Below are positions 1 to 64,000 of a stretch of 64,000 nt of DNA, in pieces. The notes beneath the pieces are model-generated. The model was given only the letters and a program-made list of their open reading frames with translations, made no database searches and was not told the origin of the DNA. Position numbers and translations under genes: made by a program. Each line of letters begins with the position of its first letter. The first letter of the stretch is position 1. The stretch is from Eggerthellaceae bacterium (lineage in GTDB: Bacteria > Actinomycetota > Coriobacteriia > Coriobacteriales > Eggerthellaceae): contig JAUNGO010000001.1 in the NCBI GenBank assembly GCA_030524475.1, forward strand, positions 1 to 64,000. Direction: 5' to 3'.

Positions 1-784
1 CGGAGCGGCCTCCCGCCTGCCAGGCGCCGCCGCAGCCGGGCTTGACCGTGAGGCGTATCTTGGCCCGTTCGCCGTACTGCGCGACCTCGCGGGGGAGCCC
101 GGGCCTCGGGCCTATGAGGGACATGTCCCCCTTGAGGACGTTGAGCAGCTGAGGGAGCTCGTCTATGGAGTGTCTCCTTATGAACGCTCCCACGCCGGGG
201 ATCACGCGCGGGTCGTCCTTGATCTTGAACAGCGGGCCGTCGGCCTCGTTGGCCGCCGCCAGCTCGCCCAGCATCCCGTCGGCGTTGGGGACCATGGAGC
301 GGAACTTGTACATGCGGAACAGCCTGTAGGTGCCGTCGGGGTTCACGCGCCCGACGCGCAGCTGGGAGTAGAGCGGGCCCGCGCCGGGGGACTTCGCGCA
401 TATTACCGCCGACAGGGCGAGCGACGGGACGAGCAGCACGAGCACCGCGATCCCGCTCGCGCACACGTCGAAGGCGCGCTTGGCGAGCCGGTAGCCGCGC
501 CGCGACAGGTCGGGCGCGATGCCCGAGTCCGCGCCGCGCAAGATTGCGGCGGCCTCGTCGTTCGTGAGGCTGGTCTCGATCCACCCGTCGGCGGTTGCCT
601 TCCCCGCGTCGACCTGGGTCGCGTCTTCGCGGCAAGGGCATGGCCCTTGCCCTACAGGGGCGCTCACTGTCCCAAAGCCAACCGCAGGAACGTCGGCGTC
701 GGCGAAAGCGACCGCCGTCGTCTCGGCGTTGCCTTGCGACGCGTCGTCAGTTTCCGTTATTCGATTTTCTTCTGCTTCTTGCAC
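1..784 (-). CDS. Undecaprenyl-phosphate sugar phosphotransferase (bacterial sugar transferase), C-terminus cut by window edge
   Basis: This is a polyprenyl-phosphate hexose-1-phosphate transferase of the bacterial sugar transferase family, which starts assembly of a lipid-linked surface polysaccharide at the membrane. The minus strand reads a disordered N-terminus, then KRAFDVCASGIAVLVLLVPS (the single hydrophobic segment typical of the family), then the catalytic core with RMYKFRSM, DELPQLLNVLKGDMSLIGPRP and VKPG. The gene runs off the left edge with only its end missing. The GTG start at 784 is tentative and overlaps the NusG-like stop by 28 bases; an internal start is possible. It follows the NusG paralogue directly, so the two are probably cotranscribed at the head of a polysaccharide cluster. 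Confidence 0.85.
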   Translation of the reverse strand, partial: MQEAEENRITETDDASQGNAETTAVAFADADVPAVGFGTVSAPVGQGPCPCREDATQVDAGKATADGWIETSLTNDEAAAILRGADSGIAPDLSRRGYRLAKRAFDVCASGIAVLVLLVPSLALSAVICAKSPGAGPLYSQLRVGRVNPDGTYRLFRMYKFRSMVPNADGMLGELAAANEADGPLFKIKDDPRVIPGVGAFIRRHSIDELPQLLNVLKGDMSLIGPRPGLPREVAQYGERAKIRLTVKPGCGGAWQAGGRS

Positions 785-1353
785 TCTTTGGTTCTGGTGA
801 TTTTTATTCCTAGCTGGGCAGTTATGGTTCTGCCGAATGCTTCGATTTCCAGGTAGGCCGCCTTCTTTCGATGGTCGACCTTCTTGATATGCGCCTCACG
901 TCCCACAAGCGGGCCGCTCGTCACGTGAAGCACGCCGGCCTCGATGTAGCCTTCCGACATGGCCACGGCAGAGCTGCCGCCCTGCGTTTGCGAGTCGATC
1001 CAGCGCACATCAATGTCGGACAAAGGAGCAAACACGTCGTCTTTTTGCACCAGGCGCGCGAACCCGTCTATGCGGCGCAGTGCTTGGGCGAGGCGCTCGG
1101 GCTGCGCAGTTTCGGCAATCAGGTAGCCCGGCATAAGCGGTTGCTCGGCGGGCAGCCATTTGCCCTCCCGCTTCACCCCCACGCGTATCATGGGCACGAA
1201 ACAGGCGCGCTCGTCCAGGTCGGTCGCTCGAAGGACAAGCTTGCGCACGTGGTCCTCGCGTCCAACGACCGTTTGAATCACGTACCAAGGCAATCTGCGC
1301 ATAGACATAGCTTCGCCATTCCGTCCTTCCGAATCGGCAAAAAAATAAGACAT
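757..1353 (-). CDS. NusG-family specialised transcription elongation/antitermination factor (RfaH/LoaP/UpxY-like)
   Basis: This is a NusG paralogue that would ride RNA polymerase and promote elongation through a particular long operon. The N-terminal NGN domain is visible as LPWYVIQTVVGREDHVRKL, then FVPMIRVGVKREGKW and MPGYLIAE. The C-terminal KOW-type domain contains SGPLVGREAHIKKVDHRKK and AYLEIEAFGRTITAQLGIKI. Its size fits paralogues rather than housekeeping NusG, and no secE or ribosomal genes are nearby. The next gene is a polysaccharide-initiating sugar transferase, the classic neighbour of such factors. I chose the ATG preceded by GAGGGA at about 10 bases; upstream (1371) and downstream (1308) ATGs are alternatives. 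Confidence 0.85.
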   Translation of the reverse strand: MSYFFADSEGRNGEAMSMRRLPWYVIQTVVGREDHVRKLVLRATDLDERACFVPMIRVGVKREGKWLPAEQPLMPGYLIAETAQPERLAQALRRIDGFARLVQKDDVFAPLSDIDVRWIDSQTQGGSSAVAMSEGYIEAGVLHVTSGPLVGREAHIKKVDHRKKAAYLEIEAFGRTITAQLGIKITRTKECKKQKKIE

Positions 1354-1508
1354 GCTTGCTCGTTCCCTCATTGCCAGCTTGCGTCGAACGCGACGCCGCT
1401 CAAGGCAGCAAGGTATGTTCGCTCAGAAAAACTGAGGCGGGGCTTCGTTTACCCCTCCCCGACATTGTAAAGCGCGGAATGCGCCCGCATGTTTCCCGAA
1501 CTTAAAAT

Positions 1509-1536
1509 ATTATAGCGATTTCGGAATTGAGCAAAA
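1509..1536 (-). promoter_or_regulatory. Likely sigma-A promoter of the NusG-like/polysaccharide operon
   Basis: On the minus strand a perfect TATAAT lies 16 bases after TTTTGC, in a short AT-rich island. Transcription would start near 1502 and give a leader of about 150 bases before the NusG-like start. The leader has small hairpins but nothing I recognise. The rest of the gap up to 1790 holds a GCGGGC...GCCCGC hairpin near 1610 and two copies of GCATRCGTTGGCTTT near 1747 and 1765, with no gene. Confidence 0.45.
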
Positions 1537-1791
1537 CCCCTGATCGGCGATCGTTCGTTTCACAAAAGCAGCCGATCGTTCCTGAATTTTGGGGTTAGAG
1601 GGGGTTGGAGCGGGCAACGCGAAGGCTTCGCCCGCCCTCGAATACGCGTGTGAACTGGTGATTTGCGGGGCGGGCGATCCCTGGTCATGATTACCGCTTT
1701 CGGTTCACTTCGTTCATTGCGGGGCTGCATCTTTCATTTTAGTTAGCATGCGTTGGCTTTTGCAGCATACGTTGGCTTTCGACAGGAAGAA

Positions 1792-1858
1792 AGGTGAGCG
1801 CGGGGGCGTAGTCCTGTTCACCGGTTCAGTGGACAGGGCTACGCCCCCGCGCTCACCT
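1792..1858. repeat. Long palindrome, family E copy 1
   Basis: A 67-bp inverted repeat with arms of 30 bases matching at 28 positions around a 7-base loop. The arms contain AGGTGAGCGCGGGGGCGTAG and its complement. A related palindrome sits at 2738-2798 on the other side of the NYN gene. It could fold as a very stable hairpin in RNA or act as a REP-like element. Confidence 0.85.
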
Positions 1859-1900
1859 CGTCTCACCTACGTTCATCTTTTGCCGTTTAGGAGGATTCGG

Positions 1901-1930
1901 TTGACACCCTCCTAGTTGGTACACCATAAT
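1901..1930 (+). promoter_or_regulatory. Strong promoter upstream of structured RNA and NYN gene
   Basis: TTGACA and CATAAT are separated by 18 bases. Transcription would begin near 1937 and run into the structured RNA and terminator that precede the NYN gene. The -35 is consensus, one of the best in the window. Confidence 0.6.
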
Positions 1931-1936
1931 ACGCAG

Positions 1937-2039
1937 CAGCGATAACCATTCCTCTGCGTCTGCTATCGCTCCTAAGTGACCCCCTAGCAGTAAGCCCCCC
2001 GTACATCAGGGGTGTGCCGAGCCTAGGGGGGTTGTTTTT
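1937..2039 (+). ncRNA. Candidate structured small RNA or leader ending in an intrinsic terminator, upstream of NYN nuclease
   Basis: About 100 bases between the promoter and the NYN gene can fold. ACGCAG (spanning the predicted start) pairs with CTGCGT, and AGCGATA pairs with TATCGCT; the two helices overlap and are partly exclusive. The 3' part is a CCCCCTAG/CTAGGGGG stem with an inner CCCC/GGGG helix, followed by TTGTTTTT, the form of a Rho-independent terminator. The NYN start codon is only 24 bases further on, so the gene would be expressed by read-through or from a separate start. This order (promoter, RNA, terminator, nuclease) resembles type III toxin-antitoxin loci, but I see no tandem repeats in the RNA. 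It could equally be an attenuated leader. Confidence 0.5.
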
Positions 2040-2063
2040 CACCTCGGATACAGGGGGAGCAAA

Positions 2064-2723
2064 ATGAGCAGAATGGCTATCTTAGTCGACGGCGCATTTT
2101 ATCTCAAGCGTGCGAAGTCGTTGTTCGGACAGAAAAGCCCAGCTGACAGAGCTGAAGAACTCGTTCAGTATTGCAAGAAGCATACGGAACACGAAGGTGC
2201 TGAACTATACAGGATCTTCTATTACGACTGCGATCCCGTCGGGAAAAAGGCGTTTCACCCGCTTCTCCACAGAACGATAGATCTCAGCAAGACAGACGAC
2301 TATAAATGGAAGATGGAGTTCTTTGGCGAGATCGCGCGAAAGAGAAAGTTAGCCGTGAGAAAAGGCGAGGCCCTCGACGGCTCCTGTGAATACGTCTTGA
2401 AGCGGGAAGTGGCGAGAGACCTAGTCGTCGGAAAGCGCACGACGGAAAGCCTTATCGAAAAGGATTTCGTCTTGGACGTTCAGCAGAAGGGAGTCGATGT
2501 TCGCATCGGGCTTGACTTGGCGCTCATCTCCCATGAGAAGTTCGCCGACCAAATCGTTCTCATAACTGGAGACAGCGATTTCGTTCCCGCCGCCAAATAC
2601 GCTAGGCGGCACGGAATCGATTTCATCATAGATCCGATGTGGCACAACTTCAGAGATGAACTCGGCGTTCACGTAGACGGCATGTACACCCCATGCCCAA
2701 ATCCAAAGAGAAAGAAAAGGTAA
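2064..2723 (+). CDS. NYN-domain (LabA/PIN-like) ribonuclease
   Basis: A stand-alone NYN-domain protein of 219 residues, a PIN-like fold with metal-dependent RNase chemistry in characterised members. The acidic residues are visible: AILVDGAFY near residue 9, KGVDVRIGLDLALIS near 150 and VLITGDSDFVPAAKYARR near 175. The end is basic (NPKRKKR), as expected for nucleic-acid contact. A GGGGGAG ribosome site lies 4 bases before the ATG. Base composition is near 50% GC, well below the flanking genes, which suggests transfer. The gene is isolated and bracketed by two family E palindromes. Its target is unknown; RNA decay, defence or a toxin role are possible. Confidence 0.8.
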   Translation: MSRMAILVDGAFYLKRAKSLFGQKSPADRAEELVQYCKKHTEHEGAELYRIFYYDCDPVGKKAFHPLLHRTIDLSKTDDYKWKMEFFGEIARKRKLAVRKGEALDGSCEYVLKREVARDLVVGKRTTESLIEKDFVLDVQQKGVDVRIGLDLALISHEKFADQIVLITGDSDFVPAAKYARRHGIDFIIDPMWHNFRDELGVHVDGMYTPCPNPKRKKR

Positions 2724-2737
2724 TGTGGGGATGCCGA

Positions 2738-2798
2738 CGAACACGGGGGCGCTGCCCTGCTCACTGACCCAGTGAACAGATCTACGCCCCCGTGTTCG
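2738..2798. repeat. Long palindrome, family E copy 2
   Basis: A 61-bp inverted repeat with end arms CGAACACGGGGGCG / CGCCCCCGTGTTCG and an imperfect inner helix (CTCACTG/CAGTGAAC). It shares the GGGGGCG...CGCCCCC plan with the element at 1792-1858. It sits 14 bases after the NYN stop and could serve as its 3' terminator. Confidence 0.8.
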
Positions 2799-2829
2799 CC
2801 CTACCCGCGTTCCACGTCAAACAGCAGAC

Positions 2830-2859
2830 GGCGGGGCGCATCCCTTTCCGCGCCCCGCC
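2830..2859 (-). terminator. GC-rich hairpin after the phenylacetate-CoA ligase-like gene
   Basis: GGCGGGGCGC and GCGCCCCGCC form a 10-bp stem with a 10-base loop, 10 bases past the stop. There is no clear U-tract, so it may stabilise the 3' end rather than terminate. Confidence 0.5.
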
Positions 2860-2868
2860 GCTTACGCT

Positions 2869-4104
2869 CTAGTAGCGGCTGTCGAAAATGCGCTTGGTTT
2901 TCTTCTCGCTGCGCGGCAGCTCGCCCATGGGCACGCCCTTCGCGTCGGGGGTGCAGCCGAGCTTCGCCTTGAAGATGGTGGCCAGCTCCTCCTCGCAGCG
3001 GGCCTTCGCCTCACCCTCGAGCGGCGTCTCGAACAGCACCGTGAGCACGTCTTTACCGGAGATGTTCTCGATCATCACCTGGTACTCGGAGCTGGTGCCG
3101 TTGGTGATCTGGATGACTTCCTCCACCTGCGCGGGGAACATATTGCAGCCCTTCACCTTGAACATATCGTCGGTGCGGCCCGTGAGCGTGGCGATGCGCG
3201 GGTGGCGGCAGCCGCAGGCGCAGTCGCCCGGGATGATGCGCGTGAGGTCGTGCGTGCGATAGCGAATGAGCGGCGCGCCCTCCTTCTGCAGCGTGGTGAG
3301 CACCAGCTCGCCCTCCTCGCCGTCGGGCAGCACCTTGCCCGTGGCCGGATCGACCACCTCGATGTACACGTAGTCGTCCCACACGTGCATGCCCGCGTGC
3401 TCGTCGCACGAAAGGCCGATGCCGGGGCCGTACACCTCGGTCAGGCCATAAATGTCGTAAATCTCGATGCCCAGCTCGTTTTGGATGCGCTGGCGCATCT
3501 TCTCGCCCCAACGCTCGGACCCGATGACGCCCTTGCGTAAGCGCAGGCGGTCGCGGATGCCGCGCTTCTGAATTTCCTCGGCAAGCAGCAGCGCGTAGGA
3601 GCTGGTGGCGCCCAGCACCGTGGAGCCCAAATCCTCCATCATCTTCAACTGCTTTTCCGTGTTGCCCGGGCCCATGGGAATGGCCATGGCGCCCAGCCGC
3701 TCGGCACCCAGCTGGAAGCCGATGCCGGCCGTCCACAGGCCGTAGCCCGGCGTGATCTGGATGCGGTCGGTTTTCGTGATACCCGCCATCTCGTAGCAGC
3801 GCGCGAACTGGATGGCCCAGTCGGTCACGTCCTTTTGCGTGTAGGGGATGATGACCGGCGTGCCCGTGGTGCCCGACGAGCTGTGGATGCGCACCACTTC
3901 CTCGTCCGGCACGGCCTGCAGCCCCAGCGGGTAGGCGGCGCGCAGGTCGTCTTTCTCGGAGAAGGGCAGACGCTCGAAGTCGGCCTGGCTGCGCACGTCG
4001 GTGATGTCGATGCCCTCGAACTTCTTCGCGTAGAAGGGGCTGCGCTCTTTCAGGGTGGCGAACTGCTTTTGCAGCATAGCAAGCTGCTCGGGTTTCATTT
4101 GCAT
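2869..4104 (-). CDS. paaK: Phenylacetate-CoA ligase family AMP-dependent ligase
   Basis: An adenylate-forming acyl-CoA ligase, 411 residues, matching the PaaK family in length and order. It would activate an aromatic or other carboxylic acid with ATP and CoA. The phosphate loop is HSSSGTTGTPVIIPYT, followed by ITPGYGLWTAGIGFQ, then DIYGLTEVYGPG and LIRYRTHDL. The C-terminal domain has TGRTDDMFKVKG and LPRSEKKTKRIFD, which carries the adenylation lysine region. It stands alone rather than in a phenylacetate-degradation cluster, and PaaK homologues in anaerobes often act on other aromatic acids, so the substrate is open. The start is supported by AAAGAGAG ahead of it. Confidence 0.88.
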   Translation of the reverse strand: MQMKPEQLAMLQKQFATLKERSPFYAKKFEGIDITDVRSQADFERLPFSEKDDLRAAYPLGLQAVPDEEVVRIHSSSGTTGTPVIIPYTQKDVTDWAIQFARCYEMAGITKTDRIQITPGYGLWTAGIGFQLGAERLGAMAIPMGPGNTEKQLKMMEDLGSTVLGATSSYALLLAEEIQKRGIRDRLRLRKGVIGSERWGEKMRQRIQNELGIEIYDIYGLTEVYGPGIGLSCDEHAGMHVWDDYVYIEVVDPATGKVLPDGEEGELVLTTLQKEGAPLIRYRTHDLTRIIPGDCACGCRHPRIATLTGRTDDMFKVKGCNMFPAQVEEVIQITNGTSSEYQVMIENISGKDVLTVLFETPLEGEAKARCEEELATIFKAKLGCTPDAKGVPMGELPRSEKKTKRIFDSRY

Positions 4105-4294
4105 GGGAGTCTCTCTTTCTTGTGATGGCGGTTGGAGTGCGAAGGAGCGGGCGCCGAGGCGCGCCGCAGACGTGGCGCTTCAAACCCGGTCAGAGCCGAG
4201 CTTGAAGCTAGAGCCATCGACCCGCCGACGCATGACGCGCGGCGAGCGTGAAAGAAAGTGCGTGTGATGTTGCAAGCGTGATAGCCATGCCCCT

Positions 4295-4322
4295 ATTGTA
4301 GGCGAAAGCAAGCGGAACGCAA
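4295..4322 (-). promoter_or_regulatory. Likely promoter of the PaaK-like gene
   Basis: On the minus strand TTGCGT and TACAAT are 16 bases apart. The leader would be about 180 bases and includes a GCTTCAA...TTGAAGC inverted repeat near 4176-4207. The gap between the divergent ligase and Abi genes holds no gene. Confidence 0.45.
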
Positions 4323-4421
4323 CGGGTGAATTTGGGGAAAGGAGGGGCGAGGGCGAACATTCGCCACCCCGTTCCCGTGATACAATCACCCGCAACGCCC
4401 AACCGACCGAAAGGCCAAACA

Positions 4422-5393
4422 ATGTCCCCCAAGTCCACTAACTCTCTCATGAAACATCTTCGAGATCAGGGGGTCTCCATCGGCGGCTCGACACAAAAGC
4501 GGAAGCTTAGGAATATCGGTTACTACCATGGCTACAAAGGATTCAGAGTTTTAGGTGACTCCTCAAAAAGACTTCCGATCACCGATTTCGGTCAAATCGT
4601 ATCTCTCCATGCCTTGGATACGCAAATCAAGACGCTGCTTTATCCGCACATAATGACAATCGAAACCGCGTTAAAAAATTACACGCTCGAGTCCGTGCTC
4701 AATCACGCCAAAAGCGAGGACTTCGATGAAATATACAAAACCTGCCTAACGGCATACAGGGGATACCGCCCCGGTACGGCAGACTACAAAAAATCCTGGG
4801 CAAACAGGCTCAGGCTGAGACAAACCGTCGACGGGCTGATCTCGCGCGAGCAGGATAAAAGACCGTTTTTTAAGCACTTCCGCGATCAGGGGAGAGCAAT
4901 CCCGATATGGGCCATCTTCGAAGCCATGACCCTAGGGGAATTCGGCAATTTCTATGCCTGCCTCGATCGCCCCGTCAAAAGCGCAATCGTTGCCGACCTC
5001 GGAATGCCCTCCCAGTACGACTCGGAGGCCCTTCTTCTTTCCGTCATCTTCTCGCTTAAGGATTTGAGAAACGCTATCGCCCACAACGCCATTGTCTCGG
5101 ACGTGCGTTTCAAGTCGGGAGGCATATCGGGCCGTGTCGGAAAACTTCTGAAAAGCGAGACAGGGATCGATTCGATCAATTTCTCCGATATCACGGACTA
5201 CGTCATCCTAATCGTCTATCTTCTCAGCCTTTTCAGGTTACCAAAGACCGACAGAAAAAGGCTTATCTCGGATTACGAGGCAATTCTCCTGAAATACAAA
5301 AGAGAACTTCCCCTTGAAATCTACGGGAGGCTTGTTCGCACCGAAACCTCCAACAAACTCGACACGCTCAAGAAATATGTAACAAAATCCTGA
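4422..5393 (+). CDS. AbiF/AbiD-type (Abi_2) HEPN ribonuclease, probable toxin of an RNA-antitoxin or phage-abortive system
   Basis: A 323-residue Abi_2 family protein. The N-terminus has the family pattern LMKHLRDQGVSIGG, KLRNIGYYHGYKGF and ITDFGQIVSLHALDTQIKTL. The HEPN motif is RNAIAHN (R-x4-H), the predicted RNase active site, following LLSVIFSLKDL. Families with this motif include phage-abortive-infection proteins. The ATG with GAAAGG upstream was chosen over a longer frame that crosses the promoter. GC is close to 50%, below the neighbours, so transfer is likely. A compact RNA with its own terminator lies immediately downstream, as in abiF loci described by comparative genomics. Confidence 0.85.
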   Translation: MSPKSTNSLMKHLRDQGVSIGGSTQKRKLRNIGYYHGYKGFRVLGDSSKRLPITDFGQIVSLHALDTQIKTLLYPHIMTIETALKNYTLESVLNHAKSEDFDEIYKTCLTAYRGYRPGTADYKKSWANRLRLRQTVDGLISREQDKRPFFKHFRDQGRAIPIWAIFEAMTLGEFGNFYACLDRPVKSAIVADLGMPSQYDSEALLLSVIFSLKDLRNAIAHNAIVSDVRFKSGGISGRVGKLLKSETGIDSINFSDITDYVILIVYLLSLFRLPKTDRKRLISDYEAILLKYKRELPLEIYGRLVRTETSNKLDTLKKYVTKS

Positions 5394-5422
5394 AAACCGG
5401 AGGATTGTGCTAAACTGTGTTT

Positions 5423-5487
5423 GCAATAGCGGTGGAAGCCTTCGGGTGACACCTGGAAAGGTCCGACAGGTTCGGGCCTTTCTTTTT
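5423..5487 (+). ncRNA. abiF-type RNA motif, candidate RNA antitoxin, with its own terminator
   Basis: Starting 30 bases after the Abi stop, an extended -10 (TGCTAAACT) precedes a short RNA. It contains GGTG...CACC (5431-5453) enclosing GAAG/CTTC, then GGAAAGG/CCTTTC with an inner CCGA/TCGG helix and a T5 tail, a canonical terminator. Outside it AAACCGGA near 5394 and TCCGGTTT near 5489 can also pair. From family knowledge, abiF-like HEPN genes are followed by a conserved small RNA (the abiF RNA motif), proposed to restrain the protein. Position and fold fit; I could not run a covariance model. Confidence 0.65.
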
Positions 5488-5533
5488 ATCCGGTTTATTG
5501 GGGTTAAGTTTCAGAAAGCGCACGTGGCGAACG

Positions 5534-6913
5534 CTACCCCACCTTCGTTTTCGATACTTCCTCGTAGGGGCGCATGTTGCGCTTGACGATGCGGAAGCAC
5601 GCGAGCGCCGTTACGGGGATGGCCACGGCGAGCACCGCACCGAAGTCGAAGCTGGCCGCGGCGCCGAGCTCGTCGATGATGATGCCGCAGATCGACGGGC
5701 CGAACGCCATGCCGCACGTCATGCCCGCGTTCAGCCACGTGATGGCCTCGGTGATGCGGCTGCCCGGCACGGCGCGCTCGCACGTGGCGTTCGCCGTGAT
5801 GATGAACGGGGCGTAAAACAGCGCGCCCGCCGTCGACACTACGAACAGCACCTCCGCCGACTCCACAAAGCACATGGTGCCGTACGCCAGCCCGATGAGC
5901 GCCGCCGTGCCCGCAAGCTGCACGTGCTGCGGCGCGCGCAGCTTGATCATGCCGAACACGAAACCCATGATCATCGACACGAACGACGCCACCATCAAAA
6001 TGACGCTGGCGACGTTGGGCTCGCCGAGCTCTTCGGCAAGCGCCACGGTGGTGGTGTCGAACACGCCGTAGAACCCGCCGAGGAAGAACATGAGCACGAA
6101 CAGCACGCGCACCACCGACGACGTGCGGATCACGCTCTTGTGGCGCTCGTCGCCCGCGTGGGCGCTCGCTGCGCCGGTGACCTGCGCAGACGTGCCTTCG
6201 CCGCTGGTTTCCGCACCTGTGCCCGCGCCTTCGCCATCGCCTTCCGCGCCCGCGCTCGGGCCTTCGCCCGACGCGTCTTGCTCGCTCCAACCCGGCTCGG
6301 GCTCGGTCGACTTCGACATCGTGAGCACCGCCACGCCCGCAGCGAACGCCACGCCGCCCGCCAGCAAACCCGCGATCGGCGCGATGGTCGAGGCGAGCAT
6401 GATGGAGATCGAGGGGCTGAACATGAAACCGATGTCGTCGAGCACGCCTTCGTAGGAGAACATCGTGCGCAAATCGGGAGCCGCGTCGCCCAAACGCCCC
6501 GTGCGGATGAGGTACGTCCAGCGAGCGCGCGGGAGGGCTTGGGCGCTCGGGAGAAAGCCCATGAGCACCGCGCCGACGAACAGCAGCCATTCAGGGCCGT
6601 GCAGGCTCACGGTTGTCAGCATCACGGCAAGCCCCACCAGCGTGACGGCGGCGGCCTTCGGAACCACGCGCGACTGCCCGCGCTCGTCGACGAGCTTCGA
6701 CACGCGCGGCGAGATGAAAAACGTCGCCAACGCGATGGCCGCCGAAACCAAGCCCGCGACAAGAAACGAGTAGCCCGCCAGCGTGAGCATGGTGACGGTG
6801 CCGATGTTCATCATGTAGGCGTAGAAGCGCATGAGAAACGCGCCCGCGTCGAAGGCGCGCGCCTCGCGCACGCGCAGCAGCGCCTTGTAAACGCCCGGGT
6901 TGACTGCCGACAT
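5534..6913 (-). CDS. Major facilitator superfamily transporter
   Basis: An MFS permease of 459 residues with about 12 predicted membrane segments in two bundles. The halves are joined by a long acidic, low-complexity loop of about 65 residues (EPEPGWSEQDASGEGPSAGA and following), ending at the basic HKSVIRTSS. Segments such as FYGVFDTTTVALAEELGEPN and RITEAITWLNAGMTCGMAFGP resemble drug or small-molecule exporters, but the substrate cannot be read. It starts 10 bases after the acetyltransferase stop with AGGGG upstream, so the two genes form an operon. It converges with the Abi/RNA locus. Confidence 0.82.
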   Translation of the reverse strand: MSAVNPGVYKALLRVREARAFDAGAFLMRFYAYMMNIGTVTMLTLAGYSFLVAGLVSAAIALATFFISPRVSKLVDERGQSRVVPKAAAVTLVGLAVMLTTVSLHGPEWLLFVGAVLMGFLPSAQALPRARWTYLIRTGRLGDAAPDLRTMFSYEGVLDDIGFMFSPSISIMLASTIAPIAGLLAGGVAFAAGVAVLTMSKSTEPEPGWSEQDASGEGPSAGAEGDGEGAGTGAETSGEGTSAQVTGAASAHAGDERHKSVIRTSSVVRVLFVLMFFLGGFYGVFDTTTVALAEELGEPNVASVILMVASFVSMIMGFVFGMIKLRAPQHVQLAGTAALIGLAYGTMCFVESAEVLFVVSTAGALFYAPFIITANATCERAVPGSRITEAITWLNAGMTCGMAFGPSICGIIIDELGAAASFDFGAVLAVAIPVTALACFRIVKRNMRPYEEVSKTKVG

Positions 6914-6922
6914 GCGCTGCCC

Positions 6923-7477
6923 CTACAGCTGAAGCTCGAACATGACGAAGTCGGTGACGCGCGGGTCTTTCGAGGCGAGCTTCGCGTAGCCGAGGTTGGT
7001 GTACCCCACCTTCTCGTAGAGGCGCTGCGGGCCTTTGTTGCTGACTAAGACCTCAAGCCTCATCACGCGCGCCCCGCGTTGGCGGGCAAGGTCGTGCGCC
7101 GCCGCCAACATGCGTCGCGCAATGCCGCGCCCCGCGAAGTCGGGATGAACGGCAAGCAGGTGGATAACCGCCACCTCGTCGGGCGCGGCCGCAACGCGCC
7201 ACGACACCTTCTCGTGCCCGGGCAGCGTCTCGTTGTTGACCACGAGCGCGCTCGCGAGGCGCTCGCGCTCCCCTTCCGCAAGCCAGCCGACCAAAAGCTC
7301 GCCCGCTGCAACGGCGTCGGCGAGCTCGGCCTGCGACGGATGCACGCCGCGCACCCACATGGGGTCGTTGTCGGTGCCGGCGGTGGCGGCGATCATGTCG
7401 TCGTAAAACGCCGCGAGCGCCGGCAAGTCGGCCTCGGTGGCAAGTGCGATGCGCAGGCAGTCGGCAGCAGGGGTCAT
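6923..7477 (-). CDS. GNAT-family N-acetyltransferase
   Basis: A GNAT acetyltransferase of 184 residues. The acetyl-CoA motif A is visible as VIHLLAVHPDFAGRGIARRMLAAAHDLARQRG, with R-G-x-G-I-A pyrophosphate contacts, and the later strand has LEVLVSNKGPQRLYEKVGYTNLG. The start has AAGGAG at 8 bases; a longer reading frame crosses the divergent methionine aminopeptidase promoter and was rejected. The acceptor substrate is unknown. Coupling to the downstream MFS gene could mean modification plus export of one compound, which is only inference. Confidence 0.85.
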   Translation of the reverse strand: MTPAADCLRIALATEADLPALAAFYDDMIAATAGTDNDPMWVRGVHPSQAELADAVAAGELLVGWLAEGERERLASALVVNNETLPGHEKVSWRVAAAPDEVAVIHLLAVHPDFAGRGIARRMLAAAHDLARQRGARVMRLEVLVSNKGPQRLYEKVGYTNLGYAKLASKDPRVTDFVMFELQL

Positions 7478-7574
7478 GCAAATTCTCCTTCGTACGTCGA
7501 TGTTTCCAACAAGCCTATCACAATGGCGCAGAAGTTGCGGTAGTATAACTGCCGAGAACCAACGGAGCGCTCCA

Positions 7575-8531
7575 TTGACGGACGCCAGTGCCAATGCTTC
7601 TGCGCCCGCGCCACAACGCAAGAGAAACGGAAACCATATCGTGAATATGTACGACGGACAACCTCAACTCGGCCGCAACGACGTCTGCTGGTGCGGCAGC
7701 GGCAAGAAATACAAGAAGTGCCACCTCGACTTCGACGAGCGCCTACAGGCACTGTGGGAGCAGGGCGAGGAAGTACCCGACCGCATGCTGCTGAAGACGC
7801 CCGAGGACATCGAGGGCGTGCGGAAAAGCGCGCAGGTGAACGTCGGCGTGCTGGACTACGTGGCCGAGCGCATCGGTGCGGGCGTCACCACCGAGCAAAT
7901 CGACCAATGGGTGCACGACTACACCGTGGAGCACGGCGCCATACCCGCGCCGCTTGACTACGAGGGCTTCCCGAAAAGCGTGTGCACCTCAATTGACGAG
8001 GTGGTATGCCACGGCATCCCCTCGCCCGACGAGGTGCTCAAAGACGGCGACATCATCAACGTGGATTGCTCCACTATTCTGGACGGCTACTTCTCCGACT
8101 CTTCGCGCATGTTCGTCATCGGCGAGACGACGCCCGAGAAGGCCGACCTCGTGCGCGTGTGCAAGGAGGCCGTGGAGGAAGGGCTCAAAGCGGTGAAGCC
8201 GTGGGGACACTTGGGAGATGTCGGCGCGGCGGTGAACGCGTACGCGAAGGCGCACGGCTATACGGTGGTGCGCGAGTTCGGCGGGCACGGCATTGGACTC
8301 GAGTTCCACGAAGATCCGTTCGTGAGCTTCGTCACCGAGCCGGGCACGGGCCCCATTTTGGCGCCGGGCCTTATGTTCACGATCGAGCCCATGATCAACA
8401 TGGGGAATCAAGAGATCGACATGACCGACCCGAACGGCTGGACCGTGCGCACCGCCGACGGGCAGCCCACCGCCCAATGGGAGGTGCAGATCGTCATCAC
8501 CGAAGACGGCTACGAGCTGCTGAGCTGGTAG
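7575..8531 (+). CDS. map: Methionine aminopeptidase type I with N-terminal SEC-C zinc motif
   Basis: Removes initiator methionine from nascent proteins. A SEC-C motif (GRNDVCWCGSGKKYKKCHLD) precedes the peptidase domain, as in many actinobacterial and clostridial enzymes. Metal ligands are visible in NVDCSTILDGYFSDSS (two Asp), GHGIGLEFHEDP (His) and MFTIEPMI (Glu), with the last Glu near QWEVQIVI. The TTG at 7575 has CGGAG at 7 bases and a -10-like TATAAC at 7544; a GTG at 7641 or ATG at 7647, which would start right at the SEC-C part, is the alternative. A terminator follows about 100 bases downstream. Confidence 0.9.
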   Translation: MTDASANASAPAPQRKRNGNHIVNMYDGQPQLGRNDVCWCGSGKKYKKCHLDFDERLQALWEQGEEVPDRMLLKTPEDIEGVRKSAQVNVGVLDYVAERIGAGVTTEQIDQWVHDYTVEHGAIPAPLDYEGFPKSVCTSIDEVVCHGIPSPDEVLKDGDIINVDCSTILDGYFSDSSRMFVIGETTPEKADLVRVCKEAVEEGLKAVKPWGHLGDVGAAVNAYAKAHGYTVVREFGGHGIGLEFHEDPFVSFVTEPGTGPILAPGLMFTIEPMINMGNQEIDMTDPNGWTVRTADGQPTAQWEVQIVITEDGYELLSW

Positions 8532-8633
8532 GACGCGAAGCGGGGCAGGCGGAGGTGAACGCGTTCGCCCCCCCCCGTCCCGTGCGTCCCACGCTCACCC
8601 ACACCCCTGCGCTCACCCACCTCCCGGCCCAAG

Positions 8634-8663
8634 AAGAAAGCCGCCCCCTCGGGCGGCTTTCTT
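8634..8663. terminator. Bidirectional intrinsic terminator between map and marR-like genes
   Basis: AAGAAAGCCGCC / GGCGGCTTTCTT forms a perfect 12-bp stem, with A-rich and T-rich ends that serve both convergent genes. Confidence 0.85.
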
Positions 8664-8716
8664 GCAGCGCGACTCGTTTCGTCGCGCTGTTTCGCTATTT
8701 CAGCAGAGCAAGCGAA

Positions 8717-9196
8717 CTAGTGCTTGCGACCGTGGCGACGGCACTTCTTGCCGCTCTTGCGCTTGCCGTGCGCGCCGTGGTCTTTGCACGACACGATGAT
8801 CTTCTCGGTGAGGGCGTTCAGCTGAGCGACTTCCTCCTCAGACAGGCACGCGAGAATGTCGTCGGCCGTCTTGGAGTTCGCGGCGCAGCGCTTCTCGGCG
8901 ATTTTTTCGCCCTCGGCGGTCAGCTTCACGGTGTAGGTGCGCTTCTCGTCGGCGTCTTCGATGGTCACGTACCCGTTGCGCTCGGCCTTGCGCACCACGT
9001 TTTTCAACTCACCGCGGTCGAAGCTCAAGCGCTCCACCAAATCGCGCGAGGTCGACTGGCCGCCCGACACGTGCAGCACCTTGAGCAGCGCGCCCTGGCC
9101 CTTCTTGTAGCTTTTCGGGCCGTTCTTGTGGAACGCGCGGTTGGTGAGTTTGCTCGCCTTCTTCAGCTGCGCGAGCGTTTTGGTTGCAGAGGTCAT
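8717..9196 (-). CDS. MarR-like winged-helix regulator with basic His/Cys tail
   Basis: A 159-residue winged-helix protein. The recognition region reads GGQSTSRDLVERLSFDRGELKNVVRKAERNGYVTIEDADEKRTYTVKLTAEG, the MarR helix-turn-helix and wing. After LSEEEVAQLNALTEKI the protein ends in CKDHGAHGKRKSGKKCRRHGRKH. This lysine/arginine/histidine tail with two cysteines is unusual and might bind metal or DNA. The AT-rich upstream region contains TTCAC/GTGAA inverted repeats that could be its own operator. No regulated neighbour is obvious. Confidence 0.8.
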   Translation of the reverse strand: MTSATKTLAQLKKASKLTNRAFHKNGPKSYKKGQGALLKVLHVSGGQSTSRDLVERLSFDRGELKNVVRKAERNGYVTIEDADEKRTYTVKLTAEGEKIAEKRCAANSKTADDILACLSEEEVAQLNALTEKIIVSCKDHGAHGKRKSGKKCRRHGRKH

Positions 9197-9282
9197 ACCT
9201 TGCCTTCTTTCTGCTTCTTCTTTTGTTTCATTTGTTTGGCTTGGCTACTATAGTCCTCCCCCTCGCGCGCGCCAAGGGTTGT

Positions 9283-9365
9283 GAAGCATTATTCACAATT
9301 GAATCCGTGAATGGTTGTTTCTCCTGATCATAATATGTATTTATATTATTCGTGAATTATATAAA
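9283..9365 (-). promoter_or_regulatory. AT-rich promoter/operator region of the marR-like gene
   Basis: TTCACAATTGAATCCGTGAA near 9290 is an inverted repeat (TTCAC/GTGAA). A second ATTCGTGAATTATAT half lies near 9348. The block is far more AT-rich than its surroundings and lies directly ahead of the MarR-like gene, so autoregulation is likely. Confidence 0.4.
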
Positions 9366-9468
9366 TCGAGCGCCCCGAAGGACGCCTGAAATCAAGTGTT
9401 TCCGCCGCTAGATGGGTTTTGGAACAGGCGAGCGCTCCCACCCCACCCCGTCCCTCGCTCACCCAAAA

Positions 9469-9494
9469 AGAAAGCCGCCCTTGGGCGGCTTTCT
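9469..9494. terminator. Intrinsic terminator after the aminotransferase
   Basis: AGAAAGCCGCCC / GGGCGGCTTTCT forms a short-loop hairpin, almost the same sequence as the terminator at 8634. The A-rich left flank gives a U-tail on the minus strand. Confidence 0.8.
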
Positions 9495-9515
9495 CGTAGC
9501 GCGACTTGTTTCCGC

Positions 9516-10694
9516 CTACTGGTAGCTCTCCTTCAGCGCCTTGAACGCGGGCATCGAGCGCTCGATGGTGTCGCGCGCGATGCAGTAGGAAAGGCGCACC
9601 CAGCCGGGGCAGCCGAAGCTGTCGGAAGGCACCAGCAGAAGCTCGAACTGCTTCGCGCGGTCGGAGAACGCCTGCGCGTCGGGCTCGAGCGCGCGCACCC
9701 ACAAATAGAACGCGCCGTCGGGCTCCACGAACTCGTAGCCCAGCTCGCGCAGCCCCTCGCTTAAGATGCGGCGGTTCGTGGCGTAGGCCTCCACGTCGGA
9801 GGGCTCGTCGATGCATTCCGCGATCACGCGCTGCAGCAGCACCGGCGCGCAGATGTAGCCGAGCGCGCGGCCCGCGCCCGCCACCGCCACCGACACGTCG
9901 TGCGCGTCGTCCATGAGGTCGGACACGTAGATGTAGCCGATGCGCTCGCCCGGCAGCGACAGCGACTTCGAGTACGAGTAGCACACGATGGTGCGCGGGT
10001 ACACGCACGGCACGTAGGGCACTTCCTTGCCGTAGGTAATCTCGCGGTACGGCTCGTCGCTGATCAGGTAAATCGGGCGGCCGTACTCGGCTTGCTTGCG
10101 CTCAAGCGCCGCCGCCAGCTCTTCCAAGTTCTCGCGCGTGTACACCGCGCCTACCGGGTTGTTCGGCGAGTTGATAATGACCGCGCTCGTTTTCGGCGTG
10201 ATGGCCGCCTCGATGGCGGGCACGTCCATCTGGAAGCTGGGCACGAGCGCCGGCACCTCGACGCGCTTGCAGCCGCACGTGCCGATCCACGTGGAGTATT
10301 CGGGGAAGAACGGCGACACCACGATAACCTCGTCGCCCGGGTCGGTGACGGCCGCGAGCGCAATGGCGATGCCGGCCGCCGCGCCCGCCGTGAGGTAGAT
10401 GTTGCCGGGCGTGGCGGGCACGCCGAACTGCTTGCGAATGTGGTCGGCCACCACCTGCTTGACGCGCGGGTCGCCCGCAGCGGGCGTGTAGCCGTGCAGC
10501 GCCACCGGGTCTTCGTCCATGAGCGCGAGGATGGTGTCGCGCACCTTCTCAGGCGCCGGCACGCTCGGGTTGCCGATGCTGTAGTCGAACACGTTTTCGT
10601 CGCCGATCTCGGCCTTGCGCGCCAGACCGTAGGCGAACAGCTCGCGAATCGCGCTGGGCTCGTCGCCCAGGTCGAACATTCTCTCGTTAATCAT
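9516..10694 (-). CDS. Class I/II PLP-dependent aminotransferase
   Basis: A fold-type I aminotransferase of 392 residues, AspC/AlaT-like. Visible motifs: LTAGAAAGIAIALAAVTDPGDEV, the NSPNNPVGAVY loop, ISDEPYREITY (Asp and Tyr contacting the pyridine ring), and YSYSKSLSLPGERIGY with the Schiff-base lysine and phosphate-binding Arg. WVRLSYC near the end holds the carboxylate-binding Arg. The ATG at 10694 has AAGGAGAGG at 9 bases, better than the GTG seven codons upstream. The amino-acid substrate cannot be assigned; similar enzymes in anaerobes transaminate aspartate, alanine or aromatic amino acids. Confidence 0.88.
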   Translation of the reverse strand: MINERMFDLGDEPSAIRELFAYGLARKAEIGDENVFDYSIGNPSVPAPEKVRDTILALMDEDPVALHGYTPAAGDPRVKQVVADHIRKQFGVPATPGNIYLTAGAAAGIAIALAAVTDPGDEVIVVSPFFPEYSTWIGTCGCKRVEVPALVPSFQMDVPAIEAAITPKTSAVIINSPNNPVGAVYTRENLEELAAALERKQAEYGRPIYLISDEPYREITYGKEVPYVPCVYPRTIVCYSYSKSLSLPGERIGYIYVSDLMDDAHDVSVAVAGAGRALGYICAPVLLQRVIAECIDEPSDVEAYATNRRILSEGLRELGYEFVEPDGAFYLWVRALEPDAQAFSDRAKQFELLLVPSDSFGCPGWVRLSYCIARDTIERSMPAFKALKESYQ

Positions 10695-10807
10695 GCGTTG
10701 GAACCTCTCCTTCACGCTCCCATTGCGATCAGTTTCCCATCATAGCCGTTTCGCGCGCAAGCGGAAGGGCGATTTCCGCGCAGCGACATGCGAATCGGCC
10801 TCAAGCG

Positions 10808-12229
10808 TCAAGCTCGCACCAGGCTATCCTCGTTGATCAACAGCAGATTCGGATTCCCTCGTGCCAGGTCAAGCAACCTTGTGGTGAAACCGCTTTTGCT
10901 GAAGATTCCGTAAATCACCTCGTGTCCTAGAAAGACCTTGCGTATTTGCTCAGATTCCTCCACCTTCGCCTTCAAGCCGAAATAGACTGGTGCATCGATC
11001 GGCTTCGCATGGTACTTGCACTCGCCCGCAAACAGTCTTTTGTTCTGGCGATCAACCGCCGCAACGTCGATCTCGGTGTCGCCCGCATAGTCATTCAGCC
11101 AGTAAGATCCGACACGCGACGGAGAGAAAGCAATTGCCCCCTCCCTGCACAGCTTCGCGAATATATCCCTGCAAACATCCTCGTAGGACAAGGCCACAAA
11201 CGTGCTCGTGAAATCCTTTTCGATCTCCTCCAGCACCACTTGCATGTTGTCCAGCTCTAACTCGCCCTTAAACGGGTAAACGTAGCGAAACCAAAAGCGA
11301 ATGAAATTGTCGGCAATAAAGTACAATCCCTTGCGTGACTTCCCGGGGTTCTTCTCCGTGATGGGCACGCGCTTCTCCAAAAAACCCAGGTCAATAAGGG
11401 TTGCCAGATAAGGAGCAAGCGAAGAGGTGCTCTCTTCCAGCACGCCGGCGATCTTGCCGCCCTTGTGATTGCCCTCGGCGATGGCCTTAATGATCGAGAA
11501 ATAGTTGACAGCCGTCATCGACTCGCTCTTGAGCAGAAAGTACGGCTCCTCATAGAGAAAGCCTCTCTTGGACAGCACCTCGTCTTTCAACTGGTCTTCA
11601 AGGGGTCTCCCGTCTTGGAAGAACTCCAGGTATTTCGGGACGCCCCCCGTGACGGCGTAGCGCTCCACCGCGTCTGCGAAGTTTCCTCCCTGCTCCGCAT
11701 AGACGTCGGTGAACGGAAGTGGCAAAAGCCTCATCTGGGCAGTACGACGCCCGTATAGCGGGCTTTCGTAGGAGAGGGCGTGCTTCTGCATCATGCTGAC
11801 GAGCGACCCCGAAAGAATAAGCATGACACCGCTGTCCCTCAGCGTTTCGTCCCATGCGCTCTGCAAGATGGAGGGAAACGCGGGGTTAACCTTCACGAGA
11901 TATGGAAACTCGTCGATGACGAGAACTTTCTTGTCGCCAGGCTTGTATTCAGCGATTATTTGGAACAAGTCGAGCCAGTCGTCGAAAGAGGCGCGACGCA
12001 ACAAGTCGTTGTCGGTAGCGCGTGCGATGACGCCCGCAAAACGCCTCATGCTCTGGCTTTCCACCTCTTCCGTCGCAAGGAAATAAAACGCGGTCTTCCC
12101 TTTGAGGAATTCTTTAATGAGCGTGGTCTTGCCAACCCTGCGACGCCCGTACACGACAACGAATCCACCACCGTGGCTATATTCAGCTTCGAGCTTCCTG
12201 AACTCGTCTTTCCTGCCAATGAATTCCAT
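10808..12229 (-). CDS. AAA-type ATPase with DUF234-like C-terminal nuclease-like domain
   Basis: An ATPase of the archaeal-ATPase/DUF234 group, 473 residues. Walker A is VYGRRRVGKTTLIKEFLKGK, Walker B is KKVLVIDEFPYL, and sensor LILSGS follows. A winged-helix part (EGNHKGGKIAGVLEESTSSL, ATLIDLGFLEKRVPI) precedes a C-terminal region with DTEIDVAAVDRQNKRLFAGECKYH, the spacing of a PD-(D/E)XK nuclease core (D-x-D...E-x-K). Such stand-alone genes are common in anaerobes and their role is unsettled; defence or mobile-element links are suspected. The ATG has GGAGAGGG at about 7 bases. Two more ATPases of related groups lie in this window. Confidence 0.82.
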   Translation of the reverse strand: MEFIGRKDEFRKLEAEYSHGGGFVVVYGRRRVGKTTLIKEFLKGKTAFYFLATEEVESQSMRRFAGVIARATDNDLLRRASFDDWLDLFQIIAEYKPGDKKVLVIDEFPYLVKVNPAFPSILQSAWDETLRDSGVMLILSGSLVSMMQKHALSYESPLYGRRTAQMRLLPLPFTDVYAEQGGNFADAVERYAVTGGVPKYLEFFQDGRPLEDQLKDEVLSKRGFLYEEPYFLLKSESMTAVNYFSIIKAIAEGNHKGGKIAGVLEESTSSLAPYLATLIDLGFLEKRVPITEKNPGKSRKGLYFIADNFIRFWFRYVYPFKGELELDNMQVVLEEIEKDFTSTFVALSYEDVCRDIFAKLCREGAIAFSPSRVGSYWLNDYAGDTEIDVAAVDRQNKRLFAGECKYHAKPIDAPVYFGLKAKVEESEQIRKVFLGHEVIYGIFSKSGFTTRLLDLARGNPNLLLINEDSLVRA

Positions 12230-12273
12230 AGGGCAGCCCTCTCCGCGAGCGTCGTGTTGCATTTGCATAATAT

Positions 12274-12302
12274 ATTTTATGATAAACTAATTTATGTTGC
12301 AA
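12274..12302 (-). promoter_or_regulatory. Promoter of the DUF234 ATPase gene
   Basis: On the minus strand TTGCAA and TAAAAT are exactly 17 bases apart, in a strongly AT-rich island. The start point would be near 12267, giving a leader of about 38 bases. Confidence 0.55.
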
Positions 12303-12391
12303 TATTGCACACAAACAGACGACTGGTTTGTTTCACGCTACAGCGCGCGTTACCAGCTGAGCTCTGCCATGCCGACGCGACGTGCAGCCGC

Positions 12392-13207
12392 TTACGAAAT
12401 ATGCCCCAGGAAGTCTTTGGTGCGGTCGGACTTCGGGTGGTCGAACACCTCTTCGGGGGTGCCCTGCTCCACGATGACGCCGCCGTCCATAAAAATGACG
12501 CGGTCGGCCACGTCGCGCGCGAAGCCCATCTCGTGGGTGACCACGATCATGGTCATGCCGCCGCGCGCGAGCTCCTTCATGACGCCCAGCACGTCGCGCA
12601 CGAGCTCGGGGTCGAGCGCGCTCGTCGCCTCGTCGAAGAGCATCACGTGCGGGTCCATCGCCAGTGCGCGCGCAATGGCCACGCGCTGCTGCTGGCCGCC
12701 GGAAAGCTGGCTGGGCTTGTAGTCCACACGCTCGGCCAGGCCCACCTTCGTCAGCTGCTCGACCGCCACGCGCTCGGCCTCCTCCTTGGAGCGCTTGAGC
12801 ACCTTCTGCTGCGCCAGCATGACGTTTTTCTTCGCCGTGAGGTGCGGGAACAGGTTGAAGCTCTGGAACACCATGCCCACCTTGGCGCGAATCTTGTTGA
12901 TGTCGGTGCCTTTGGCCGTGATCTCGGTGTCCTCGAAGAAGATTTTGCCGCCCGTGGGCTCCTCCAGCAAGTTCACGCACCGCAAAAGCGTCGACTTGCC
13001 CGAGCCGGAAGGACCCAGGATAACCACCACTTCGCCGCGGTCGACCTCCAGGTCGACCCCGCGCAAAACCACCAGGTCGTCATAGCTTTTCTGCAGGCCG
13101 CAAATGCGGACGATGGGCTTGCCGTCGCGCTGGGCGCCGTGCTGGACCTCGCGCTGGGCGCTCGCCTGAGCACCCGCCTGCACGCCTGTGTTCTCGGTTT
13201 CCGTCAT
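12392..13207 (-). CDS. Polar amino-acid ABC importer, ATP-binding protein (GlnQ-like)
   Basis: The ATPase of a PAAT-family importer, third gene of the operon. After a 30-residue Gln/Ala-rich extension the domain reads [20 protein letters not shown] (Walker A), [19 protein letters not shown] (Q-loop), [19 protein letters not shown] (signature), [14 protein letters not shown] (Walker B) and [18 protein letters not shown] (H-loop), all GlnQ/GltL-type. The start has GGAGG upstream, 10 bases after the permease stop. It pairs with the permease and the lipoprotein at 14974-15801. Confidence 0.93.
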
Positions 13208-13216
13208 CGCGTCCTC

Positions 13217-14686
13217 CTACAGGCTCGACATTTTCTCGGGGGTTACGTAGTCGCCGCCCTGCGCATCGGCAAGCTTCGGGTTGTCGGGGGTCGACACGCC
13301 CGCGACGTGCGTGCTCGCGGCGACGCCGAGCCCCGCACCCGTCGTGCCCGCAGCGCCCGCGCTCGCGTCGTCGCCCTGCACAGCGCCCGAGTCCTTCGCC
13401 TTCTTGCGGCGCTTCTTCTTCGGCGTGCCCGCCAGCCGCGCCTCAAGGTTGCCCACCACCTTCGCCAGCGGCAGCGTGATCACCAGGTAGAAGCACGCAG
13501 CCACGATGTAAGGCGTGATGGAGCCCGTGGACGCCACGATAGTTTTCGCGTACATGACCACTTCCATGACGCCCACGGCGGCCAGCATCGAGGTGTCCTT
13601 GTACAGCAGGATAAACTCGCTGGTCATGGTGGGAATCACGCGGCGCACCGTCTGCGGAATGATGACGAACACCATCGTTTGGGCGCCGTTCATGCCCAAA
13701 CTGCGCGACGCCTCGAACTGCCCCTTCGGGATGGACTGGATGCCCGCGCGGAAGATCTCGCACAAATACGCGCCCGAGTTCATGAACAGCACGATGACGC
13801 CCAGAGGGAAGCTGGGAACCTGGATGCCCGCCAGCGGCAGACCGAAAAACGCGATGTAGATTTGCAGGAACAGCGGCGTACCGCGCACCACGTTCACGTA
13901 CGTGGTGGCGATGCCGCGCAGCACGCGGAACTTCGACATACGCATGAGCGCCAGCACCAAGCCGATGGGGATGGCCAGCGGAAACGCGCACGCCACAATG
14001 CCGAGCGCCTGCAGAAAGCCCCAGAAAACGACAGGGAAGCTCGTCACCAAAAGCGTGGGATCCAAGAACAGCTTGCAGAACTTGTTGGAGTTCCATGCCT
14101 GCACCCACTCCTGCTCGGCAAGGAAGTTCGACAGCTGCTCGAACGGGTTCACGCCCACAACGGCGATGGCGGGGATGCTGGAAAGCTCGCGGGTTGCGCC
14201 GTCTGACAGCTCGTAGGTGCCCGTGATCTGCATGGCACCGCCCTCGGCAGGGAAAAACACCCCGTAGATTTCGAGGCGCAGGCAACCGGCGGCGGTTATT
14301 GGCTCGGAAAACTCTGCCGTCACGGTTTGACCCTCGGCGGAAAACTGCACGTCAACCGCGTTGCGCGTCATGAGGTCGTCGCCCGTGAGCAGCGTGGCGC
14401 GGGCGTTGTCGGTGGCGAACGCGGTGCCGGCGGGCAGCGTCAGCGAGACCGCCGAGACGCCCTCGCCTTCCTCCACCATGCCTTCCCAGGTGATGCGGGT
14501 TTCGGTGGCGCCCAAAATGCTGTTGTCGCCGGCGGCGCTGGCGTTGGGACGCGCCGAGCATTTCGACGTTTCGAGGGCCTGTGCGTCCGCGGGCAGCGCA
14601 AGCATCACCGTGACGGCCACGACCGCCGCACACAGTGCCGCGAACAACAGGCGCAAGGGACTCGTTGGTCTTGCGGTGTTGTTCAT
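13217..14686 (-). CDS. Polar amino-acid ABC importer permease with N-terminal extracytoplasmic domain
   Basis: A His/Glu/Gln/Arg-type permease, 489 residues instead of the usual 220-260. It begins with a signal-like segment (LRLLFAALCAAVVAVTVMLALPADAQA), then about 150 residues with no membrane helices (ETSKCSARPNASAAG to ELSSIPAIA) and two cysteines. The permease core follows, with VVRGTPLFLQIYIAFFGLPL and the coupling loop FEASRSLGMNGAQTMVFVIIPQ, then a basic and Ala/Gly-rich cytoplasmic tail. The external domain resembles no binding protein I recognise. The ATG at 14686 places a signal sequence correctly; a GTG ten codons earlier is possible. Confidence 0.88.
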   Translation of the reverse strand: MNNTARPTSPLRLLFAALCAAVVAVTVMLALPADAQALETSKCSARPNASAAGDNSILGATETRITWEGMVEEGEGVSAVSLTLPAGTAFATDNARATLLTGDDLMTRNAVDVQFSAEGQTVTAEFSEPITAAGCLRLEIYGVFFPAEGGAMQITGTYELSDGATRELSSIPAIAVVGVNPFEQLSNFLAEQEWVQAWNSNKFCKLFLDPTLLVTSFPVVFWGFLQALGIVACAFPLAIPIGLVLALMRMSKFRVLRGIATTYVNVVRGTPLFLQIYIAFFGLPLAGIQVPSFPLGVIVLFMNSGAYLCEIFRAGIQSIPKGQFEASRSLGMNGAQTMVFVIIPQTVRRVIPTMTSEFILLYKDTSMLAAVGVMEVVMYAKTIVASTGSITPYIVAACFYLVITLPLAKVVGNLEARLAGTPKKKRRKKAKDSGAVQGDDASAGAAGTTGAGLGVAASTHVAGVSTPDNPKLADAQGGDYVTPEKMSSL

Positions 14687-14744
14687 ACGTTTCAACTTTC
14701 TGCGAAGCCCTGCCACGCCTGCGCGGCGACAAGGCTGATGCCGT

Positions 14745-14904
14745 ATTGCATCGGGGCGGTTTTCCTTTGAACTGCAGAAGCGCTCGCGGGGAGCGCGATT
14801 CCGAAGGGCTTCGTTCAGAAGCTGCGCAGCCTTCGCTACGCCCTTCGGAATCGCGCTTCACGGGTAGGAAGGCGCAGGTCAAAGGAAAAGCGCCCCGAGG
14901 CAAT
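14745..14904. repeat. Nested long palindrome, family D copy 1
   Basis: A 160-bp imperfect palindrome between the permease and binding-protein genes. Outer arms pair ATTGCATCGGGGCG with CGCCCCGAGGCAAT and TTCCTTTGA with TCAAAGGAA. Inner arms pair GCGCGATTCCGAAGGGC with its complement. The central part contains TCAGAAGCTGCGCAGCCTTC, also found in the palindrome at 25844-25917. Confidence 0.8.
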
Positions 14905-14914
14905 ACTAAGGGAA

Positions 14915-14952
14915 GGGAGGGGAATGGCGCGTTGCGGCGTCATTCCCCTCCC
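14915..14952 (-). terminator. Hairpin just after the amino-acid binding-protein gene
   Basis: GGGAGGGGAATG and CATTCCCCTCCC form a perfect 12-bp stem. There is no strong U-tract. It sits between the binding protein and permease genes, where such hairpins often lower downstream expression and stabilise the binding-protein mRNA. Confidence 0.55.
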
Positions 14953-14973
14953 CGGGTTTCCGAATACCCTAGA

Positions 14974-15801
14974 CTAGCTCAGCCACTTGGTGGTCAGGTC
15001 GTCGATGGTGCCGTCGGCCTGAAGCTCGGCGATGGCCTTGTTGATGGCCTCGAGCAGACCCGTGTTGTCCTTCGACACGGCAACGGCGTACTCTTCGCCG
15101 GTCGCCACGTTCTTCACGACCTCAGCGTCGGTGTAGGCGTCGGCGAGCATCTTCTCGACAACGGCCTTGTCCATGCACACGGCGTTGGCCTGGCCGGCCT
15201 GCATCGCGGCGAACGCGTCAGTGGCATTGCCGTAGGGCTGCACGGTGGCGTTCGGGAAGTTCTCCTGCGCGAACGTCTCGCCCGTGGTGCCGGACTGCAC
15301 GGCGATGATCATGCCCTCGGCGTTCAGCGCCTCGTCGACGTTGTCGGCGGTAACCTCGCCGCCCTTCATCACGGCAACGGACTGGTCGGCGATGTAGTAC
15401 GGGTCGGTGAAGTCAACCGACTTGGCGCGGTCGGGGTCGACCGTGATGCCGGAGATGCCCACGTCAGCCTGGCCGCCCGCCTGGATGGCCGGCACAATGC
15501 CGTCGAACTGGATGGTGGTGAACTCGCACTCCAGGCCCATCTTCTCGGCGATAGCCTGAGCCAGGTCGATGTCGAAGCCCACGTACTCGTCGCCGTCGAG
15601 GTTCTCAAACGGCGGGAAGTCGGGCGACGTGGCGAAGGTCAGCGTGCCCTCCTTCATGAGCGTGTACTCGGCAGCGGCGTTGTCGGCAGCCGCCGACGAG
15701 CTTGCCGAGCTGGACGAGTTGTTCGACGAGCAGCCGAACAGGCCGAGTGTCGCCACCAGCGCGCCGCACGCGACGACCGCACCCCATTTCTTGATCTTCA
15801 T
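14974..15801 (-). CDS. Polar amino-acid ABC importer, substrate-binding lipoprotein
   Basis: A family-3 solute-binding protein, 275 residues, first gene of the importer operon. The lipobox is LGLFGC after MKIKKWGAVVACGALVATL, followed by a Ser/Asn/Ala linker. The fold markers are FATSPDFPPFENLDGDEYVGFDIDLAQAIAEKMG, GGQADVGISGITVDPDRAKSVDFTDPYY and VQSGTTGE, with TIDDLTTKWL at the end. The Asp/Arg positions suit an alpha-amino-acid ligand; the exact amino acid is not readable. GGGAG lies 7 bases before the ATG. Confidence 0.93.
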   Translation of the reverse strand: MKIKKWGAVVACGALVATLGLFGCSSNNSSSSASSSAAADNAAAEYTLMKEGTLTFATSPDFPPFENLDGDEYVGFDIDLAQAIAEKMGLECEFTTIQFDGIVPAIQAGGQADVGISGITVDPDRAKSVDFTDPYYIADQSVAVMKGGEVTADNVDEALNAEGMIIAVQSGTTGETFAQENFPNATVQPYGNATDAFAAMQAGQANAVCMDKAVVEKMLADAYTDAEVVKNVATGEEYAVAVSKDNTGLLEAINKAIAELQADGTIDDLTTKWLS

Positions 15802-15917
15802 GTTTCTCCCTTTCCCTGCGCACCGGTTCTTACATAAAATTGCGCATCGTCAGATTATACGAGGTTTCCCCGCCCCGTGCGCCCTGATTTGGAGTTTTAA
15901 CGGCTTAGTTACGCGGA

Positions 15918-15942
15918 TGACAAAGGGACAGGTCGTTTGTCA
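15918..15942. repeat. Short dispersed palindrome, family A
   Basis: A 25-bp unit with ends TGACAAA/TTTGTCA and core GGGACAGGTCG. The same unit occurs at 17235-17264, inverted at 17297-17326, and inverted at 47723-47747. Confidence 0.8.
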
Positions 15943-15971
15943 CAAACGCTCGGGGCGAGCGGAACCCCCCC

Positions 15972-17096
15972 TTACTCGTACGCCTCGGCTGCTGCCTCCA
16001 GCTGCTCGATGATGTTGATCTTTTGGGGACACATATCCTCGCAGGCGCCGCATTGGATGCACGTGGACGCGCGGCCGTCGGCGGCTTGCCAAGAGTAGAG
16101 ACCCTTCACAAAATCGTGGTTTTTCGTCATGGCCTCCAGGTTCAAAAGCCCCATGATCTCGGGAATCTTCACTTGCTGCGGGCAACCCTTCACGCAGTAG
16201 CGGCAGTTCGTGCACGGCACGGCCTGCATGTCGCGCAGCACGGAGACGGCCTGGTCAAGCGCGGCGCGCTCGGCGCTCGTGAACGGCGTGTTGCGCGCGT
16301 ACGCCGCCACGTTCTCGCGCGCCTGTTCGATGCTCGACATGCCCGAAAGCACCATTTCCACGTTCGGCAGGTTCCAGCAGAAGCGATATGCCCACTCGGC
16401 CTGCGAGCAGGCGGGGTTCGCCTCACGCAGCACACTTGCCGCCTCTTCGGGCAGGTCGCACAAGCGCCCGCCGCGCGCCGGTTCCATGACGATGACGGGC
16501 TTGCCGTGCTTGGCGGCAACCTCCATGAGCTTGCGCGACTGGGTGACCGGGTCGTCCCAGTCGAGGTAGTTCACCTGCAGCTGCACGAACTCCATCTCGG
16601 GATGCGCGGTCAAAAGCGCGTCGAGCGTCTCGGGATCGTCGTGCATCGAGAAGCCCACGTGCTTGATGACGCCTTCCGCCTTCTTCTGCTGCACGTAGTC
16701 CCACATGCCGTACTCGTCGAACTTCGCCGTGCGCGGGCCGCCCGCGTTGTGGATGAGGTAGTAGTCGATGTAGTCCACGCCCAGCCGCTCAAGCGAGGTG
16801 GGCAAACACGCCTTCGCCTCCTCGGCGCTCGGCAGCGCCCACGCCAGGCATTTCGTGGCAATGGTGAAGCTCTCGCGCGGGTAGCGCTTGACCAGCGCCT
16901 CGCGCAACGCCGTCTCGGAGGCGCCGTTGTGGTACACGTACGCCGTGTCGAAGTAGGTGTTGCCCGCCTCCATGAACACATCGACCATGTCTTTGAGCTG
17001 GTCGATGTCGATTTTCGTCACGTCGTCGGGGTCGGTTTGCGGCAGGCGCATGCAGCCGAAACCCATTTTGGATGAGGGGAAGATGTTGGAAGCCAT
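15972..17096 (-). CDS. Aldo/keto reductase with C-terminal 4Fe-4S ferredoxin domain
   Basis: A TIM-barrel aldo/keto reductase of 374 residues with an FeS extension, a form common in anaerobes. The barrel shows MGFGCMRLPQ, FDTAYVYHNGASETALREAL (catalytic Asp/Tyr), KCLAW in the lysine position, and YYLIHNAG. The tail has CTNCRYCVKGCPQ and CIQCGACEDMCPQ, four-cysteine motifs able to bind 4Fe-4S clusters, so electrons may come from ferredoxin as well as a nicotinamide cofactor. Its substrate is unknown. It is flanked by family A/B repeats and stands alone. Confidence 0.88.
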   Translation of the reverse strand: MASNIFPSSKMGFGCMRLPQTDPDDVTKIDIDQLKDMVDVFMEAGNTYFDTAYVYHNGASETALREALVKRYPRESFTIATKCLAWALPSAEEAKACLPTSLERLGVDYIDYYLIHNAGGPRTAKFDEYGMWDYVQQKKAEGVIKHVGFSMHDDPETLDALLTAHPEMEFVQLQVNYLDWDDPVTQSRKLMEVAAKHGKPVIVMEPARGGRLCDLPEEAASVLREANPACSQAEWAYRFCWNLPNVEMVLSGMSSIEQARENVAAYARNTPFTSAERAALDQAVSVLRDMQAVPCTNCRYCVKGCPQQVKIPEIMGLLNLEAMTKNHDFVKGLYSWQAADGRASTCIQCGACEDMCPQKINIIEQLEAAAEAYE

Positions 17097-17186
17097 GGGT
17101 GTCCTCGTCTCTCAAGTCGTTCTGTGAGCGAAAGCATGATAAGACCTAGAGTGCGCTCAAAGTCAAGGGGTTTGCGTTCAATCGGG

Positions 17187-17326
17187 TTCAATCGGGACGT
17201 TCCTAATTGAACATGACAAGGGGACACGAAGCGCATGACAAGGGGACAGGTCGTTTGTCACATTGAAAGACCGCACGGGAACGAGCAGCCGCCCGCAATG
17301 TGACAAACGACCTGTCCCCTTGTCAT
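17187..17326. repeat. Composite of family B and family A palindromes
   Basis: A CAATCGGGACGTTCCTAATT unit (family B) is followed by a partial family A unit. Next comes a large inverted repeat whose 30-bp arms at 17235-17264 and 17297-17326 are perfect complements and contain GGACAGGTCGTTTGTCACAT. The loop is about 32 bases. It fills the gap between two minus-strand genes and could terminate the alarmone-synthetase transcript. Confidence 0.85.
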
Positions 17327-17367
17327 GCTCCGCGTTCGCTTCCCTTGCGTTCGCCGTCGCTGGTCTT

Positions 17368-18270
17368 TTAGTGCGGGCCCAGATAGCGCATCGGCTTGAA
17401 TGCGCGCGTGGGCTCGGGCGCGGCGGGGGCGGTGGGCACGGCGCAGGCGGGCCACTCCACTTCCGCAGCCAAGTCGATCGTTTTCGCGTGGTCGACCGCT
17501 TTCGCCTTCGGCTTCGAGCGCGCACCGTCGTCGAGCGCCTGCGCGAGCACCTGCATACGCTCCTCGACGCCCTTGATGATGGCGGAGCACTGCCTGAGCT
17601 CCTCGCCGATGTCGACGCCTTCGATCTCGCGCACCGACTTGTACTTCAAGTCGTGCTCCAGGCTGGCCCAAAAGTCCATCGCGATGGTGCGAATCTGAAT
17701 CTCGACGGGAATGTCCTCCTTCGAGTCCAGGAAATACACGGGGATGCGCACGATCAGGTGCAGGCTGCGGTAGCCGTTGGGCTTCGGGTGCGCGATGTAG
17801 TCCTTCACCGTGATCACGCTCAGGTCGTCTTGGTGCTCGAGGTAATGCAGGATGTCATAGGCGTCCTGCACGTAGGACACGATCACGCGCAGCCCCGCGA
17901 TGTCCATGATGTTCGCTTCCATCGACTCGAGCGTGGCGCTTTTGCCGTAGCGCTCGAGCTTCTCGAAGATCGACGGCACCGACTTCATACGCGACTCGAT
18001 GTGGTGAATGGGGTTGCGGCGCTGGCGCAGCTTGAGGTCTTGGTCGAGCGTTTCGAGGCGCACCTCCATCTGGCGCATGGCAGCGTGGTATTTCTGCAGA
18101 ACGTCCTGCGCGGCGTACTCGAGCACCGCCAGCGCGTCGATGTCGTTTTCCGTGAGCATACGGCTTTGCGTGAGCTTGCGCGAGCGCTGCTGCGCCACGT
18201 CGTCGAGCCCCTTGCGGTAGCCCGCCGCCGAGCTGGTGCGTATAGCCTCCAGTGAGTCGGAGTTACTCAT
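17368..18270 (-). CDS. RelA/SpoT-domain (p)ppGpp synthetase, small alarmone synthetase type
   Basis: A synthetase-only alarmone enzyme of 300 residues that would transfer pyrophosphate from ATP to GDP/GTP. The domain is clear: ESRMKSVPSIFEKLERYGK, NIMDIAGLRVIVSYVQDAY (metal Asp), VKDYIAHPKPNGYRSLHLIV, and VEIQIRTIAMDFWASLEHD (catalytic Glu). There is no HD hydrolase domain and no TGS/ACT domains. The C-terminus is Ala/Lys-rich. Start ATG at 18270 has GAAGGA upstream and overlaps the MazG stop by 8 bases, so the two nucleotide-pool enzymes are translationally coupled. Confidence 0.9.
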   Translation of the reverse strand: MSNSDSLEAIRTSSAAGYRKGLDDVAQQRSRKLTQSRMLTENDIDALAVLEYAAQDVLQKYHAAMRQMEVRLETLDQDLKLRQRRNPIHHIESRMKSVPSIFEKLERYGKSATLESMEANIMDIAGLRVIVSYVQDAYDILHYLEHQDDLSVITVKDYIAHPKPNGYRSLHLIVRIPVYFLDSKEDIPVEIQIRTIAMDFWASLEHDLKYKSVREIEGVDIGEELRQCSAIIKGVEERMQVLAQALDDGARSKPKAKAVDHAKTIDLAAEVEWPACAVPTAPAAPEPTRAFKPMRYLGPH

Positions 18271-19408
18271 GCGCCCCGTCCTTCGGCGCAACCCCCGGCG
18301 CATCAACGCCCGCGTCGGCGACTGTGGTCGCGCCAGCGTTCGCTGCGTCGGCGTCGGCGACGTCGGCGGCATCGGCGTCGACGTCCTCGGCCACGCCAGC
18401 CGCCTCCTCCGCGAACAGGTAGGCGCCCATGCCGTCGAGAAGGAGCTTCGCCAGCATCCACAGCTCCTCGAGCTCCTCGGAGGTCAAATCCTCCACGCGG
18501 CTTTCGCGCGCGAGCGCGGCGCCCTCCATGAACGCCCAGCGCTGACGGAACTTCGCGCACGTGGCGCGCAGCGCGCTTTCGGCGTCGACGCCCATGCGGC
18601 GCCCCACGTTCACCAGCGAGAACAGCGCGTCGCCGAACTCAAGCTCGACCGCTGCCGCCGCCTGCGCCGCCTCGAAGCTCGCGCCGTCGTCGCCCGTTTT
18701 GACGATTTTCCCGTTCGTCGACTTCGGAGCGACCTCGTAGGCGTCCTTGAGCTCGTCGAACTCCTCGGCGACCTTGCTCCATATGTCGTCGATCGTGTCC
18801 CACTCAAACCCCGCCGCAGCCGCTTTCCGCGAGATCTTTTGCGCCTGCATGAGCGCCGGGAAGCTCGTCGGAACGCCGTCGAGCAAGCCCTCGGGCCTGA
18901 TCGCGCCCGCCGCCGCTGTCGTCACCGCGTCGTCGGAGCCTTCCGCAGCCGCGCCTTCCGCAGCCTGGCCGGCACCTTGCGCGGCAGCTTTGTCGGCCGC
19001 CTCCTTCTCCGCCAGCTTCACCTGGTCCCACAAGCCGAGCACCTCGCCCGAGTCGGCCGCCGCGGCGTCGCCGAACACGTGGGGATGGCGGCGGATCATC
19101 TTCTCGTTCACGTCGCGGCACACGTCCTCGATGGTGAACTCGCCCGCGTCGGCGGCAATCTGGCTTTGCAGCACCACCTGCAGCAGCACATCGCCGAGCT
19201 CCTCGCGCAGGTGCGCCACCGAACCGCGCTCGATGGCGTCAACCGCCTCGTAGGCCTCCTCGATCATGTTGTGGGCGATGGACTGATGCGTCTGCTCGCG
19301 GTCCCACGGGCACCCGTCGGGCGCGCGCAACGCCTCGATGGTTGCCACGAAGGCGTCGAAGTCGGGGTGCTCTTGGGCGCAAACGTCGGCTACGTTTTTC
19401 TGGGCCAT
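18263..19408 (-). CDS. mazG: MazG nucleoside triphosphate pyrophosphohydrolase
   Basis: A two-domain MazG, 381 residues. It hydrolyses (d)NTPs to NMP and pyrophosphate and is linked to alarmone and stress control. Domain 1: APDGCPWDREQTHQSIAHNMIEEAYEAVDAIE with HLREELGDVLLQVVLQSQIA (the E-x-x-E...E-x-x-D metal site). Domain 2: GFEWDTIDDIWSKVAEEFDEL and VELEFGDALFSLVNVGRRM. Two low-complexity inserts and a C-terminal tail of Ala/Asp repeats are unlike textbook MazG. The ATG at 19408 has AAAGG at 9 bases. It is followed by the overlapping RelA-like gene. Confidence 0.92.
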   Translation of the reverse strand: MAQKNVADVCAQEHPDFDAFVATIEALRAPDGCPWDREQTHQSIAHNMIEEAYEAVDAIERGSVAHLREELGDVLLQVVLQSQIAADAGEFTIEDVCRDVNEKMIRRHPHVFGDAAAADSGEVLGLWDQVKLAEKEAADKAAAQGAGQAAEGAAAEGSDDAVTTAAAGAIRPEGLLDGVPTSFPALMQAQKISRKAAAAGFEWDTIDDIWSKVAEEFDELKDAYEVAPKSTNGKIVKTGDDGASFEAAQAAAAVELEFGDALFSLVNVGRRMGVDAESALRATCAKFRQRWAFMEGAALARESRVEDLTSEELEELWMLAKLLLDGMGAYLFAEEAAGVAEDVDADAADVADADAANAGATTVADAGVDAPGVAPKDGAHE

Positions 19409-19702
19409 AAATGGATACCTTTCTATTTCCAGCCTGCGCCGCCGCATCCAAACCCACACGAGGCGAGCGGCGGGCGCAAACTTGCGATTGCACGCGCCAA
19501 TTATAGCGCGAGCGCGCCCGTGAACCTCAACAAACGGTTCCTGATCGCGTGTTTCCAAGAAAACGCGTGCATTTGCCGCGTTCTTCCATTACTATCGTTC
19601 CTGTTTGTTTCGAGCGACGCACTTGCCCTAAGGGTGAGCGGCGCGCCCGTTTGTTGGAAGCAGGCGCAACGTTTGCCTGCCCGAGAAGAAATGAGATTGA
19701 AC

Positions 19703-20011
19703 ATGGCTGCACCTACCATGACCCCCGAGCAGCGCGCCGCCGCGCTGGAGAAGGCTCGTGTCGTTCGCGCCCAGCGCTCCGAGATCACCACCAAGCTGTC
19801 GATGGGCATCATGACCCCGGCGGAAGTCCTCGACAAGGCGGACGACCCGGTTATCGGCCGCATGAAGGTCAAGTCGTTCGTGAACGCGCTGCCCGGCTAC
19901 GGCAAGGTCAAGACCGAGAAGCTCATGGAGGAGTTGGGCATCCAGCCCGAGCGCCGCATCCAGGGCCTCGGCTCCAACCAGATGAAGAGCCTGAAAGAGG
20001 CCCTTTCTTAG
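19703..20011 (+). CDS. Actinobacterial integration host factor (mIHF)
   Basis: A 102-residue nucleoid protein of the mIHF/sIHF family, restricted to Actinobacteria. Family blocks are APTMTPEQRAAALEKARVVR, AQRSEITTKLSMGIMTPAEV, FVNALPGYGKVKTEKLMEEL and a helix-turn-helix-like IQPERRIQGLGSNQMKSLKE. It binds DNA and bends or compacts it. Length matches the short actinobacterial form. An in-frame ATG four codons earlier is possible. It is monocistronic, followed by a family C palindrome. Confidence 0.93.
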   Translation: MAAPTMTPEQRAAALEKARVVRAQRSEITTKLSMGIMTPAEVLDKADDPVIGRMKVKSFVNALPGYGKVKTEKLMEELGIQPERRIQGLGSNQMKSLKEALS

Positions 20012-20040
20012 TTTCGTTCACTTTCGTTCGCGTGCACGGA

Positions 20041-20174
20041 GCGAACGAACCACTCGATGCTGCGAAGCCCCGAGGCATTTCGCCGAGCCCCCTTGTTTGA
20101 CCTGCTGCGTTGGCCGAAGCCAACTTGGCGTCAAGGCGGGGCTGAGCGAAAAGCTTCGGGGCTTTTCGCTGACT
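20041..20174. repeat. Nested palindrome, family C copy 1
   Basis: Outer GCCCCGA/TCGGGGC, middle AGCCCCCTTGTTTGACC / GGCGTCAAGGCGGGGCT, and a TTGGCCGAAGCCAA tip. The middle arms match copy 4 at 53145-53311 read in reverse. It fills the gap between mIHF and the rRNA methyltransferase. Confidence 0.8.
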
Positions 20175-20216
20175 TGATACGTCCCATGTGCGGTTTTCCT
20201 TGTCGGAAGGACAAAT

Positions 20217-21128
20217 ATGCCCCTTGTTCGCGTGAACTCGCTCGACGACGCGCGGCTTGACGCGTACGCGCGGCTCACCGAGGCGCAGCTGCGCAGCAAG
20301 CTGGAGCCCGAGCGCGCGCTGTTCATCGCCGAGAGCACCAAGGTGATCGAGCGCGCCTTCGAGGGCGGATGCGAGCCGTTGTCGCTGCTCATGGAGGAGA
20401 AGTGGCTGCCGAGCGCGCAGGCTTTGATCGAGCGTATGGAGGCGCGTTTTCCCGATTTGCCCGTGTTCGTGGCGCCGCACGACGAGCTGTCGCGTCTGGC
20501 GGGCTTCGAGGTGACACGCGGGGCGCTCGGCGCGTTTCGCCGGCCCGCGCTGCCGAGCGTAGCCGACGTGGTGCGCGGCGCGCGCCTGATCGCGGTTTTG
20601 GAGAACATCACGAACCACACCAACGTAGGCGCCATCTTCCGCTCGGCGGCGGCTTTGGGGGTGGACGCGGTGCTCGTGACCCCCACCTGCTACGACCCGC
20701 TGTACCGCCGCGCCGTGCGCGTGTCGATGGGAACGGTGTTTCAGGTGCCGTGGACGCGCATCGGCGACGATGCGCCCGCCGTGAAGGGGCGTCCCGGCGC
20801 GCCCGCGCTGAACTGGGCGGAAACGGGCGTGCCGCTGCTTCACGAGCTGGGGTTCACCGTATGCGCGATGGCACTTTCCGACGAGTCGGTGCCGCTGGAC
20901 AGCCCTGCGCTCGCCCACGCCGAGAAGGTCGCCCTCGTGTTCGGCACGGAAGGCGACGGGCTTGCGCACGAAACGATTGCCGCCGCCGACTACACCGTGC
21001 GCATCCCCATGGCGCACGGCGTGGACTCGCTGAACGTGGCCGCCGCCAGCGCCGTGGCGTTTTGGGAGTTGCGGCGTTCCGCCGTTGCTGACGCAACGGC
21101 GGAACGAGCCGACGCTGCGAGGAGCTGA
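20217..21128 (+). CDS. TrmH/SpoU-family RNA 2'-O-ribose methyltransferase
   Basis: A SPOUT methyltransferase of 303 residues. An N-terminal substrate-binding part (RSKLEPERALFIAESTKVIERAFEGG, with SLLMEEKWLPSAQALIERM) precedes the knotted catalytic domain: LENITNHTNVGAIFRSAAALGVDAVLV (motif 1, Asn and Arg), VALVFGTEGDGLA (motif 2) and IPMAHGVDSLNVAAASAVAFWEL (motif 3). It would methylate a ribose in rRNA or tRNA; the position is unknown. GGAAGG lies 6 bases before the ATG. The last ~15 residues come from a palindromic repeat that overlaps the stop codon. Confidence 0.9.
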   Translation: MPLVRVNSLDDARLDAYARLTEAQLRSKLEPERALFIAESTKVIERAFEGGCEPLSLLMEEKWLPSAQALIERMEARFPDLPVFVAPHDELSRLAGFEVTRGALGAFRRPALPSVADVVRGARLIAVLENITNHTNVGAIFRSAAALGVDAVLVTPTCYDPLYRRAVRVSMGTVFQVPWTRIGDDAPAVKGRPGAPALNWAETGVPLLHELGFTVCAMALSDESVPLDSPALAHAEKVALVFGTEGDGLAHETIAAADYTVRIPMAHGVDSLNVAAASAVAFWELRRSAVADATAERADAARS

Positions 21129-21238
21129 GGCAATCCATCTTGCCGCTCCAAGGCTTCGTCGTGTACCGAAGTACACTTCCTCAGCCTTTCGCGGCAATCT
21201 GAATCACCTCAGCCCCTCTCGCTGACGTTACGAACGAC
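21075..21238. repeat. Nested palindrome, family C copy 2, overlapping the methyltransferase 3' end
   Basis: GTTCCGCCGTT/AACGGCGGAAC forms the first hairpin. Then GAGCTGAGG...CCTCAGCCCCTC encloses TTGCCG...CGGCAA and a GTGTACcgaaGTACAC tip. It ends CGCTGACGTTACGAACGA, as in copies 3 and 4. The C-terminal residues of the methyltransferase are read from this repeat. Confidence 0.8.
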
Positions 21239-21271
21239 CTGCGACGAGGGAGGCGGGGGTGGGGTGAACAC

Positions 21272-21304
21272 AGGTCCGTTCGTCCCGTCAGGGCGAACGG
21301 ACCT
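21272..21304. terminator. Hairpin terminator-like element between convergent genes
   Basis: AGGTCCGTTCG / CGAACGGACCT pair around CCCGTCAGG. It is the accessory hairpin seen at one end of family C copies (compare 25019-25049 and 53281-53311) and abuts the DUF2064 gene stop. Confidence 0.6.
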
Positions 21305-22221
21305 TATAAGTCGATGTGCTCCCTGGGGTCGTGCAGGCTGTTCGGCATGACGCGCACCTCGCTCCAACCCATTTGCTCAAGCGCGTCGGCGGTGCGCCAC
21401 GGCGGCGTGTTGCCGTCGAAGGGCGCGCAGTAGTTCAGCGCCTCGACCAGCGTGATGTTGTGCCGCAGGTCAGCCATCGTGTCGACGTCGGGAATGGGCG
21501 GCAGGTAGATGGCGGGAAGCCCCAGCCGGCGCGCCTTCTGGATGTAGGCAGGCAGCACGGTGAGGCCCTCCTGATTGTAGAACACGCCCGAGTGGTCGAA
21601 GTCGGTGCCACGCGTCCAACCCACCACCGACACGCCCATCTCCTGGTCGGGTGCCAACACGATGCCGCCGCCTTCCACGCCGTCGAGCCTGTGCAGCGCC
21701 TCGAAGCCCGCGACCACATCATTCACCGTGAGCGCCGGCATGTCGGCACCCATCGACAGGATGCAGTCGGCGCCACGCTCCCACGCCTGGTCAAACGCAT
21801 GGTTGTAGTGCTCGTCGAAGTTGGCGCCCTCGTCGGCGATGACCACCAGCTCGCGCGGCCACTCCCCCGCGTCGGCGAACAGCTTGCGCATGACCTCCAC
21901 GTTGGAGGCCGGCGTCGTGGAGATGACCAGCTCGTAGGTGTCGCGCACCGCCTTGGTCGGGGCGGCGTCAGCCGCACCCGCGCCGTTGGAGGCGCTTTCG
22001 GCGACGTTGCGCACCGCCTCGACGTCGCTTACGGCGCGCGCCTCGAGCTTCGCCATGGCGGCGCAAATGATTTCCACCACGTCGAACAGCATGCAGTGGT
22101 ACAAACCGCTTGCCACCTCGGGCGCGAAGATGCCGTCCTTGAGCGTGGTCAGGCGCGTTTTCACCAGCCCCGCCTCCGGCACCTTGCTGAACAGCAGCAA
22201 CACGTTCTTGCGTTCCCTCAC
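21304..22221 (-). CDS. DUF2064 (GT-A-like glycosyltransferase fold) protein
   Basis: A DUF2064/TIGR04282-type protein of 305 residues, GT-A fold with nucleotide-sugar transferase resemblance. Signature blocks: NVLLLFSKVPEAGLVKTRL (phosphate-binding start), ADCILSMGADMPALTVNDVV (the D-x-D-like part) and GGIVLAPDQEMGVSVVGW. Such genes are found with glycosyltransferases or alone; the reaction is undefined. The start is GTG with AGGAG at about 7 bases. A 30-residue Ala/Asn-rich insert follows AVSDVEAVRNVAES. Two parS-like sites lie between it and the divergent dehydratase operon. Confidence 0.8.
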   Translation of the reverse strand: MRERKNVLLLFSKVPEAGLVKTRLTTLKDGIFAPEVASGLYHCMLFDVVEIICAAMAKLEARAVSDVEAVRNVAESASNGAGAADAAPTKAVRDTYELVISTTPASNVEVMRKLFADAGEWPRELVVIADEGANFDEHYNHAFDQAWERGADCILSMGADMPALTVNDVVAGFEALHRLDGVEGGGIVLAPDQEMGVSVVGWTRGTDFDHSGVFYNQEGLTVLPAYIQKARRLGLPAIYLPPIPDVDTMADLRHNITLVEALNYCAPFDGNTPPWRTADALEQMGWSEVRVMPNSLHDPREHIDL

Positions 22222-22253
22222 AAATTGCTCCTTGTTTTCGGGTTCTTTTCGGG

Positions 22254-22269
22254 CGTTTCACGTGAAACA
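22254..22269. other. parS-like ParB binding site 1
   Basis: CGTTTCACGTGAAACA matches the parS consensus TGTTTCACGTGAAACA at 15 of 16 bases. It lies in a short gap between divergent genes, 102 bp from an identical site. Confidence 0.8.
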
Positions 22270-22355
22270 TTTTAGCGAATCGAGGCAAGGCGGACACGCG
22301 AGGGCGGAGAGAACGTGGGAGAGCAGGGAGAACATGGGGCGAACGCGGCGGCGAA

Positions 22356-22371
22356 CGTTTCACGTGAAACA
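22356..22371. other. parS-like ParB binding site 2
   Basis: An identical CGTTTCACGTGAAACA, 15 of 16 to consensus. Paired sites mark the chromosomal centromere region in many bacteria, generally near the replication origin. Confidence 0.8.
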
Positions 22372-22468
22372 TTCGTGCTTGCGAGCGCGCCTGCGGCGTT
22401 CTTCCCTTTGCCCGCCGTATAATAGTAAGAAACTCAAAGCTTTTATTACACAGGTGGGGAGGTTTTTC

Positions 22469-23554
22469 GTGGCGAAGATTACGTTGCGCGAGCGCGACTA
22501 CGCCGACGTGCGCGTCGTGGGCATACCGCGCGGCCTGCTGTTTTACCGCTACGGCGCAGGGTGGCGCACGTTTTTCGAGGCGCTCGGCCGCACCGTGGTC
22601 ACAAGCCCCGAAACAGACAAGGCCATCGTGGACGCCGGCACGCGCGTGTCCATCGACGAGTGCTGCTTGGCGTCGAAAGCGTACCTGGGACACGTGGCAA
22701 ACCTCGTCGGGCGCTGCGACGCCGTGTTCGTGCCGTGCTACGCCAGCGCCGACGCCCGCGCAGGCTTTTGCACGAAGTTCCAATCGGCGCCCGACCTGGT
22801 GGCGAGCACCTTCCGCGACCAGGGCGTGCGCGTGATGTCGATGCTCGTGGACCGCGCGTCAAACGATAAGGCTGCGCGCGAGGCGTTCACCGAGCTGGCG
22901 CTGCGCATGGGTGCGAGCGCGGCGGACGCCAAGCGTGCCTGCAAGACCGCCCACACGGCGCAAACGCACGTCGACAAGAAGCGTGCTGCCGCGCAGGAGG
23001 CAACGCTGCGCCACCTCGACGAGCAGCGAAAGGCTGCTGCGGGCGCCAGCAGCAGCGCGGCAAGCGGCGTCGGCGGCAGCGCGACCCCCTCGCCTTCCGC
23101 AGCTCCCGCCGCACCCGCAGCCGCAACATCCCCGCTCGCCATCCTTTTGGTGGCGCATCCCTACCTCGCGCACGACCGCTTCATGTGCGGCACCGTCGTC
23201 GACGCGCTTGAGCGCATGGGCGCCACCGTCGTGTTCGCCGACGAAACCAACCACGACCGCGCGTTCAAGCGCAGCTTCGACTTCTCCGCCACGCTGCCGT
23301 GGCGCATCAACCGCGAGCTCATCGGGTCGATCCTCATGCTGCAAGACCGCATCGACGGCATTGTGCTGGTGAGCGCGTTTCCCTGCGGCCCCGACTCCAT
23401 GACCGACGACGCCGTCATGCGCTGCATCCAGGGCACGCCGATCTTGAACCTGATGGTCGACGCGCAAAGCGGCACCGCCGGCGTGGAGACGCGCGTCGAG
23501 AGCTTCGTCGACATCTTGCGGTTTCAGCAGATGGGAGGCTATATCCATGGCTGA
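22469..23554 (+). CDS. 2-hydroxyacyl-CoA dehydratase/activase-related protein (DUF2229-like)
   Basis: First gene of a three-gene set. The 361-residue protein matches the DUF2229 part of the large acyl-CoA dehydratase activase-related proteins: VVGIPRGLLFYRYGAGWRTFFEALG, ETDKAIVDAGTRVSIDECCLASKAYLGH, VFVPCYASADARAGFCTKFQS, LLVAHPYLAHDRFMCG and FPCGPDSMTDDAVM. Cysteine pairs could ligate an FeS cluster. A Ser/Ala/Pro-rich linker of about 50 residues splits it. GTG start with GGGGAGG at 6 bases. It overlaps the next gene by 8 bases. Its chemistry is not established. Confidence 0.8.
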   Translation: MAKITLRERDYADVRVVGIPRGLLFYRYGAGWRTFFEALGRTVVTSPETDKAIVDAGTRVSIDECCLASKAYLGHVANLVGRCDAVFVPCYASADARAGFCTKFQSAPDLVASTFRDQGVRVMSMLVDRASNDKAAREAFTELALRMGASAADAKRACKTAHTAQTHVDKKRAAAQEATLRHLDEQRKAAAGASSSAASGVGGSATPSPSAAPAAPAAATSPLAILLVAHPYLAHDRFMCGTVVDALERMGATVVFADETNHDRAFKRSFDFSATLPWRINRELIGSILMLQDRIDGIVLVSAFPCGPDSMTDDAVMRCIQGTPILNLMVDAQSGTAGVETRVESFVDILRFQQMGGYIHG

Positions 23555-24851
23555 TTCGATGAACAGGGGCGGCATGCCCGACGGGCGTGGCGCAATCAGC
23601 GCGCCGAGCGCAAGCGGCGCGCAACCCGCCGACGCCGCCGCAACCTCGGGCTTCGAAGGCGCGCGGGAAAACGCCCAGGCGCTCGCCGACCAGGTGCGCT
23701 CCAAAATAGCCGTCCAACTGGAGAAGCACCGCGCGCCGAGCCTTCTGCCCAAGCACAAGCCCTTCAAGCGCGACCGCCACAAGCCCGTGAAGGTGGCGTT
23801 TTTCCGCTACTGCTACTACGACCCAGCGTTCAAGTTCTTCGTGGAGCAAGTGCTCGACGCGGAGTACCTGCCGCTGCCCGCCCCCACCAAGCGCACCGGC
23901 GAGCTGGGCGCGCTGCACTCGAGCGACTACGTGTGCACGCCGTTCAAGCACCACCTCGGCGACTACATCGAGGCGCTTGAGCTGGGCGCGAACGTGATCG
24001 TGCAGTTCTGCGGGCCGTGCCGGCTAGGCTACTACGGCGAGCTGCACGAGTCGATCCTGCGCGATCTGGGCTACGAGTTCGACATGCTGAACTTCTCGGT
24101 GGGCGCCGAAGAGGGGGCGCTCGGCTGGGCGAAACAGTGCATGAAGACGGTGAACCCCGACCTGTCGGTGACGAACGGCCTGGTGAAGCTGGCCGCCACC
24201 GCCGACATGGCCGTGAAGCTGGACGAGGCGCGCGACTTCTACCTGGCCAACGCAGGCTTCGAGCGCGAGCGCGGCGCGTTCGAGCGCACGTGGAACGCGC
24301 TCATGGACGACATGCGCGCCGCCAAAACCGACCGCGACATCGGTGCCGCGTACCGTCGCGCGATGGAGGCCATGCGCGCCATCCCGCTCGACAAGCCCGC
24401 CGACCCCATTCGCATCGGCGTCGTGGGCGAGATGTTCACCGCCATCGACGAGCGCAGCAACCTGGGGCTCGACGCGAAGCTGCTGGCGCTCGGCGTGGAG
24501 GTGCACCGCGCGCTCAACCTCACGAACCGCTGGATTCGCTACAACGAGCCCAACCTGCGCGCCAGCGCCGCCGACTACCTCACTTACGACATGGGGCCCA
24601 CCTCCACGCTCACCGTGGCGGCGGCGCACCGCTACGCGCAGGAGGGCTTCGACGGCATCATCCACGCGAAGTCGGCCGGCTGCACGCCCGAGATCGACTG
24701 CGTGCCCGTGCTGCAACGCGTCAGCGCCGACTTCCAGCTGCCGGTGCTGTATTTGACGTACGACTCGCAGACCAGCGACACCGGCCTCGACACGCGTCTC
24801 GAGGCGTTCTACGACATGCTGGCCATGAAGAAGGAGAAGATGCGGAAATGA
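23547..24851 (+). CDS. 2-hydroxyacyl-CoA dehydratase D-component-like protein (HgdB/DUF2229 family)
   Basis: Second gene, 434 residues. After an Ala/Gly-rich N-terminus the core reads KVAFFRYCYYDPAFKFFVEQVL, SSDYVCTPFKHHLGDYIEALELG, VQFCGPCRLGYYGELHESILRDLG and, late, GIIHAKSAGCTPEIDCVPVLQRVS followed by LYLTYDSQTSDTGLDTRLEAF. The cysteines in FCGPC and GCTPEIDC are conserved cluster-ligand candidates in this family. It is normally the C-terminal part of one long polypeptide but is separate here. ATG overlaps the upstream stop (ATGGCTGA) and its own stop overlaps the next start (ATGA). Confidence 0.82.
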   Translation: MADSMNRGGMPDGRGAISAPSASGAQPADAAATSGFEGARENAQALADQVRSKIAVQLEKHRAPSLLPKHKPFKRDRHKPVKVAFFRYCYYDPAFKFFVEQVLDAEYLPLPAPTKRTGELGALHSSDYVCTPFKHHLGDYIEALELGANVIVQFCGPCRLGYYGELHESILRDLGYEFDMLNFSVGAEEGALGWAKQCMKTVNPDLSVTNGLVKLAATADMAVKLDEARDFYLANAGFERERGAFERTWNALMDDMRAAKTDRDIGAAYRRAMEAMRAIPLDKPADPIRIGVVGEMFTAIDERSNLGLDAKLLALGVEVHRALNLTNRWIRYNEPNLRASAADYLTYDMGPTSTLTVAAAHRYAQEGFDGIIHAKSAGCTPEIDCVPVLQRVSADFQLPVLYLTYDSQTSDTGLDTRLEAFYDMLAMKKEKMRK

Positions 24852-26146
24852 CGGGGATCGACACGTCCGAAATCGCGAAGAATCCCATTGTCGGCAATGT
24901 CAGCGAGACGCGCTGCGGTGCGCCAGATTGTGGGGAAAGCCCGAGGAAGCGTACTTTGGTACGCGACGAGGGCTTGGAGCCGCAAGATGGCGTGCCCCAG
25001 CGCGCCGCAGCGTCGAGCGTTCCGCTTGTCCCGTCAGGGCAAGCGGAACAATGTTACCTGGGAATCGACATCGGGTCGATCTCCACCAAGGGCGTGATCA
25101 TCGACGATGCGCGCACCATTGTGGCGCGATCGTATTTGTGGACGGAGGGCAACCCGGCGGCGGCGGCCAAGCGCGTGATCGCCGAGCTGCGCGAGCAGAT
25201 CGACCCGGCACGCATGCGCGTGGTGGGCGCGGGCACCACCGGCAGCGCGCGGCGGCTCGTGGGCGCCATGATCGGCGCGAGCGTGGTGAAAAACGAGATC
25301 ACCGCGCACGCCGTGGGCACCACGTATCTGCACCCCGACGTGCGCACCATCCTCGAGATCGGCGGACAGGACTCGAAAATCATCTGCGTGCAAAACGGCA
25401 TCGCGGTGGACTACGCCATGAACACGCTGTGCGCGGCGGGCACGGGCTCGTTTTTGTCGAGCCAGGCGCACCGCCTCGGCGTGGAGGTGGAGCAGTTCGG
25501 CGAGATTGCGCTTACCGCGAAGCGCCCCGCCAACATCGCCGCGCGCTGCACCGTGTTCGCCGAGAGCGACCTCGTGCACAAGATTCAGGTGGGCTACGCG
25601 CGCGAGGACATCATCGCGGGGCTGTGCAACGCGGTGGCGTCGAACTACCTGAACAACGTGGGGAAAGGCAAGAAGATCGTGGCGCCCGTGGTGTTCCAAG
25701 GCGGCGTGAGCAAGAACGCCGGCGTGGTGCACGCGTTCGAGGAGCAGCTGGGCATGCCGGTAGCGGTCGACCCCGACGGCCACCTCATGGGCGCGTTCGG
25801 CGCCGCGCTTCTGGCGGCCGACGCCGGCCCGGTTGCCGCCGTGGGCGATGGGGCTGAGGCGAAGCTGCGCTCAGAAGCTTCGCAGCCTTCGGGCCGCTCC
25901 GCCACAGCCTCATCGCCCGCAGGAAACACACCAGCTCACAGCAGCGCGCCCGCCGAGGAAGGCGGTCCCTTCGCCACGGGGCAGTTCGACTTCGACGCCG
26001 CGCTCGACTTCGCCTTCACCACGCGCGAGGTGGAGTGCGCCAAGTGCGCGAACCACTGCGAGATCATCTGCGTCTACCGCGACAAAACTCTCATAGACGC
26101 CTGGGGCAACCGCTGTGAAAAAGGCGAGGTGAAGACGGGGAGATAA
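24848..26146 (+). CDS. Acyl-CoA dehydratase activase (BcrAD/BadFG-type ATPase) with two translated palindromic repeats
   Basis: Third gene, 432 residues. The ASKHA ATPase domain begins CYLGIDIGSISTKGVIIDD and continues VVGAGTTGSARRLVG, DVRTILEIGGQDSKII, NTLCAAGTGSFLSSQAHRLG (cluster-ligand Cys) and VFQGGVSKNAGVVHAFEEQLG. It ends in CAKCANHCEIICVY, a possible extra cluster. Activases use ATP to fire one electron into a dehydratase. The first 67 residues precede the domain and about 52 are read from a family C palindrome. A second palindrome is translated between the ATPase and the Cys-rich tail. The frame stays open through both. The start is an ATGA overlap. Confidence 0.85.
   Translation: MTGIDTSEIAKNPIVGNVSETRCGAPDCGESPRKRTLVRDEGLEPQDGVPQRAAASSVPLVPSGQAEQCYLGIDIGSISTKGVIIDDARTIVARSYLWTEGNPAAAAKRVIAELREQIDPARMRVVGAGTTGSARRLVGAMIGASVVKNEITAHAVGTTYLHPDVRTILEIGGQDSKIICVQNGIAVDYAMNTLCAAGTGSFLSSQAHRLGVEVEQFGEIALTAKRPANIAARCTVFAESDLVHKIQVGYAREDIIAGLCNAVASNYLNNVGKGKKIVAPVVFQGGVSKNAGVVHAFEEQLGMPVAVDPDGHLMGAFGAALLAADAGPVAAVGDGAEAKLRSEASQPSGRSATASSPAGNTPAHSSAPAEEGGPFATGQFDFDAALDFAFTTREVECAKCANHCEIICVYRDKTLIDAWGNRCEKGEVKTGR
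24896..25051. repeat. Nested palindrome, family C copy 3, inside the activase coding region
   Basis: 156 bp, exactly 52 codons, starting GTCAGCGAG and ending with TCCGCTTG/CAAGCGGA around TCCCGTCAGGG. The tip is GCGTACtttgGTACGC, and GAGGAAGCGTACTTTGGTAC matches copy 2 in reverse with few changes. Confidence 0.85.
25844..25917. repeat. Palindrome, family D copy 2, inside the activase coding region
   Basis: 74 bp. Outer arms GGCGATGGGGCTGAGGCG and CGCCACAGCCTCATCGCC match at 16 of 18. The core TCAGAAGCTTCGCAGCCTTC is 19 of 20 identical to copy 1. It encodes the low-complexity linker after LLAAD. Confidence 0.8.
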
Positions 26147-26156
26147 TGTCGACGCA

Positions 26157-27152
26157 TCAGCCGTCAAGCATCGCCTTCATCAGCAGTGGGTTGCCATGCG
26201 ACGCCGCAGGGCTTTTCGCGCTGCGGAAACACTCGATGTTCAATCGATAGGACCAGTCGAGAATCCTGCGGGAGCTTAGCAAGCGACCAAGCTCGCGCAA
26301 GTTCTTGAATTCGTACGTCAGCACGTTGCTCGCCGCCTTGTAATCGTAACGAGCAAGGTGCCAAGGCAATACCCCCAACACCCCCAAAGACCCTTCGGGG
26401 CGCTTCAGGTTCAGGTAGCCGTAAGGGCTGCCTTCATCCGCGAAGACAACAAGCGTTTCAAGGAGGCCGCACGTCACGCAGACGGCGGGGGTTCGCTTTC
26501 GGGCCGGATAAGCGCTCGCCACCCAGTACAAGCCAGCGGTGTTGGCCGCCTCCTGCAGCGTCTCGCTCGCATACGTTGCAAGGGCACCGACGACTTCCGG
26601 ATACTCGGAAAGCGTCTTGAGCTTCTCGAAGCGAGCGGCTTGGCTCGCCGTCGCCTCCGGCAACGGCGCGGGCGGCAAGCCTGCCGTTCTCTCAGCACGG
26701 TCCCACGGCAAAAGCCTCATGCCTGCACCGTCCAGATCAAGAAGAAGCTTCGCGTCGCCTCCGGGCCGGCTCGTCTTCATGACGTTACGAAGGTTCCTGC
26801 CATCCCTTTCCGCGCGCCTTATCGCCAGCGTCTCGAGCTCGTCCAATTCGCCGTCCGAGGCTTCAGCGGGAACGGGCGCAAAATACGCTGCCAAGATCGA
26901 CACGCCGACAAAATCGGAGCGATGCTTGTATTCGTGGACGTGCTGCGCATGCCGCTCAACCATGTTCACGGATTTTCCAACATAGGAAGTCCCGTCGGAA
27001 AACTCATAGAGATAGATGCCCTTGCGATACTCGGGCGCGAGTTCCGCAGACAGCGCCGAGCGCGCCGAAACGTCAATGCGGCGAAACCGCAGCCGCGCCG
27101 AAGAGCCACTCGCAACGCGCGTCATCCCAGATCGCCCGTCCTCGTCTACCAT
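26157..27152 (-). CDS. GIY-YIG nuclease-domain protein
   Basis: 331 residues. A GIY-YIG domain sits near residues 43-110: RKGIYLYEFSDGTSYVGKSVNMVERHAQH with GIY, YVG and the catalytic Arg/His region, then ELDELETLAIRRAERDG with a candidate metal Glu. The remaining 200 residues are not recognised; they include VCVTCGLLETLVVFADEG (a CxxC pair) and LARYDYKAASNVLTYEFKNL. Start ATG with AGGAGAAG at 5 bases. Proteins like this may act in defence, repair or mobile elements; no role is assigned. It converges with the dehydratase operon. Confidence 0.75.
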   Translation of the reverse strand: MVDEDGRSGMTRVASGSSARLRFRRIDVSARSALSAELAPEYRKGIYLYEFSDGTSYVGKSVNMVERHAQHVHEYKHRSDFVGVSILAAYFAPVPAEASDGELDELETLAIRRAERDGRNLRNVMKTSRPGGDAKLLLDLDGAGMRLLPWDRAERTAGLPPAPLPEATASQAARFEKLKTLSEYPEVVGALATYASETLQEAANTAGLYWVASAYPARKRTPAVCVTCGLLETLVVFADEGSPYGYLNLKRPEGSLGVLGVLPWHLARYDYKAASNVLTYEFKNLRELGRLLSSRRILDWSYRLNIECFRSAKSPAASHGNPLLMKAMLDG

Positions 27153-27341
27153 TATCTTCTCCTGTAGATATAATTCAGGCCCGGTGACTTGAATCAGCGG
27201 TCATCCCGGGCCCATCGACGCATAGTATACCCATCGCCGTCAAGTTCAACAAGGGCGATTCTGATCCGAGAGCCCCGTAGCGGCGAATACCCTTACAATC
27301 CTTGCAACACCCGAAGGCACATTCCAGAGTTTCCCAAACCG

Positions 27342-27785
27342 TTACTCCGGCAACTCCACTTCTTCCACCTCGCAAAACAGGTCGAGGTAGTCTTGCGCCG
27401 ACAGGCGCTTGAGAGGCGACTTCGCGAACGCCCCCTCGTCACGCGAGATGATGAAATCGACGGGGACGCTTTCCGCGCAGGCACGAACGAGACCGTCCTC
27501 GAAGTCGGGCTCGTTCGAGCGCGCCGCCATGCGGCACGTCGCCTCATCGACCGCCACGATCTCGAAAAGGTCCATGACGGCCAGCACGAACTCGCGCGCC
27601 GAGGACTCGTCAGCGTACTTGCATAGAACATAGTACACGTCCTTCAGCGAAAGCGACGAGACGTAGCCGACGGCCTTCCCGTAGACGAACTCGTCCATGA
27701 ACAGCGTTGCCGCCGCCCAGCCGGGGCGCTCTCCCATAGCCGCATCGAGCAGTATGTTCGTGTCGACAAGAAGTTTCCTACTCAT
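27342..27785 (-). CDS. PIN-domain toxin (VapC-like RNase)
   Basis: A PIN-domain RNase of 147 residues, toxin of a type II pair. The acidic active site is visible: KLLVDTNILLDAAMGERPG (Asp), SLKDVYYVLCKYADES, FEDGLVRACAES (Glu-Asp) and VDFIISRDEGAF (Asp). Its ATG overlaps the antitoxin stop by 8 bases (TATGAGTAG), which gives coupled translation. It probably cuts tRNA or rRNA when freed from the antitoxin, as known for the family; the target is unknown. Confidence 0.87.
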   Translation of the reverse strand: MSRKLLVDTNILLDAAMGERPGWAAATLFMDEFVYGKAVGYVSSLSLKDVYYVLCKYADESSAREFVLAVMDLFEIVAVDEATCRMAARSNEPDFEDGLVRACAESVPVDFIISRDEGAFAKSPLKRLSAQDYLDLFCEVEEVELPE

Positions 27786-28065
27786 AGCGGCTCGCAATCA
27801 GCTCGCGAATCTCCGCGTCGGACATACGCCCCACCTCCGCATGGCGAACACGCGCCGAGAAGCCCTTGATGACCGAAGCCGCTTGCCGTTTGCGCTCGTC
27901 GCACGCCGCATCGAGCTGGGGAAGCTTGCCCGTCCGCTCGATAACGTCAAGCAGCACCGTTCCGCAGTATTGCCCGAACGACATGCCGTACCCCTGCCGA
28001 GCGAGTGCGTCGGCGAACGCCAGCGACTTCTCGTCCGCCCTGCTCGAAAACGTTTTCGTAGCCAT
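27778..28065 (-). CDS. RelB/DinJ-like or ribbon-helix-helix antitoxin
   Basis: A 95-residue protein directly upstream of the PIN toxin. The N-terminus ATKTFSSRADEKSLAFADALARQGYGMSFGQYCGTVLLDVI fits a ribbon-helix-helix/DinJ DNA-binding part. The C-terminus (KGFSARVRHAEVGRMSDAEIRELIASRYE) fits the flexible toxin-binding arm. AAGGAGG lies 6 bases before the ATG. The promoter upstream carries an inverted repeat suitable for autorepression. Family assignment beyond antitoxin is tentative. Confidence 0.8.
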   Translation of the reverse strand: MATKTFSSRADEKSLAFADALARQGYGMSFGQYCGTVLLDVIERTGKLPQLDAACDERKRQAASVIKGFSARVRHAEVGRMSDAEIRELIASRYE

Positions 28066-28079
28066 AGCAAGCCTCCTTG

Positions 28080-28121
28080 TAAACGTGTTTATAGTATAGC
28101 TGTGATTACGTTTATAGACAA
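28080..28121 (-). promoter_or_regulatory. Promoter and operator of the toxin-antitoxin operon
   Basis: On the minus strand TTGTCT and TATACT are exactly 17 bases apart. TAAACGT and ACGTTTA halves flank the -10 and lie in the spacer, about 21 bases apart, a good site for antitoxin binding. The start point would be near 28086, 20 bases before the ATG. Confidence 0.65.
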
Positions 28122-28133
28122 GTAGGCATACTT

Positions 28134-28475
28134 TCATGCGCAAACCTCTCCATTGACTAATCTCGATTTGAAAAGGATGCGCCCTCTGCAGAAGCGCGCT
28201 ATCGCGGCTATGCGCCGCACGTTGACGGCAACGTGAATCAACAAAAGCGCGAGAAGCACTTTCGCGCTCGCGGCATGCAAGGGATTCCAGAAGAAATAGC
28301 CCGTGGCATACAGGCCGAAAGCAGGCAGCACGGCGCCCGACACCATAACGCCCGAAACGACGCATGCCGCAAGCGCCGCGAGCAAAGCCGCGTTCAGCAG
28401 CGAGGCGACCACCAAAAGCGGCGTCGTGCGCAGCTTGGGCGCGAAGCAGATCGCAGCGCACAAGGCAAGGCGCAA
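28134..28475 (-). CDS. Small membrane protein, DUF4405/cytochrome-b-like half, possibly a remnant
   Basis: About 113 residues with three predicted helices: LVVASLLNAALLAALAACVVSGVMV, AFGLYATGYFFWNPLHAASAKVLLALLLIHVAVNVRRI. The last block resembles the C-terminal half of DUF4405-type haem membrane proteins, which usually have four helices with histidines in both halves. The N-terminal half is missing and only a TTG with no ribosome site starts the frame, right after the histidine kinase stop. It may be a truncated gene or be coupled to the kinase. A FAPKLRTTP loop precedes the helices. Confidence 0.45.
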   Translation of the reverse strand: MRLALCAAICFAPKLRTTPLLVVASLLNAALLAALAACVVSGVMVSGAVLPAFGLYATGYFFWNPLHAASAKVLLALLLIHVAVNVRRIAAIARFCRGRILFKSRLVNGEVCA

Positions 28476-28504
28476 GAGAACTTGAAACCGCCCGATCGAC
28501 CCTG

Positions 28505-29878
28505 CTAGTAGGGGATGAAGGCCTCCACCCGAAAGCCGCCGTCGGGAAGGTTCGCAAACTTCACGAGACCCTCCACCGACTCGGCGCGCGCCGCCATGAT
28601 CTGCATGCCGTAGTGCTTCGCCTGCCGCACCTCCCCGGGCGCGCCGCCGTCGACCCCGCAGCCGTCGTCGGTCACCGCCAACTTCACGCCGTCGCCGAGC
28701 CAGCGCAGCATAACCACCACCGACGAGGCACTCGCATGGCGCCGCGCGTTTTGCACCGCCTCTTGCGCGATGCGGAACACCGCCAACTCCTTGCGCCGGT
28801 TAAGCGGTCGCGGATCGCCGACGCGGTTCAACCGGTACGACACCTCGGTACCGGCAAAAGACTGGTCCAAAATGTCCAGCAGGGAGCCTTCAAGGCCTTG
28901 CTCCTCAAGCGACTTCGACGACAAGGTTGCCATCACGTCCCGATTCAAGTCGGACACCGTTCCCACCAAGTCGCGAACAACCGCCAGCTCGGACGATAGT
29001 GCGCCCCTGTCGTTCTCCTCAAGCAGCGTTTCGCAGCGCCGCAGGCGCATCAACACGGAGGCGATCAACTGGTTCGAGTTGTCATGCAAGTTCCAGCTCA
29101 AGCGCTGCTTTTCGTACTCATGGGTTTTCGCAGCCGCTTCGCGCGCCTGGCGCAGCTTTGCCACCGCCTCGGTCAACTCGGCGTTGCGCGCCTCCAGGGC
29201 GCGCTCCAGCTCGGTCTTGCGGCGCAGCTCTCCCTCGACCGGCAGCCCTTTCGAAAGCGTAAGGCTGATGGCCTTGCCCATGTAGGAGAGAAGCGACGCG
29301 ATTTCGTTCATTTCCTCACGTCGCAGATCGCGATAAAGCACCGTCAAGCACCCGATAAGCCGGCCGTCGTCTTGCAGGGGAACGCCCATGAGCGACACCT
29401 TGATCCCCCTCGACCCGAAATGCTCCAACGCCTGAGGCACGCCGGCGGCGGTTCCCTCTATGGTGGCGCGATAATAATCGGCGTCGGCGCGAAGCCACGC
29501 ATAATAGTCATCAGTGACGAACATCTCACCGCGCGTCAAGCGCTCGGAACGCGTTCCCAACCGATCGAGCGGGAGCGTCCACCCGCGTGCAAACTCCTGC
29601 TCACGCGCGCCGTCGACCGTCCACTGCATGGCTCGACGAAGTTTCATGGTGCGCGCGCCGTCGTCGGCAAGCCATACGGCCGCCTCGCGCGCCTTCGACT
29701 TCTCCACCACGGCCGACAGCGCGGAAACCGTCACCGTGTTGAAGTCGAGCGTGTCCAAAAGCCCCAAGGCAAACTCGCCCATGCCGCCCACCACGTCGAC
29801 CGATTCGCTGCGCGCACGGTCAAGTGTAACGCGACTTTCGCCCACGCCCGCGTGCTCTTCCGCCGTCGTTTTAGCCAT
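28505..29878 (-). CDS. NarL-type sensor histidine kinase with GAF-like sensor
   Basis: 457 residues. Residues ~30-230 form a soluble GAF-like input domain, with no membrane helices. A coiled coil (GELRRKTELERALEARNAELTEAVAKLRQAREAAAKT) leads into the HisKA_3 site RLSWNLHDNSNQLIASVLMRLRRCE with the phospho-accepting His. The ATPase part has AVFRIAQEAVQNARRHASASSV (N box) and VTDDGCGVDGG (G box). The start follows the response regulator by 15 bases. It is a cytosolic sensor, perhaps of redox or a metabolite; signal unknown. Confidence 0.88.
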   Translation of the reverse strand: MAKTTAEEHAGVGESRVTLDRARSESVDVVGGMGEFALGLLDTLDFNTVTVSALSAVVEKSKAREAAVWLADDGARTMKLRRAMQWTVDGAREQEFARGWTLPLDRLGTRSERLTRGEMFVTDDYYAWLRADADYYRATIEGTAAGVPQALEHFGSRGIKVSLMGVPLQDDGRLIGCLTVLYRDLRREEMNEIASLLSYMGKAISLTLSKGLPVEGELRRKTELERALEARNAELTEAVAKLRQAREAAAKTHEYEKQRLSWNLHDNSNQLIASVLMRLRRCETLLEENDRGALSSELAVVRDLVGTVSDLNRDVMATLSSKSLEEQGLEGSLLDILDQSFAGTEVSYRLNRVGDPRPLNRRKELAVFRIAQEAVQNARRHASASSVVVMLRWLGDGVKLAVTDDGCGVDGGAPGEVRQAKHYGMQIMAARAESVEGLVKFANLPDGGFRVEAFIPY

Positions 29879-29893
29879 GCGAACCCCCGCCCC

Positions 29894-30520
29894 TTAAAAA
29901 AGCCCCATCCTGATAGCGCTCGAAACGGCCTCGGTGCGATTCTTCGCGCCGAGGGATTCCACCACCGCGCTGATGCGGCGCTTGACCGTGCGTTCGCTGT
30001 AGGAAAGCTCGGCGGCCACCTCGGCCACGCTCAAGCCCTCCGACAGAAGTTCCAAAACGCGCACGTCCTCGTCGGAAAGCGACGTCTCGGGCGTCGGGGA
30101 GTCGCCGCCGAACAGCGCGGCGCCTATCTCGGGCGACACGAACGTCTCCCCGCGCAGCACGCCGTCGATGGCCGACAGCAAATGCTCCGCCGAGGTGTTT
30201 TTGAGCAGGTAGCCGTCCACGCCGCACCTCATGGCGCGCCGCACAAGCTCGGGCTCGGAATACGACGTGAGCACAATCACCTTGAGGTCGGACCGCCCGT
30301 TTTCCTTCAGCCGCCGCGCGAGCGCAAGCCCGTCCGCCTTGCCCAGCCGTATGTCGAGCAGCACCACCTGCGGGCGTATGCGCGCCACACGATCTTCGAC
30401 GCCCCGCGCGCCCTCCGCCTCGCCTTTGACCTCGATGTCGGGTCGCGAGGCAACAAGCGCTTTAATGCCTTCGCGCACCACCGCGTGGTCATCCACCACC
30501 ACAATGCCGATCTTGCGCAC
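29894..30520 (-). CDS. NarL/LuxR-family response regulator
   Basis: 208 residues. Receiver domain: IVVVDDHAVVREGIKALV, phospho-acceptor VVLLDIRLGKADG, VIVLTSYSE and the switch Lys in YLLKNTSAEHLL. The LuxR helix-turn-helix is LSDEDVRVLELLSEGLSVAEVAAELSYSERTVKRRISAVVESLG. GTG start with AAAGGAG at 7 bases. It precedes its kinase in one operon, downstream of the fixABCX-acyl-CoA dehydrogenase cluster, which is a plausible target. Confidence 0.92.
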   Translation of the reverse strand: MRKIGIVVVDDHAVVREGIKALVASRPDIEVKGEAEGARGVEDRVARIRPQVVLLDIRLGKADGLALARRLKENGRSDLKVIVLTSYSEPELVRRAMRCGVDGYLLKNTSAEHLLSAIDGVLRGETFVSPEIGAALFGGDSPTPETSLSDEDVRVLELLSEGLSVAEVAAELSYSERTVKRRISAVVESLGAKNRTEAVSSAIRMGLF

Positions 30521-30561
30521 GCCTCGTCTCCTTTCGCGCTTTCCTCCCTATGATAAAAAGC

Positions 30562-30590
30562 GAAACTCCCCCAAAGCAAGGGGGAGTTTC
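30562..30590 (-). terminator. Intrinsic terminator between the fix operon and the two-component genes
   Basis: GAAACTCCCCC / GGGGGAGTTTC form an 11-bp stem with a 7-base loop. On the minus strand the tail reads GCTTTTTATC, so it ends the fix/AhpD-like transcript. Confidence 0.85.
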
Positions 30591-30700
30591 CGAAGCGCGG
30601 GACCTTCAAAACCCGCCCGCGCCTTTTTGCGCGTCGCCAGCCCGCCGCGCCCGTCGCCCCTCCTCTGGTATCAGCGGGCACGGCGCGCCGAAGCGGTCGC

Positions 30701-31315
30701 CTACTCCTCAGCAGGCTGCGGGTTGCGATGCCCGTAAGCGAATTCCTTGTCGGGCACGATACCCATGGCGATGGAGAAGCGGTTGGAGAAGTTGAAATAC
30801 GATGCCGTGAAGATGGCCTCCATGATCTCGTGGTCGTTCAAGCCCACCGCACGCAATTTGTCGACGGATTCCTTCTCGATCTCGTTGGGACGCGTGGTGA
30901 GGTCGTAGGCGAAGTCGCACAGGGCGCGCTGGCGCTCGTCCATCGGGCACACGCGGTAGTTGTAGGTAAGCAACTCGACCCACGAGGCGTCGAGCCCGAA
31001 GCTGCGCAGCGCGAACGCATGGGTGGTCAGGCACAGCGGGCACTTGTTCTCCGCCGAAACCACAACGCCCATCATTTCCTTGTCGGGGTTGCTCAGATAG
31101 CTGATCTCGGGGTTGAACAGGCCGTCGGCGAACGTCCACCAGCGACGGAAAAGCTCGCTGTTCAGGGGTAATACGCGAAACATATTGGGCGTGAAGCCGT
31201 TGATCATGGCCTGGAACTCAAGCGTCTCGTCGACGACCTTGCGCGTTTCCTCCGTCATTTCCTCTTCGTTGGGGGCCTGCAGGTACGACAAGCCTTCCGG
31301 GAACTTCTCAGACAT
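30701..31315 (-). CDS. AhpD-like / carboxymuconolactone-decarboxylase-family peroxidase-related protein
   Basis: 204 residues, an all-helical AhpD-like protein. The redox motif is ENKCPLCLTTHAFALR (C-x-x-C-x3-H), followed by family pattern LLTYNYRVCPMDERQRALCDFAYDL and VGLNDHEIMEAIFTASYFNFSNRFSIAMG. Peroxidase-related members reduce hydroperoxides or act as CMD-type enzymes. Being last in the acyl-CoA dehydrogenase-fixABCX operon suggests protection against flavin-generated peroxide or a role on the operon's substrate. ATG has AAGGAGG at 5 bases. Confidence 0.85.
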   Translation of the reverse strand: MSEKFPEGLSYLQAPNEEEMTEETRKVVDETLEFQAMINGFTPNMFRVLPLNSELFRRWWTFADGLFNPEISYLSNPDKEMMGVVVSAENKCPLCLTTHAFALRSFGLDASWVELLTYNYRVCPMDERQRALCDFAYDLTTRPNEIEKESVDKLRAVGLNDHEIMEAIFTASYFNFSNRFSIAMGIVPDKEFAYGHRNPQPAEE

Positions 31316-31375
31316 GATGTCCTCCTTATCGTCTAGGAACGTTTCTGCGGCGGGTGCGTTGCCCGCCTCGTTTCG

Positions 31376-31651
31376 CTACGCAAAGCGATACTTCACGCCG
31401 AAGCCGCCCTGCGGATAGCGCCAGCTCAGTCCGCCCGCCTCGCAGGCCGCGATGCACGTGCCGCACTCCAGGCAGGCCAAATGCTCAACTTGGATGGCGT
31501 CCGACCCTTCCTCTTGGCGATACACGCGCGCCGGGCACACCGTGAGGCAGTAGCGCTTTTTGCAGCCTTCGCATACTTGCGCGTCAAGCGCGATGTGACT
31601 TTGCTCGTCGCACACGTACTTATCGAGCCCCAGCTTGCTCTCGATGCTCAT
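31376..31651 (-). CDS. fixX: FixX ferredoxin-like protein
   Basis: A 91-residue ferredoxin-like protein. Cys motifs: CEGCKKRYCLTVCPARVY and HLACLECGTCIAACEAGGLSWRYPQGGFGVKY, the FixX layout. It takes electrons with FixC and passes them on in bifurcating FixABCX complexes. Its ATG overlaps the FixC stop (TGATG). A longer start 8 codons upstream exists but the overlap start is standard. Confidence 0.92.
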   Translation of the reverse strand: MSIESKLGLDKYVCDEQSHIALDAQVCEGCKKRYCLTVCPARVYRQEEGSDAIQVEHLACLECGTCIAACEAGGLSWRYPQGGFGVKYRFA

Positions 31652-32949
31652 CACAGCGACTTCACCGCCTTCCACGCTATGCGCCCCGTCTCGATTAAGC
31701 CCAGGTCAGCGCCCTTCACGGCATCCTTGGCGTAGGCGAGCATGTTCCGCTTCGGCGTGCCGTCCTGGCGATAGACGCACTCGAACAGCCCGCACGCCAA
31801 GTCGACCAAATTGGAGTACACGCGCCCGTCTTTCATGAAGGAGGGGGCACCTCCGTAGGTCTCCATGTCGCGCCCGACGAACGACGCGGCCACAGCCTTG
31901 TCGTACGCGGAAAGCGACGCGGCCGAGAAGTCGCCGGCCTGCTTGGCGGCCAGCGCGCATTCGGCGGCCAACACGCCCGAGGCTGCGGCGAAGTCCATGC
32001 CGCGCACCGTGAATCCGTTGTTGGCGGCAAACCCCGCCGCGTCGCCCACGATCATCCAGCCGGGGCCGGAAAGCGCCTTGGGCACGTTGCGCGCGCCGCC
32101 CTCGGCCACCATGTGGGCGCCGTACTCAACCAGCGTGCCGCCCTCGAGCAAGCGCGCCACCGCGGGGTTTGCCACCATGGCGTCGAGCAGGTCATAGGGA
32201 GTCTTGCCCGACTCGGCCAGATGGTCGATGTGCACCACCAGCCCCACCGACACGCTGTCGCGGTTCGTGTAAAGGAAGCCGCCGCCGGGGATACCCTCGG
32301 TGCACGCACCCATGACGCCGTACGCCACGCCCTCGCCCTCGCGGCAGCAGAAGCGCTCGCTTACCGTTTGCTCGTCGAGCCGATAGAGGTATTTCACCCC
32401 CACGCCCATGTCGTGGATGTCGAATCCCTTTCGCGCGCCGAGCGCCTCGGCCATCTTCGAGTTGATGCCGTCCGCCACGATCACGCAATCGGCGGTCATC
32501 TCGTCGTCGCCCGCGACGACGCCCGTGCAGCGGTCGCCCTCCATGAGCAAGCGGTCGACCAGGATGTCCGTCACCAACGACGCACCCGCCTCCTCCGCCT
32601 GCTCAGCAAGCCACGGGTCGAGCTTCGCGCGCAGCACCGAGCAACCGTTGGGCGGCGCGCCTTCGCCGCCCGCGAAGCCGACGTTGTCGTAGGCGATCGT
32701 GAGGGCGTCGTTCTCGCGCAACATCATGATGTCGTTGCGCGAGATGAGGCGCTCTACGGGGGCTTGATCGGCGAAGTCGGGAATCAAGTCGTGCAGCGTG
32801 CGGCCGTACAGAATGCCGCCCGAGAGGTTTTTCGACCCTGGGTCGGCGCGGTCGACCAACAGCACGTCGGCTCCTTCGCTTGCCAATTTGTAGGCGGCGG
32901 CGCTTCCCGCAATGCCCGCGCCTATCACAATCACGTCGAAATCAGACAC
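31651..32949 (-). CDS. fixC: FixC flavoprotein, ETF:quinone oxidoreductase-like
   Basis: 432 residues. N-terminal FAD fold VIVIGAGIAGSAAAYKLASEGADVLLVDR, then PGSKNLSGGILYGRTL, and a late FAD loop GPGWMIVGDAAGFAANNGFTVRGMDFAAASG. No separate FeS domain is present because FixX supplies it. GTG start with GGAGGTG at about 6 bases. With FixA/FixB it forms an electron-bifurcating unit in fixABCX systems; in gut anaerobes it may feed an acyl-CoA or crotonobetaine-like reductase. Confidence 0.93.
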   Translation of the reverse strand: MSDFDVIVIGAGIAGSAAAYKLASEGADVLLVDRADPGSKNLSGGILYGRTLHDLIPDFADQAPVERLISRNDIMMLRENDALTIAYDNVGFAGGEGAPPNGCSVLRAKLDPWLAEQAEEAGASLVTDILVDRLLMEGDRCTGVVAGDDEMTADCVIVADGINSKMAEALGARKGFDIHDMGVGVKYLYRLDEQTVSERFCCREGEGVAYGVMGACTEGIPGGGFLYTNRDSVSVGLVVHIDHLAESGKTPYDLLDAMVANPAVARLLEGGTLVEYGAHMVAEGGARNVPKALSGPGWMIVGDAAGFAANNGFTVRGMDFAAASGVLAAECALAAKQAGDFSAASLSAYDKAVAASFVGRDMETYGGAPSFMKDGRVYSNLVDLACGLFECVYRQDGTPKRNMLAYAKDAVKGADLGLIETGRIAWKAVKSL

Positions 32950-32961
32950 GCGAGCACCTCC

Positions 32962-33864
32962 CTACGAGGCCAGGGCATCGATCAAAAGCGGGGCAACTTC
33001 GCGGAAATCGCCCACAATGCCGTAGTCCGCCGCCTTGAACATAGCCGCGTCCTTGTCGGCGTTGATCGCCACGACGACCTTCGCGTCGCGAACGCCCACC
33101 GTGTGCTGGACCGACCCCGATATGCCTGCCGCCACGTACAAGTCGGGATGGATGGACAGCCCCGAGATGCCGATGTAGTCGTCAAGCCAGTGGCGCTCCT
33201 CGACAATGCCGCGCGTGCCGCCCAAACCTGCGCCGAGCGCCTCGGCAAGGCGGCGGGCAAGCGTCAGGTCGTCGTCGGATTTGAATCCCATGCCAATGCC
33301 GAGCACACGGTCGGCCTTCGTGATGTCGTCGCCCGTGCGCTCAATAGGCTTCTCGTCGACGATCCGCCAACCCGCAGGCGAGCCGATGGCAAGTGCCTCG
33401 ACGGGCGCAGACGCACCGTTTTCGCTCAACGCGTCGAACACGCCGGGACAAACCGTGGCGACGGCGAAGCCGCCCATGCGCTCCTCGCGCACGGCCGCGC
33501 CGCCGAACAGCAAGCGCTCAATGCTCCAGCCGCCGTCCTTCGCCGACAGTTTGGTCGCGTCGGTGTCCATCGGGGCGTCGGCATAGCCGGCAACCAGCGC
33601 CGCAAGCGTCTGCCCGCGCACCGAGTTCGCGGCCATAAGCCCCGCGAACCCGCCTTCGAGCGCATAGCGCGCAAGCGCTTCGGCGGCCTGCTCGACCGTG
33701 TCTACGCCTTCGAGAGCCAGCACCTTTTGCACGCCCGTTTTCGAGGCGTCGTCGGCGTCGCCAGGCAGCGCCACGGCTACAGCGTCGGCGTCGACAGAAC
33801 GCGCCGCGGCGGCAAGCTCCGCCACCTGCTGGGCGGTTTCCCCATACACAAGCACCTGGGACAT
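32962..33864 (-). CDS. fixB: FixB, electron transfer flavoprotein alpha subunit
   Basis: 300 residues, EtfA family. Variable N-terminus (VLVYGETAQQVAELAAA), then the conserved C-terminal FAD site AGLGGTRGIVEERHW, IGISGLSIHPDLYVAAGISGSVQHTVGVRDAKVVVAINADKDAAMFKAADYGIVGDFREVAPLLIDAL. It starts within the FixA stop (TAATG). It forms a heterodimer with FixA. Confidence 0.93.
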   Translation of the reverse strand: MSQVLVYGETAQQVAELAAAARSVDADAVAVALPGDADDASKTGVQKVLALEGVDTVEQAAEALARYALEGGFAGLMAANSVRGQTLAALVAGYADAPMDTDATKLSAKDGGWSIERLLFGGAAVREERMGGFAVATVCPGVFDALSENGASAPVEALAIGSPAGWRIVDEKPIERTGDDITKADRVLGIGMGFKSDDDLTLARRLAEALGAGLGGTRGIVEERHWLDDYIGISGLSIHPDLYVAAGISGSVQHTVGVRDAKVVVAINADKDAAMFKAADYGIVGDFREVAPLLIDALAS

Positions 33865-34637
33865 TACAGCACCCCCTCCTTCTTGAGCGCCGTCACAAGC
33901 GCAGCAACGTTTTCCTGGGCAGACGGCGCGTCGAGCATCTCGCGCTTACGCTCAACCACATAGCCGCGCAGAGCACCCGCCTCGACGCCCGGCGAGGCAT
34001 CGGCCTCGACGTCAGCAAGCGACCAGGTGGTTTGGGGCTTCTTCTTCGCCGACAGAATGTCTTTCATGCCAGGCGTGGGCACTTCGGTGAACTCGGGCAA
34101 AACGGCGATTACGCACGGCGTCTCCACGCGCACCGTGCGCAGGCAGTCCTCAAGCTTTTGCACGACGAGAAGCGCCGCGCCGCCCTCCTCCGCCTCAGCC
34201 GACACGGCTGCGGGCACGTAGCCCCACCCGAGCGCCGCCGCGATACGCGCGCCCGTTTGACGCTGATACACGTCGGAAGACCCGTCGGCGCACACCACCA
34301 CGGCAGCGTCCCCCATCGTGCGCAGCGCCGCCGCGAGCACGCGTCCCGTCGCGCGGGCATCGGCAGCCGCCGCGCCTTCGTCGATCACGGCAAACGCCTC
34401 CTCAGGGCCGCGCGACAGCGCGTCTTTCAGGGATTTTTCCGCCGCCGCGTCGCCGAACGTCAAGCATGCAGAGCCGGCGCCGATCTCCTTCGCCAGCTTG
34501 GAGCCCGCCACGATGGCGCAACGGTCGTAGTCGCTGATCTTGCGCGACGCGTTGTCGGTCGACACGCTCGAGTCGGGATTCACCACCACGTCCTGCTCGT
34601 CAACGACGTATTTGTAACAAGAAACAACACGGCTCAT
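33864..34637 (-). CDS. fixA: FixA, electron transfer flavoprotein beta subunit
   Basis: 257 residues, EtfB family, starting VVSCYKYVVDEQDVVVNPDSSVSTDNASRKISDYDRCAIVAGSKLAKEIGA and containing GWGYVPAAVSAEA and ETPCVIAVLPEFTEVPTPGMKDILSAKKK, the family signature region. The conserved N-terminal lysine/asparagine nucleotide positions are present. It is the first fix gene, 73 bases after the acyl-CoA dehydrogenase, with a GC-rich hairpin in between. AGGAA is at 9 bases. Confidence 0.92.
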   Translation of the reverse strand: MSRVVSCYKYVVDEQDVVVNPDSSVSTDNASRKISDYDRCAIVAGSKLAKEIGAGSACLTFGDAAAEKSLKDALSRGPEEAFAVIDEGAAAADARATGRVLAAALRTMGDAAVVVCADGSSDVYQRQTGARIAAALGWGYVPAAVSAEAEEGGAALLVVQKLEDCLRTVRVETPCVIAVLPEFTEVPTPGMKDILSAKKKPQTTWSLADVEADASPGVEAGALRGYVVERKREMLDAPSAQENVAALVTALKKEGVL

Positions 34638-34658
34638 AAGAGCGGTTCCTCTCTTTCC

Positions 34659-34693
34659 GTCGGGCCGGGCGGTATGGCAGCGCCCAGCCCGAC
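34659..34693 (-). other. Intercistronic hairpin between acyl-CoA dehydrogenase and fixA
   Basis: GTCGGGC / GCCCGAC form a stem with a GGGC/GCCC inner helix, without a U-tract. It may set the ratio of dehydrogenase to Fix proteins by protecting the upstream mRNA. Confidence 0.4.
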
Positions 34694-34710
34694 CTATACG
34701 TTTTTCGGGA

Positions 34711-35874
34711 TTAGAAAAGCTTCATGACCGACGCGGCAAGCGCGATGAAGTCCAGATGGTTGGACGTCGGGCCCTCGCCGATGGAGCAGGCGCGCACGTC
34801 GCGCCAGTAGCGATGGATGTCCATGTCGTTCATGTAGCCGTGCCCGCCATGCAGCTGAATGGCAACGTCGCACGCGTCCTGCGCCATCTTCGGCAGCTGA
34901 ACCTTCACCGTGCTCGCCAAAAAGCCGGCAGGCGTACCCGGCACCGGAGTGTTTCCAGCGTCGACGAACTTCGTCGTTTGGTACACGAGTGCGACGGCCT
35001 GCTCGATGTTGGCGGCCATGCGCGCGATGTCCCACGCAACCGCCTGGTGCTCGATAAGTTTTTGACCCGCGGTTTCGCGCGTTGTCACATATTCGTAGGT
35101 CTTGCTGTAAACGGCCGAGGCAACGCCGATGCACATGGCGCCGATGCCGATGCAGCTCTCCAGCACGCCGGAGATGGACTCGTCGAGGGCGGCATCGATC
35201 TCGCCCAACAGGTTGTCGGCGGGGATGCGCACGTTCGTGAAGTTGACCGTGCCCGTGCCGGAGCCGTGCCAGCCAAGCTTTTCTTCGATGTTGCCGATCT
35301 CGAGGCCCGGCGTGTCGCGGTCGACGATGAACAGCGTGGGCACCGAGGCGCCGTTGGCGTTCGCGTACACAACGAACGTGTCGGTGAAGGGCGCGTTGGT
35401 GATGAAGATCTTCTGGCCGTTGATAACCCACTCGTCGCCGTCCTTCACGGCCTTCGTGATGTGGTTCATGCAGTTGCCCGTGTTGCCGACCGCCTCGCCC
35501 GCGCACGCCGCGCCTACGATCTCGCCCGCGCATGCACGCGGCAGGTACTTCTGCTTCTGCTCCTCGGTGCCATACTGCAGAATAGGCAGGTAGCACAGCG
35601 TCATCGACGCGTCGAGGCAAATGGCAAATGTTTGCGACACGCGGGAAACTTCCTCAAGCACCAGCGCAAACTCGGTGAGGCCCAAGCCCGCTCCACCGTA
35701 TTCCTCGGGGAACATGATGCCCGTGAATCCCAGCTCACCGGCACGACGCATCAACTCGACGGGAAACTCGTTCGTTTCCTCCATCCACGCCACCTTCGGC
35801 GCAATCTCATTCTCGGCGAACTCGCGAGCGGCGTTGCGGATAAGCTCTTGCTCTTCGGTCAGTCCGTGCAGCAT
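34711..35874 (-). CDS. Acyl-CoA dehydrogenase, electron partner of FixABCX
   Basis: 387 residues. Full family order: LTEEQELIRNAAREFAENEIAPKVAWMEET, GFTGIMFPEEYGGAGLG, AGEAVGNTG, DEWVINGQKIFITNAPFTDTFVVYA, and ALVYQTTKFVDAG. The catalytic Glu is likely in FIALAASVMK... or in the SIGEGPTSNHLDF turn. Head of the operon with FixABCX, as CaiA and related dehydrogenases/reductases are. Under anaerobic conditions it may reduce an enoyl-CoA such as crotonobetainyl-CoA, but no CaiB/CaiC partner is in the window. AAGG before the ATG. Confidence 0.9.
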   Translation of the reverse strand: MLHGLTEEQELIRNAAREFAENEIAPKVAWMEETNEFPVELMRRAGELGFTGIMFPEEYGGAGLGLTEFALVLEEVSRVSQTFAICLDASMTLCYLPILQYGTEEQKQKYLPRACAGEIVGAACAGEAVGNTGNCMNHITKAVKDGDEWVINGQKIFITNAPFTDTFVVYANANGASVPTLFIVDRDTPGLEIGNIEEKLGWHGSGTGTVNFTNVRIPADNLLGEIDAALDESISGVLESCIGIGAMCIGVASAVYSKTYEYVTTRETAGQKLIEHQAVAWDIARMAANIEQAVALVYQTTKFVDAGNTPVPGTPAGFLASTVKVQLPKMAQDACDVAIQLHGGHGYMNDMDIHRYWRDVRACSIGEGPTSNHLDFIALAASVMKLF

Positions 35875-36077
35875 GCGTTACCTTCCTTCCATTCATCAGG
35901 TACATCGACGCCATTGCCGATACATCTGAGTATGAAAGGCACCTGCAGGTCCAACCGTGCCACCGCTGTCCCTTAAGTGCCACATCGGCGGACGGGCGCC
36001 TCCTTCGCCAGCCTTCGCCAGCTCACCTGTCCAGCGGCTTAGCCTCCGTTCGTTACCCAACTCTTTCCATGTGGGGG

Positions 36078-36106
36078 TTGCGCGCGGCGGGGGGCTTGCC
36101 TACAAT
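36078..36106 (+). promoter_or_regulatory. Promoter of the FMN riboswitch/ribU transcript
   Basis: TTGCGC and TACAAT are exactly 17 bases apart; the start near 36113 lies just before the riboswitch. The stretch 35875-36077 shows nothing recognisable. Confidence 0.65.
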
Positions 36107-36121
36107 GCGCGGTATGGATTC

Positions 36122-36362
36122 TGTTTCAGGGCGGGGTGAGATTCCCCACTGGCGGTAACCGACCCGGCGGCGCAACGCAACAACGTTCGCGCGGCAACGT
36201 GGCACGAAGCAACGTCAACCACGCAGCCGCACGGCGAGCGCAACGCGCGGCGGGGCGGAAGTCCGCGAGCCAAAGCGTGCGGCGGCGCACAACGCAACGC
36301 AGCACGCAGGTTGACTCCGGTGAAACTCCGGGACCAACGGTACAGTCCGGATGGAAGAGGCA
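36122..36362 (+). promoter_or_regulatory. FMN riboswitch (RFN element) with an expanded variable region
   Basis: Conserved RFN blocks are present: TTCAGGGCGGGGTGAGATTC, CCCACTGGCGGTAA, GTCCGCGAGC, GACTCCGGTGAAACTCCGGG and ACGGTACAGTCCGGATGGAA. Between the first and third blocks lies about 90 bases of GC-rich sequence made of degenerate AACGCAAC/GCAACG repeats, so the element is about 240 rather than 130-150 bases. It is followed by an intrinsic terminator and ribU, so high FMN should stop transcription of the riboflavin importer. Confidence 0.95.
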
Positions 36363-36455
36363 GAGTTCGCACGACATGGTGCCCCGCGCGGCACGGCCGT
36401 TGGCATTCCCGCCAACTCAACCCGTGCACGCAGCGCAGGCAACTTCGATCATGCG

Positions 36456-36492
36456 ACAAGCCCGTGGAATTCATGCGGGCTTGTTTTCTTTG
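36456..36492 (+). terminator. Riboswitch-controlled intrinsic terminator
   Basis: ACAAGCCCG / CGGGCTTGT with a TTTTCTTT tail, about 95 bases after the aptamer and 55 before ribU. It would be the FMN-dependent off-switch. Confidence 0.88.
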
Positions 36493-36546
36493 TGCGAGGG
36501 AGAAGGCAAACTCAAACGAAACCCCCTCGCAGGAAGAAGGTTCGCC

Positions 36547-37146
36547 ATGAGCACTTCGCACGTATCGCAGCAAAAACCCGGCCAATTCGCCAACACCAAC
36601 GCATGGAGCACGCGCCAGCTCGTCACGATGGCGCTCATGTGCGCCATCGGCGCGCTGTTCTCGTTCGTGCAGATTCCGCTTCTGCCGATGGCGCCGTTTC
36701 TGACCTACGATCCCTCGCTCGTGCCCGCGCTCGTGTGCGGCTTCGCGTTCGGCCCGGGCGCCGGCATCGCGGTCGGCTCGATTGCGGCGGTCATCCACGG
36801 CCTCATGCTCGGCGAGTGGGTGGGTTCGCTCATGAACATCATCATCACCATCTGCTTCGTCGGTCCCGCGTCGCTCATCTACAAACGTAAGCACACCATG
36901 AAAGGCGCCCTGATCAGCCTCGTTGTTGCCACCGTGTGCGCCACCCTCGGCGCCATCGTGGCGAACCTGACCGTGGGCGTGCTGTTCTGGTACGGCAGCT
37001 TCGACGTGATTTTGCCGATGATGTTGCCCGCCGTCATCCCGTTCAACCTGATCAAAAGCGCGCTGAACGCCGCGCTCACGCTGCTGGTGTACAAAGCGGT
37101 GTCGAACTTGATCACGCCGAAGAAAGACCAGGTGAAGGGGCGCTAG
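36547..37146 (+). CDS. ribU: RibU, riboflavin S-component of an ECF transporter
   Basis: 199 residues, about six membrane helices after a soluble N-terminus. Family features: STRQLVTMALMCAIGALFSFVQIPL, APFLTYDPSLVPALVCGFAFGPGAGIAVGSIAAVIHGLMLGEWVGSLMNII and FWYGSFDVILPMMLPAVIPFNLIKSALNAALTLLVYKAV. S-components capture the vitamin and couple to EcfAA'T. The FMN riboswitch upstream fixes the substrate as riboflavin or a close flavin. GAAGG at about 6 bases. The ECF module genes follow at once, a dedicated (group I) layout. Confidence 0.92.
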   Translation: MSTSHVSQQKPGQFANTNAWSTRQLVTMALMCAIGALFSFVQIPLLPMAPFLTYDPSLVPALVCGFAFGPGAGIAVGSIAAVIHGLMLGEWVGSLMNIIITICFVGPASLIYKRKHTMKGALISLVVATVCATLGAIVANLTVGVLFWYGSFDVILPMMLPAVIPFNLIKSALNAALTLLVYKAVSNLITPKKDQVKGR

Positions 37147-37226
37147 AAGCGCACGCTGCGTCGCGGCGCCCCATCCCGTGCAGCAAACAGAAAGTAACCA
37201 CGCAGTCAATAGGAAGTCCATTCGCC

Positions 37227-39107
37227 ATGATCGACATCGAGCACATACGCTTCACCTACGACGGGCAGCGCTTCGCCCTGAACGACGTGAGCGCGCACGT
37301 GGGCGCGGGCGAGTTCGTCTGCGTCTTGGGCGGCAACGGCAGCGGGAAGTCGACGCTGGCGAAGCACGTGAACGCCCTGCTGCTGCCCGACGAGGGGCGC
37401 GTCACCGTAGACGGACTTGACACCGCGCAAGCCGAAAACCTGTATTTGATCAGGTCGAACGCGGGCATGGTGTTCCAGAACCCCGACGATCAGCTGGTGG
37501 CGTCGCTCGTGGAGGACGACGTGGCGTTCGGGCCCGAGAACCTGGGGCTGCCCTCGCCCGAGATTGCCGCGCGCGTGTACCGCGCCCTGCGCGAAGTGGG
37601 ATTAGTGGGCTTCGAGCGCCACGAGACGCACGCGCTTTCCGGCGGGCAGAAGCAGCGCGTGGCCATCGCCGGCGTGTTGGCCATGCAGCCGAAGGTGCTG
37701 GTGCTCGACGAGGCGTCGGCGATGCTCGACCCACGCGGGCGCGCCGGCCTTATGCGCGTGTGCCGCGAATTGAACGAGCAAGGCATGACCATCGTCATGA
37801 TCACGCATTTCATGGAGGAAGCCGCGCTGGCCGACCGCGTGATCGTGCTCGACGGCGGGCGCGTGGCGCTTTCCGGCACGCCGGAAGAGGTGCTCACCCG
37901 CGCCGACGTGCTGGCGCCGCTCAACCTGGAGGTGCCGTTCGCGTGCAAGCTGTCGCGCGCGTTGGAGGCACGCGGAGTGGACGTGCCTGTGTGCGTGTCG
38001 GAGGACGCGCTGGTGGAGGAGCTGGGGAAGCAAGCGGTGGCGTGCGGCGTGCGCGAGGGCGCGAGTGTCGACGCGGGCGCGGACGAGCAAGCCGCCCCTC
38101 CTTCCGTCGAGCAACCCGTCGTCATCTCCTTCCGCAACGTGAGCTACACCTACGACGCGCCGCTTGCCAAACAGCAGAAGAAACGCGCGAAGAAGGACCG
38201 CAAGACAGCAAGCGCGGCAAATGCTTGCGACGCCGCCTCCGCAACCGACGCCGCCCCAACCCCCAACCCCGACGCGCCCAAGTGGGGCAACAGCCCCGAC
38301 GCCGCGTGGGCGCTGCGCGACGTGACGCTCGACGTGCGCGAGGGCGAGTTCCTCGGAATCGCCGGACACACGGGGTCGGGCAAAAGCACGCTCATCCAGC
38401 ACATGAACGGCATTCTACAGCCGAGCGCCGGGCGCGTGGAGGTGTGCGGCGCCGACGTGTCCGACAAACGCGCCGCCACCGCCGTGCGCGCGAAGGTGGG
38501 CGTAGTGTTCCAATACCCCGAGCACCAGCTGTTCGCCGACACCGTGTACAACGACGTAGCGTTCGGGCCGCGCAACCTGGGACTCATGTTCGAGGAGGTG
38601 GACGCCCGCGTGCACGAGGCGCTCACCCGCGTGGGGCTTGACGCCGACGAGCTGGCGGCAAAAAGCCCGTTCGAGCTTTCGGGCGGGCAACAGCGCCGCG
38701 TGGCGTTCGCGGGCGTGCTGGCCATGCGCCCGCAGATCCTCGTGCTCGACGAGCCGGTGGCGGGGCTCGACCCCGCCGCGCGCCGCGACTTCCTCAACCT
38801 GATTCGCGGTCTGCACGAACAAGGGCTCACCGTGGTGATGGTGTCGCATTGCATGGACGACCTCGCGGCGCTGTGCGACCGCATCGCCGTGATGAAGGAG
38901 GGCACGCTTTTGCGCGAGGGCGCGCCGCGCGAGGTGTTTCTGCACGAGGACGTGCTGCGCGCCGTGGGACTTGGCGTTCCCGCAGCTCAGCACGTGGCGA
39001 ACCGTCTGCGTGCGGAAGGTTTGCCGCTTGACGACGGGGTTCTCTACGGCGAGGAAACGCTCGCGAACGCCGTGGCGCACGCGCTCGCCCCGAAGGAGGC
39101 GCAGTAA
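37227..39107 (+). CDS. Fused ECF energy-coupling ATPase (EcfA-EcfA' in one chain)
   Basis: 626 residues with two complete ABC ATPase domains. Domain 1: LGGNGSGKSTLAKHVNALL, GMVFQNPDDQLVASLVEDDVAFG, HALSGGQKQRVAIAGVLAM, VLVLDEASAMLDP. Domain 2: IAGHTGSGKSTLIQHMNGIL, GVVFQYPEHQLFADTVYNDVAFG, FELSGGQQRRVAFAGVLAM, ILVLDEPVAGLDP. Both have the ECF-type Q-loop acidic residues (DDQ, EHQ). A ~110-residue linker with a low-complexity Lys/Ala part separates them. In most organisms these are two proteins. Domain 1 has Ser in place of the usual Pro after DEA, a small deviation. GGAAG lies 11 bases ahead of the ATG. Confidence 0.92.
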   Translation: MIDIEHIRFTYDGQRFALNDVSAHVGAGEFVCVLGGNGSGKSTLAKHVNALLLPDEGRVTVDGLDTAQAENLYLIRSNAGMVFQNPDDQLVASLVEDDVAFGPENLGLPSPEIAARVYRALREVGLVGFERHETHALSGGQKQRVAIAGVLAMQPKVLVLDEASAMLDPRGRAGLMRVCRELNEQGMTIVMITHFMEEAALADRVIVLDGGRVALSGTPEEVLTRADVLAPLNLEVPFACKLSRALEARGVDVPVCVSEDALVEELGKQAVACGVREGASVDAGADEQAAPPSVEQPVVISFRNVSYTYDAPLAKQQKKRAKKDRKTASAANACDAASATDAAPTPNPDAPKWGNSPDAAWALRDVTLDVREGEFLGIAGHTGSGKSTLIQHMNGILQPSAGRVEVCGADVSDKRAATAVRAKVGVVFQYPEHQLFADTVYNDVAFGPRNLGLMFEEVDARVHEALTRVGLDADELAAKSPFELSGGQQRRVAFAGVLAMRPQILVLDEPVAGLDPAARRDFLNLIRGLHEQGLTVVMVSHCMDDLAALCDRIAVMKEGTLLREGAPREVFLHEDVLRAVGLGVPAAQHVANRLRAEGLPLDDGVLYGEETLANAVAHALAPKEAQ

Positions 39108-39904
39108 TGGCATCGTCGTTCTCTTTCGGCAGCTATTTTCCCGGGGAAAGCCCGCTGCACCGTCTGGACGCGCGCACCAAGCTTTTGTGCGGCGTCGCGT
39201 TCATCGTGGTGCTGCTTGCCAGCAAGAGTCCCGCGCAGCTGGGCCTCGTGGCGCTTTTCACCGTTGCGCTCTATGCGATCGGGCGCATTCCCCCTGTTAA
39301 GGCGGCGAAATCGCTGGCGCCCTTGATGGCCATCGTCGTTATCGTGGCGCTGCTCAACCTGTTCGTGCAGCAAGGCGGCGCGGTGCTCGCCCAGCTGGGG
39401 CCGCTGCGCATCAGCGAGGGCGGCGTGGCGGCGTGCGCGTTTATGGCGTGCCGCCTGACGCTCATGATGCTGGGGATGAGCCTGATCACGCTGACCACCA
39501 TGACGCTCGACCTCACCGAGGCGGTGGAGAAGCTGCTCGCCCCCCTCGCGAGGGTCGGGCTGCCCGCGCACGAGCTGGGCATGATCATGGGCATCGCGCT
39601 GCGGTTCATGCCGCAGTTCGCCTTCGAACTCACCAGCATCTACCGCGCGCAGATAAGCCGCGGCGCGGCGCTGGAGGCCAGCCCCGTGAAGGGGGTGCGC
39701 ATGGTCAACTCGATCATCGTGCCGCTGTTCACCAGCGCGTTTCGCCACGCGGAAACGCTATCGGCGGCCATGGACGCGCGCTGCTACCACGGCGGCGCAG
39801 GGCGCACGCGCTTGCATCCGCTGCACTTCGCCGCCCGCGACGCCGTGGCCGCCGGGGTTATGGCAGCGCTCGCCGCGGCGCTGTTCGCCCTCGGCATCAT
39901 GTAG
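39107..39904 (+). CDS. ecfT: EcfT, ECF transporter transmembrane coupling protein
   Basis: 265 residues, starting on the EcfA stop (TAATG). Family signatures: SPLHRLDARTKLLCGVAFIVVLLA, TLTTMTLDLTEAVEKLLAPLARVGLPAHELGMIMGIALRFMPQFAFELTSIYRAQISRG (coupling helices, with the Ala-Arg-Gly-type motif as AQISRG) and AETLSAAMDARCY. It links the fused ATPases to RibU. It completes the ribU-ecfAA'-ecfT operon. Confidence 0.92.
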   Translation: MASSFSFGSYFPGESPLHRLDARTKLLCGVAFIVVLLASKSPAQLGLVALFTVALYAIGRIPPVKAAKSLAPLMAIVVIVALLNLFVQQGGAVLAQLGPLRISEGGVAACAFMACRLTLMMLGMSLITLTTMTLDLTEAVEKLLAPLARVGLPAHELGMIMGIALRFMPQFAFELTSIYRAQISRGAALEASPVKGVRMVNSIIVPLFTSAFRHAETLSAAMDARCYHGGAGRTRLHPLHFAARDAVAAGVMAALAAALFALGIM

Positions 39905-39908
39905 CCGT

Positions 39909-39931
39909 GGAATTGGGACGTTCCAAATTCC
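39909..39931. repeat. Short palindrome, family B
   Basis: GGAATTGGGACGTTCCAAATTCC, an inverted repeat with GGAATT/AATTCC ends. The same core GGGACGTTCC is at 17193 and 42154. It lies between ecfT and the flavin-binding gene. Confidence 0.75.
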
Positions 39932-39963
39932 ACCCAATTCCACAAGCAGAAAGGAAACCCATC

Positions 39964-40374
39964 ATGACCGGAAACGAGACCATCCTGCAGTACCTGACCA
40001 GCGTACCCGCGTGGTACCTTGCCACCAGCGTGAACGAACAGCCGCACGTACGGCCATTCTCGTTCGCCGCCGAGCAGGACGGCAAAATTTGGTTCTGCAC
40101 CGCCACCACCAAAGACGTGTGGGAGGAAATGAAGGCGAACCCGAAGGTGGAGGCCACCAGCTGGTGGCCGGGGCACGGCTGGCTCATCCTGCGCGGCGAG
40201 GCACGCCTGGTCGACGAGGCAAACGCCGACGTGCGGCAAGCGGGCTACGACCACATGACCGGCCTCGGCGAAACCTACGACGGCCCGAACGACCCCACGC
40301 TCACCTTCTTCACCATCGAAAACGCCCAAGCCTGGATCTGCAACCACGAAGAATGGAAGCCCGTAGAGTTGTAG
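39964..40374 (+). CDS. Pyridoxamine 5'-phosphate oxidase-like FMN-binding protein
   Basis: 136 residues, split-barrel flavin-binding fold. Pattern: WYLATSVNEQPHVRPFSFAAEQDGKIWFCTATTKDVWEEMKANPKVEATSWWPGHGWLILRGEARLVD, typical of the small PNPOx-like family. It likely binds FMN or F420-like cofactors and reduces a small substrate. It is downstream of the riboflavin importer, which fits a flavin-dependent role, though a family B palindrome and a gap of 59 bases separate them. AGAAAGGAAA precedes the ATG. Confidence 0.8.
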   Translation: MTGNETILQYLTSVPAWYLATSVNEQPHVRPFSFAAEQDGKIWFCTATTKDVWEEMKANPKVEATSWWPGHGWLILRGEARLVDEANADVRQAGYDHMTGLGETYDGPNDPTLTFFTIENAQAWICNHEEWKPVEL

Positions 40375-40409
40375 AGCCGCACCAATTGTGCGCGTTGCAG
40401 AATAACGGA

Positions 40410-40438
40410 GGGCGAAGGAACGCGACACTCCTTCGCCC
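40410..40438. terminator. Hairpin after the PNPOx-like gene
   Basis: GGGCGAAGGA / TCCTTCGCCC perfect 10-bp stem with a 9-base loop, between convergent genes. No clear U-tract. Confidence 0.55.
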
Positions 40439-40497
40439 CGAATTACACGCAGCGCAACGAGGTGGTCTGCGATTTTGACTGCCCCGCCACCATGCAG

Positions 40498-41790
40498 TTA
40501 CTCGCAAAACGCCCTGAGGACTTCCAAGCGAGGTTTCACGTCGTTCGCCAAGTCGTCCGCTACGTAAGGCGTCGACTTGAGAACGTCCCCTAGCTCCCCT
40601 TCGCCCGCCTGCACGAGGGCTGGAAGCAGACGCTCGGTTATCGGGGCGGCAAGGTGCTTAAGCGCACCGACGGTAATGCCCAAATCCTGCGCCACATGCT
40701 TGAACGTTTCGGGCGTAACTTCGTCGATGGACTCCACTCCCCCGAAAACCATCGCCATGTTGCGACTGTACCGGGGAAAATACGTGGTGCTCACGAGATC
40801 GTAAGCGGGCGCAAGCGAAACCGAGCAGCGCCCGCCGCTTCCGTTACCGTAAAGCAGGGAATAGTTCTTAAGGTGCGCATCGCAATTGCCGATGGCGTAG
40901 TTGAACACCAGAAGGCGAGCGAACTCCGCGATGTCGCGCGCTGGGCGTGCCGACCTTTCACGCAGCAACGCAGCGATCCCGCGAACGCTGCCGCCCTCGA
41001 GCTCGGCGTACTTCGAACCCGAAGGAATGCCGAACGCCTGACACAGGTCCTCTTGATGAAGGCGCTCAACCTGCCAAGAATGTTCACCTTGCGCCACCTT
41101 GCGGTCGAATCGCTCGACAGCAAGAACCAGGGTCCCGCAGTTCAAAAGCGATGCGTTGGCCGTTTTGATGCCGCACGCCTGCGCGGCCTTCATGCACAAA
41201 AACTCGACTTCAGGGATGTCGCGCAGAGGGCTCGCCTTGAGGATATGGGTGGTGGCAGCCAGCCCCTGCGGCACAAACCACCCTTCCTGCATCGAGCACT
41301 GCGGGTCGTGCACAAGCCCCGTTTTGCCCTGCGCCCCCGCAAGAGACAAACGCATGTCGACATTCTGCTCGGCAATGGCCGGCAAATCTTGGAACATGAG
41401 TTTAAGCCGTTTTGAGTCGATGGCTTCATAGTCAAGATGCCCGCCCACAACCTCGCCTTCCGGCGCAATTAAGACGCCACCGATGCAGTCGCGCCCACAC
41501 GCCGCGAGCAAACCAAGCCAATCGTCCTCCCGCAGCCGCAGCTTCGCCGCAAGCTCCTGGCGAGCGTGCGCCTCGGCGAGCAACCCTTCAAAGTAGGGAC
41601 GGAAATCGGCTTGGTCGAACGGCTCACCGCGAAGCGGCAGCGACAAAGACAGCGGCACCGCCTCGGGCAACGCGAGGTACGACGGGTCGTACGAGAAGGA
41701 CGAACTGCTAGGCAAATCGCCGGAGCGGATGGTGCCAACGCGCTGAGGGCTGCTGCAAGCGAGCCGATAAACAGCAAGATCGGGCGTCAT
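40498..41790 (-). CDS. hipA: HipA-family serine/threonine kinase toxin
   Basis: 430 residues, HipA-like. N-terminal subdomain-1 has VGTIRSGDLPSSSSFSYDPSYLA and LPLRGEPFDQADFRPYFEGLLAE. The kinase core shows DMRLSLAGAQGKTGLV (glycine/phosphate region), HILKASP (ATP Lys), LVLAVERFDRK, catalytic loop LVFNYAIGNCDAHLKNYSLLY (Asp, Asn) and metal Asp in LAPAYDLVSTTYF. Family members phosphorylate aminoacyl-tRNA synthetases. It starts on the HipB stop (ATGA). Confidence 0.9.
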   Translation of the reverse strand: MTPDLAVYRLACSSPQRVGTIRSGDLPSSSSFSYDPSYLALPEAVPLSLSLPLRGEPFDQADFRPYFEGLLAEAHARQELAAKLRLREDDWLGLLAACGRDCIGGVLIAPEGEVVGGHLDYEAIDSKRLKLMFQDLPAIAEQNVDMRLSLAGAQGKTGLVHDPQCSMQEGWFVPQGLAATTHILKASPLRDIPEVEFLCMKAAQACGIKTANASLLNCGTLVLAVERFDRKVAQGEHSWQVERLHQEDLCQAFGIPSGSKYAELEGGSVRGIAALLRERSARPARDIAEFARLLVFNYAIGNCDAHLKNYSLLYGNGSGGRCSVSLAPAYDLVSTTYFPRYSRNMAMVFGGVESIDEVTPETFKHVAQDLGITVGALKHLAAPITERLLPALVQAGEGELGDVLKSTPYVADDLANDVKPRLEVLRAFCE

Positions 41791-42005
41791 GCGCGCTCCC
41801 TCCCAACGACGTCGATGCCCAGCATGGCAAGGACGTTGAGCACTTTGCCCACCTCAGCCGTTTCCTTTCCGTTCTCCAATTGAGACAGGAACGTGACCCC
41901 CACACCGGAAAGCCCCGCAAGCTCAGCCTGCGCCAAACCTTGTTCCTTGCGCTTTTCCCTGATGAGCGTCCCAATTGCGCGCGTTGTCGAAAGCTGATGC
42001 TCCAC
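41787..42005 (-). CDS. hipB: HipB-like XRE antitoxin
   Basis: 72 residues with a clear XRE helix-turn-helix: IGTLIREKRKEQGLAQAELAGLSGVGVTFLSQLENGKETAEVGKVLNVLAMLGIDVV. I take the GTG at 42005, with AAGGAG at 6 bases; longer frames read through the operator repeats. The gene upstream of hipA and the operator array fit autorepression by the HipAB complex. Confidence 0.9.
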   Translation of the reverse strand: MEHQLSTTRAIGTLIREKRKEQGLAQAELAGLSGVGVTFLSQLENGKETAEVGKVLNVLAMLGIDVVGRERA

Positions 42006-42023
42006 GCCGGTCTCCTTGCATAA

Positions 42024-42117
42024 TTTATGCGTTCGCATATAAAATGGCTTCATACAAGATAATTTATGCGTTCGCATAAATCAAGGGGATTTGAGGATAA
42101 ATTATGCGTTCGCAAAA
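42024..42117 (-). promoter_or_regulatory. hipBA promoter with three operator copies
   Basis: Three sites with the palindrome TTATGCG-TT-CGCATAA lie near 42025, 42064 and 42102; the middle one is complete, the outer ones are altered at one end. On the minus strand TTGATT and TATCTT, 17 bases apart, flank the middle site, so binding would block RNA polymerase. Confidence 0.8.
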
Positions 42118-42152
42118 ATATTGCTCACAATCAACGCACGTTTAGCGTGGGC

Positions 42153-42218
42153 TGGGACGTTCCATATTACACATCACCTTACTTCGGCGTATGCAATTTG
42201 GAACGTCCCAATTGAACA
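42153..42218. repeat. Inverted pair of family B units
   Basis: TGGGACGTTCCATATT at 42153 and AATTTGGAACGTCCCA at 42195 match at 15 of 16 in inverted orientation with a 26-base loop; the right one continues ATTGAACA as at 17205. It lies between the divergent hipBA and sigma-factor genes. Confidence 0.8.
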
Positions 42219-42312
42219 TTTGAGCATTTTCCGTCTGGAGCGCACAAAAGGGTGTGCTGGTTCGTTATAGATAATAGGAGCGAAAACGTGCGGAGCGGCG
42301 AAGGGAGGTGGC

Positions 42313-43005
42313 GTGGGAAATCGGGGTGCGGAAACGGACGCGAGCGAGCAGCGACGCGACGAAGCGCGACGGGTAAATCGGACGCGTGCGGACGACGCCT
42401 CGTGCGTAGGCGAGACACAGCGCGCAGACGCTACGCAGGCTGCGAGCGAGGCACGGCGGGCGGAGGCGGCGCGGGTTGTGGTTGAGGCTTGCTACGACGA
42501 CGTGCTTGCTTACTGCCGTGCCCATGCGCCGCGCGGATGCGATGCGCGCGACCTGGCGCAGGAGACGTTTTTGCGCTTCGTGCGCAGCGGGCGGCTTGAC
42601 GGGCAGGGGGCTGGGCGCGCCTTCGACCATGCGAACACGCAAGCCGTCGACCCTGTGGATGCGCGAGCACACCTTCCCTACCTGATTACCACGGCGCGCA
42701 ACCTTTGCATCGACGCGGGCCGCTCGGCCCATGTTGTCCGCAGCGTGCCGACCGCGTTTCCCGCGCCCGGCCTCGACCCGGCCGACCCCCACGACGAAGC
42801 CGCCGACGTGGAGCTTGCCGGCGTGCTGGCAACGCTTGACCGCGACGCGCGCGAGATTGTGGAGCTGCGGTTCGGCCAGGGACTCGGCATCGGCGAGATC
42901 GCGCAGGTGGTGGGCGCAAGCCGCTTTGCCGTGCGACGTCGGCTCAACCGCGCGCTCGCGCTCCTGAAGGAACAGCTGGCGGAAAACGAGGGAGACGACC
43001 GATGA
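42313..43005 (+). CDS. ECF-type (sigma-70 family) RNA polymerase sigma factor
   Basis: 230 residues. After a long charged N-terminus, region 2 reads VVEACYDDVLAYCRAHAPRGCDARDLAQETFLRFVR and region 4 reads VLATLDRDAREIVELRFGQGLGIGEIAQVVGASRFAVRRRLNRALALLKEQL. About 35 residues are inserted between the DLAQETFLR helix and the AHLPYLITTARNLCID helix. GTG start with AAGGGAGG at 4-5 bases. It heads a four-gene cassette with a membrane partner and an ABC exporter; the partner overlaps it by 4 bases. Confidence 0.85.
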   Translation: MGNRGAETDASEQRRDEARRVNRTRADDASCVGETQRADATQAASEARRAEAARVVVEACYDDVLAYCRAHAPRGCDARDLAQETFLRFVRSGRLDGQGAGRAFDHANTQAVDPVDARAHLPYLITTARNLCIDAGRSAHVVRSVPTAFPAPGLDPADPHDEAADVELAGVLATLDRDAREIVELRFGQGLGIGEIAQVVGASRFAVRRRLNRALALLKEQLAENEGDDR

Positions 43006-43946
43006 GAAACGTTGCCGACACGCCGCTTGAAGAGCGTCTGCGCGCGCACTACCGCGCCGAGCGCGCGCGATATGCGCAAGCAGCATCTGCGGCTACAGCC
43101 GACGAAGACAAGCGCGCTCTCGTTGCGCTGATGACGCAGGAAACACAGGCGAGCGAAGCGGCACAAGGCGCCAATACGATTCGCGATGTCAACGCGGCCC
43201 GCAACGTCAGCACTACCGCCAGCCCCATCAAGGGCGACACGCGCATCACCGCCGACAGCAGCACCGCCGCTGCGCCCACTCTGCGCACACGGCGCCCCAG
43301 CGCCATACGCGAGGCCCTCGGCTTCGTGGCGGCACAGGCTCGCTTCGTGCGACCTTCCGCATGGATTGCGCAGCTTGCGCTCATCGCCGTGGCGATTGCC
43401 GCCTGTGCGACGGGCGAGCTTTCCGCGCCCGCCGTATCGTTCGGCGCGGCGGCCGCAAGCGCCGCCACCGTGCTCATCGGGCTGCCGACGCTCACGTCCA
43501 GCAAGAGCCACGGCGTGTCGGAGCTCGAGTACGCCTGTCGCTTCAACTGCGCGAGCGTCGTTGCCGCACGGCTGGTGGTGCTCGGCTGCACAAGCGTCGT
43601 GGTCATCAGCTGCCTGTGCGTTGCCGCGCCCGCGCTCACGCAGGTCAGCACCGCCTCCTTCGCGTTGCACGCTTGCGCGCCGTACTTCCTTTGCACCGCA
43701 GGGTGCCTTGCCGCCACCCGCCGAGCCGCGCCCCATGCGGCCCTGCCGCTCGCTACTGCGTGGGTAGCCGTGGTCGTGATGGTCGCTTACGCCGCAGGCG
43801 GGCTCGTGCCGCATTTCTACGACATCGCCTCGGTAGGCGCATGGGCGGCCGTCGCCGCAGTTTCGCTCGCGTGGGCGGCGCGCGAGGCGTATCTGCTAGT
43901 GAGTGCCGCAGAACGCGGCCTCGACGCGCTGTGCCCCGCGCGATAG
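43002..43946 (+). CDS. Membrane protein, likely anti-sigma partner
   Basis: 314 residues, soluble N-terminus (EERLRAHYRAERARYAQ...DEDKRALVALMTQETQ) followed by about six membrane helices from SAWIAQLALIAVAIAACATG to the end. It overlaps the sigma factor stop (ATGA). No zinc HXXXCXXC motif is present, so it is not a ZAS anti-sigma, but position and topology fit a membrane regulator of the sigma factor, as in Coriobacteriia cassettes with sigma-ABC order. Function is inferred from context only. Confidence 0.65.
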   Translation: MRNVADTPLEERLRAHYRAERARYAQAASAATADEDKRALVALMTQETQASEAAQGANTIRDVNAARNVSTTASPIKGDTRITADSSTAAAPTLRTRRPSAIREALGFVAAQARFVRPSAWIAQLALIAVAIAACATGELSAPAVSFGAAAASAATVLIGLPTLTSSKSHGVSELEYACRFNCASVVAARLVVLGCTSVVVISCLCVAAPALTQVSTASFALHACAPYFLCTAGCLAATRRAAPHAALPLATAWVAVVVMVAYAAGGLVPHFYDIASVGAWAAVAAVSLAWAAREAYLLVSAAERGLDALCPAR

Positions 43947-43991
43947 CGCCCGCCCCCCTTCCCCACTCATCCCACTCAAAGGAGAAGCCCC

Positions 43992-44921
43992 ATGCAACTT
44001 TCCATCGACCGCCTGAGCAAGCAGTTCGGCGCGAAGATTGCCGTCGACCGCGTGTCGGCCGACCTGAACCCCGGCGTCTACGGGCTGCTCGGCGCGAACG
44101 GCGCCGGCAAAACCACCCTCATGCGCATGCTTTGCGACGTGCTGCGTCCCACCGCGGGCGACATCCTCCTCGACGGTCGCAGCACGCGCGACCTCGGCGA
44201 GGACTACCGCGCGCTTCTGGGCTACCTGCCGCAGGACTTCGGCTACTACCCCGAGTTCACCGCGCTCGACTTCATGCTCTACATGGCCGCACTCAAAGGC
44301 CTCCCGCGCCGCGACGCGCGCGCCCGCTCGCTTGAGCTGCTGAGCATCGTGGGGCTTGAGCGCGAGGCGAAGGCCAAGATCAAAACGTTTTCGGGCGGCA
44401 TGAAGCAGCGCCTCGGCATCGCACAGGCCATGGTGAACGACCCGGTCATCCTCGTGCTCGACGAGCCCACCGCCGGCCTCGACCCGAAGGAGCGCGTGCG
44501 CTTCCGCAACCTTATCGCCAGCTTCGCGCAAGACAAGATCGTGGTGCTGTCGACCCACATCGTGTCGGACGTGGAGTACATCGCCGACGACATTTTGGTG
44601 ATGCGCGCGGGGCAGTTCATCATGCAGGGCGCGCCCGAGGTGATCGTACGGCAGATGGAGGGCCGCGTGTGGGAGTGCCACGTGGACGCGCGGCTGGTTG
44701 ACGAGCTGGCGGCGCGGGTGTGCGTGGCGAACGCGCACTACGCCGACGACGGCCACGCCGTGGTGCGCGTGGTCGCCGACGAGCCGCCAGTGCTTGCGGG
44801 CGCAGACGGCGGCGCGGCTGGCGGTGGGCGCGCGGGCGACGCGGGCACGCCCCCAAAGCCGCTTGCCCCCACGCTGGAGGACCTGTACCTGTACGTGTTC
44901 CGCGACGAGCCGCACGCGTAG
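43992..44921 (+). CDS. ABC-2-type exporter ATP-binding protein
   Basis: 309 residues. GLLGANGAGKTTLMRMLCDVL (Walker A), LGYLPQDFGYYPEFTALDFMLYMAAL (Q-loop), KTFSGGMKQRLGIAQAMVNDP (signature), VILVLDEPTAGLDPKERVRFRNL (Walker B), VVLSTHIVSDVEYIADDI (His loop). The tail carries a ~100-residue extension rich in Ala/Gly. AAGGAG before the ATG. Pairs with the following permease. Confidence 0.92.
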   Translation: MQLSIDRLSKQFGAKIAVDRVSADLNPGVYGLLGANGAGKTTLMRMLCDVLRPTAGDILLDGRSTRDLGEDYRALLGYLPQDFGYYPEFTALDFMLYMAALKGLPRRDARARSLELLSIVGLEREAKAKIKTFSGGMKQRLGIAQAMVNDPVILVLDEPTAGLDPKERVRFRNLIASFAQDKIVVLSTHIVSDVEYIADDILVMRAGQFIMQGAPEVIVRQMEGRVWECHVDARLVDELAARVCVANAHYADDGHAVVRVVADEPPVLAGADGGAAGGGRAGDAGTPPKPLAPTLEDLYLYVFRDEPHA

Positions 44922-45029
44922 GCGCGCCCCATCTGCACAGACAGCCCGCGCACGCCCGCCGCAAGCGCCCCGCGCCGCTTGCACGCCCACCCCTTCCCCA
45001 CCCGCCACCCACCTCAAGGAGGAACAGCC

Positions 45030-46319
45030 ATGCCCGACCTCATCCGCTTCGAGCTCAAGAAAATCGTCACGCGCAAAACAACGCTTGTGACCTGCGTCGT
45101 CGTGTTCGCCATCGTATGCGGCGTCATGGGACTCAACATACTCCAGGCCGACTACTCCACGCCTTCGGGCAACAAGTTCAGCGGCCTTGCCGCCATCGAG
45201 CAGGAGCGCGCCGCCGTAAGCGAGCACGCCTGCACGCTCACGCCCGAGCGCATCGCCGACGAAATTGCCGCCTACCAAGAGCTCGCCTTCTCGAAAGCCG
45301 CGCCCGAGGAACTCGCAAGCATGTCCGACAGCGCCGCCTACCAGCTCATGCGCGAGCGCTGCACCGACGAGGAGTTCGACGCGCTTTACAACCCGCTGGC
45401 GCGCTACCTGCTGGCGGCGTGGAGCGCAAGCCCCGGCGAACCCTACCAAACCGCCGCGCGCATGGCGCTTGCTGGCACCGATCCCGCCACGTTCTACGAC
45501 CGCCTCGCCGAGCGCACGCAGAGCACCGTTGCCACAGGGCTTGACCCCGCCGCCGAGGCGAACATGCACTTCACGCAGCCCGAGGGGGACCTATGGCTTG
45601 CCAAACAGACCGAGGTGAGCGCCGCCGCGCCGCTTGAATACGGCTACGCGGGCGGCTGGGAGGACATCCTCAACTGCGCGGCGTTCCTCATATTCCCCCT
45701 GATCGCCATTTGCATCGCGCTCGCGCCCGTGTTCAGCGCCGAGTACGCCGAGCGCACCGACGCGCTGCTTTTGGCCGCGCGCCACGGGCGCACCAAACTG
45801 GTGGCGGCGAAGCTGGCGGCCTCGGGGCTTTTCGCCGTGGCGTATTTCACGCTGTGCGCGGCGGTTATCGTGGCCGTGCCGCTGGCATGCTACGGCGCGG
45901 GCGGCGCCGATTTGCCGGTGCAGCTTTTCTCGTCGAAGTCGCCCTGTGCGCTCACGATGACGCAGGCGACCGCCGTCGCCATTGGGCTGGGGTACGCGTT
46001 CATGCTCGGCGTCGGCGGGCTGACGCTGCTGCTTTCGTCGAAGCTGCGCTCACAGGTGGCGGTGTTCGCCGTCGGCGTGCTGCTGATGCTCGGCCCGGTG
46101 TTCGTCGGCACGGGCGGCAACGAGGTGCTCGTGCGCGTGCTGTACCTGTTCCCCGTAAACGCGCTGAATCCCACGCCGCTGTTCTGGTCGTTCGTGTCGT
46201 ATGGAGTGGGGCCGGTCGCGCTCGACGTGGCGGGCATGGTCCTGGTGGTGTGGCTCGCCCTCGCGCTCATAAGCACGCCGCTTTCCGCCCGAAGCTGGCG
46301 CCGCCATCAGGTGGTGTAG
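45030..46319 (+). CDS. ABC-2-type exporter permease
   Basis: 429 residues. One N-terminal helix (TTLVTCVVVFAIVCGVMGLNI), a ~180-residue soluble loop (IEQERAAVSEHACTLTPER to LEYGYAGGWEDI), then five or six helices from NCAAFLIFPLIAICIALAP to the end. This matches ABC-2 permeases that move peptides, lipids or drugs, often under ECF sigma control. AAGGAGG at 8 bases before the ATG. Substrate unknown. The spacer before it (44922-45029) is a Pro-rich stretch with no gene. Confidence 0.85.
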   Translation: MPDLIRFELKKIVTRKTTLVTCVVVFAIVCGVMGLNILQADYSTPSGNKFSGLAAIEQERAAVSEHACTLTPERIADEIAAYQELAFSKAAPEELASMSDSAAYQLMRERCTDEEFDALYNPLARYLLAAWSASPGEPYQTAARMALAGTDPATFYDRLAERTQSTVATGLDPAAEANMHFTQPEGDLWLAKQTEVSAAAPLEYGYAGGWEDILNCAAFLIFPLIAICIALAPVFSAEYAERTDALLLAARHGRTKLVAAKLAASGLFAVAYFTLCAAVIVAVPLACYGAGGADLPVQLFSSKSPCALTMTQATAVAIGLGYAFMLGVGGLTLLLSSKLRSQVAVFAVGVLLMLGPVFVGTGGNEVLVRVLYLFPVNALNPTPLFWSFVSYGVGPVALDVAGMVLVVWLALALISTPLSARSWRRHQVV

Positions 46320-46409
46320 AAAAACGACGCGTTGAGTTGAGGCGCGTGTGCAATTTGAGGACGGACGGCGAACACGTCCCCGCGTTCGCCCTGCGTAAAA
46401 ATTTACTCA

Positions 46410-46446
46410 TTGTATCTAGTAAAATTACTCATTATAATGAGTAAAA
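46410..46446 (+). promoter_or_regulatory. Promoter with a perfect 20-bp palindrome, DUF4143 ATPase gene
   Basis: TTGTAT and TATAAT are 17 bases apart. TTACTCATTATAATGAGTAA (46425-46444) is a perfect palindrome on the -10, and a further TTTACTCATT half lies upstream near 46402. The AT-rich block is a strong promoter and probable operator for an unidentified repressor. Confidence 0.7.
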
Positions 46447-46474
46447 ATTTCAACTACGCAGGGAGGGCGCGGCG

Positions 46475-47668
46475 ATGTACCAAAGACGCCAAGTCTCGAC
46501 GCTTGTCAATCGGCTCAGCGAGGACGGCATATGGACGATGCAGTTCGTTGTGGGGCCACGTCAAACGGGAAAAAGCACACTCATCACGCAGGCTCTTGAG
46601 CGCTTCGGCGGAGCAAGCCATTTTGTCAGCGCCGACGATGTGGCGAACCCGAACGCTGCGTGGATTGAACGCGAGTGGCAAATTGCCCGAGACATGACGC
46701 GCCACGGCTCCCAAAAAGTCATTCTCTGCCTCGACGAGATTCAAAAGGTGGACGAATGGGCGCGCCAGGTAAAGGCTCTCTACGACCGAGACAGGCGCAC
46801 AAACACGCCCGTGCGCGCCGTCCTGAGCGGGTCGTCGTCGCTGTTGCTTCACAAGGGCATGGAAGATTCGCTCATGGGTCGCTTCGAGATCATCCGCTCA
46901 CCCCATTGGAGCCTTGGCGAGTGCCGCGAGGCGTTCGGTTTCACGCTCGATCAATTCCTCTACTTCGGCGGGTACCCTGGCGCAGCGGCGTTCGTCTCCG
47001 ACGAGCGTCGCTGGCGGGCGTACGTGCGCGACGCGATTGCGGAGCCGACGGTCGCAAAGGACGTCCTGGAGATGGCAGAGGTGCGCAAGCCGGCGCTCAT
47101 GCGAGCTCTTTTTCGCCTCGGGTGCGCATATTCCGCGCAAGAGCTTTCCTACACCAAGATGCTCGGACAACTGCAAGACAAAGGCAACACGGTAACCATT
47201 GCGCACTACCTCGACTTGCTCGGCAAGGCGGGAATGATTTCGGCGCTACCAAAGTTTTCCGACAAGGAGATCACAAAACGCCGAAGCACGCCGCGGCTTA
47301 TGGTTCACGACACGTCGCTCATGACGGCCCTGTCCGACAAAGGGCAAGATGCCTTCTTGGCAGCAGGCAACCTTCGCGGTCATTTGGTGGAATCCGCCGT
47401 AGGAGCGTACTTAATTGCGCGTTCGGAATGCGAGGGATTCGACGTCATGTGGTGGCGAGAGGGAAACAAGGAGGTCGATTTCGTTATACGAGACGGCTCC
47501 GCGCTGACGGCGATTGAGGTGAAGGGCGGAGCCGAGGCGGGTCAAAGCGGAATGGCAGACTTCCTCGACGAGCACCCGGGAACAAAGAGAATCGTGGTCG
47601 GCGGCGCGGCATCGGGCGCATGCACCGTGGAAGACTTCCTTATGGGAAACGTAGAGCTTTTCTATTAG
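46475..47668 (+). CDS. AAA ATPase with DUF4143 C-terminal domain
   Basis: 397 residues. Walker A VGPRQTGKSTLITQAL, Walker B KVILCLDEIQKVDEWARQVKAL, sensor AVLSGSSSLLLHKG, and LMGRFEIIRSPHWSLGE. Winged helix-like part follows, with LRGHLVESAVGAYLIARSE and WREGNKEVDFVIRDGSALTAIEVKGG, the E-V-D...E-x-K core of the DUF4143 nuclease-like domain. Family function unresolved. The AT-rich palindromic promoter is unusual for a lone ATPase. Related genes lie at 10808 and 58782. Confidence 0.85.
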   Translation: MYQRRQVSTLVNRLSEDGIWTMQFVVGPRQTGKSTLITQALERFGGASHFVSADDVANPNAAWIEREWQIARDMTRHGSQKVILCLDEIQKVDEWARQVKALYDRDRRTNTPVRAVLSGSSSLLLHKGMEDSLMGRFEIIRSPHWSLGECREAFGFTLDQFLYFGGYPGAAAFVSDERRWRAYVRDAIAEPTVAKDVLEMAEVRKPALMRALFRLGCAYSAQELSYTKMLGQLQDKGNTVTIAHYLDLLGKAGMISALPKFSDKEITKRRSTPRLMVHDTSLMTALSDKGQDAFLAAGNLRGHLVESAVGAYLIARSECEGFDVMWWREGNKEVDFVIRDGSALTAIEVKGGAEAGQSGMADFLDEHPGTKRIVVGGAASGACTVEDFLMGNVELFY

Positions 47669-47683
47669 CTGGTCATAGAACAG

Positions 47684-47713
47684 AAAGAGCCCCGTCATCG
47701 GGGCTCTTTTCTT
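47684..47713 (+). terminator. Intrinsic terminator of the DUF4143 ATPase gene
   Basis: AAAGAGCCCCG / CGGGGCTCTTT with a TTTTCTT tail, 16 bases past the stop. Confidence 0.9.
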
Positions 47714-47722
47714 GAAAAAACC

Positions 47723-47771
47723 TGACAAACGACCTGCCCCTTTGTCACCCTTGTTAGGGCAAGCGGAACAA
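47723..47771. repeat. Family A unit plus a family C end fragment
   Basis: TGACAAACGACC...CTTTGTCA (family A, inverted) is followed by GTTAGGGCAAGCGGAACAAT, the end hairpin half of family C as in copy 3. It lies just before the htpG stop, between convergent genes. Confidence 0.7.
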
Positions 47772-47773
47772 TA

Positions 47774-49741
47774 CTATTTCATCAAAGCAGAGACTGCTTG
47801 GGTGAAGGCCAGCGGGTCTTCGATGGGCAGACCTTCCACCAGCATGGCCTGGTCGTAGAGGATGCCCGTGTAGGTTTTCACCTTGTCGGCGTCGCCTGCG
47901 GCGTGCGCGGCGCGCAAAGTGTCGAACACCGGATGCTTCGCGTTCACCTCCATGATCACGTGCAGGTCGGGCGTCTCGTCGGAACCCACCGCGTTCTGCT
48001 TGAACATCTGCGCCATCTGGAGCGACACCGCGCCCTCGGTGGTCAGCACCACCGGCGCGTCGGTCAGGCGCGTGGACACGACCACCTTCTCCACCTTGTC
48101 GCCCAGCGCGTCCTTCATCGCGTCGAATAGCTCGGCGTTCTCGGTCGTGGCCTCCTCGGCTTCCTTCTTCTCCTCCTCGGTGGTGAGCCCTAAGTCCTCG
48201 CCGCCGACGTTTTTCACCGTGAACTCCTTAGGGCTCGCCTCGCCGTCCTCGCCCGTGGAGACGATGTCCTTGTTGGAGTAGGTGCCGAGCGCCATCATGC
48301 AGAACTCGTCCACGTTCTCGTTGCACAGCAGCACGTCGTAGCCCTTCGCCAGCACCGTGGTCACGATGGGCATCTGCGCCAAGCGCTCCACCGAGTCGCC
48401 CGCCGCGAAGAAGATCGCGTCGGCGTCGGCGGGCGCGTCGGCCAGGTACTCGTCGAGCGTGATCATCTTCTTCTGCTTGGCGGAGTAGAACAGCAAAAGG
48501 TCGGCCAGCACGTCTTTCGCCATGCCGTAGCTGGAATACAGGCCGTACTTCATGGTGCGACCGAACTCGCCGAAGAACTTCTCGTACGCCTCGCGGTCGT
48601 TGTCGCGCATGTCGGCAAGGTCAGACTTGACCTTCTTCTCCAGGCGGCGCGCGATGGCCTTGAGCTGACCGTTGTGCTGCAGCGTCTCACGCGAGATGTT
48701 GAGCGTGAGGTCGGCCGAGTCCACCACGCCGCGCATGAAGTTGAAGTAGTCGGGCACCAGCTCTTCGCACTTCTCCATGATGAGCACGCCCGAGCTGTAC
48801 AGCGCCAAACCCTTCTTATACTCCTTCGAGTACATATCGTAGGGCGCGTGACCCGGCACAAACATGAGCGCGTCGTAGGTGAGCGCGCCCTCCGCGTGCA
48901 GCGAGATGGTGCGCGCGGGGTCCTCGTAATCGTGGAAGTCGGTCTTGTAGAACTCGTTGTACTCGTCCTGCGACACCTCGGACTTCTTGCGCTTCCAAAT
49001 GGGGATCATCGAGTTGATGGTTTCCACGGCGGTGTAGTTCTCGAACTCGGGCTTGTAGTCCTCGGGCGCGTCTTCCGGCTTCGGCTTCATGCGCGACTTC
49101 TCGAGCTCCATTTGGATGGGGTAGCGCACGTAGTTGCTGTAGCGCTTGATGAGGTCGGTCAGGCCGTACTCGGAGCAGTAGGTGTCGTAGCGCTCGTCGT
49201 CGGTGTTCTCCTTGAGAAACACGATGACGTCGGTGCCGTGCTCGGCGCGCTCGGCGGCTTCGATGGTATAGCCCTCGATGCCGTCGGACTCCCACGCCCA
49301 CGCCTCGTCGGACCCGTAGGCGCGCGACACCACGCGCACCTTACTTCCCACCATGAACGCGGAGTAGAAGCCCACGCCGAACTGGCCGATGATGTCGACG
49401 TCGGCGGGCGTCTCGCCCTCGGACGCGGCATTTTCGGCCTTGAACTCGAAGGAGTCGGAATGCGCGATGGTGCCGAGGTTCTTGTCGAGCTCGTCCTTGG
49501 TCATGCCGATGCCGTTGTCCGACACGGTGACGGTGCGCGCGTCCTTGTCGAACGCCACGGTGATGGCGAGGTCGGCGCGGTTGATGGCCACGTCGGAGTC
49601 GGTCAGGCTCTTGAAGTACAGCTTGTCGACCGCGTCGGAGGCGTTCGAGATGAGCTCGCGCAGGAAGATCTCGCGGTTGGTGTAGATCGAGTTGATCATG
49701 AGGTCGAGCAGCTTTTTGCTCTCTGTCTTGAACTTGCGCAT
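47774..49741 (-). CDS. htpG: HtpG, Hsp90-family molecular chaperone
   Basis: 655 residues, full length. N domain ATP site: FLRELISNASDAVDKLYFKSL, VSDNGIGMTKDEL, GQFGVGFYSAFMVGSKVRV and GTDVIVFLKE. Middle domain: YVRYPIQMELEKS and DSADLTLNISRETLQHNGQLKAI. C-terminal dimer domain: TRLTDAPVVLTTE and MFKQNAVGSDETPDLHVIMEVNAKHPVFDTLR. An acidic stretch (TEEEKKEAEEATTENAELFDAM) marks the charged linker. AAGGAA lies about 9 bases before the ATG. A CIRCE-like operator overlaps its promoter. Confidence 0.97.
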   Translation of the reverse strand: MRKFKTESKKLLDLMINSIYTNREIFLRELISNASDAVDKLYFKSLTDSDVAINRADLAITVAFDKDARTVTVSDNGIGMTKDELDKNLGTIAHSDSFEFKAENAASEGETPADVDIIGQFGVGFYSAFMVGSKVRVVSRAYGSDEAWAWESDGIEGYTIEAAERAEHGTDVIVFLKENTDDERYDTYCSEYGLTDLIKRYSNYVRYPIQMELEKSRMKPKPEDAPEDYKPEFENYTAVETINSMIPIWKRKKSEVSQDEYNEFYKTDFHDYEDPARTISLHAEGALTYDALMFVPGHAPYDMYSKEYKKGLALYSSGVLIMEKCEELVPDYFNFMRGVVDSADLTLNISRETLQHNGQLKAIARRLEKKVKSDLADMRDNDREAYEKFFGEFGRTMKYGLYSSYGMAKDVLADLLLFYSAKQKKMITLDEYLADAPADADAIFFAAGDSVERLAQMPIVTTVLAKGYDVLLCNENVDEFCMMALGTYSNKDIVSTGEDGEASPKEFTVKNVGGEDLGLTTEEEKKEAEEATTENAELFDAMKDALGDKVEKVVVSTRLTDAPVVLTTEGAVSLQMAQMFKQNAVGSDETPDLHVIMEVNAKHPVFDTLRAAHAAGDADKVKTYTGILYDQAMLVEGLPIEDPLAFTQAVSALMK

Positions 49742-49855
49742 GGTGCTTGGTTCCTTCTTTCTTGTTGCGTTGTGTGGCTGCCGGCCAGCCCGCGCGGCGG
49801 CGAGGCGGCGCGCGGGCTGTTGCCCGCTGCATCACCGACGCATCGCTTTGCGCAA

Positions 49856-49882
49856 GTTGGCACTCGCAGCCTTCGAGTGCTA
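49856..49882. promoter_or_regulatory. CIRCE operator (HrcA site) of htpG
   Basis: TTGGCACTC-N9-GAGTGCTAG, against consensus TTAGCACTC-N9-GAGTGCTAA, two mismatches. It lies at the predicted start of transcription of htpG, so HrcA should block it and heat should induce it. Confidence 0.85.
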
Positions 49883-49888
49883 GAAAGA

Positions 49889-49916
49889 GATTCTATAGCG
49901 CAGAAAATCTATGTCA
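49889..49916 (-). promoter_or_regulatory. htpG promoter
   Basis: On the minus strand TTGACA and TAGAAT are 16 bases apart; the start falls in the CIRCE element and leaves a 5' leader of about 140 bases. Confidence 0.65.
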
Positions 49917-50044
49917 AGTAGTATCAGATTTTCATCATGGAGAAGGTGAGGGGCGAAGGGGCTCGCGCGGCGGGGTAGCTTGCGGGGCGGGGCGCAACGG
50001 AACGCACAGCAATCTCTTTGCAAGACATTTCCCAAAATTAGTGC

Positions 50045-50073
50045 TTGACTTCTAGTTGTGCATGTCTTATATT
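50045..50073 (+). promoter_or_regulatory. Promoter of the leucine-rich-repeat gene
   Basis: TTGACT and TATATT are exactly 17 bases apart. The start near 50080 lies just upstream of the strong hairpin at 50093. Confidence 0.7.
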
Positions 50074-50092
50074 GATCACGGTCTGAAACACA

Positions 50093-50136
50093 GACGAGCA
50101 GCCGACAACATCCCCCCACGTTGTCGGCTGCTCGTC
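50093..50136 (+). other. Perfect 16-bp stem hairpin in the 5' leader of the LRR gene
   Basis: GACGAGCAGCCGACAA pairs with TTGTCGGCTGCTCGTC around a 12-base loop; GTTTATTATGG follows. It may attenuate transcription or gate ribosome access to the start 43 bases on. Confidence 0.75.
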
Positions 50137-50178
50137 GTTTATTATGGAGAAGAACACATCGACGCGAAGGCGGGGCAC

Positions 50179-51042
50179 GTGGACGAGGCATTCGACGACT
50201 ATCTCATCATCCTGGGGAAATACCGTGGCAACGACGCGCACGTGCGCATCCCGAGCGGCATCGCGACCGTCGGCAAGCGCGCGTTCGCCTCAAACACCCT
50301 GATCGAGTCTGTCGTTTTGCCCCAAGGCGTGCGCGGCGTCGACGCCGGCGCGTTCGAGTCGTGCACGGCGCTTACCGACGTGAGTATGCCCTCCTCGCTG
50401 TGGCGTATCGGCGAGCGCGCCTTCAAGAACTGCCTGTCGCTTACGCACGTGACGCTCGGGCGCGCCGTCAGCTCCCTCGGCGAAGAGGCGTTTCGCGGCT
50501 GCACCACGCTTGAGGGCGTCACCATGCCCGAGTCGGTGAAACATCTGAAGGCCGGCTGCTTCGACGGCTGCACCGCGCTGGGCTACGTCGATTTCCCCGA
50601 CCGCTTGCTCGACATGGGACCGCGCGCGTTTCGCGGCTGTACCGCGCTCGAAGAAGTGTGGCTGCCCGAGGGAATCACCGTGCTTGAGGAAAGCGCGTTC
50701 GAGGGATGCACCAACTTAAAGCTGGTCATGCTGCCCTCGACGCTGCGCGAAATTCGTGCCCGCGCCTTCGCGAAATGCCCCAACCTCATGCAACCCGCCC
50801 TGCCCGACGGCGTGCGCTTCGTCGACGCAACCGCCTTCGCCGACGCCGACGGCGACGATGGCGCAGCAGCCTCCCGCGCCCCGAAAGCAGCTCCCCCTGC
50901 CGGCGACGCAGCGGCCTCCCGCACCCCCTCCCCTTCCGCAAGCGATTCCCCTTCCGCAAGCGGCTCTCCTGCGCAACGCGCACGCACCGCCACCGCCCTT
51001 CCCCGAAAGCGCGGCATCGAAGGGGCAGTTGGATGGGAATAA
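50179..51042 (+). CDS. BspA-type leucine-rich-repeat (LRR_5) protein
   Basis: 287 residues from a GTG. The core is a series of LRR_5 repeats: YLIILGKYRGNDAHVRIPSGIATVGKRAFASNT, then units ending GVRGVDAGAFESCTALTDV, LWRIGERAFKNCLSLTHV, VSSLGEEAFRGCTTLEGV, VKHLKAGCFDGCTALGYV, LLDMGPRAFRGCTALEEV, ITVLEESAFEGCTNLKLV. No signal peptide, so it is intracellular or moonlighting. The C-terminus is Ala/Ser/Pro-rich. The in-frame ATG at 50062 lies inside the promoter and was rejected. Repeats fit protein binding; role unknown. Confidence 0.82.
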   Translation: MDEAFDDYLIILGKYRGNDAHVRIPSGIATVGKRAFASNTLIESVVLPQGVRGVDAGAFESCTALTDVSMPSSLWRIGERAFKNCLSLTHVTLGRAVSSLGEEAFRGCTTLEGVTMPESVKHLKAGCFDGCTALGYVDFPDRLLDMGPRAFRGCTALEEVWLPEGITVLEESAFEGCTNLKLVMLPSTLREIRARAFAKCPNLMQPALPDGVRFVDATAFADADGDDGAAASRAPKAAPPAGDAAASRTPSPSASDSPSASGSPAQRARTATALPRKRGIEGAVGWE

Positions 51043-51154
51043 CTAGTGGATAGTATCTAGCATCAGCTATACTATACGCCATGAGAGTTTTGCAAGCAGC
51101 GGGCGTTCGCCTGTTGTCTGCGTATGCCATCAGCCAAAACAGTAAGGACTTTTC

Positions 51155-52369
51155 GTGAGACAACTGATTGTGCACAGCCTGAAGATGCATCGCGTCCAAT
51201 CGGCGTCGATCATCGTGTCCGTTGCGCTGTCCGTGATGATTCTCGTCACGTTCGGCCTGGTTTACGGCGGCGTCATGCAAGGGCTCGACGCATCCGAGAA
51301 GCAAGGCGGCGCCGACGTCATGGCCATCCCGAGCGACGCCCTGCAATACATCGACGACACCGAGCTGCTCTACACCGGCGCCCCCGCAGCCGTCTACATG
51401 GACGAGAGCATTGTGGACGACATTGCCTCAGTCGACGGGGCGCAGCGCGTGTCGCCCCAGTTCTACGGGCAAACGCTCAACCAGGGCTGTTGCTCGACCA
51501 CCGGGGAAACGCGCCTGATCGGCATCGAGAAGGAAACCGACTTCGTGGTGAGCGGCCTTGTCGGCGAGGAAGCGGTCGCGGCGCTCGACGAGCAGAGCGT
51601 CATCATCGGCAGCGGCGTCGACGGCGTGTACGACAATATGCTGACGATCTACGACAAGAAATACACCGTGGTGGGCGTCATGGCCGAAACGGGCACCGGG
51701 TTCGACGCGTCGATCGTGGGCGACATCGACATGGTGCGCGGCATCAGCCGCAGCATGGAGGGCTTCGCGCACTTCTGGGAGAAGCACGGCGACCCGAGCG
51801 GCCTGGTCAGCTGCGTGATGATCGACCTCGACGACAACGACCCGGACGGCGCGCTCACGCGTGTGAACGCGAAGATCAACCTGTCGGGCGTCGCCTCGCC
51901 GCTGGTGCGCTCGGAAGTTGTTGACAAGTCGCGCGCTCAGCTGCAGTCGGTGTTCCTCCTGCTGGTGATCGCCGCTGCGCTCATGGCGATCGTCACGCTG
52001 CTGCAACTGTTCGCGCGCTTTTACAGCAGCGTGTGGGACCGCAAAAGCGAGCTGGCGCTTTACCGCGCCGTCGGCGCAAGCAAAACCGACCTGCGCAAGC
52101 TGATCGTTGGAGAGGTCGGAGCGCTGGTGGGCGTAGGACTTGTCGCGGGCATCGTGCTCGGGTTCGTTGCCCAAGCGGCGCTGCTCGGCGTGATGCAAGA
52201 CGGCCTGGCGTTCCCCTACGTATCGCTCGGCATAGGACCCGCGATCGCACTTGCGGTGGTCGTTGTCCTCGCGTTCGCGCTCGTCAGCTTCGTGTCCATC
52301 GTCGTTCCACTGCGGCAGATCGGCCAACTCGACCCGTCCGCCGCCATGCAGCAAGGAGACATCGACTAA
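51155..52369 (+). CDS. FtsX/MacB-type ABC exporter permease
   Basis: 404 residues. Four membrane helices in FtsX layout: helix 1 at ASIIVSVALSVMILVTFGLVYGG, a ~230-residue extracytoplasmic domain (NQGCCSTTGETRLIGIEKE, FDASIVGDIDMVRG), then LLLVIAAALMAIVTLLQLFARFY, VGALVGVGLVAGIVLGFVAQAALLG and AIALAVVVVLAFALVSFVSIVV. The cytoplasmic loop has WDRKSELALYRAVGASKTDLRKLIVGE. GTG start with AAGGA at 7 bases. With the next ATPase it exports a substrate or drives an envelope process; substrate unknown. Confidence 0.87.
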   Translation: MRQLIVHSLKMHRVQSASIIVSVALSVMILVTFGLVYGGVMQGLDASEKQGGADVMAIPSDALQYIDDTELLYTGAPAAVYMDESIVDDIASVDGAQRVSPQFYGQTLNQGCCSTTGETRLIGIEKETDFVVSGLVGEEAVAALDEQSVIIGSGVDGVYDNMLTIYDKKYTVVGVMAETGTGFDASIVGDIDMVRGISRSMEGFAHFWEKHGDPSGLVSCVMIDLDDNDPDGALTRVNAKINLSGVASPLVRSEVVDKSRAQLQSVFLLLVIAAALMAIVTLLQLFARFYSSVWDRKSELALYRAVGASKTDLRKLIVGEVGALVGVGLVAGIVLGFVAQAALLGVMQDGLAFPYVSLGIGPAIALAVVVVLAFALVSFVSIVVPLRQIGQLDPSAAMQQGDID

Positions 52370-53034
52370 TGACGCTTCTCAGCATTCAAGGCGTTTCCAA
52401 GGCATTCGACGGGAACGCCATCATCGAAAACACCTCCGTCGAGGTAAACCCCGGCGACACCATCGCGTTCACCTCGCCGTCGGGCTCGGGCAAGTCGACC
52501 ATGCTCTCAATGGCGGGGCTTTTGCTCACGCCCGACGCGGGCACCATCGTCGCGGAGGACGGCGTGAACGCGCTTGAGCTTGACGACCGCGCGCTTTCGC
52601 AGCTGCGCCAACGCCTGCTCGGATTCGTGTTCCAAAGCACCCAGCTCGTAGGCTCGCTGCGCGCGATCGAGAACGTGACGGCGCCGGCAAGCTTCGTTTC
52701 CGGCAAACTGCCGTTCTCGCCGGAAGAGCGCGCAACCGAGCTGCTGGAGCGCTTCGGACTGGCCGATCGTATGTATCACTACCCGCATCAGCTGAGCGTC
52801 GGGCAGAAGCGCCGCGTGGCGGTGGCGCGCGCCATGCTGCTTAAGCCGAAGATCATCATCGCCGACGAACCCACCAACGACCTCGACGAAGAGTCAGCCG
52901 AAGAGGTGGCAAACGCGCTGTTCAGCTATGCGGAAGAGGGAAACGCGCTGCTCTACGCCACGCATATCCCAGCGCTGGCAGCCCGCGCGAAAACCGTCAT
53001 GAAGCTGCAAGGAAAAACGTTCAAAGTGGCGTAG
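52369..53034 (+). CDS. LolD/MacB-type ABC ATP-binding protein
   Basis: 221 residues, starting on the permease stop (TAATG). [19 protein letters not shown] (Walker A), FVFQSTQLVGSLRAIENV (Q-loop), PHQLSVGQKRRVAVARAMLL (signature LSVGQ), IIIADEPTNDLDEESAEEVA (Walker B) and LLYATHIPALAARA (His loop). Short, FtsE/LolD size. Works with the FtsX-type permease upstream. Confidence 0.9.
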   Translation: MTLLSIQGVSKAFDGNAIIENTSVEVNPGDTIAFTSPSGSGKSTMLSMAGLLLTPDAGTIVAEDGVNALELDDRALSQLRQRLLGFVFQSTQLVGSLRAIENVTAPASFVSGKLPFSPEERATELLERFGLADRMYHYPHQLSVGQKRRVAVARAMLLKPKIIIADEPTNDLDEESAEEVANALFSYAEEGNALLYATHIPALAARAKTVMKLQGKTFKVA

Positions 53035-53060
53035 ATCAACGCCTTTGCATTTGAAACAAA

Positions 53061-53092
53061 GGGGCGCACGGTTTGTTGAAACCGCGCGCCCC
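53061..53092. terminator. GC-rich hairpin after the FtsX-type exporter
   Basis: GGGGCGCACGGTTT / AAACCGCGCGCCCC form a stem with one mismatch and a 4-base loop. No U-tract follows on the plus strand. Confidence 0.55.
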
Positions 53093-53144
53093 AACGTTAA
53101 GGCAACAAGGAAGGGCGCTTTATCGGCCTTCCACGAAGACTCAC

Positions 53145-53311
53145 GAATCGTTCGTAACGTCAGCGAGGCTTCTTGCGGTGCCTGAGATAGCCCCGCCTTG
53201 ACCCCAAGCGTACTGAGGTACGCACCGTGGGTCAAACAAGGGGCTAGGTCAGGTGCCGCAAGAAGCCGCAGCGTCGAGCGGTTCCGCCCGCTCCGTTAGG
53301 ACGGGCGGAAC
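53145..53311. repeat. Nested palindrome, family C copy 4
   Basis: About 167 bp: GTTCGTAACGTCAGCGAG, CTTCTTGCGG/CCGCAAGAAG, AGCCCCGCCTTGACC and its complement, tip GCGTACTGAGGTACGC, and end hairpin TTCCGCCCG/CGGGCGGAA. It lies between convergent genes next to the importer binding-protein stop. Confidence 0.85.
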
Positions 53312-53317
53312 AAAACC

Positions 53318-54520
53318 TTAGTAGTGATAGCTCTTGGCGCCCTCGGGGTCGTCCTCGCCACGCTCTTCTGCGTTGCGAATGTCGTCCGGGTCAACGCCAA
53401 ACGCCGCACCGCGCTCGGCATGCTGCTCCTTGAGCGGCTTGGCAGCCGTCTCGGCTCCCACGTCGCCGTGCCACTCGCCGATGCCCTCGGTCAGCTGCTG
53501 CAGGTACTCCTTCGCGCCCGCCTCGTCCTCGGGGCAGTCGGGCAAGAAGCCCGCCACGCGAAGCTCGTCCCAACGCTCGTAAATGGAATCCCAGAAGTCC
53601 TGCTCGTTGCCGTGGCCGTACAGGTAGTTGGCAGCCAGACCCTTCTCGATGGCGGGGTACTTGCCAACCGTGTAGCCCTTCTCGATGGCCATCTCGACGG
53701 CGGCGTCGGTGTCGGCGCGCATGATGTCGTCGGCATCGGCAAACGCCTTCGCCAGGCGGTCGCCCGCCTCGGGGTGCTTCTCCAGCGTGTGCGTGTTGCA
53801 GCAGATGAAGCAGCAGTAGTAGTCGGCCAGCTCCTCAGCGGAGATGAAGAAGAACTTCGCGCCCTCAGTCTCCTTGACCTGCGGGTACAGCGTGGAGTCG
53901 ATGCCGATGATGGCGTCAACCTCGCCGTCCTTGAGCGCCTGGAGCAAAAGCGTGCCGTCGTAGACGACCCACTCGATGTCCTCGGAGCCCTTGCCGCCCG
54001 TGGCGCGCGAGTACAGCGCGTTGCTCTCGACGTAGGACGGGCCGCTCATGCCCGTGCAGCCCACCTTCTTGCCCTTCAGGTCAGCGGCGCTGTCGATGCC
54101 GTTGCCCTCAAGCGTAATGCCCGACCAGCAGCCGGTGTGCATCGTGTCGATCAATTTGGCGTTGGCGCCCTGCAGCCACGACAGGAAGAAGCCCGGCGTC
54201 CACAGGAAGAAGTCGATCTCGTCGTTGGCGAGCAGCTGCGAGGTGTCCGACGTGATGGTCACGATGTTCGGCTCGATGCCGTTCTTCTGGAAGCACTCGT
54301 TCTCGATGGCCACATACACGCCCAGCTCGCAGCAGTTGCCGCCCCAGTAACCAATGGTCATGGGAATCATGTCGCTCGAAGCGGCGCTCGACGAGGCCGC
54401 GCTCGACGAGGCGCTGCCCGCATCGTTGCTCGAGCAACCGGCAAGAGCCGCGCTGCCCGCCACAACGGCGCTGGTAGCCGCCGCTCCCTTAAGGAACGAG
54501 CGCCTAGTCAGGTCCTTCAT
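53318..54520 (-). CDS. NMT1/SsuA-like substrate-binding lipoprotein with Tat signal
   Basis: 400 residues. Tat and lipobox: RRSFLKGAAATSAVVAGSAALAGC, then a Ser/Ala linker. The NMT1 fold shows IPMTIGYWGGNCCELGVYVAIEN, LLANDEIDFFLWTPGFFLSWLQGANAKLI, LKGKKVGCTGMSGPSYVE and DGTLLLQALKDGEVDAIIGIDSTL. Several cysteine pairs in the binding region (NCCE, YYCCFICCN) are unusual. The ATG at 54520 has AAAGGA at 6 bases. Substrate unknown; the group covers sulfonates, nitrate, taurine and pyrimidine precursors. It is the last gene of the importer operon. Confidence 0.85.
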   Translation of the reverse strand: MKDLTRRSFLKGAAATSAVVAGSAALAGCSSNDAGSASSSAASSSAASSDMIPMTIGYWGGNCCELGVYVAIENECFQKNGIEPNIVTITSDTSQLLANDEIDFFLWTPGFFLSWLQGANAKLIDTMHTGCWSGITLEGNGIDSAADLKGKKVGCTGMSGPSYVESNALYSRATGGKGSEDIEWVVYDGTLLLQALKDGEVDAIIGIDSTLYPQVKETEGAKFFFISAEELADYYCCFICCNTHTLEKHPEAGDRLAKAFADADDIMRADTDAAVEMAIEKGYTVGKYPAIEKGLAANYLYGHGNEQDFWDSIYERWDELRVAGFLPDCPEDEAGAKEYLQQLTEGIGEWHGDVGAETAAKPLKEQHAERGAAFGVDPDDIRNAEERGEDDPEGAKSYHY

Positions 54521-54669
54521 ACGCATTCCTTTCTCTTGTTTCCCTTCCCTCGTGAGAGGAAATATATGCACACAGCCGCATATGCGACTGCAGATGCCCC
54601 AAGCAGTGACGAGCACGGGGCGAACGCGGGGACGCAGCCCTGTTCACCTTCGCCTCGCTCACACCGCGC

Positions 54670-55713
54670 TTACCATCGCGCCAACCCCTTTTGCCAACGC
54701 AAGAGCCAGTTCCTGAACGCGAACATGATGGTGGTCAGCGTGGCGAAGATGACGATCATCACGCCGATAACGGCATAGACCTCGCCGTAGTTCGCCGCCA
54801 CCGTTGTGTAGTTGATGCGGAACATCAGCCCCGAGTTCACGCCGCACAGCTCGGTTGCCGACATGGCGCCGAACGAGTGCGACAGCGCCATGAACAGCGC
54901 GTTCGCGATAGCCGGAATGGAGTTGGGTATCATGACGTGCAACACGGTGTACATCTTCGAAGCGCCAAGCGTCTCGGCGCGCTCGATGAGGTTGCGGTCG
55001 ATGTTCTTGATGGCGCTCGAGATCATGAGCGTCAGCGGGAACCACGACGCCAGCACCACCGCCGCGAGCGCCGCCACCCGGCTGGAATGGAAGGTGACGA
55101 AAAACAGCGGCATCCAGATGAGCGCGGGCACCGGGCCCACCACCTTGAGCAGCGGGTTCAGCCAATAGTCGACCAGCCGCACGCAGCCGCACGACACGCC
55201 CGATATGATGCCGAGCGGTATGCCGATGAGAAGCCCCGAGAACAGCGTGATCATCGACGAGACCGCGTCGCTTGCGATCACGTCGCGGTTCGCCACCAGC
55301 TCATGCACTATTTTGTCGGGCGAAGGCACAAACGGCATCTTCAAGATGCCCGTGCGCAGCGTAAGGTAGTCCTGCAGCGTGAAGAAGAGGAAAAACGCGC
55401 ACACGAGCCACGAGAAATGCGCCACCTTCTCGCGCACCGGGCGCACGAACAGCGAAACCAGGTACACGATAGTATAGACAACCGCGCACACCGCAAGCGC
55501 CGGCAGCCACGAGTCGGGCGTGTATTGCAGCTTCATCGGGTGAACCTGCGGCAACGACACGTACTCGATCGCCGAGATGGCCATGCCCACGTAAGGGACA
55601 AGCATCTTCAGCGCGTCTTTCAGCGACGTACGGCTTATGATCGGCTTCTTCTTTTTGATGAAGAGCCGCTCTTCCTCCTTGCGCTGCTCCTCGCGAATGG
55701 TGTCTTGAGACAT
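54670..55713 (-). CDS. SsuC/TauC-type ABC importer permease 1
   Basis: 347 residues, about seven membrane helices. Family core: MITLFSGLLIGIPLGIISGV, DYWLNPLLKVVGPVPALIWMPLFFVTF, AAVVLASWFPLTLMISSAIKNIDRNLIERAETLGASKMYTVLHVMIPNSIPAIANALFMALSHSFGAMSATEL (EAA-type coupling loop). A ~110-residue N-terminal extension adds membrane segments seen also in the second permease. ATG with a weak ribosome site, 15 bases after the ATPase stop. Confidence 0.87.
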   Translation of the reverse strand: MSQDTIREEQRKEEERLFIKKKKPIISRTSLKDALKMLVPYVGMAISAIEYVSLPQVHPMKLQYTPDSWLPALAVCAVVYTIVYLVSLFVRPVREKVAHFSWLVCAFFLFFTLQDYLTLRTGILKMPFVPSPDKIVHELVANRDVIASDAVSSMITLFSGLLIGIPLGIISGVSCGCVRLVDYWLNPLLKVVGPVPALIWMPLFFVTFHSSRVAALAAVVLASWFPLTLMISSAIKNIDRNLIERAETLGASKMYTVLHVMIPNSIPAIANALFMALSHSFGAMSATELCGVNSGLMFRINYTTVAANYGEVYAVIGVMIVIFATLTTIMFAFRNWLLRWQKGLARW

Positions 55714-55728
55714 CGGCACACACCAGCT

Positions 55729-56496
55729 TTAATCGAACTCGAGCATGTCCATGATGGCATGGCGGTACTCGATGAACTGGCTGGAAATACGGTCGCGCGG
55801 GTGCGGCAGGTCGATCTTGACCTCGCCGACGTTGGTGCCGGGGCGCGGGCTGAGCACGATAACGCGGTCGGCCATGTACACGGCCTCCTCGATGTCGTGC
55901 GTCACCATGAGGATAATAGGATGGAAGCGGTCGCGCATCTTCAAGATTTCGTCTTGGATGATGGCGCGGGTGAACGCGTCGAGCGCGGAAAGCGGCTCGT
56001 CAAGCAAGATGATGCCCGGGTCTTGCACGAACGTTTGCGCAATGGCTACGCGCGCCGCCATGCCGCCGGAAATTTGGTGCGGGTAGGACTTCTCGAAGCC
56101 CGTAAGCCCCATGAGGTCGATCATCTCCTGCACGCGGCCTTTCTGCTGCTTGTACACGCCGCGCGCCTTGAGCCCAAACGCAATGTTCTTCTCAACCGTG
56201 AGCCACGGGTAAAGGTTCGTTTCCTGGAACACGAAGCCGCGGTCGTACGACGGGCCCTTGATGGGCTCGCCGCCGTATTCGATGGTGCCGCCTTGCGCCT
56301 CGTCGAGCCCCGCCACCAGGCGTAAAAACGTCGACTTGCCGCAACCGCTCGGCCCGATGAGCGCCACGATCTCGCCGTGGTCGGCCTCGAGGCTGAAATC
56401 GTGCAGCGCCGTGAGCTCGCCCTTCTCGGCGTCGTCGAACACGCGCAGAACGTCGGTTGCCACCAAGCGCTTGCTGTTCTTGTCGGCTTCTACCAC
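55729..56496 (-). CDS. SsuB/TauB-type ABC importer ATP-binding protein
   Basis: 255 residues. IVALIGPSGCGKSTFLRLVAGL (Walker A), GFVFQETNLYPWLTVEKNIAFG (Q-loop), PHQISGGMAARVAIAQTFVQDP (signature), IILLDEPLSALDAFTRAIIQDEILKMRD (Walker B) and ILMVTHDIEEAVYMADRVIVL (His loop). GTG start with AAGGAGG at 7 bases, overlapping the stop of the frameshifted permease. ISGGMAARVA lacks the usual QR (QQR) in the signature; the Q to A/M change is a mild oddity. Confidence 0.9.
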   Translation of the reverse strand: MVEADKNSKRLVATDVLRVFDDAEKGELTALHDFSLEADHGEIVALIGPSGCGKSTFLRLVAGLDEAQGGTIEYGGEPIKGPSYDRGFVFQETNLYPWLTVEKNIAFGLKARGVYKQQKGRVQEMIDLMGLTGFEKSYPHQISGGMAARVAIAQTFVQDPGIILLDEPLSALDAFTRAIIQDEILKMRDRFHPIILMVTHDIEEAVYMADRVIVLSPRPGTNVGEVKIDLPHPRDRISSQFIEYRHAIMDMLEFD

Positions 56497-57511
56497 TGGA
56501 CGACCTCCTTCGACCAGCTCATGGTGTGACGCTGGACAACAAACAAAATGGTTATGAGGATGAATGCCATGATGATGAACGCGATGGCAATGGTGTAAAT
56601 GATGTCGTAGGCCATGTAGCTTTGCGCCCACGTGATGCGCCAGCCCAGGCCGCCCTTCACGCCCATCATCTCAGCGGTCACCAGCGACGTGAGCGAGAAG
56701 CAAAACGCCATGAACAGGCCCGTGAAAATGCTGGGAGCGGCCGCCGGGTAAACCACGTGGCGAATGATGTACCAGTTCGACGCGCCGAGCGTTTGGGCGC
56801 GCTCGATGCTGGCGCGGCTCACCGAGCGAATGCCGCCCGCCAGGTTCACCGACAGCGGGAACCACGTGGTGGACGCGATAACAACCAGCGCGGCGAAGTG
56901 GTTCGAAGGCGCGAGCACCAGCGAGATGGTCACCCACGCCACGCCCGGCACAGGTCCTATGATCTTGATGATGGGGTTCAACCAATAATTGGCATGCTTG
57001 CTGTAGCCCATTGCCGAGCCCCACAAAACCCGAGCACGCCGCCCATGAGAATGCCCTGCAAGTACAGCGTCACCGAGTTGTACAGGTCGACCGCCGTGCG
57101 GTCGTAGTGCTGGAACACGTAGGCCAGCATGCTCTCGAACGAGGGGAAGTACGGCAGCTCGAAGATGCCCGACTTGATCGTGCACAGGTTGTAAACGCCG
57201 CTGAGCACATAGAGGAAGATGATGATTCCCCACCACTTCACGAAGTGGCGGCGGAAATACTCGAACCAAATGCTGATAACGACGATGACCAGGTAAATGA
57301 TCATTGAAGCGCGAATGAAGATGGGATAGTAGACGGTGGTTTCGCCTTCGGGGTACACGTCGGCCGCCGCGCCGTTCATAACCATCATGACGAACATGGC
57401 CACCAAAGGACAGACGAGCTTCACAATCTCTTTCGGCTGGGCAAGCGAGAACTTGCTGAAAAACCACGCCACGAAGCCCTGTTTCCTCGTGTTTTTGCTT
57501 TTCTCCGCCAT
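56490..57511 (-). pseudogene. SsuC/TauC-type ABC importer permease 2, interrupted by a frameshift
   Basis: Two reading frames join to one protein: frame 1 from the ATG at 57511 (AEKSKNTRKQGFVAWFFSKF) reads through VTLYLQGILMGGVLGF and then drifts; frame 2 picks up at LWGSAMGYSKHANYWLNPIIKIIGPVPG near 57020 and ends in RHTMSWSKEVVQW. At the break the DNA reads GGGTTTTGTGG; one added T would restore GVLGFLWGSAMGY, as in the intact sister gene. A one-base loss in a T run, or a sequencing error, is likely. If real, only one permease is functional. The start has AAGGG about 4 bases ahead. Confidence 0.82.
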
Positions 57512-57627
57512 GATTCCCTTCTGCGTTTCTACTCTTTCCACGGGCTTGCCAACGGGCCTTGCCCAGGTGTTGGACACAGCGCTTGATAGGCTAACGCCCA
57601 AACGTTGCGAGTTTACATCATATGGTG

Positions 57628-57642
57628 GTATTAGTCTAATAC
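57628..57642. promoter_or_regulatory. Palindromic operator candidate between divergent importer and radical SAM genes
   Basis: GTATTAG-T-CTAATAC is a perfect 15-bp palindrome. On the minus strand it overlaps a possible -35 (TTAGAC, with TAAACT 18 bases on) of the importer operon. The regulator is unknown. Confidence 0.45.
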
Positions 57643-57734
57643 TTTCTTGACGATTTTCTGCGATAATGCCGCAGGAGGGAACGAACGGATGAAGGCACGG
57701 AAGTGTTTTGCGTTGAAGAAGCTCAGGAGGCACG

Positions 57735-58748
57735 ATGGACGCTCGCGTTATGTCGTTGGTTGAAGGCGCGCTCGAGGGGCGCACGATAGCGCCCGACGAC
57801 GCGCTGTTTCTGCTAGGGTTTGCCGCCGACTCGGCCGAGGCGGCCCACGTGTGCTGGGCGGCCGACGCACTTGCGCGGCGTGCCTCGCACAACACGGCCC
57901 AAATCTATGCGCAGATCGGGCTTGACGCCACGCCCTGCCCCGAGAACTGCGCCTTCTGCGCGCTGGCCGCGCGCAACGCCGCGCAGCGTGGGCATGAGCG
58001 CGGACGCGCCGAAGTGCCCGACAGCGAGGTGGTGGACTACGCGCGCGTGTTCGACGAGGCGGGCGTGCACCTCGTCTCGCTCATGGCAACCGCCGCCTAC
58101 GACTTCGAGCACTTCCTCGATGTGGCGCGCAAGGTGCGCGCCGCCGTGGCGCCCGACCTCGTGATCATGGCGAACATCGGCGACATCGACGCGGCGCAAG
58201 CATGCGCGTTGGCCGACGCCGGCGTTCAGATGGCCTACCACGCCAACCGCATCGGGGAAGGCGTGATCACCGACATCGCGCCCGAGCGCCGCCTGCGCAC
58301 GCTTGCCGCGATCAAGGAAGCCGGGCTTGCCGTGATGAGCGGCGTCGAGCCCGTGCACGCTGGCACCAACCCGCGCGACGTCGTGAGCAAAATGTACGAG
58401 GTCATAGCGCTTGAGCCTTACTGCGCAGGTGTGGTTGCGCTTACCGCCGTGGAGGGCACGGACATGGGCGATTGCACGCCTATCAGCCGCAAGCGCGCGC
58501 TGTTCATGGCATCGATCATGCGCCTTGCCGCCGGAACGTCGATACCGTTTGGCACCGGAGGCCGCAACGCCGTGTGGACTGACTCCGGCACCAACCCACG
58601 CGGCCGCAACCTCTCGACCAACCCCGACTTCCTTCGCCGCGACGTGGCTCGCCTGCGCAAAGAGCTGCGCGGCCAGGAATGGCACGTGCCCGAAAGAGGC
58701 CGAACCGACAACGGTCAGTCTTCCCACGAGGCGCAAGCCAACGCCTAA
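57735..58748 (+). CDS. BioB/ThiH-like radical SAM enzyme (1)
   Basis: 337 residues. The SAM-cluster motif is CPENCAFCALAARNAAQRG (C-x3-C-x2-C), preceded by TAQIYAQIGLDATP as in BioB-like enzymes. Later blocks: VSLMATAAYDFEHFLDVARKV, MAYHANRIGEGVITDIAPERRL, SGVEPVHAGTNPRDVVSKMYEV and TSIPFGTGGRNAVWTDSGTNPRGRNLSTNPDFLRRDV. The second cluster ligands of true biotin synthase are not evident. Divergent from the importer operon. A second paralogue lies at 60309. Substrate unknown. GGAGG precedes the ATG. Confidence 0.87.
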   Translation: MDARVMSLVEGALEGRTIAPDDALFLLGFAADSAEAAHVCWAADALARRASHNTAQIYAQIGLDATPCPENCAFCALAARNAAQRGHERGRAEVPDSEVVDYARVFDEAGVHLVSLMATAAYDFEHFLDVARKVRAAVAPDLVIMANIGDIDAAQACALADAGVQMAYHANRIGEGVITDIAPERRLRTLAAIKEAGLAVMSGVEPVHAGTNPRDVVSKMYEVIALEPYCAGVVALTAVEGTDMGDCTPISRKRALFMASIMRLAAGTSIPFGTGGRNAVWTDSGTNPRGRNLSTNPDFLRRDVARLRKELRGQEWHVPERGRTDNGQSSHEAQANA

Positions 58749-58781
58749 AGACACCGCGCCCCTCACACCCGCAAATAAGCA

Positions 58782-60119
58782 TTACCGCAGTTGTTCTGCG
58801 AAAAAACCTATCGCGTAGAGCGGAATGCTGGCGATGCCGTTTGCATACCCGAAGTTTTTTGCGCTCGTGCGAACGACATAGGGCGGCTTGTATTTTTCTC
58901 GGTACGCCATCAAGCTGTTGGCGCGCACGTTCTCCCCTGATTTCACCTCTATAGGTATCACGTCGCCCTGCTTGCTCCTTGCGACGAACTCAACTTCCGA
59001 CTTGCTTGCAACGCCCCAGTAATAGGGCTGTACCCCACACGACGTTAGTTGCTGCATCGTGTAGTTCTCCGCAAGGCCGCCCCTGAACCGGGCGGCCTTG
59101 TCGCCTGAAGGCAGCACGTCTTGGGGAAGAACGTCGTACGCGCAGGAAAGCAGCCCCGTGTCAGCCATATACAGCTTGAACATATCGCGTTTTTCGAACT
59201 CCTTAAGCGGAGCGATCCCGTCGCTCACGTGGGTGCATCGGGCAACAATGCCCGCTGCCTCAAGCCAAGCGAGCGCCGTCTCATACTGGCTCGCCCTTGC
59301 GCCTGAGCGGATTTTCGCATACTGAAACTTATGGTTTTCCTTCGCCAGCTGCCCAGGAATGCTTTGCCATGCCTCGAAAATCCTCGGAGCCTCCGCAGCC
59401 GTCGAATACTTCGTCATGTCGGCAACGTAAGCTTGGTCTATTTGGGTAAGCTTTATCCGCGCCTTGTCGAGCGCCTCAACAGAGCTGTGGTCGCAAGCGT
59501 CCACGTACGTCTGAACGGCTTCAGGCATGCCGCCGACGAGAAAATACTCTCGCAACAAGTCCATGGCGCGATCGTGAAGATTAAACTTCTCGTAAGCGGC
59601 AACGTCGGTTTCGGCAGCGCCCCTTACCAGGCCGGACAGCCTTTCTTCCCCACGTGCCCAAAGGTATTCCTCGAAATTCATCGGGTAAAGCGTGAGCATA
59701 TCAACCTTGCCCACGGGAAACGAGTACTTGCCGCGGTTTACCTTCACCCCCAGCAAGCTGCCAGCCGCCGCAACGGCATATTCGGGGGCGTCTTCGCAGA
59801 AATACTTGAGCGAGGTGAGGGCGCGCTCGGAAAGCTGAATCTCGTCGAGCACAATAAGCGTATTGTTTGACTCAATGGGTATGCCGAGCAAGGCTTCAAG
59901 CTGCAACACGATGTCGGCCGGGCGTATCGACCCCTCAAAGACCGAAAGAGCATCCAAATCTCGGGAGAAGTCGACGTAGGCAATGTTTTTGCAGCATTGG
60001 GCGGCAAGCTTTTTTAGAGCGTACGTTTTCCCCACTTGGCGCGCGCCGAAAAGGAGAAGGGGCTTGCGATGCGCACTTTGAATCCAAGCGTTGAGTTTAT
60101 TGTCGATATGCCGCTTCAC
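58782..60119 (-). CDS. AAA ATPase with DUF4143 C-terminal domain (2)
   Basis: 445 residues. Walker A LFGARQVGKTYALKKL, Walker B TLIVLDEIQLSERALTSLKYF, AAAGSLLGVKV sensor and YPMNFEEYLWARGEER (family signature). The C-terminal nuclease-like core is YWGVASKSEVEFVARSKQGDVIPIEVKSGENV (E-V-E...E-x-K). GTG with AAGGGGG at 9 bases; a TTG three codons up is weaker. It sits between the two BioB-like genes. On the minus strand a TATAAT near 60184 in an AT-rich block may be its promoter. Confidence 0.87.
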   Translation of the reverse strand: MKRHIDNKLNAWIQSAHRKPLLLFGARQVGKTYALKKLAAQCCKNIAYVDFSRDLDALSVFEGSIRPADIVLQLEALLGIPIESNNTLIVLDEIQLSERALTSLKYFCEDAPEYAVAAAGSLLGVKVNRGKYSFPVGKVDMLTLYPMNFEEYLWARGEERLSGLVRGAAETDVAAYEKFNLHDRAMDLLREYFLVGGMPEAVQTYVDACDHSSVEALDKARIKLTQIDQAYVADMTKYSTAAEAPRIFEAWQSIPGQLAKENHKFQYAKIRSGARASQYETALAWLEAAGIVARCTHVSDGIAPLKEFEKRDMFKLYMADTGLLSCAYDVLPQDVLPSGDKAARFRGGLAENYTMQQLTSCGVQPYYWGVASKSEVEFVARSKQGDVIPIEVKSGENVRANSLMAYREKYKPPYVVRTSAKNFGYANGIASIPLYAIGFFAEQLR

Positions 60120-60237
60120 GACCGTCAACCCCCTTCATTGAAAACTGAATAAAGTGTTTGAATTTACATTTATTTCAGGAAATTATAGTACATTTTCGCA
60201 TTTTATTCATGTTTTGACGGCTCAAAAGAAAGAAAAA

Positions 60238-60276
60238 GCTCCTGCGCCGCATGAAACCCTCATACGACGCAGGAGC
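60238..60276 (-). terminator. Intrinsic terminator of radical SAM gene (2)
   Basis: GCTCCTGCG / CGCAGGAGC perfect stem with inner CG pairs; on the minus strand the tail is TTTTTCTTTCTTTT, so it ends the 60309 gene transcript. Confidence 0.88.
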
Positions 60277-60308
60277 ACATCGGGAGACACTAAAGAATTT
60301 CGCGGAAC

Positions 60309-61316
60309 TTAGAACCAGCCCTTCGAGGGGCCGTCGAGCACTTCCCAACCCGAGGCGAGGAACATCTTGCGCTGCTGGGCAAGGCTGGCGCCGCGACCGC
60401 CGTTTTCAGTGCGCTCCACCGTGTCACGCGGGTTCGTGCCCACCTCGGCCCAAGCCAAGTTCGCGCCCGCCGCCGCCGTCATCACCGTGTTCGCCGAGCA
60501 GTTCAAACGCAGGTCAAGACCGGTTGCCAAGCGGTACACCGCCACCATGTTCGCATTCGCCACGTCGGTGAGCATCCCCAAGTCGTACAGCTGCGTGCCC
60601 GGCACCGCGATGCGCTTGCCCACGCCCGACGTGAACGGCTCGGTGGAAATGCAACGCATGGTGGCCTCGGTGAGCTCCTCGGGCGTGTGCTCGGGGCCGA
60701 CCGGCTCCACGCAGGTCGAAAGCTTCAAACCCGCCTCGCGCATATGGGCGAACGTGGCCATGCGGTCCTCGACGGGAATCTCGGTGTCGACGCCCTCGCG
60801 CATACGCACGGCGTGATAGGCGCCCTGAGCGCCCGCCGCCTTCAGCTGCTTGGCGCGCTCGAGCGTCATGTCCTCGGTGTTCACCAGAAGCGGCATGTCG
60901 GGGCTGATAACCTCGCGCACCGACGCCACCATGTCGAGCAGCTTGTTGAAGCTGTAGCTGGCCGTGGTGAGCATGAGGATGAGGTTCGCGCCGTCCTCCT
61001 CGTAGATCTTGGCGTACTCGAGCACGTCTTCCTTCGGCAGCTCGTATTTGCCCTTGCGCGCGCCGTTGCACGCCGCGAACGAACAGAACTTACAGTTCTT
61101 CGGGCAAATGGTGCTGTTCAGGCCGATCTGCGCATGGATTTCCGCCACGCCGTCGGCCGCCTGCATGGAAAGCTCCTGACCTGCCCAACGCAGAATGGCC
61201 GCCTCGCGGCTCGTCTCCTCAATTTCATAAAGCTTGAGGACCTCGTGGTCTTCGAGCCCCTTTCCCTCCAAGCCTTTGTCGATGATGTCGATGAATTCCG
61301 GGTCGAACGGTTGCAT
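60309..61316 (-). CDS. BioB/ThiH-like radical SAM enzyme (2)
   Basis: 335 residues, paralogue of the 57735 gene. Cluster motif CPKNCKFCSFAACNGARKG, with VAEIHAQIGLNSTI before it, then LILMLTTASYSFNKLLDMVASV, YHAVRMREGVDTEIPVEDRM, CVEPVGPEHTPEELTEATM and NCSANTVMTAAAGANLAWAEVGTNPRDTVERTENGGRG. The conserved region order matches paralogue 1, with the ligand set of BioB-type radical SAM. GAGGAGG at 5 bases. The reaction is unknown, but two copies beside an importer and a sulfur-mobilising desulfurase gene suggest cofactor or sulfur-related chemistry. Confidence 0.87.
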   Translation of the reverse strand: MQPFDPEFIDIIDKGLEGKGLEDHEVLKLYEIEETSREAAILRWAGQELSMQAADGVAEIHAQIGLNSTICPKNCKFCSFAACNGARKGKYELPKEDVLEYAKIYEEDGANLILMLTTASYSFNKLLDMVASVREVISPDMPLLVNTEDMTLERAKQLKAAGAQGAYHAVRMREGVDTEIPVEDRMATFAHMREAGLKLSTCVEPVGPEHTPEELTEATMRCISTEPFTSGVGKRIAVPGTQLYDLGMLTDVANANMVAVYRLATGLDLRLNCSANTVMTAAAGANLAWAEVGTNPRDTVERTENGGRGASLAQQRKMFLASGWEVLDGPSKGWF

Positions 61317-61461
61317 GGGTTCCTCCTCGTCGCAGTTTGCTGTTCGCCGCATCTGCCTCGCGTTTGAACTGCGCTTATTATAGGGTATTATTCACTAATG
61401 GACGAGTGCTAGTATAAGATTAAACGCCAAAGAACAGAAGAACCGCGCGAGAGGAGCGCCC

Positions 61462-64000
61462 ATGAGCCGAGCATCGCATCAGCCGCCTACCAAACCCGTT
61501 GCTCGCACGCCCTACACTACCGAGCGCCGACATGCGGCGTGCGCCCGCGCCGTTGCGGTGGTGCTTGCCTGCGAGACGGAAACGACGCCGCTTCGCGTGG
61601 AGTTCGAGGATCCTGAGCGTGAGCCCGTGGTGTGCGAGGGCGCGAAGGCGGGCGCGGAAGGCGCTGGGGACACGGGCGCAGACGGGCGTGCGGACGCGGA
61701 AGGCGTCAGGAGGGCGCGTGTGAGCGGGCGTGCGGACGCGGACAAGCCTACCGGCGCGCGCGGCTCCGCGGACGCAGGCAACGTGCAGCAAGCGGCGCGC
61801 GTATGTCGCCCAGCCCAAATCTACGAAGGAAAACCGCTTGTGCATTGGGCGGTGAACGCCGCTGTGGAGGCGGGCGTGCACGCCGTGTACGTGCTGGCCG
61901 CGCCCCATGATCAGGTATGGAAGGCAGCCGAAGCGTGCGTGCGCGAGCTTGACGGCGCGGGCGGCGTGCCCGTGAAACTCGTGCGCTACGACGCCGACGC
62001 CGACGCTTCGGCCACGCGCGCAGCGTCGCACTTCGAGCTGGTGGGCGTCACGAAAGGCAAGCTCGACGCGGCGCTTCGCTGCCTTGAGGAGCATGATGAG
62101 GCCGACGCCGCCCTCATCATGTCGAGCGACCAGGTGCGCATCACCGCCGACCACCTGACCGACCTGTGCGAGCGCTTTGCGACCAAGGGCGGCGGCGAAA
62201 GCGTCGACGTGGTTACCTCGTGGGTAAACTGGCTGCGCCGCACGCCGCTTCTGGTGGCGCGCCGCTTTCTTGCGGGGCTTGACGCGTCGGGCTTGTGCGC
62301 GCCGCGCCCAGGCAGCGTCGATCGCCCCCTTCCCCACCTTCGTATGCAGGAAGTGGTGTTCACCGAGGAAAAACTTGCCGCCAACGACGTTGTTCCCGAG
62401 CGCGTCGAGAAGTTCTTCAAGGACTGCACGCTCTCGGCGCTCGAAGCCGTGGCCCTCGCACGCAAGGAGGCGGCCGAAGCCGAAGCGAGACAGACGGAAG
62501 ATGTTGAAGGCAAGCGCGACGGCGGCAGCGGCCAAACCACAGACGCCGACAAAAGCGAAGCGCCGAGCGCGCACACGAAACCCGCAGATCGCAGCGCCGC
62601 CGACCAAGAGCTCATCGACGTCGCCGCCGCCGTTGTGCGTATGCAGAACGCAGCCGTGGCCGCATGGAACGACGCCGACCAACGCGCACTGCGCACTGCC
62701 GACGCGTGGGCGCGCCGCAACCAACGCGACTTCCCGCTGCTGAACGACCGCGCGCACAAGGGCAAGCTGGCCTACCTCGACTCGGCGGCCACCGCGCAGC
62801 GCCTCGCGCCCGCGGTTCAGGCGCAACTCGACTTCGACCTGCACGAAAACGCCAACATCTATCGCGGTTCCTACGCGCTTTCCGCGCAGTCTACCGCCAC
62901 GTTCAACGAGGCTCGAGCGCGCATCGAGGCGTTTATCGGCGCCGATCGGCGCGAAACGGTGTTCACCGAGAACACCACGACCGCCTGCAACTTGGTGGCG
63001 CAGGCGTGGGGCTCGCACAACGTGGGAGCCGGCGACGTGATCGTGGCGGGCGTGGAAGACCACCACTCGACCTACCTGCCGTGGCTCATGCTGGCCGAGC
63101 GCACGGGCGCGCGCGTGGAGCCGCTGCCGCTGCGCGACGACGGACGAGTCGACCTCGACGCCTACGAGCGTCTGCTGACGCTGCGCCCGAAGCTCGTGGC
63201 GCTTACGCACGTGTCGAACGTGATCGGCATCGAAAACCCCGTGCGCGAGATGGCGGCCCGCGCGCACGAGGTTGGGGCGCGCGTGTTCGTCGACGCCGCG
63301 CAGTCGATTCCGCACATTCCCGTGAAGGTGAAGGAACTCGGCGCCGATTTCGTGGCGTTTTCGGGACACAAGCTGTACGGGCCGTTCGCCATTGGGTGCT
63401 TATGGATAGCACCCGACGCCTTCGCCGAGATGGACCCGTTGGGCAGCGGCGGCGGGGCCATCTCGCACGTTGCGCTCGACTCGTATTACCTAAGGCTCGG
63501 CGCCATCCAGTACGAGCTGGGAACGCCGCCTATCGCGCAGGCGGTCGGGCTTGCCGCCGCCGTCGACCACTTCGACGCGCTGGGATACGACGCCGTCATG
63601 GAGCACGGGTCGGCGCTCACGCGCTACGCCGTCTGCGGACTGCACGGAACCGACGGAGTAACCGTGTGGGGCGACCACGAGAAGCCCGACGGGCTTTTGG
63701 GCCTCGTGTCGTTCTCGCTTTCGGGCACCACCCCGCTTCAAGTTGCCACCACGCTGGGGAAGCTGGGCGTGGCAGTGCGCGCGGGCGGGCATTGCGCACT
63801 GCCGCTACACGCCAGCCTGGGGCTTGTGGGAACCTCGCGCATCAGCTTCGGCATCCACAGCACGCGCGACGACGTCGACGCGGCACTCACCGCCATCGAG
63901 GTGTGCCGCCGCCTGTACGCCAACCAGCGCGACCGCGTGCGCTCCCACTACGCCGACGTGGCCGCAGCGGCCGCGCGCTGCGACTGCTGCTGCGACGCCC
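61462..64000 (+). CDS. Fusion of MobA/MocA-like nucleotidyltransferase and SufS-type cysteine desulfurase, cut by the right edge
   Basis: At least 846 residues. Residues ~25-350 look like a MobA/MocA-type NTP transferase: AVAVVLACETETTPLR, YEGKPLVHWAVNAAVEAGVHAVYVLAAP and ALIMSSDQVRITADHLTDLCERF. The usual LAAGxSxRMG loop is degenerate and followed by a ~55-residue Gly/Ala/Asp-rich insert. From ~430 the chain is a class V aminotransferase: LAYLDSAATAQRLAPAVQAQ, TENTTTACNLVAQAW, VDAAQSIPHIPVKVKELG, SGHKLYGPFAIG (PLP Lys) and RAGGHCALPLHASLG (catalytic Cys). It ends CDCCCDA at the edge. GAGAGGAG at 5 bases. Confidence 0.85.
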   Translation, partial: MSRASHQPPTKPVARTPYTTERRHAACARAVAVVLACETETTPLRVEFEDPEREPVVCEGAKAGAEGAGDTGADGRADAEGVRRARVSGRADADKPTGARGSADAGNVQQAARVCRPAQIYEGKPLVHWAVNAAVEAGVHAVYVLAAPHDQVWKAAEACVRELDGAGGVPVKLVRYDADADASATRAASHFELVGVTKGKLDAALRCLEEHDEADAALIMSSDQVRITADHLTDLCERFATKGGGESVDVVTSWVNWLRRTPLLVARRFLAGLDASGLCAPRPGSVDRPLPHLRMQEVVFTEEKLAANDVVPERVEKFFKDCTLSALEAVALARKEAAEAEARQTEDVEGKRDGGSGQTTDADKSEAPSAHTKPADRSAADQELIDVAAAVVRMQNAAVAAWNDADQRALRTADAWARRNQRDFPLLNDRAHKGKLAYLDSAATAQRLAPAVQAQLDFDLHENANIYRGSYALSAQSTATFNEARARIEAFIGADRRETVFTENTTTACNLVAQAWGSHNVGAGDVIVAGVEDHHSTYLPWLMLAERTGARVEPLPLRDDGRVDLDAYERLLTLRPKLVALTHVSNVIGIENPVREMAARAHEVGARVFVDAAQSIPHIPVKVKELGADFVAFSGHKLYGPFAIGCLWIAPDAFAEMDPLGSGGGAISHVALDSYYLRLGAIQYELGTPPIAQAVGLAAAVDHFDALGYDAVMEHGSALTRYAVCGLHGTDGVTVWGDHEKPDGLLGLVSFSLSGTTPLQVATTLGKLGVAVRAGGHCALPLHASLGLVGTSRISFGIHSTRDDVDAALTAIEVCRRLYANQRDRVRSHYADVAAAAARCDCCCDA

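Follow-up and report, generated by a model that had tools for sequence, protein, structure and literature searches.

Introduction

Pairs of AbiF proteins and small RNAs have been proposed as the ancestors of Cas13 and its guide RNA. One such pair, PbAbiF with its ncRNA (PDB 8VZ6), is the subject of Zilberzwige-Tal et al. (2025), a study to which we refer as it is cited in PMC12373285 and PMC12737573. AbiF of Clostridioides difficile (AbiFCd) is toxic when expressed, in a manner that depends on its R and H residues, and the small RNA RCd22 neutralises it by direct binding (PMC12373285).

Here we describe a locus in a 64,000-nucleotide stretch of DNA from an Eggerthellaceae bacterium, which is referred to below as the window. 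Our reading, to which we give a probability of roughly 0.78, is that the locus is an AbiF system of the RNA-antitoxin (type III-like) kind, with an RNA of a new class.

Results

An AbiF-type HEPN protein is encoded in the window

The features of the locus, in window coordinates, are the following:

4378–4386, + strand: extended −10-like element of the toxin gene (TGA-TACAAT), 35 nt 5′ of the start codon; prediction only
4422–5393, + strand: Abi_2 / AbiD-F family HEPN protein of 323 aa, a putative RNase toxin, from Pfam, PADLOC and a fold match
5067–5084, + strand: HEPN catalytic motif R216-N-A-I-A-H221 (R-x4-H), intact, with R, N and H invariant in all aligned clade members
5408–5416, + strand: extended −10 promoter-like element of the RNA gene (TGC-TAAACT), 15 bases 3′ of the toxin stop
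5425–5487, + strand: small RNA of about 60 nt, a putative RNA antitoxin of a new family (models R1 and R2), conserved in two phyla, with compensatory changes and no Rfam match
5431–5453, + strand: hairpin 1, with a GGUG/CACC outer stem, a 3×2 internal loop, a 3-bp inner stem and a UUCG tetraloop, from covariation in 21 RNAs
5455–5487 (stem 5455–5483), + strand: hairpin 2, a predicted intrinsic terminator of 12 bp followed by a T run, from folding and from compensatory changes at three pairs

The ORF at 4422–5393 (+), whose stop codon occupies 5391–5393, matched Pfam Abi_2 with an E value of 1.2e-28 (101 bits against a cut-off of 25.6) and PADLOC AbiD with an E value of 1.5e-26. The initial annotation, made from the letters of the window, had described an HEPN toxin of the AbiD/F kind with an intact R-x4-H motif, and these matches, together with the invariance of RNAIAH in relatives, bear this out. 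It had also placed the GC content of the region below that of its neighbours, which was confirmed (46–55 % in the gene versus 64–71 % in the flanks). Homologous toxin genes likewise presented a TA-rich −10-like element about 30–40 nt ahead of the start.

An AlphaFold2 model of the protein, built from 16 sequences, was confident (pLDDT 87, pTM 0.86). When it was searched with Foldseek, the sole PDB match at E≤0.001 was 8VZ6, the PbAbiF dimer with its ncRNA (E 2.6e-5, probability 1.00, TM 0.62/0.66), and the same entry was reached by sequence with the clade profile (E 1.3e-8). Elsewhere in the window, an FMN riboswitch was found at 36118–36366 (+; 72.8 bits).

A conserved small RNA gene lies 3′ of the toxin gene

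On comparative sequence evidence, the RNA is a real, conserved gene, since its layout is kept in close homologs, its stems show compensatory base changes and it recurs across phyla. Within the window sequence alone, two terminators were found versus 2.0 expected and the promoter pattern was likewise no better than chance; the fold of 5421–5488, however, was beyond chance (−29.2 kcal/mol, z −3.6 versus shuffles). The promoter-like element consists of an extended −10 alone; no clear −35 accompanies it, and for want of one a sigma-70 scan was silent on it. In 18 of the 19 copies beside a toxin gene, TANNNT, mostly as TGNTANNNT, preceded the RNA at a short fixed distance, and the distance from the stop codon to the RNA, on the same strand, varied from 33 to 143 nt among them.

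The same block stood 3′ of the gene, in differing surroundings, at each of the nine close homologous loci (49–86 % protein identity; the window is one of the nine), which upholds the initial claim that a structured RNA, equipped with a promoter-like element and terminator of its own, lies at this place. When 10 RNAs were compared, all 18 pairs were kept in every sequence and both sides had changed at 5 pairs. Across 21 diverse toxin-adjacent RNAs, 96.6 % of the cells of hairpin 1 (7 pairs) were paired, as compared with 34–49 % in slid registers, and 17 cells were double-changed versus 5.0 in shuffles. A lack of covariation among homologous loci, which the initial annotation had named as evidence against itself, is thus clearly refuted, with compensatory changes in both hairpins. 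The terminator loop GAUGCGUC (UGCG tetraloop; window 5462–5476 and its equivalents) is conserved in most copies across phyla, beyond the need of a plain terminator; it differs in the window RNA and its two closest relatives, where it reads GACARGUUC.

Model R1, with weak matches counted, had hits in 23 of the 138 family genomes and 51 of the 398 class genomes. Strong matches, defined as those of at least 34 bits, numbered 47 in Coriobacteriia; weak ones (27–32 bits) mostly resembled ordinary terminators and were discarded. A protein profile search reached phage satellites, prophages, plasmids and viral contigs at 30–41 % identity, the named ones being Bacillota. On this side the loci consist of the gene followed by an extended −10, AAUNGNGG, a UUCG- or UNCG-capped hairpin and a terminator. 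Their RNA copies are too diverged for an exact pattern and were therefore found via the protein; a scan of viral contigs for the exact pattern of the Coriobacteriia RNA gave no match. The hairpin-only model R2 found copies outside its training set at loci such as L119, L130, L127, L106, L123 and, weakly, L126 (E 0.04), while the RNAs of L120 and L111/L134 were identified by eye. At L106/L110 (satellite phage Javan277) the hairpin runs straight into the T run and the second hairpin is missing; there the antitoxin-like hairpin may itself be the terminator.

The RNA is distinct from the Rfam abiF motif

The covariance model of the known abiF RNA motif, RF03085, gave no match at E≤10 in 1.5 kb of the window and none at E≤1 in 17 homologous loci, and no other Rfam family matched the window RNA. 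The identification of the RNA with the abiF motif, as proposed initially, thus fails: of the findings that the annotation had listed against itself, this one, no hit to the RNA model, was obtained.

The search was not blind, because it gave matches at other AbiF loci. RF03085 matched just upstream of a second Abi_2 gene in the source genome (G000:C53 55497–56051, L001; RNA at L001 1355–1388, +) with 35.2 bits against a cut-off of 37, and near L020 with 33.1 bits, slightly below the cut-off. On a plasmid of Phocaeicola massiliensis (L149), matches of 59.1 and 44.0 bits flanked a PbAbiF-like gene, one to either side, the RNAs lying at 1415–1451 and 2442–2501 and the downstream one having an enlarged loop. 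Near-cut-off matches were also obtained for the AbiF genes of two Acinetobacter plasmids (L150 and L151). These two genes lie directly 3′ of hsdS in type I restriction operons, and that of L151 precedes a helicase gene.

In the reverse direction, model R2 failed to recover the RF03085 RNAs. A PbAbiF fragment searched against viral contigs gave no match. One symR match, at L002 2908–2979, fell outside the finding and far under the cut-off and was rejected. Judged by these searches, the RNA class is new, absent from Rfam and distinct from RF03085, and both classes appear to be represented in the source genome, by one AbiF system each. Unnamed candidates from metagenomic RNA surveys, or the supplement of Zilberzwige-Tal et al. 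(2025), may nonetheless already include the new class.

The RNA is almost strictly paired with one protein clade

Among the 20 clade genes of Coriobacteriia, the RNA lay directly 3′ of 18, some of these 18 being fragmented by frameshifts; the remaining two were a gene with a shortened, degenerate hairpin in a similar layout (G306) and a broken gene without the RNA (G406). The RNA also adjoined 14 of 15 distinct phage, satellite, plasmid or viral-contig loci with enough flank. No RNA was visible beside the viral-contig clade gene of L132. At L119 it was found upstream of the toxin gene with its own −10-like element, indicating that the position of the RNA is not fixed and that it is not a mere 3′ end. 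Distant Abi_2 paralogs (L001, L003 and those in L013–L034) lacked the new RNA at any convincing score. The clade toxin gene of Enterococcus gilvus pCR1A (L114) has an in-frame stop beside an intact RNA.

In the protein tree, a long stem led to a clade (99/99) of the 27 new-RNA proteins, and the RF03085-associated proteins fell outside it. The window protein formed one clade (100/100) with those of Thermophilibacter provencensis (Atopobiaceae) and G320, and it was 86 % identical to the Thermophilibacter protein, from another family, versus about 58 % to the homolog in its own genus. The RNA variant with the inner stem GCC-UUCG-GGU/C and the loop GACARGUUC tracked this protein grouping across families, showing that the module and its RNA moved together by horizontal transfer. 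An empty insertion site was sought in two genomes of the same genus, where the two flanking genes proved to be on different contigs.

Many RNA copies are solitary

No Abi_2 gene lay directly upstream in 28 of the 47 strong matches of Coriobacteriia. By Pfam, the neighbours of these solitary RNAs, which mostly sit in defence islands, were for the greater part defence genes (HsdM, HsdS, RloB, GmrSD, DUF3800, NYN, PvuRts1I-like, AAA_21, YoeB and a phage integrase). One NYN-domain gene is directly 5′ of a solitary RNA in G343 (L067), and another is near the module in the window (2064–2723).

Many solitary RNAs keep the promoter-like element, hairpin and terminator, and 18 of the 28 hairpins were intact. 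Broken pairs made up 18 of 196 cells in solitary copies versus 2 of 133 in toxin-adjacent ones (P=0.004, with relatedness ignored). Remnants of the toxin C terminus, ~28 residues long in G099 and ~51 in G284, persist 5′ of the RNA, indicating that at least these two copies are leftovers of toxin loss. Abi_2 gave no match in 8 of the 41 strong-hit genomes, several assemblies being drafts; since some intact solitary RNAs are in genomes without Abi_2, the RNA may have another role. One solitary copy (L103, G134:C12, RNA at 2039–2097, −) separates hsdM from the convergently oriented hsdS of a type I restriction system, and Abi_2 has no match anywhere in that genome.

The RNA without the toxin is thus common and the intact toxin without the RNA is rare, which fits an antitoxin, as only the toxin could be safely lost. 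Solitary RNAs might even be working stand-alone antitoxins that guard the host or its defence island against AbiF on phages and plasmids, as anti-addiction or guard elements, a tentative idea that we regard as rather unlikely.

Discussion

We propose that the locus is a two-gene, toxin–antitoxin-like defence module. In its free state, the Abi_2 protein would act as an HEPN RNase, cleaving RNA and arresting growth. The RNA of about 60 nt would be a separate transcript, initiated at an extended −10 promoter of its own just 3′ of the gene. It would fold into a UUCG-capped hairpin and a terminator hairpin, and bind the HEPN dimer as an antitoxin that keeps the RNase inactive until the balance is upset, most probably by phage infection. 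We infer RNase toxicity, RNA–protein binding, inhibition, RNA excess and a phage trigger, and on our analysis the RNA most likely keeps the protein switched off, as RCd22 does in C. difficile (PMC12373285) and as is implied by the structure of PbAbiF. The antitoxin relation, already put forward in the initial annotation, is plausible in view of the fold match to PbAbiF-ncRNA and the experimental precedent (PMC12373285). Since RF03085 differs from the new RNA in both sequence and loop, the binding mode is not transferable from PbAbiF.

The pairing of RNA and protein would also suit a proto-Cas13 arrangement, in which the RNA, rather than inhibiting the HEPN protein, activates or directs it as a guide or cofactor, and the HEPN domains of AbiD/F do group with those of Cas13an (PMC12165695). 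However, conservation spans all ~60 nt, predicted start through terminator, which leaves no variable stretch for a guide, and those AbiF RNAs that have been characterised are neutralisers (PMC12373285); given the lack of variation in the RNA, we consider a guide role improbable. It is very improbable, in our judgement, that the toxin mRNA simply ends in this RNA, its terminator included, which would then act on message stability or readthrough. Its place on the same strand, 33–143 nt past the stop, and a second hairpin that is a terminator would agree with this, but the spacing of the −10-like element is fixed to the RNA and variable to the gene, hairpin 1 shows compensatory changes that no terminator needs, and the RNA is upstream at L119 and has many solitary copies with a promoter-like element and terminator of their own.

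Short complementary stretches of the RNA and the toxin mRNA leader in the window (CCUUCGGG with CCGAAAGG) raise the idea of an antisense, type I-like regulator that pairs with the leader; yet the duplex energy was not significant against shuffled leaders in six of six loci, the fraction of shuffles that did as well being 0.07–0.90, and we give this reading very little credence. We are just as sceptical that the module is inactive cargo and the RNA an unrelated small RNA common in defence islands. The 28 of 47 strong matches without an adjacent Abi_2 gene, most annotated ones being near restriction and toxin–antitoxin genes, point that way. Against it stand the near-constant adjacency to one protein clade in two phyla, the absence of the RNA at other Abi_2 genes and the toxin stumps 5′ of two solitary RNAs.

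Should a second RNA family indeed serve a distinct AbiF clade in both Actinomycetota and Bacillota, no fewer than two very dissimilar RNAs would have become partners of the AbiF fold. With two RNA partners it can be asked which protein–RNA contacts are essential and how exchangeable the RNA partner is, and such an exchange is a step required for crRNA to arise. The covariance models allow annotators to find systems now missed by Rfam, and the solitary copies raise the testable question of RNA antitoxins without toxins.

As compared with the known systems, the locus shares with PbAbiF the protein fold, the HEPN R-x4-H motif and a paired small RNA, while the proteins are only about 18 % identical and belong to separate, supported clades; the PbAbiF-like locus L149 has RF03085 RNAs on both sides and not the new RNA. 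Like AbiF–RCd22, it combines an Abi_2 toxin with a terminator-ended small RNA that bears a promoter, here a promoter-like element. RCd22, however, is upstream, is about 100–130 nt long, has the RF03085 motif twice and limits read-through into the gene (PMC12373285), whereas the window has one RNA of about 60 nt, of another family, downstream and with its own promoter-like element. The new RNA resembles RF03085 as a short AbiF-associated hairpin with an asymmetric internal loop and a T-run end, but the RF03085 consensus is CCCGCC..GCCUCUCAACGAUGCUCAAAUC..GGCGGGU and that of the new RNA is AAUNGCGGUG..UUCG..CACC. Neither a CRISPR array nor the variable, target-matching part of a Cas13-like guide RNA was seen, the whole RNA being conserved. 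Toxins of type III systems have the ToxN fold, and the fold of the window toxin is HEPN instead. Classical type III systems differ further in their tandem repeats before the toxin, in place of which the window has a single RNA copy in the genome, 3′ of the gene. With ToxIN, TenpIN and CptIN the locus would nevertheless share its central arrangement, an RNase toxin and an RNA antitoxin that acts on the protein.
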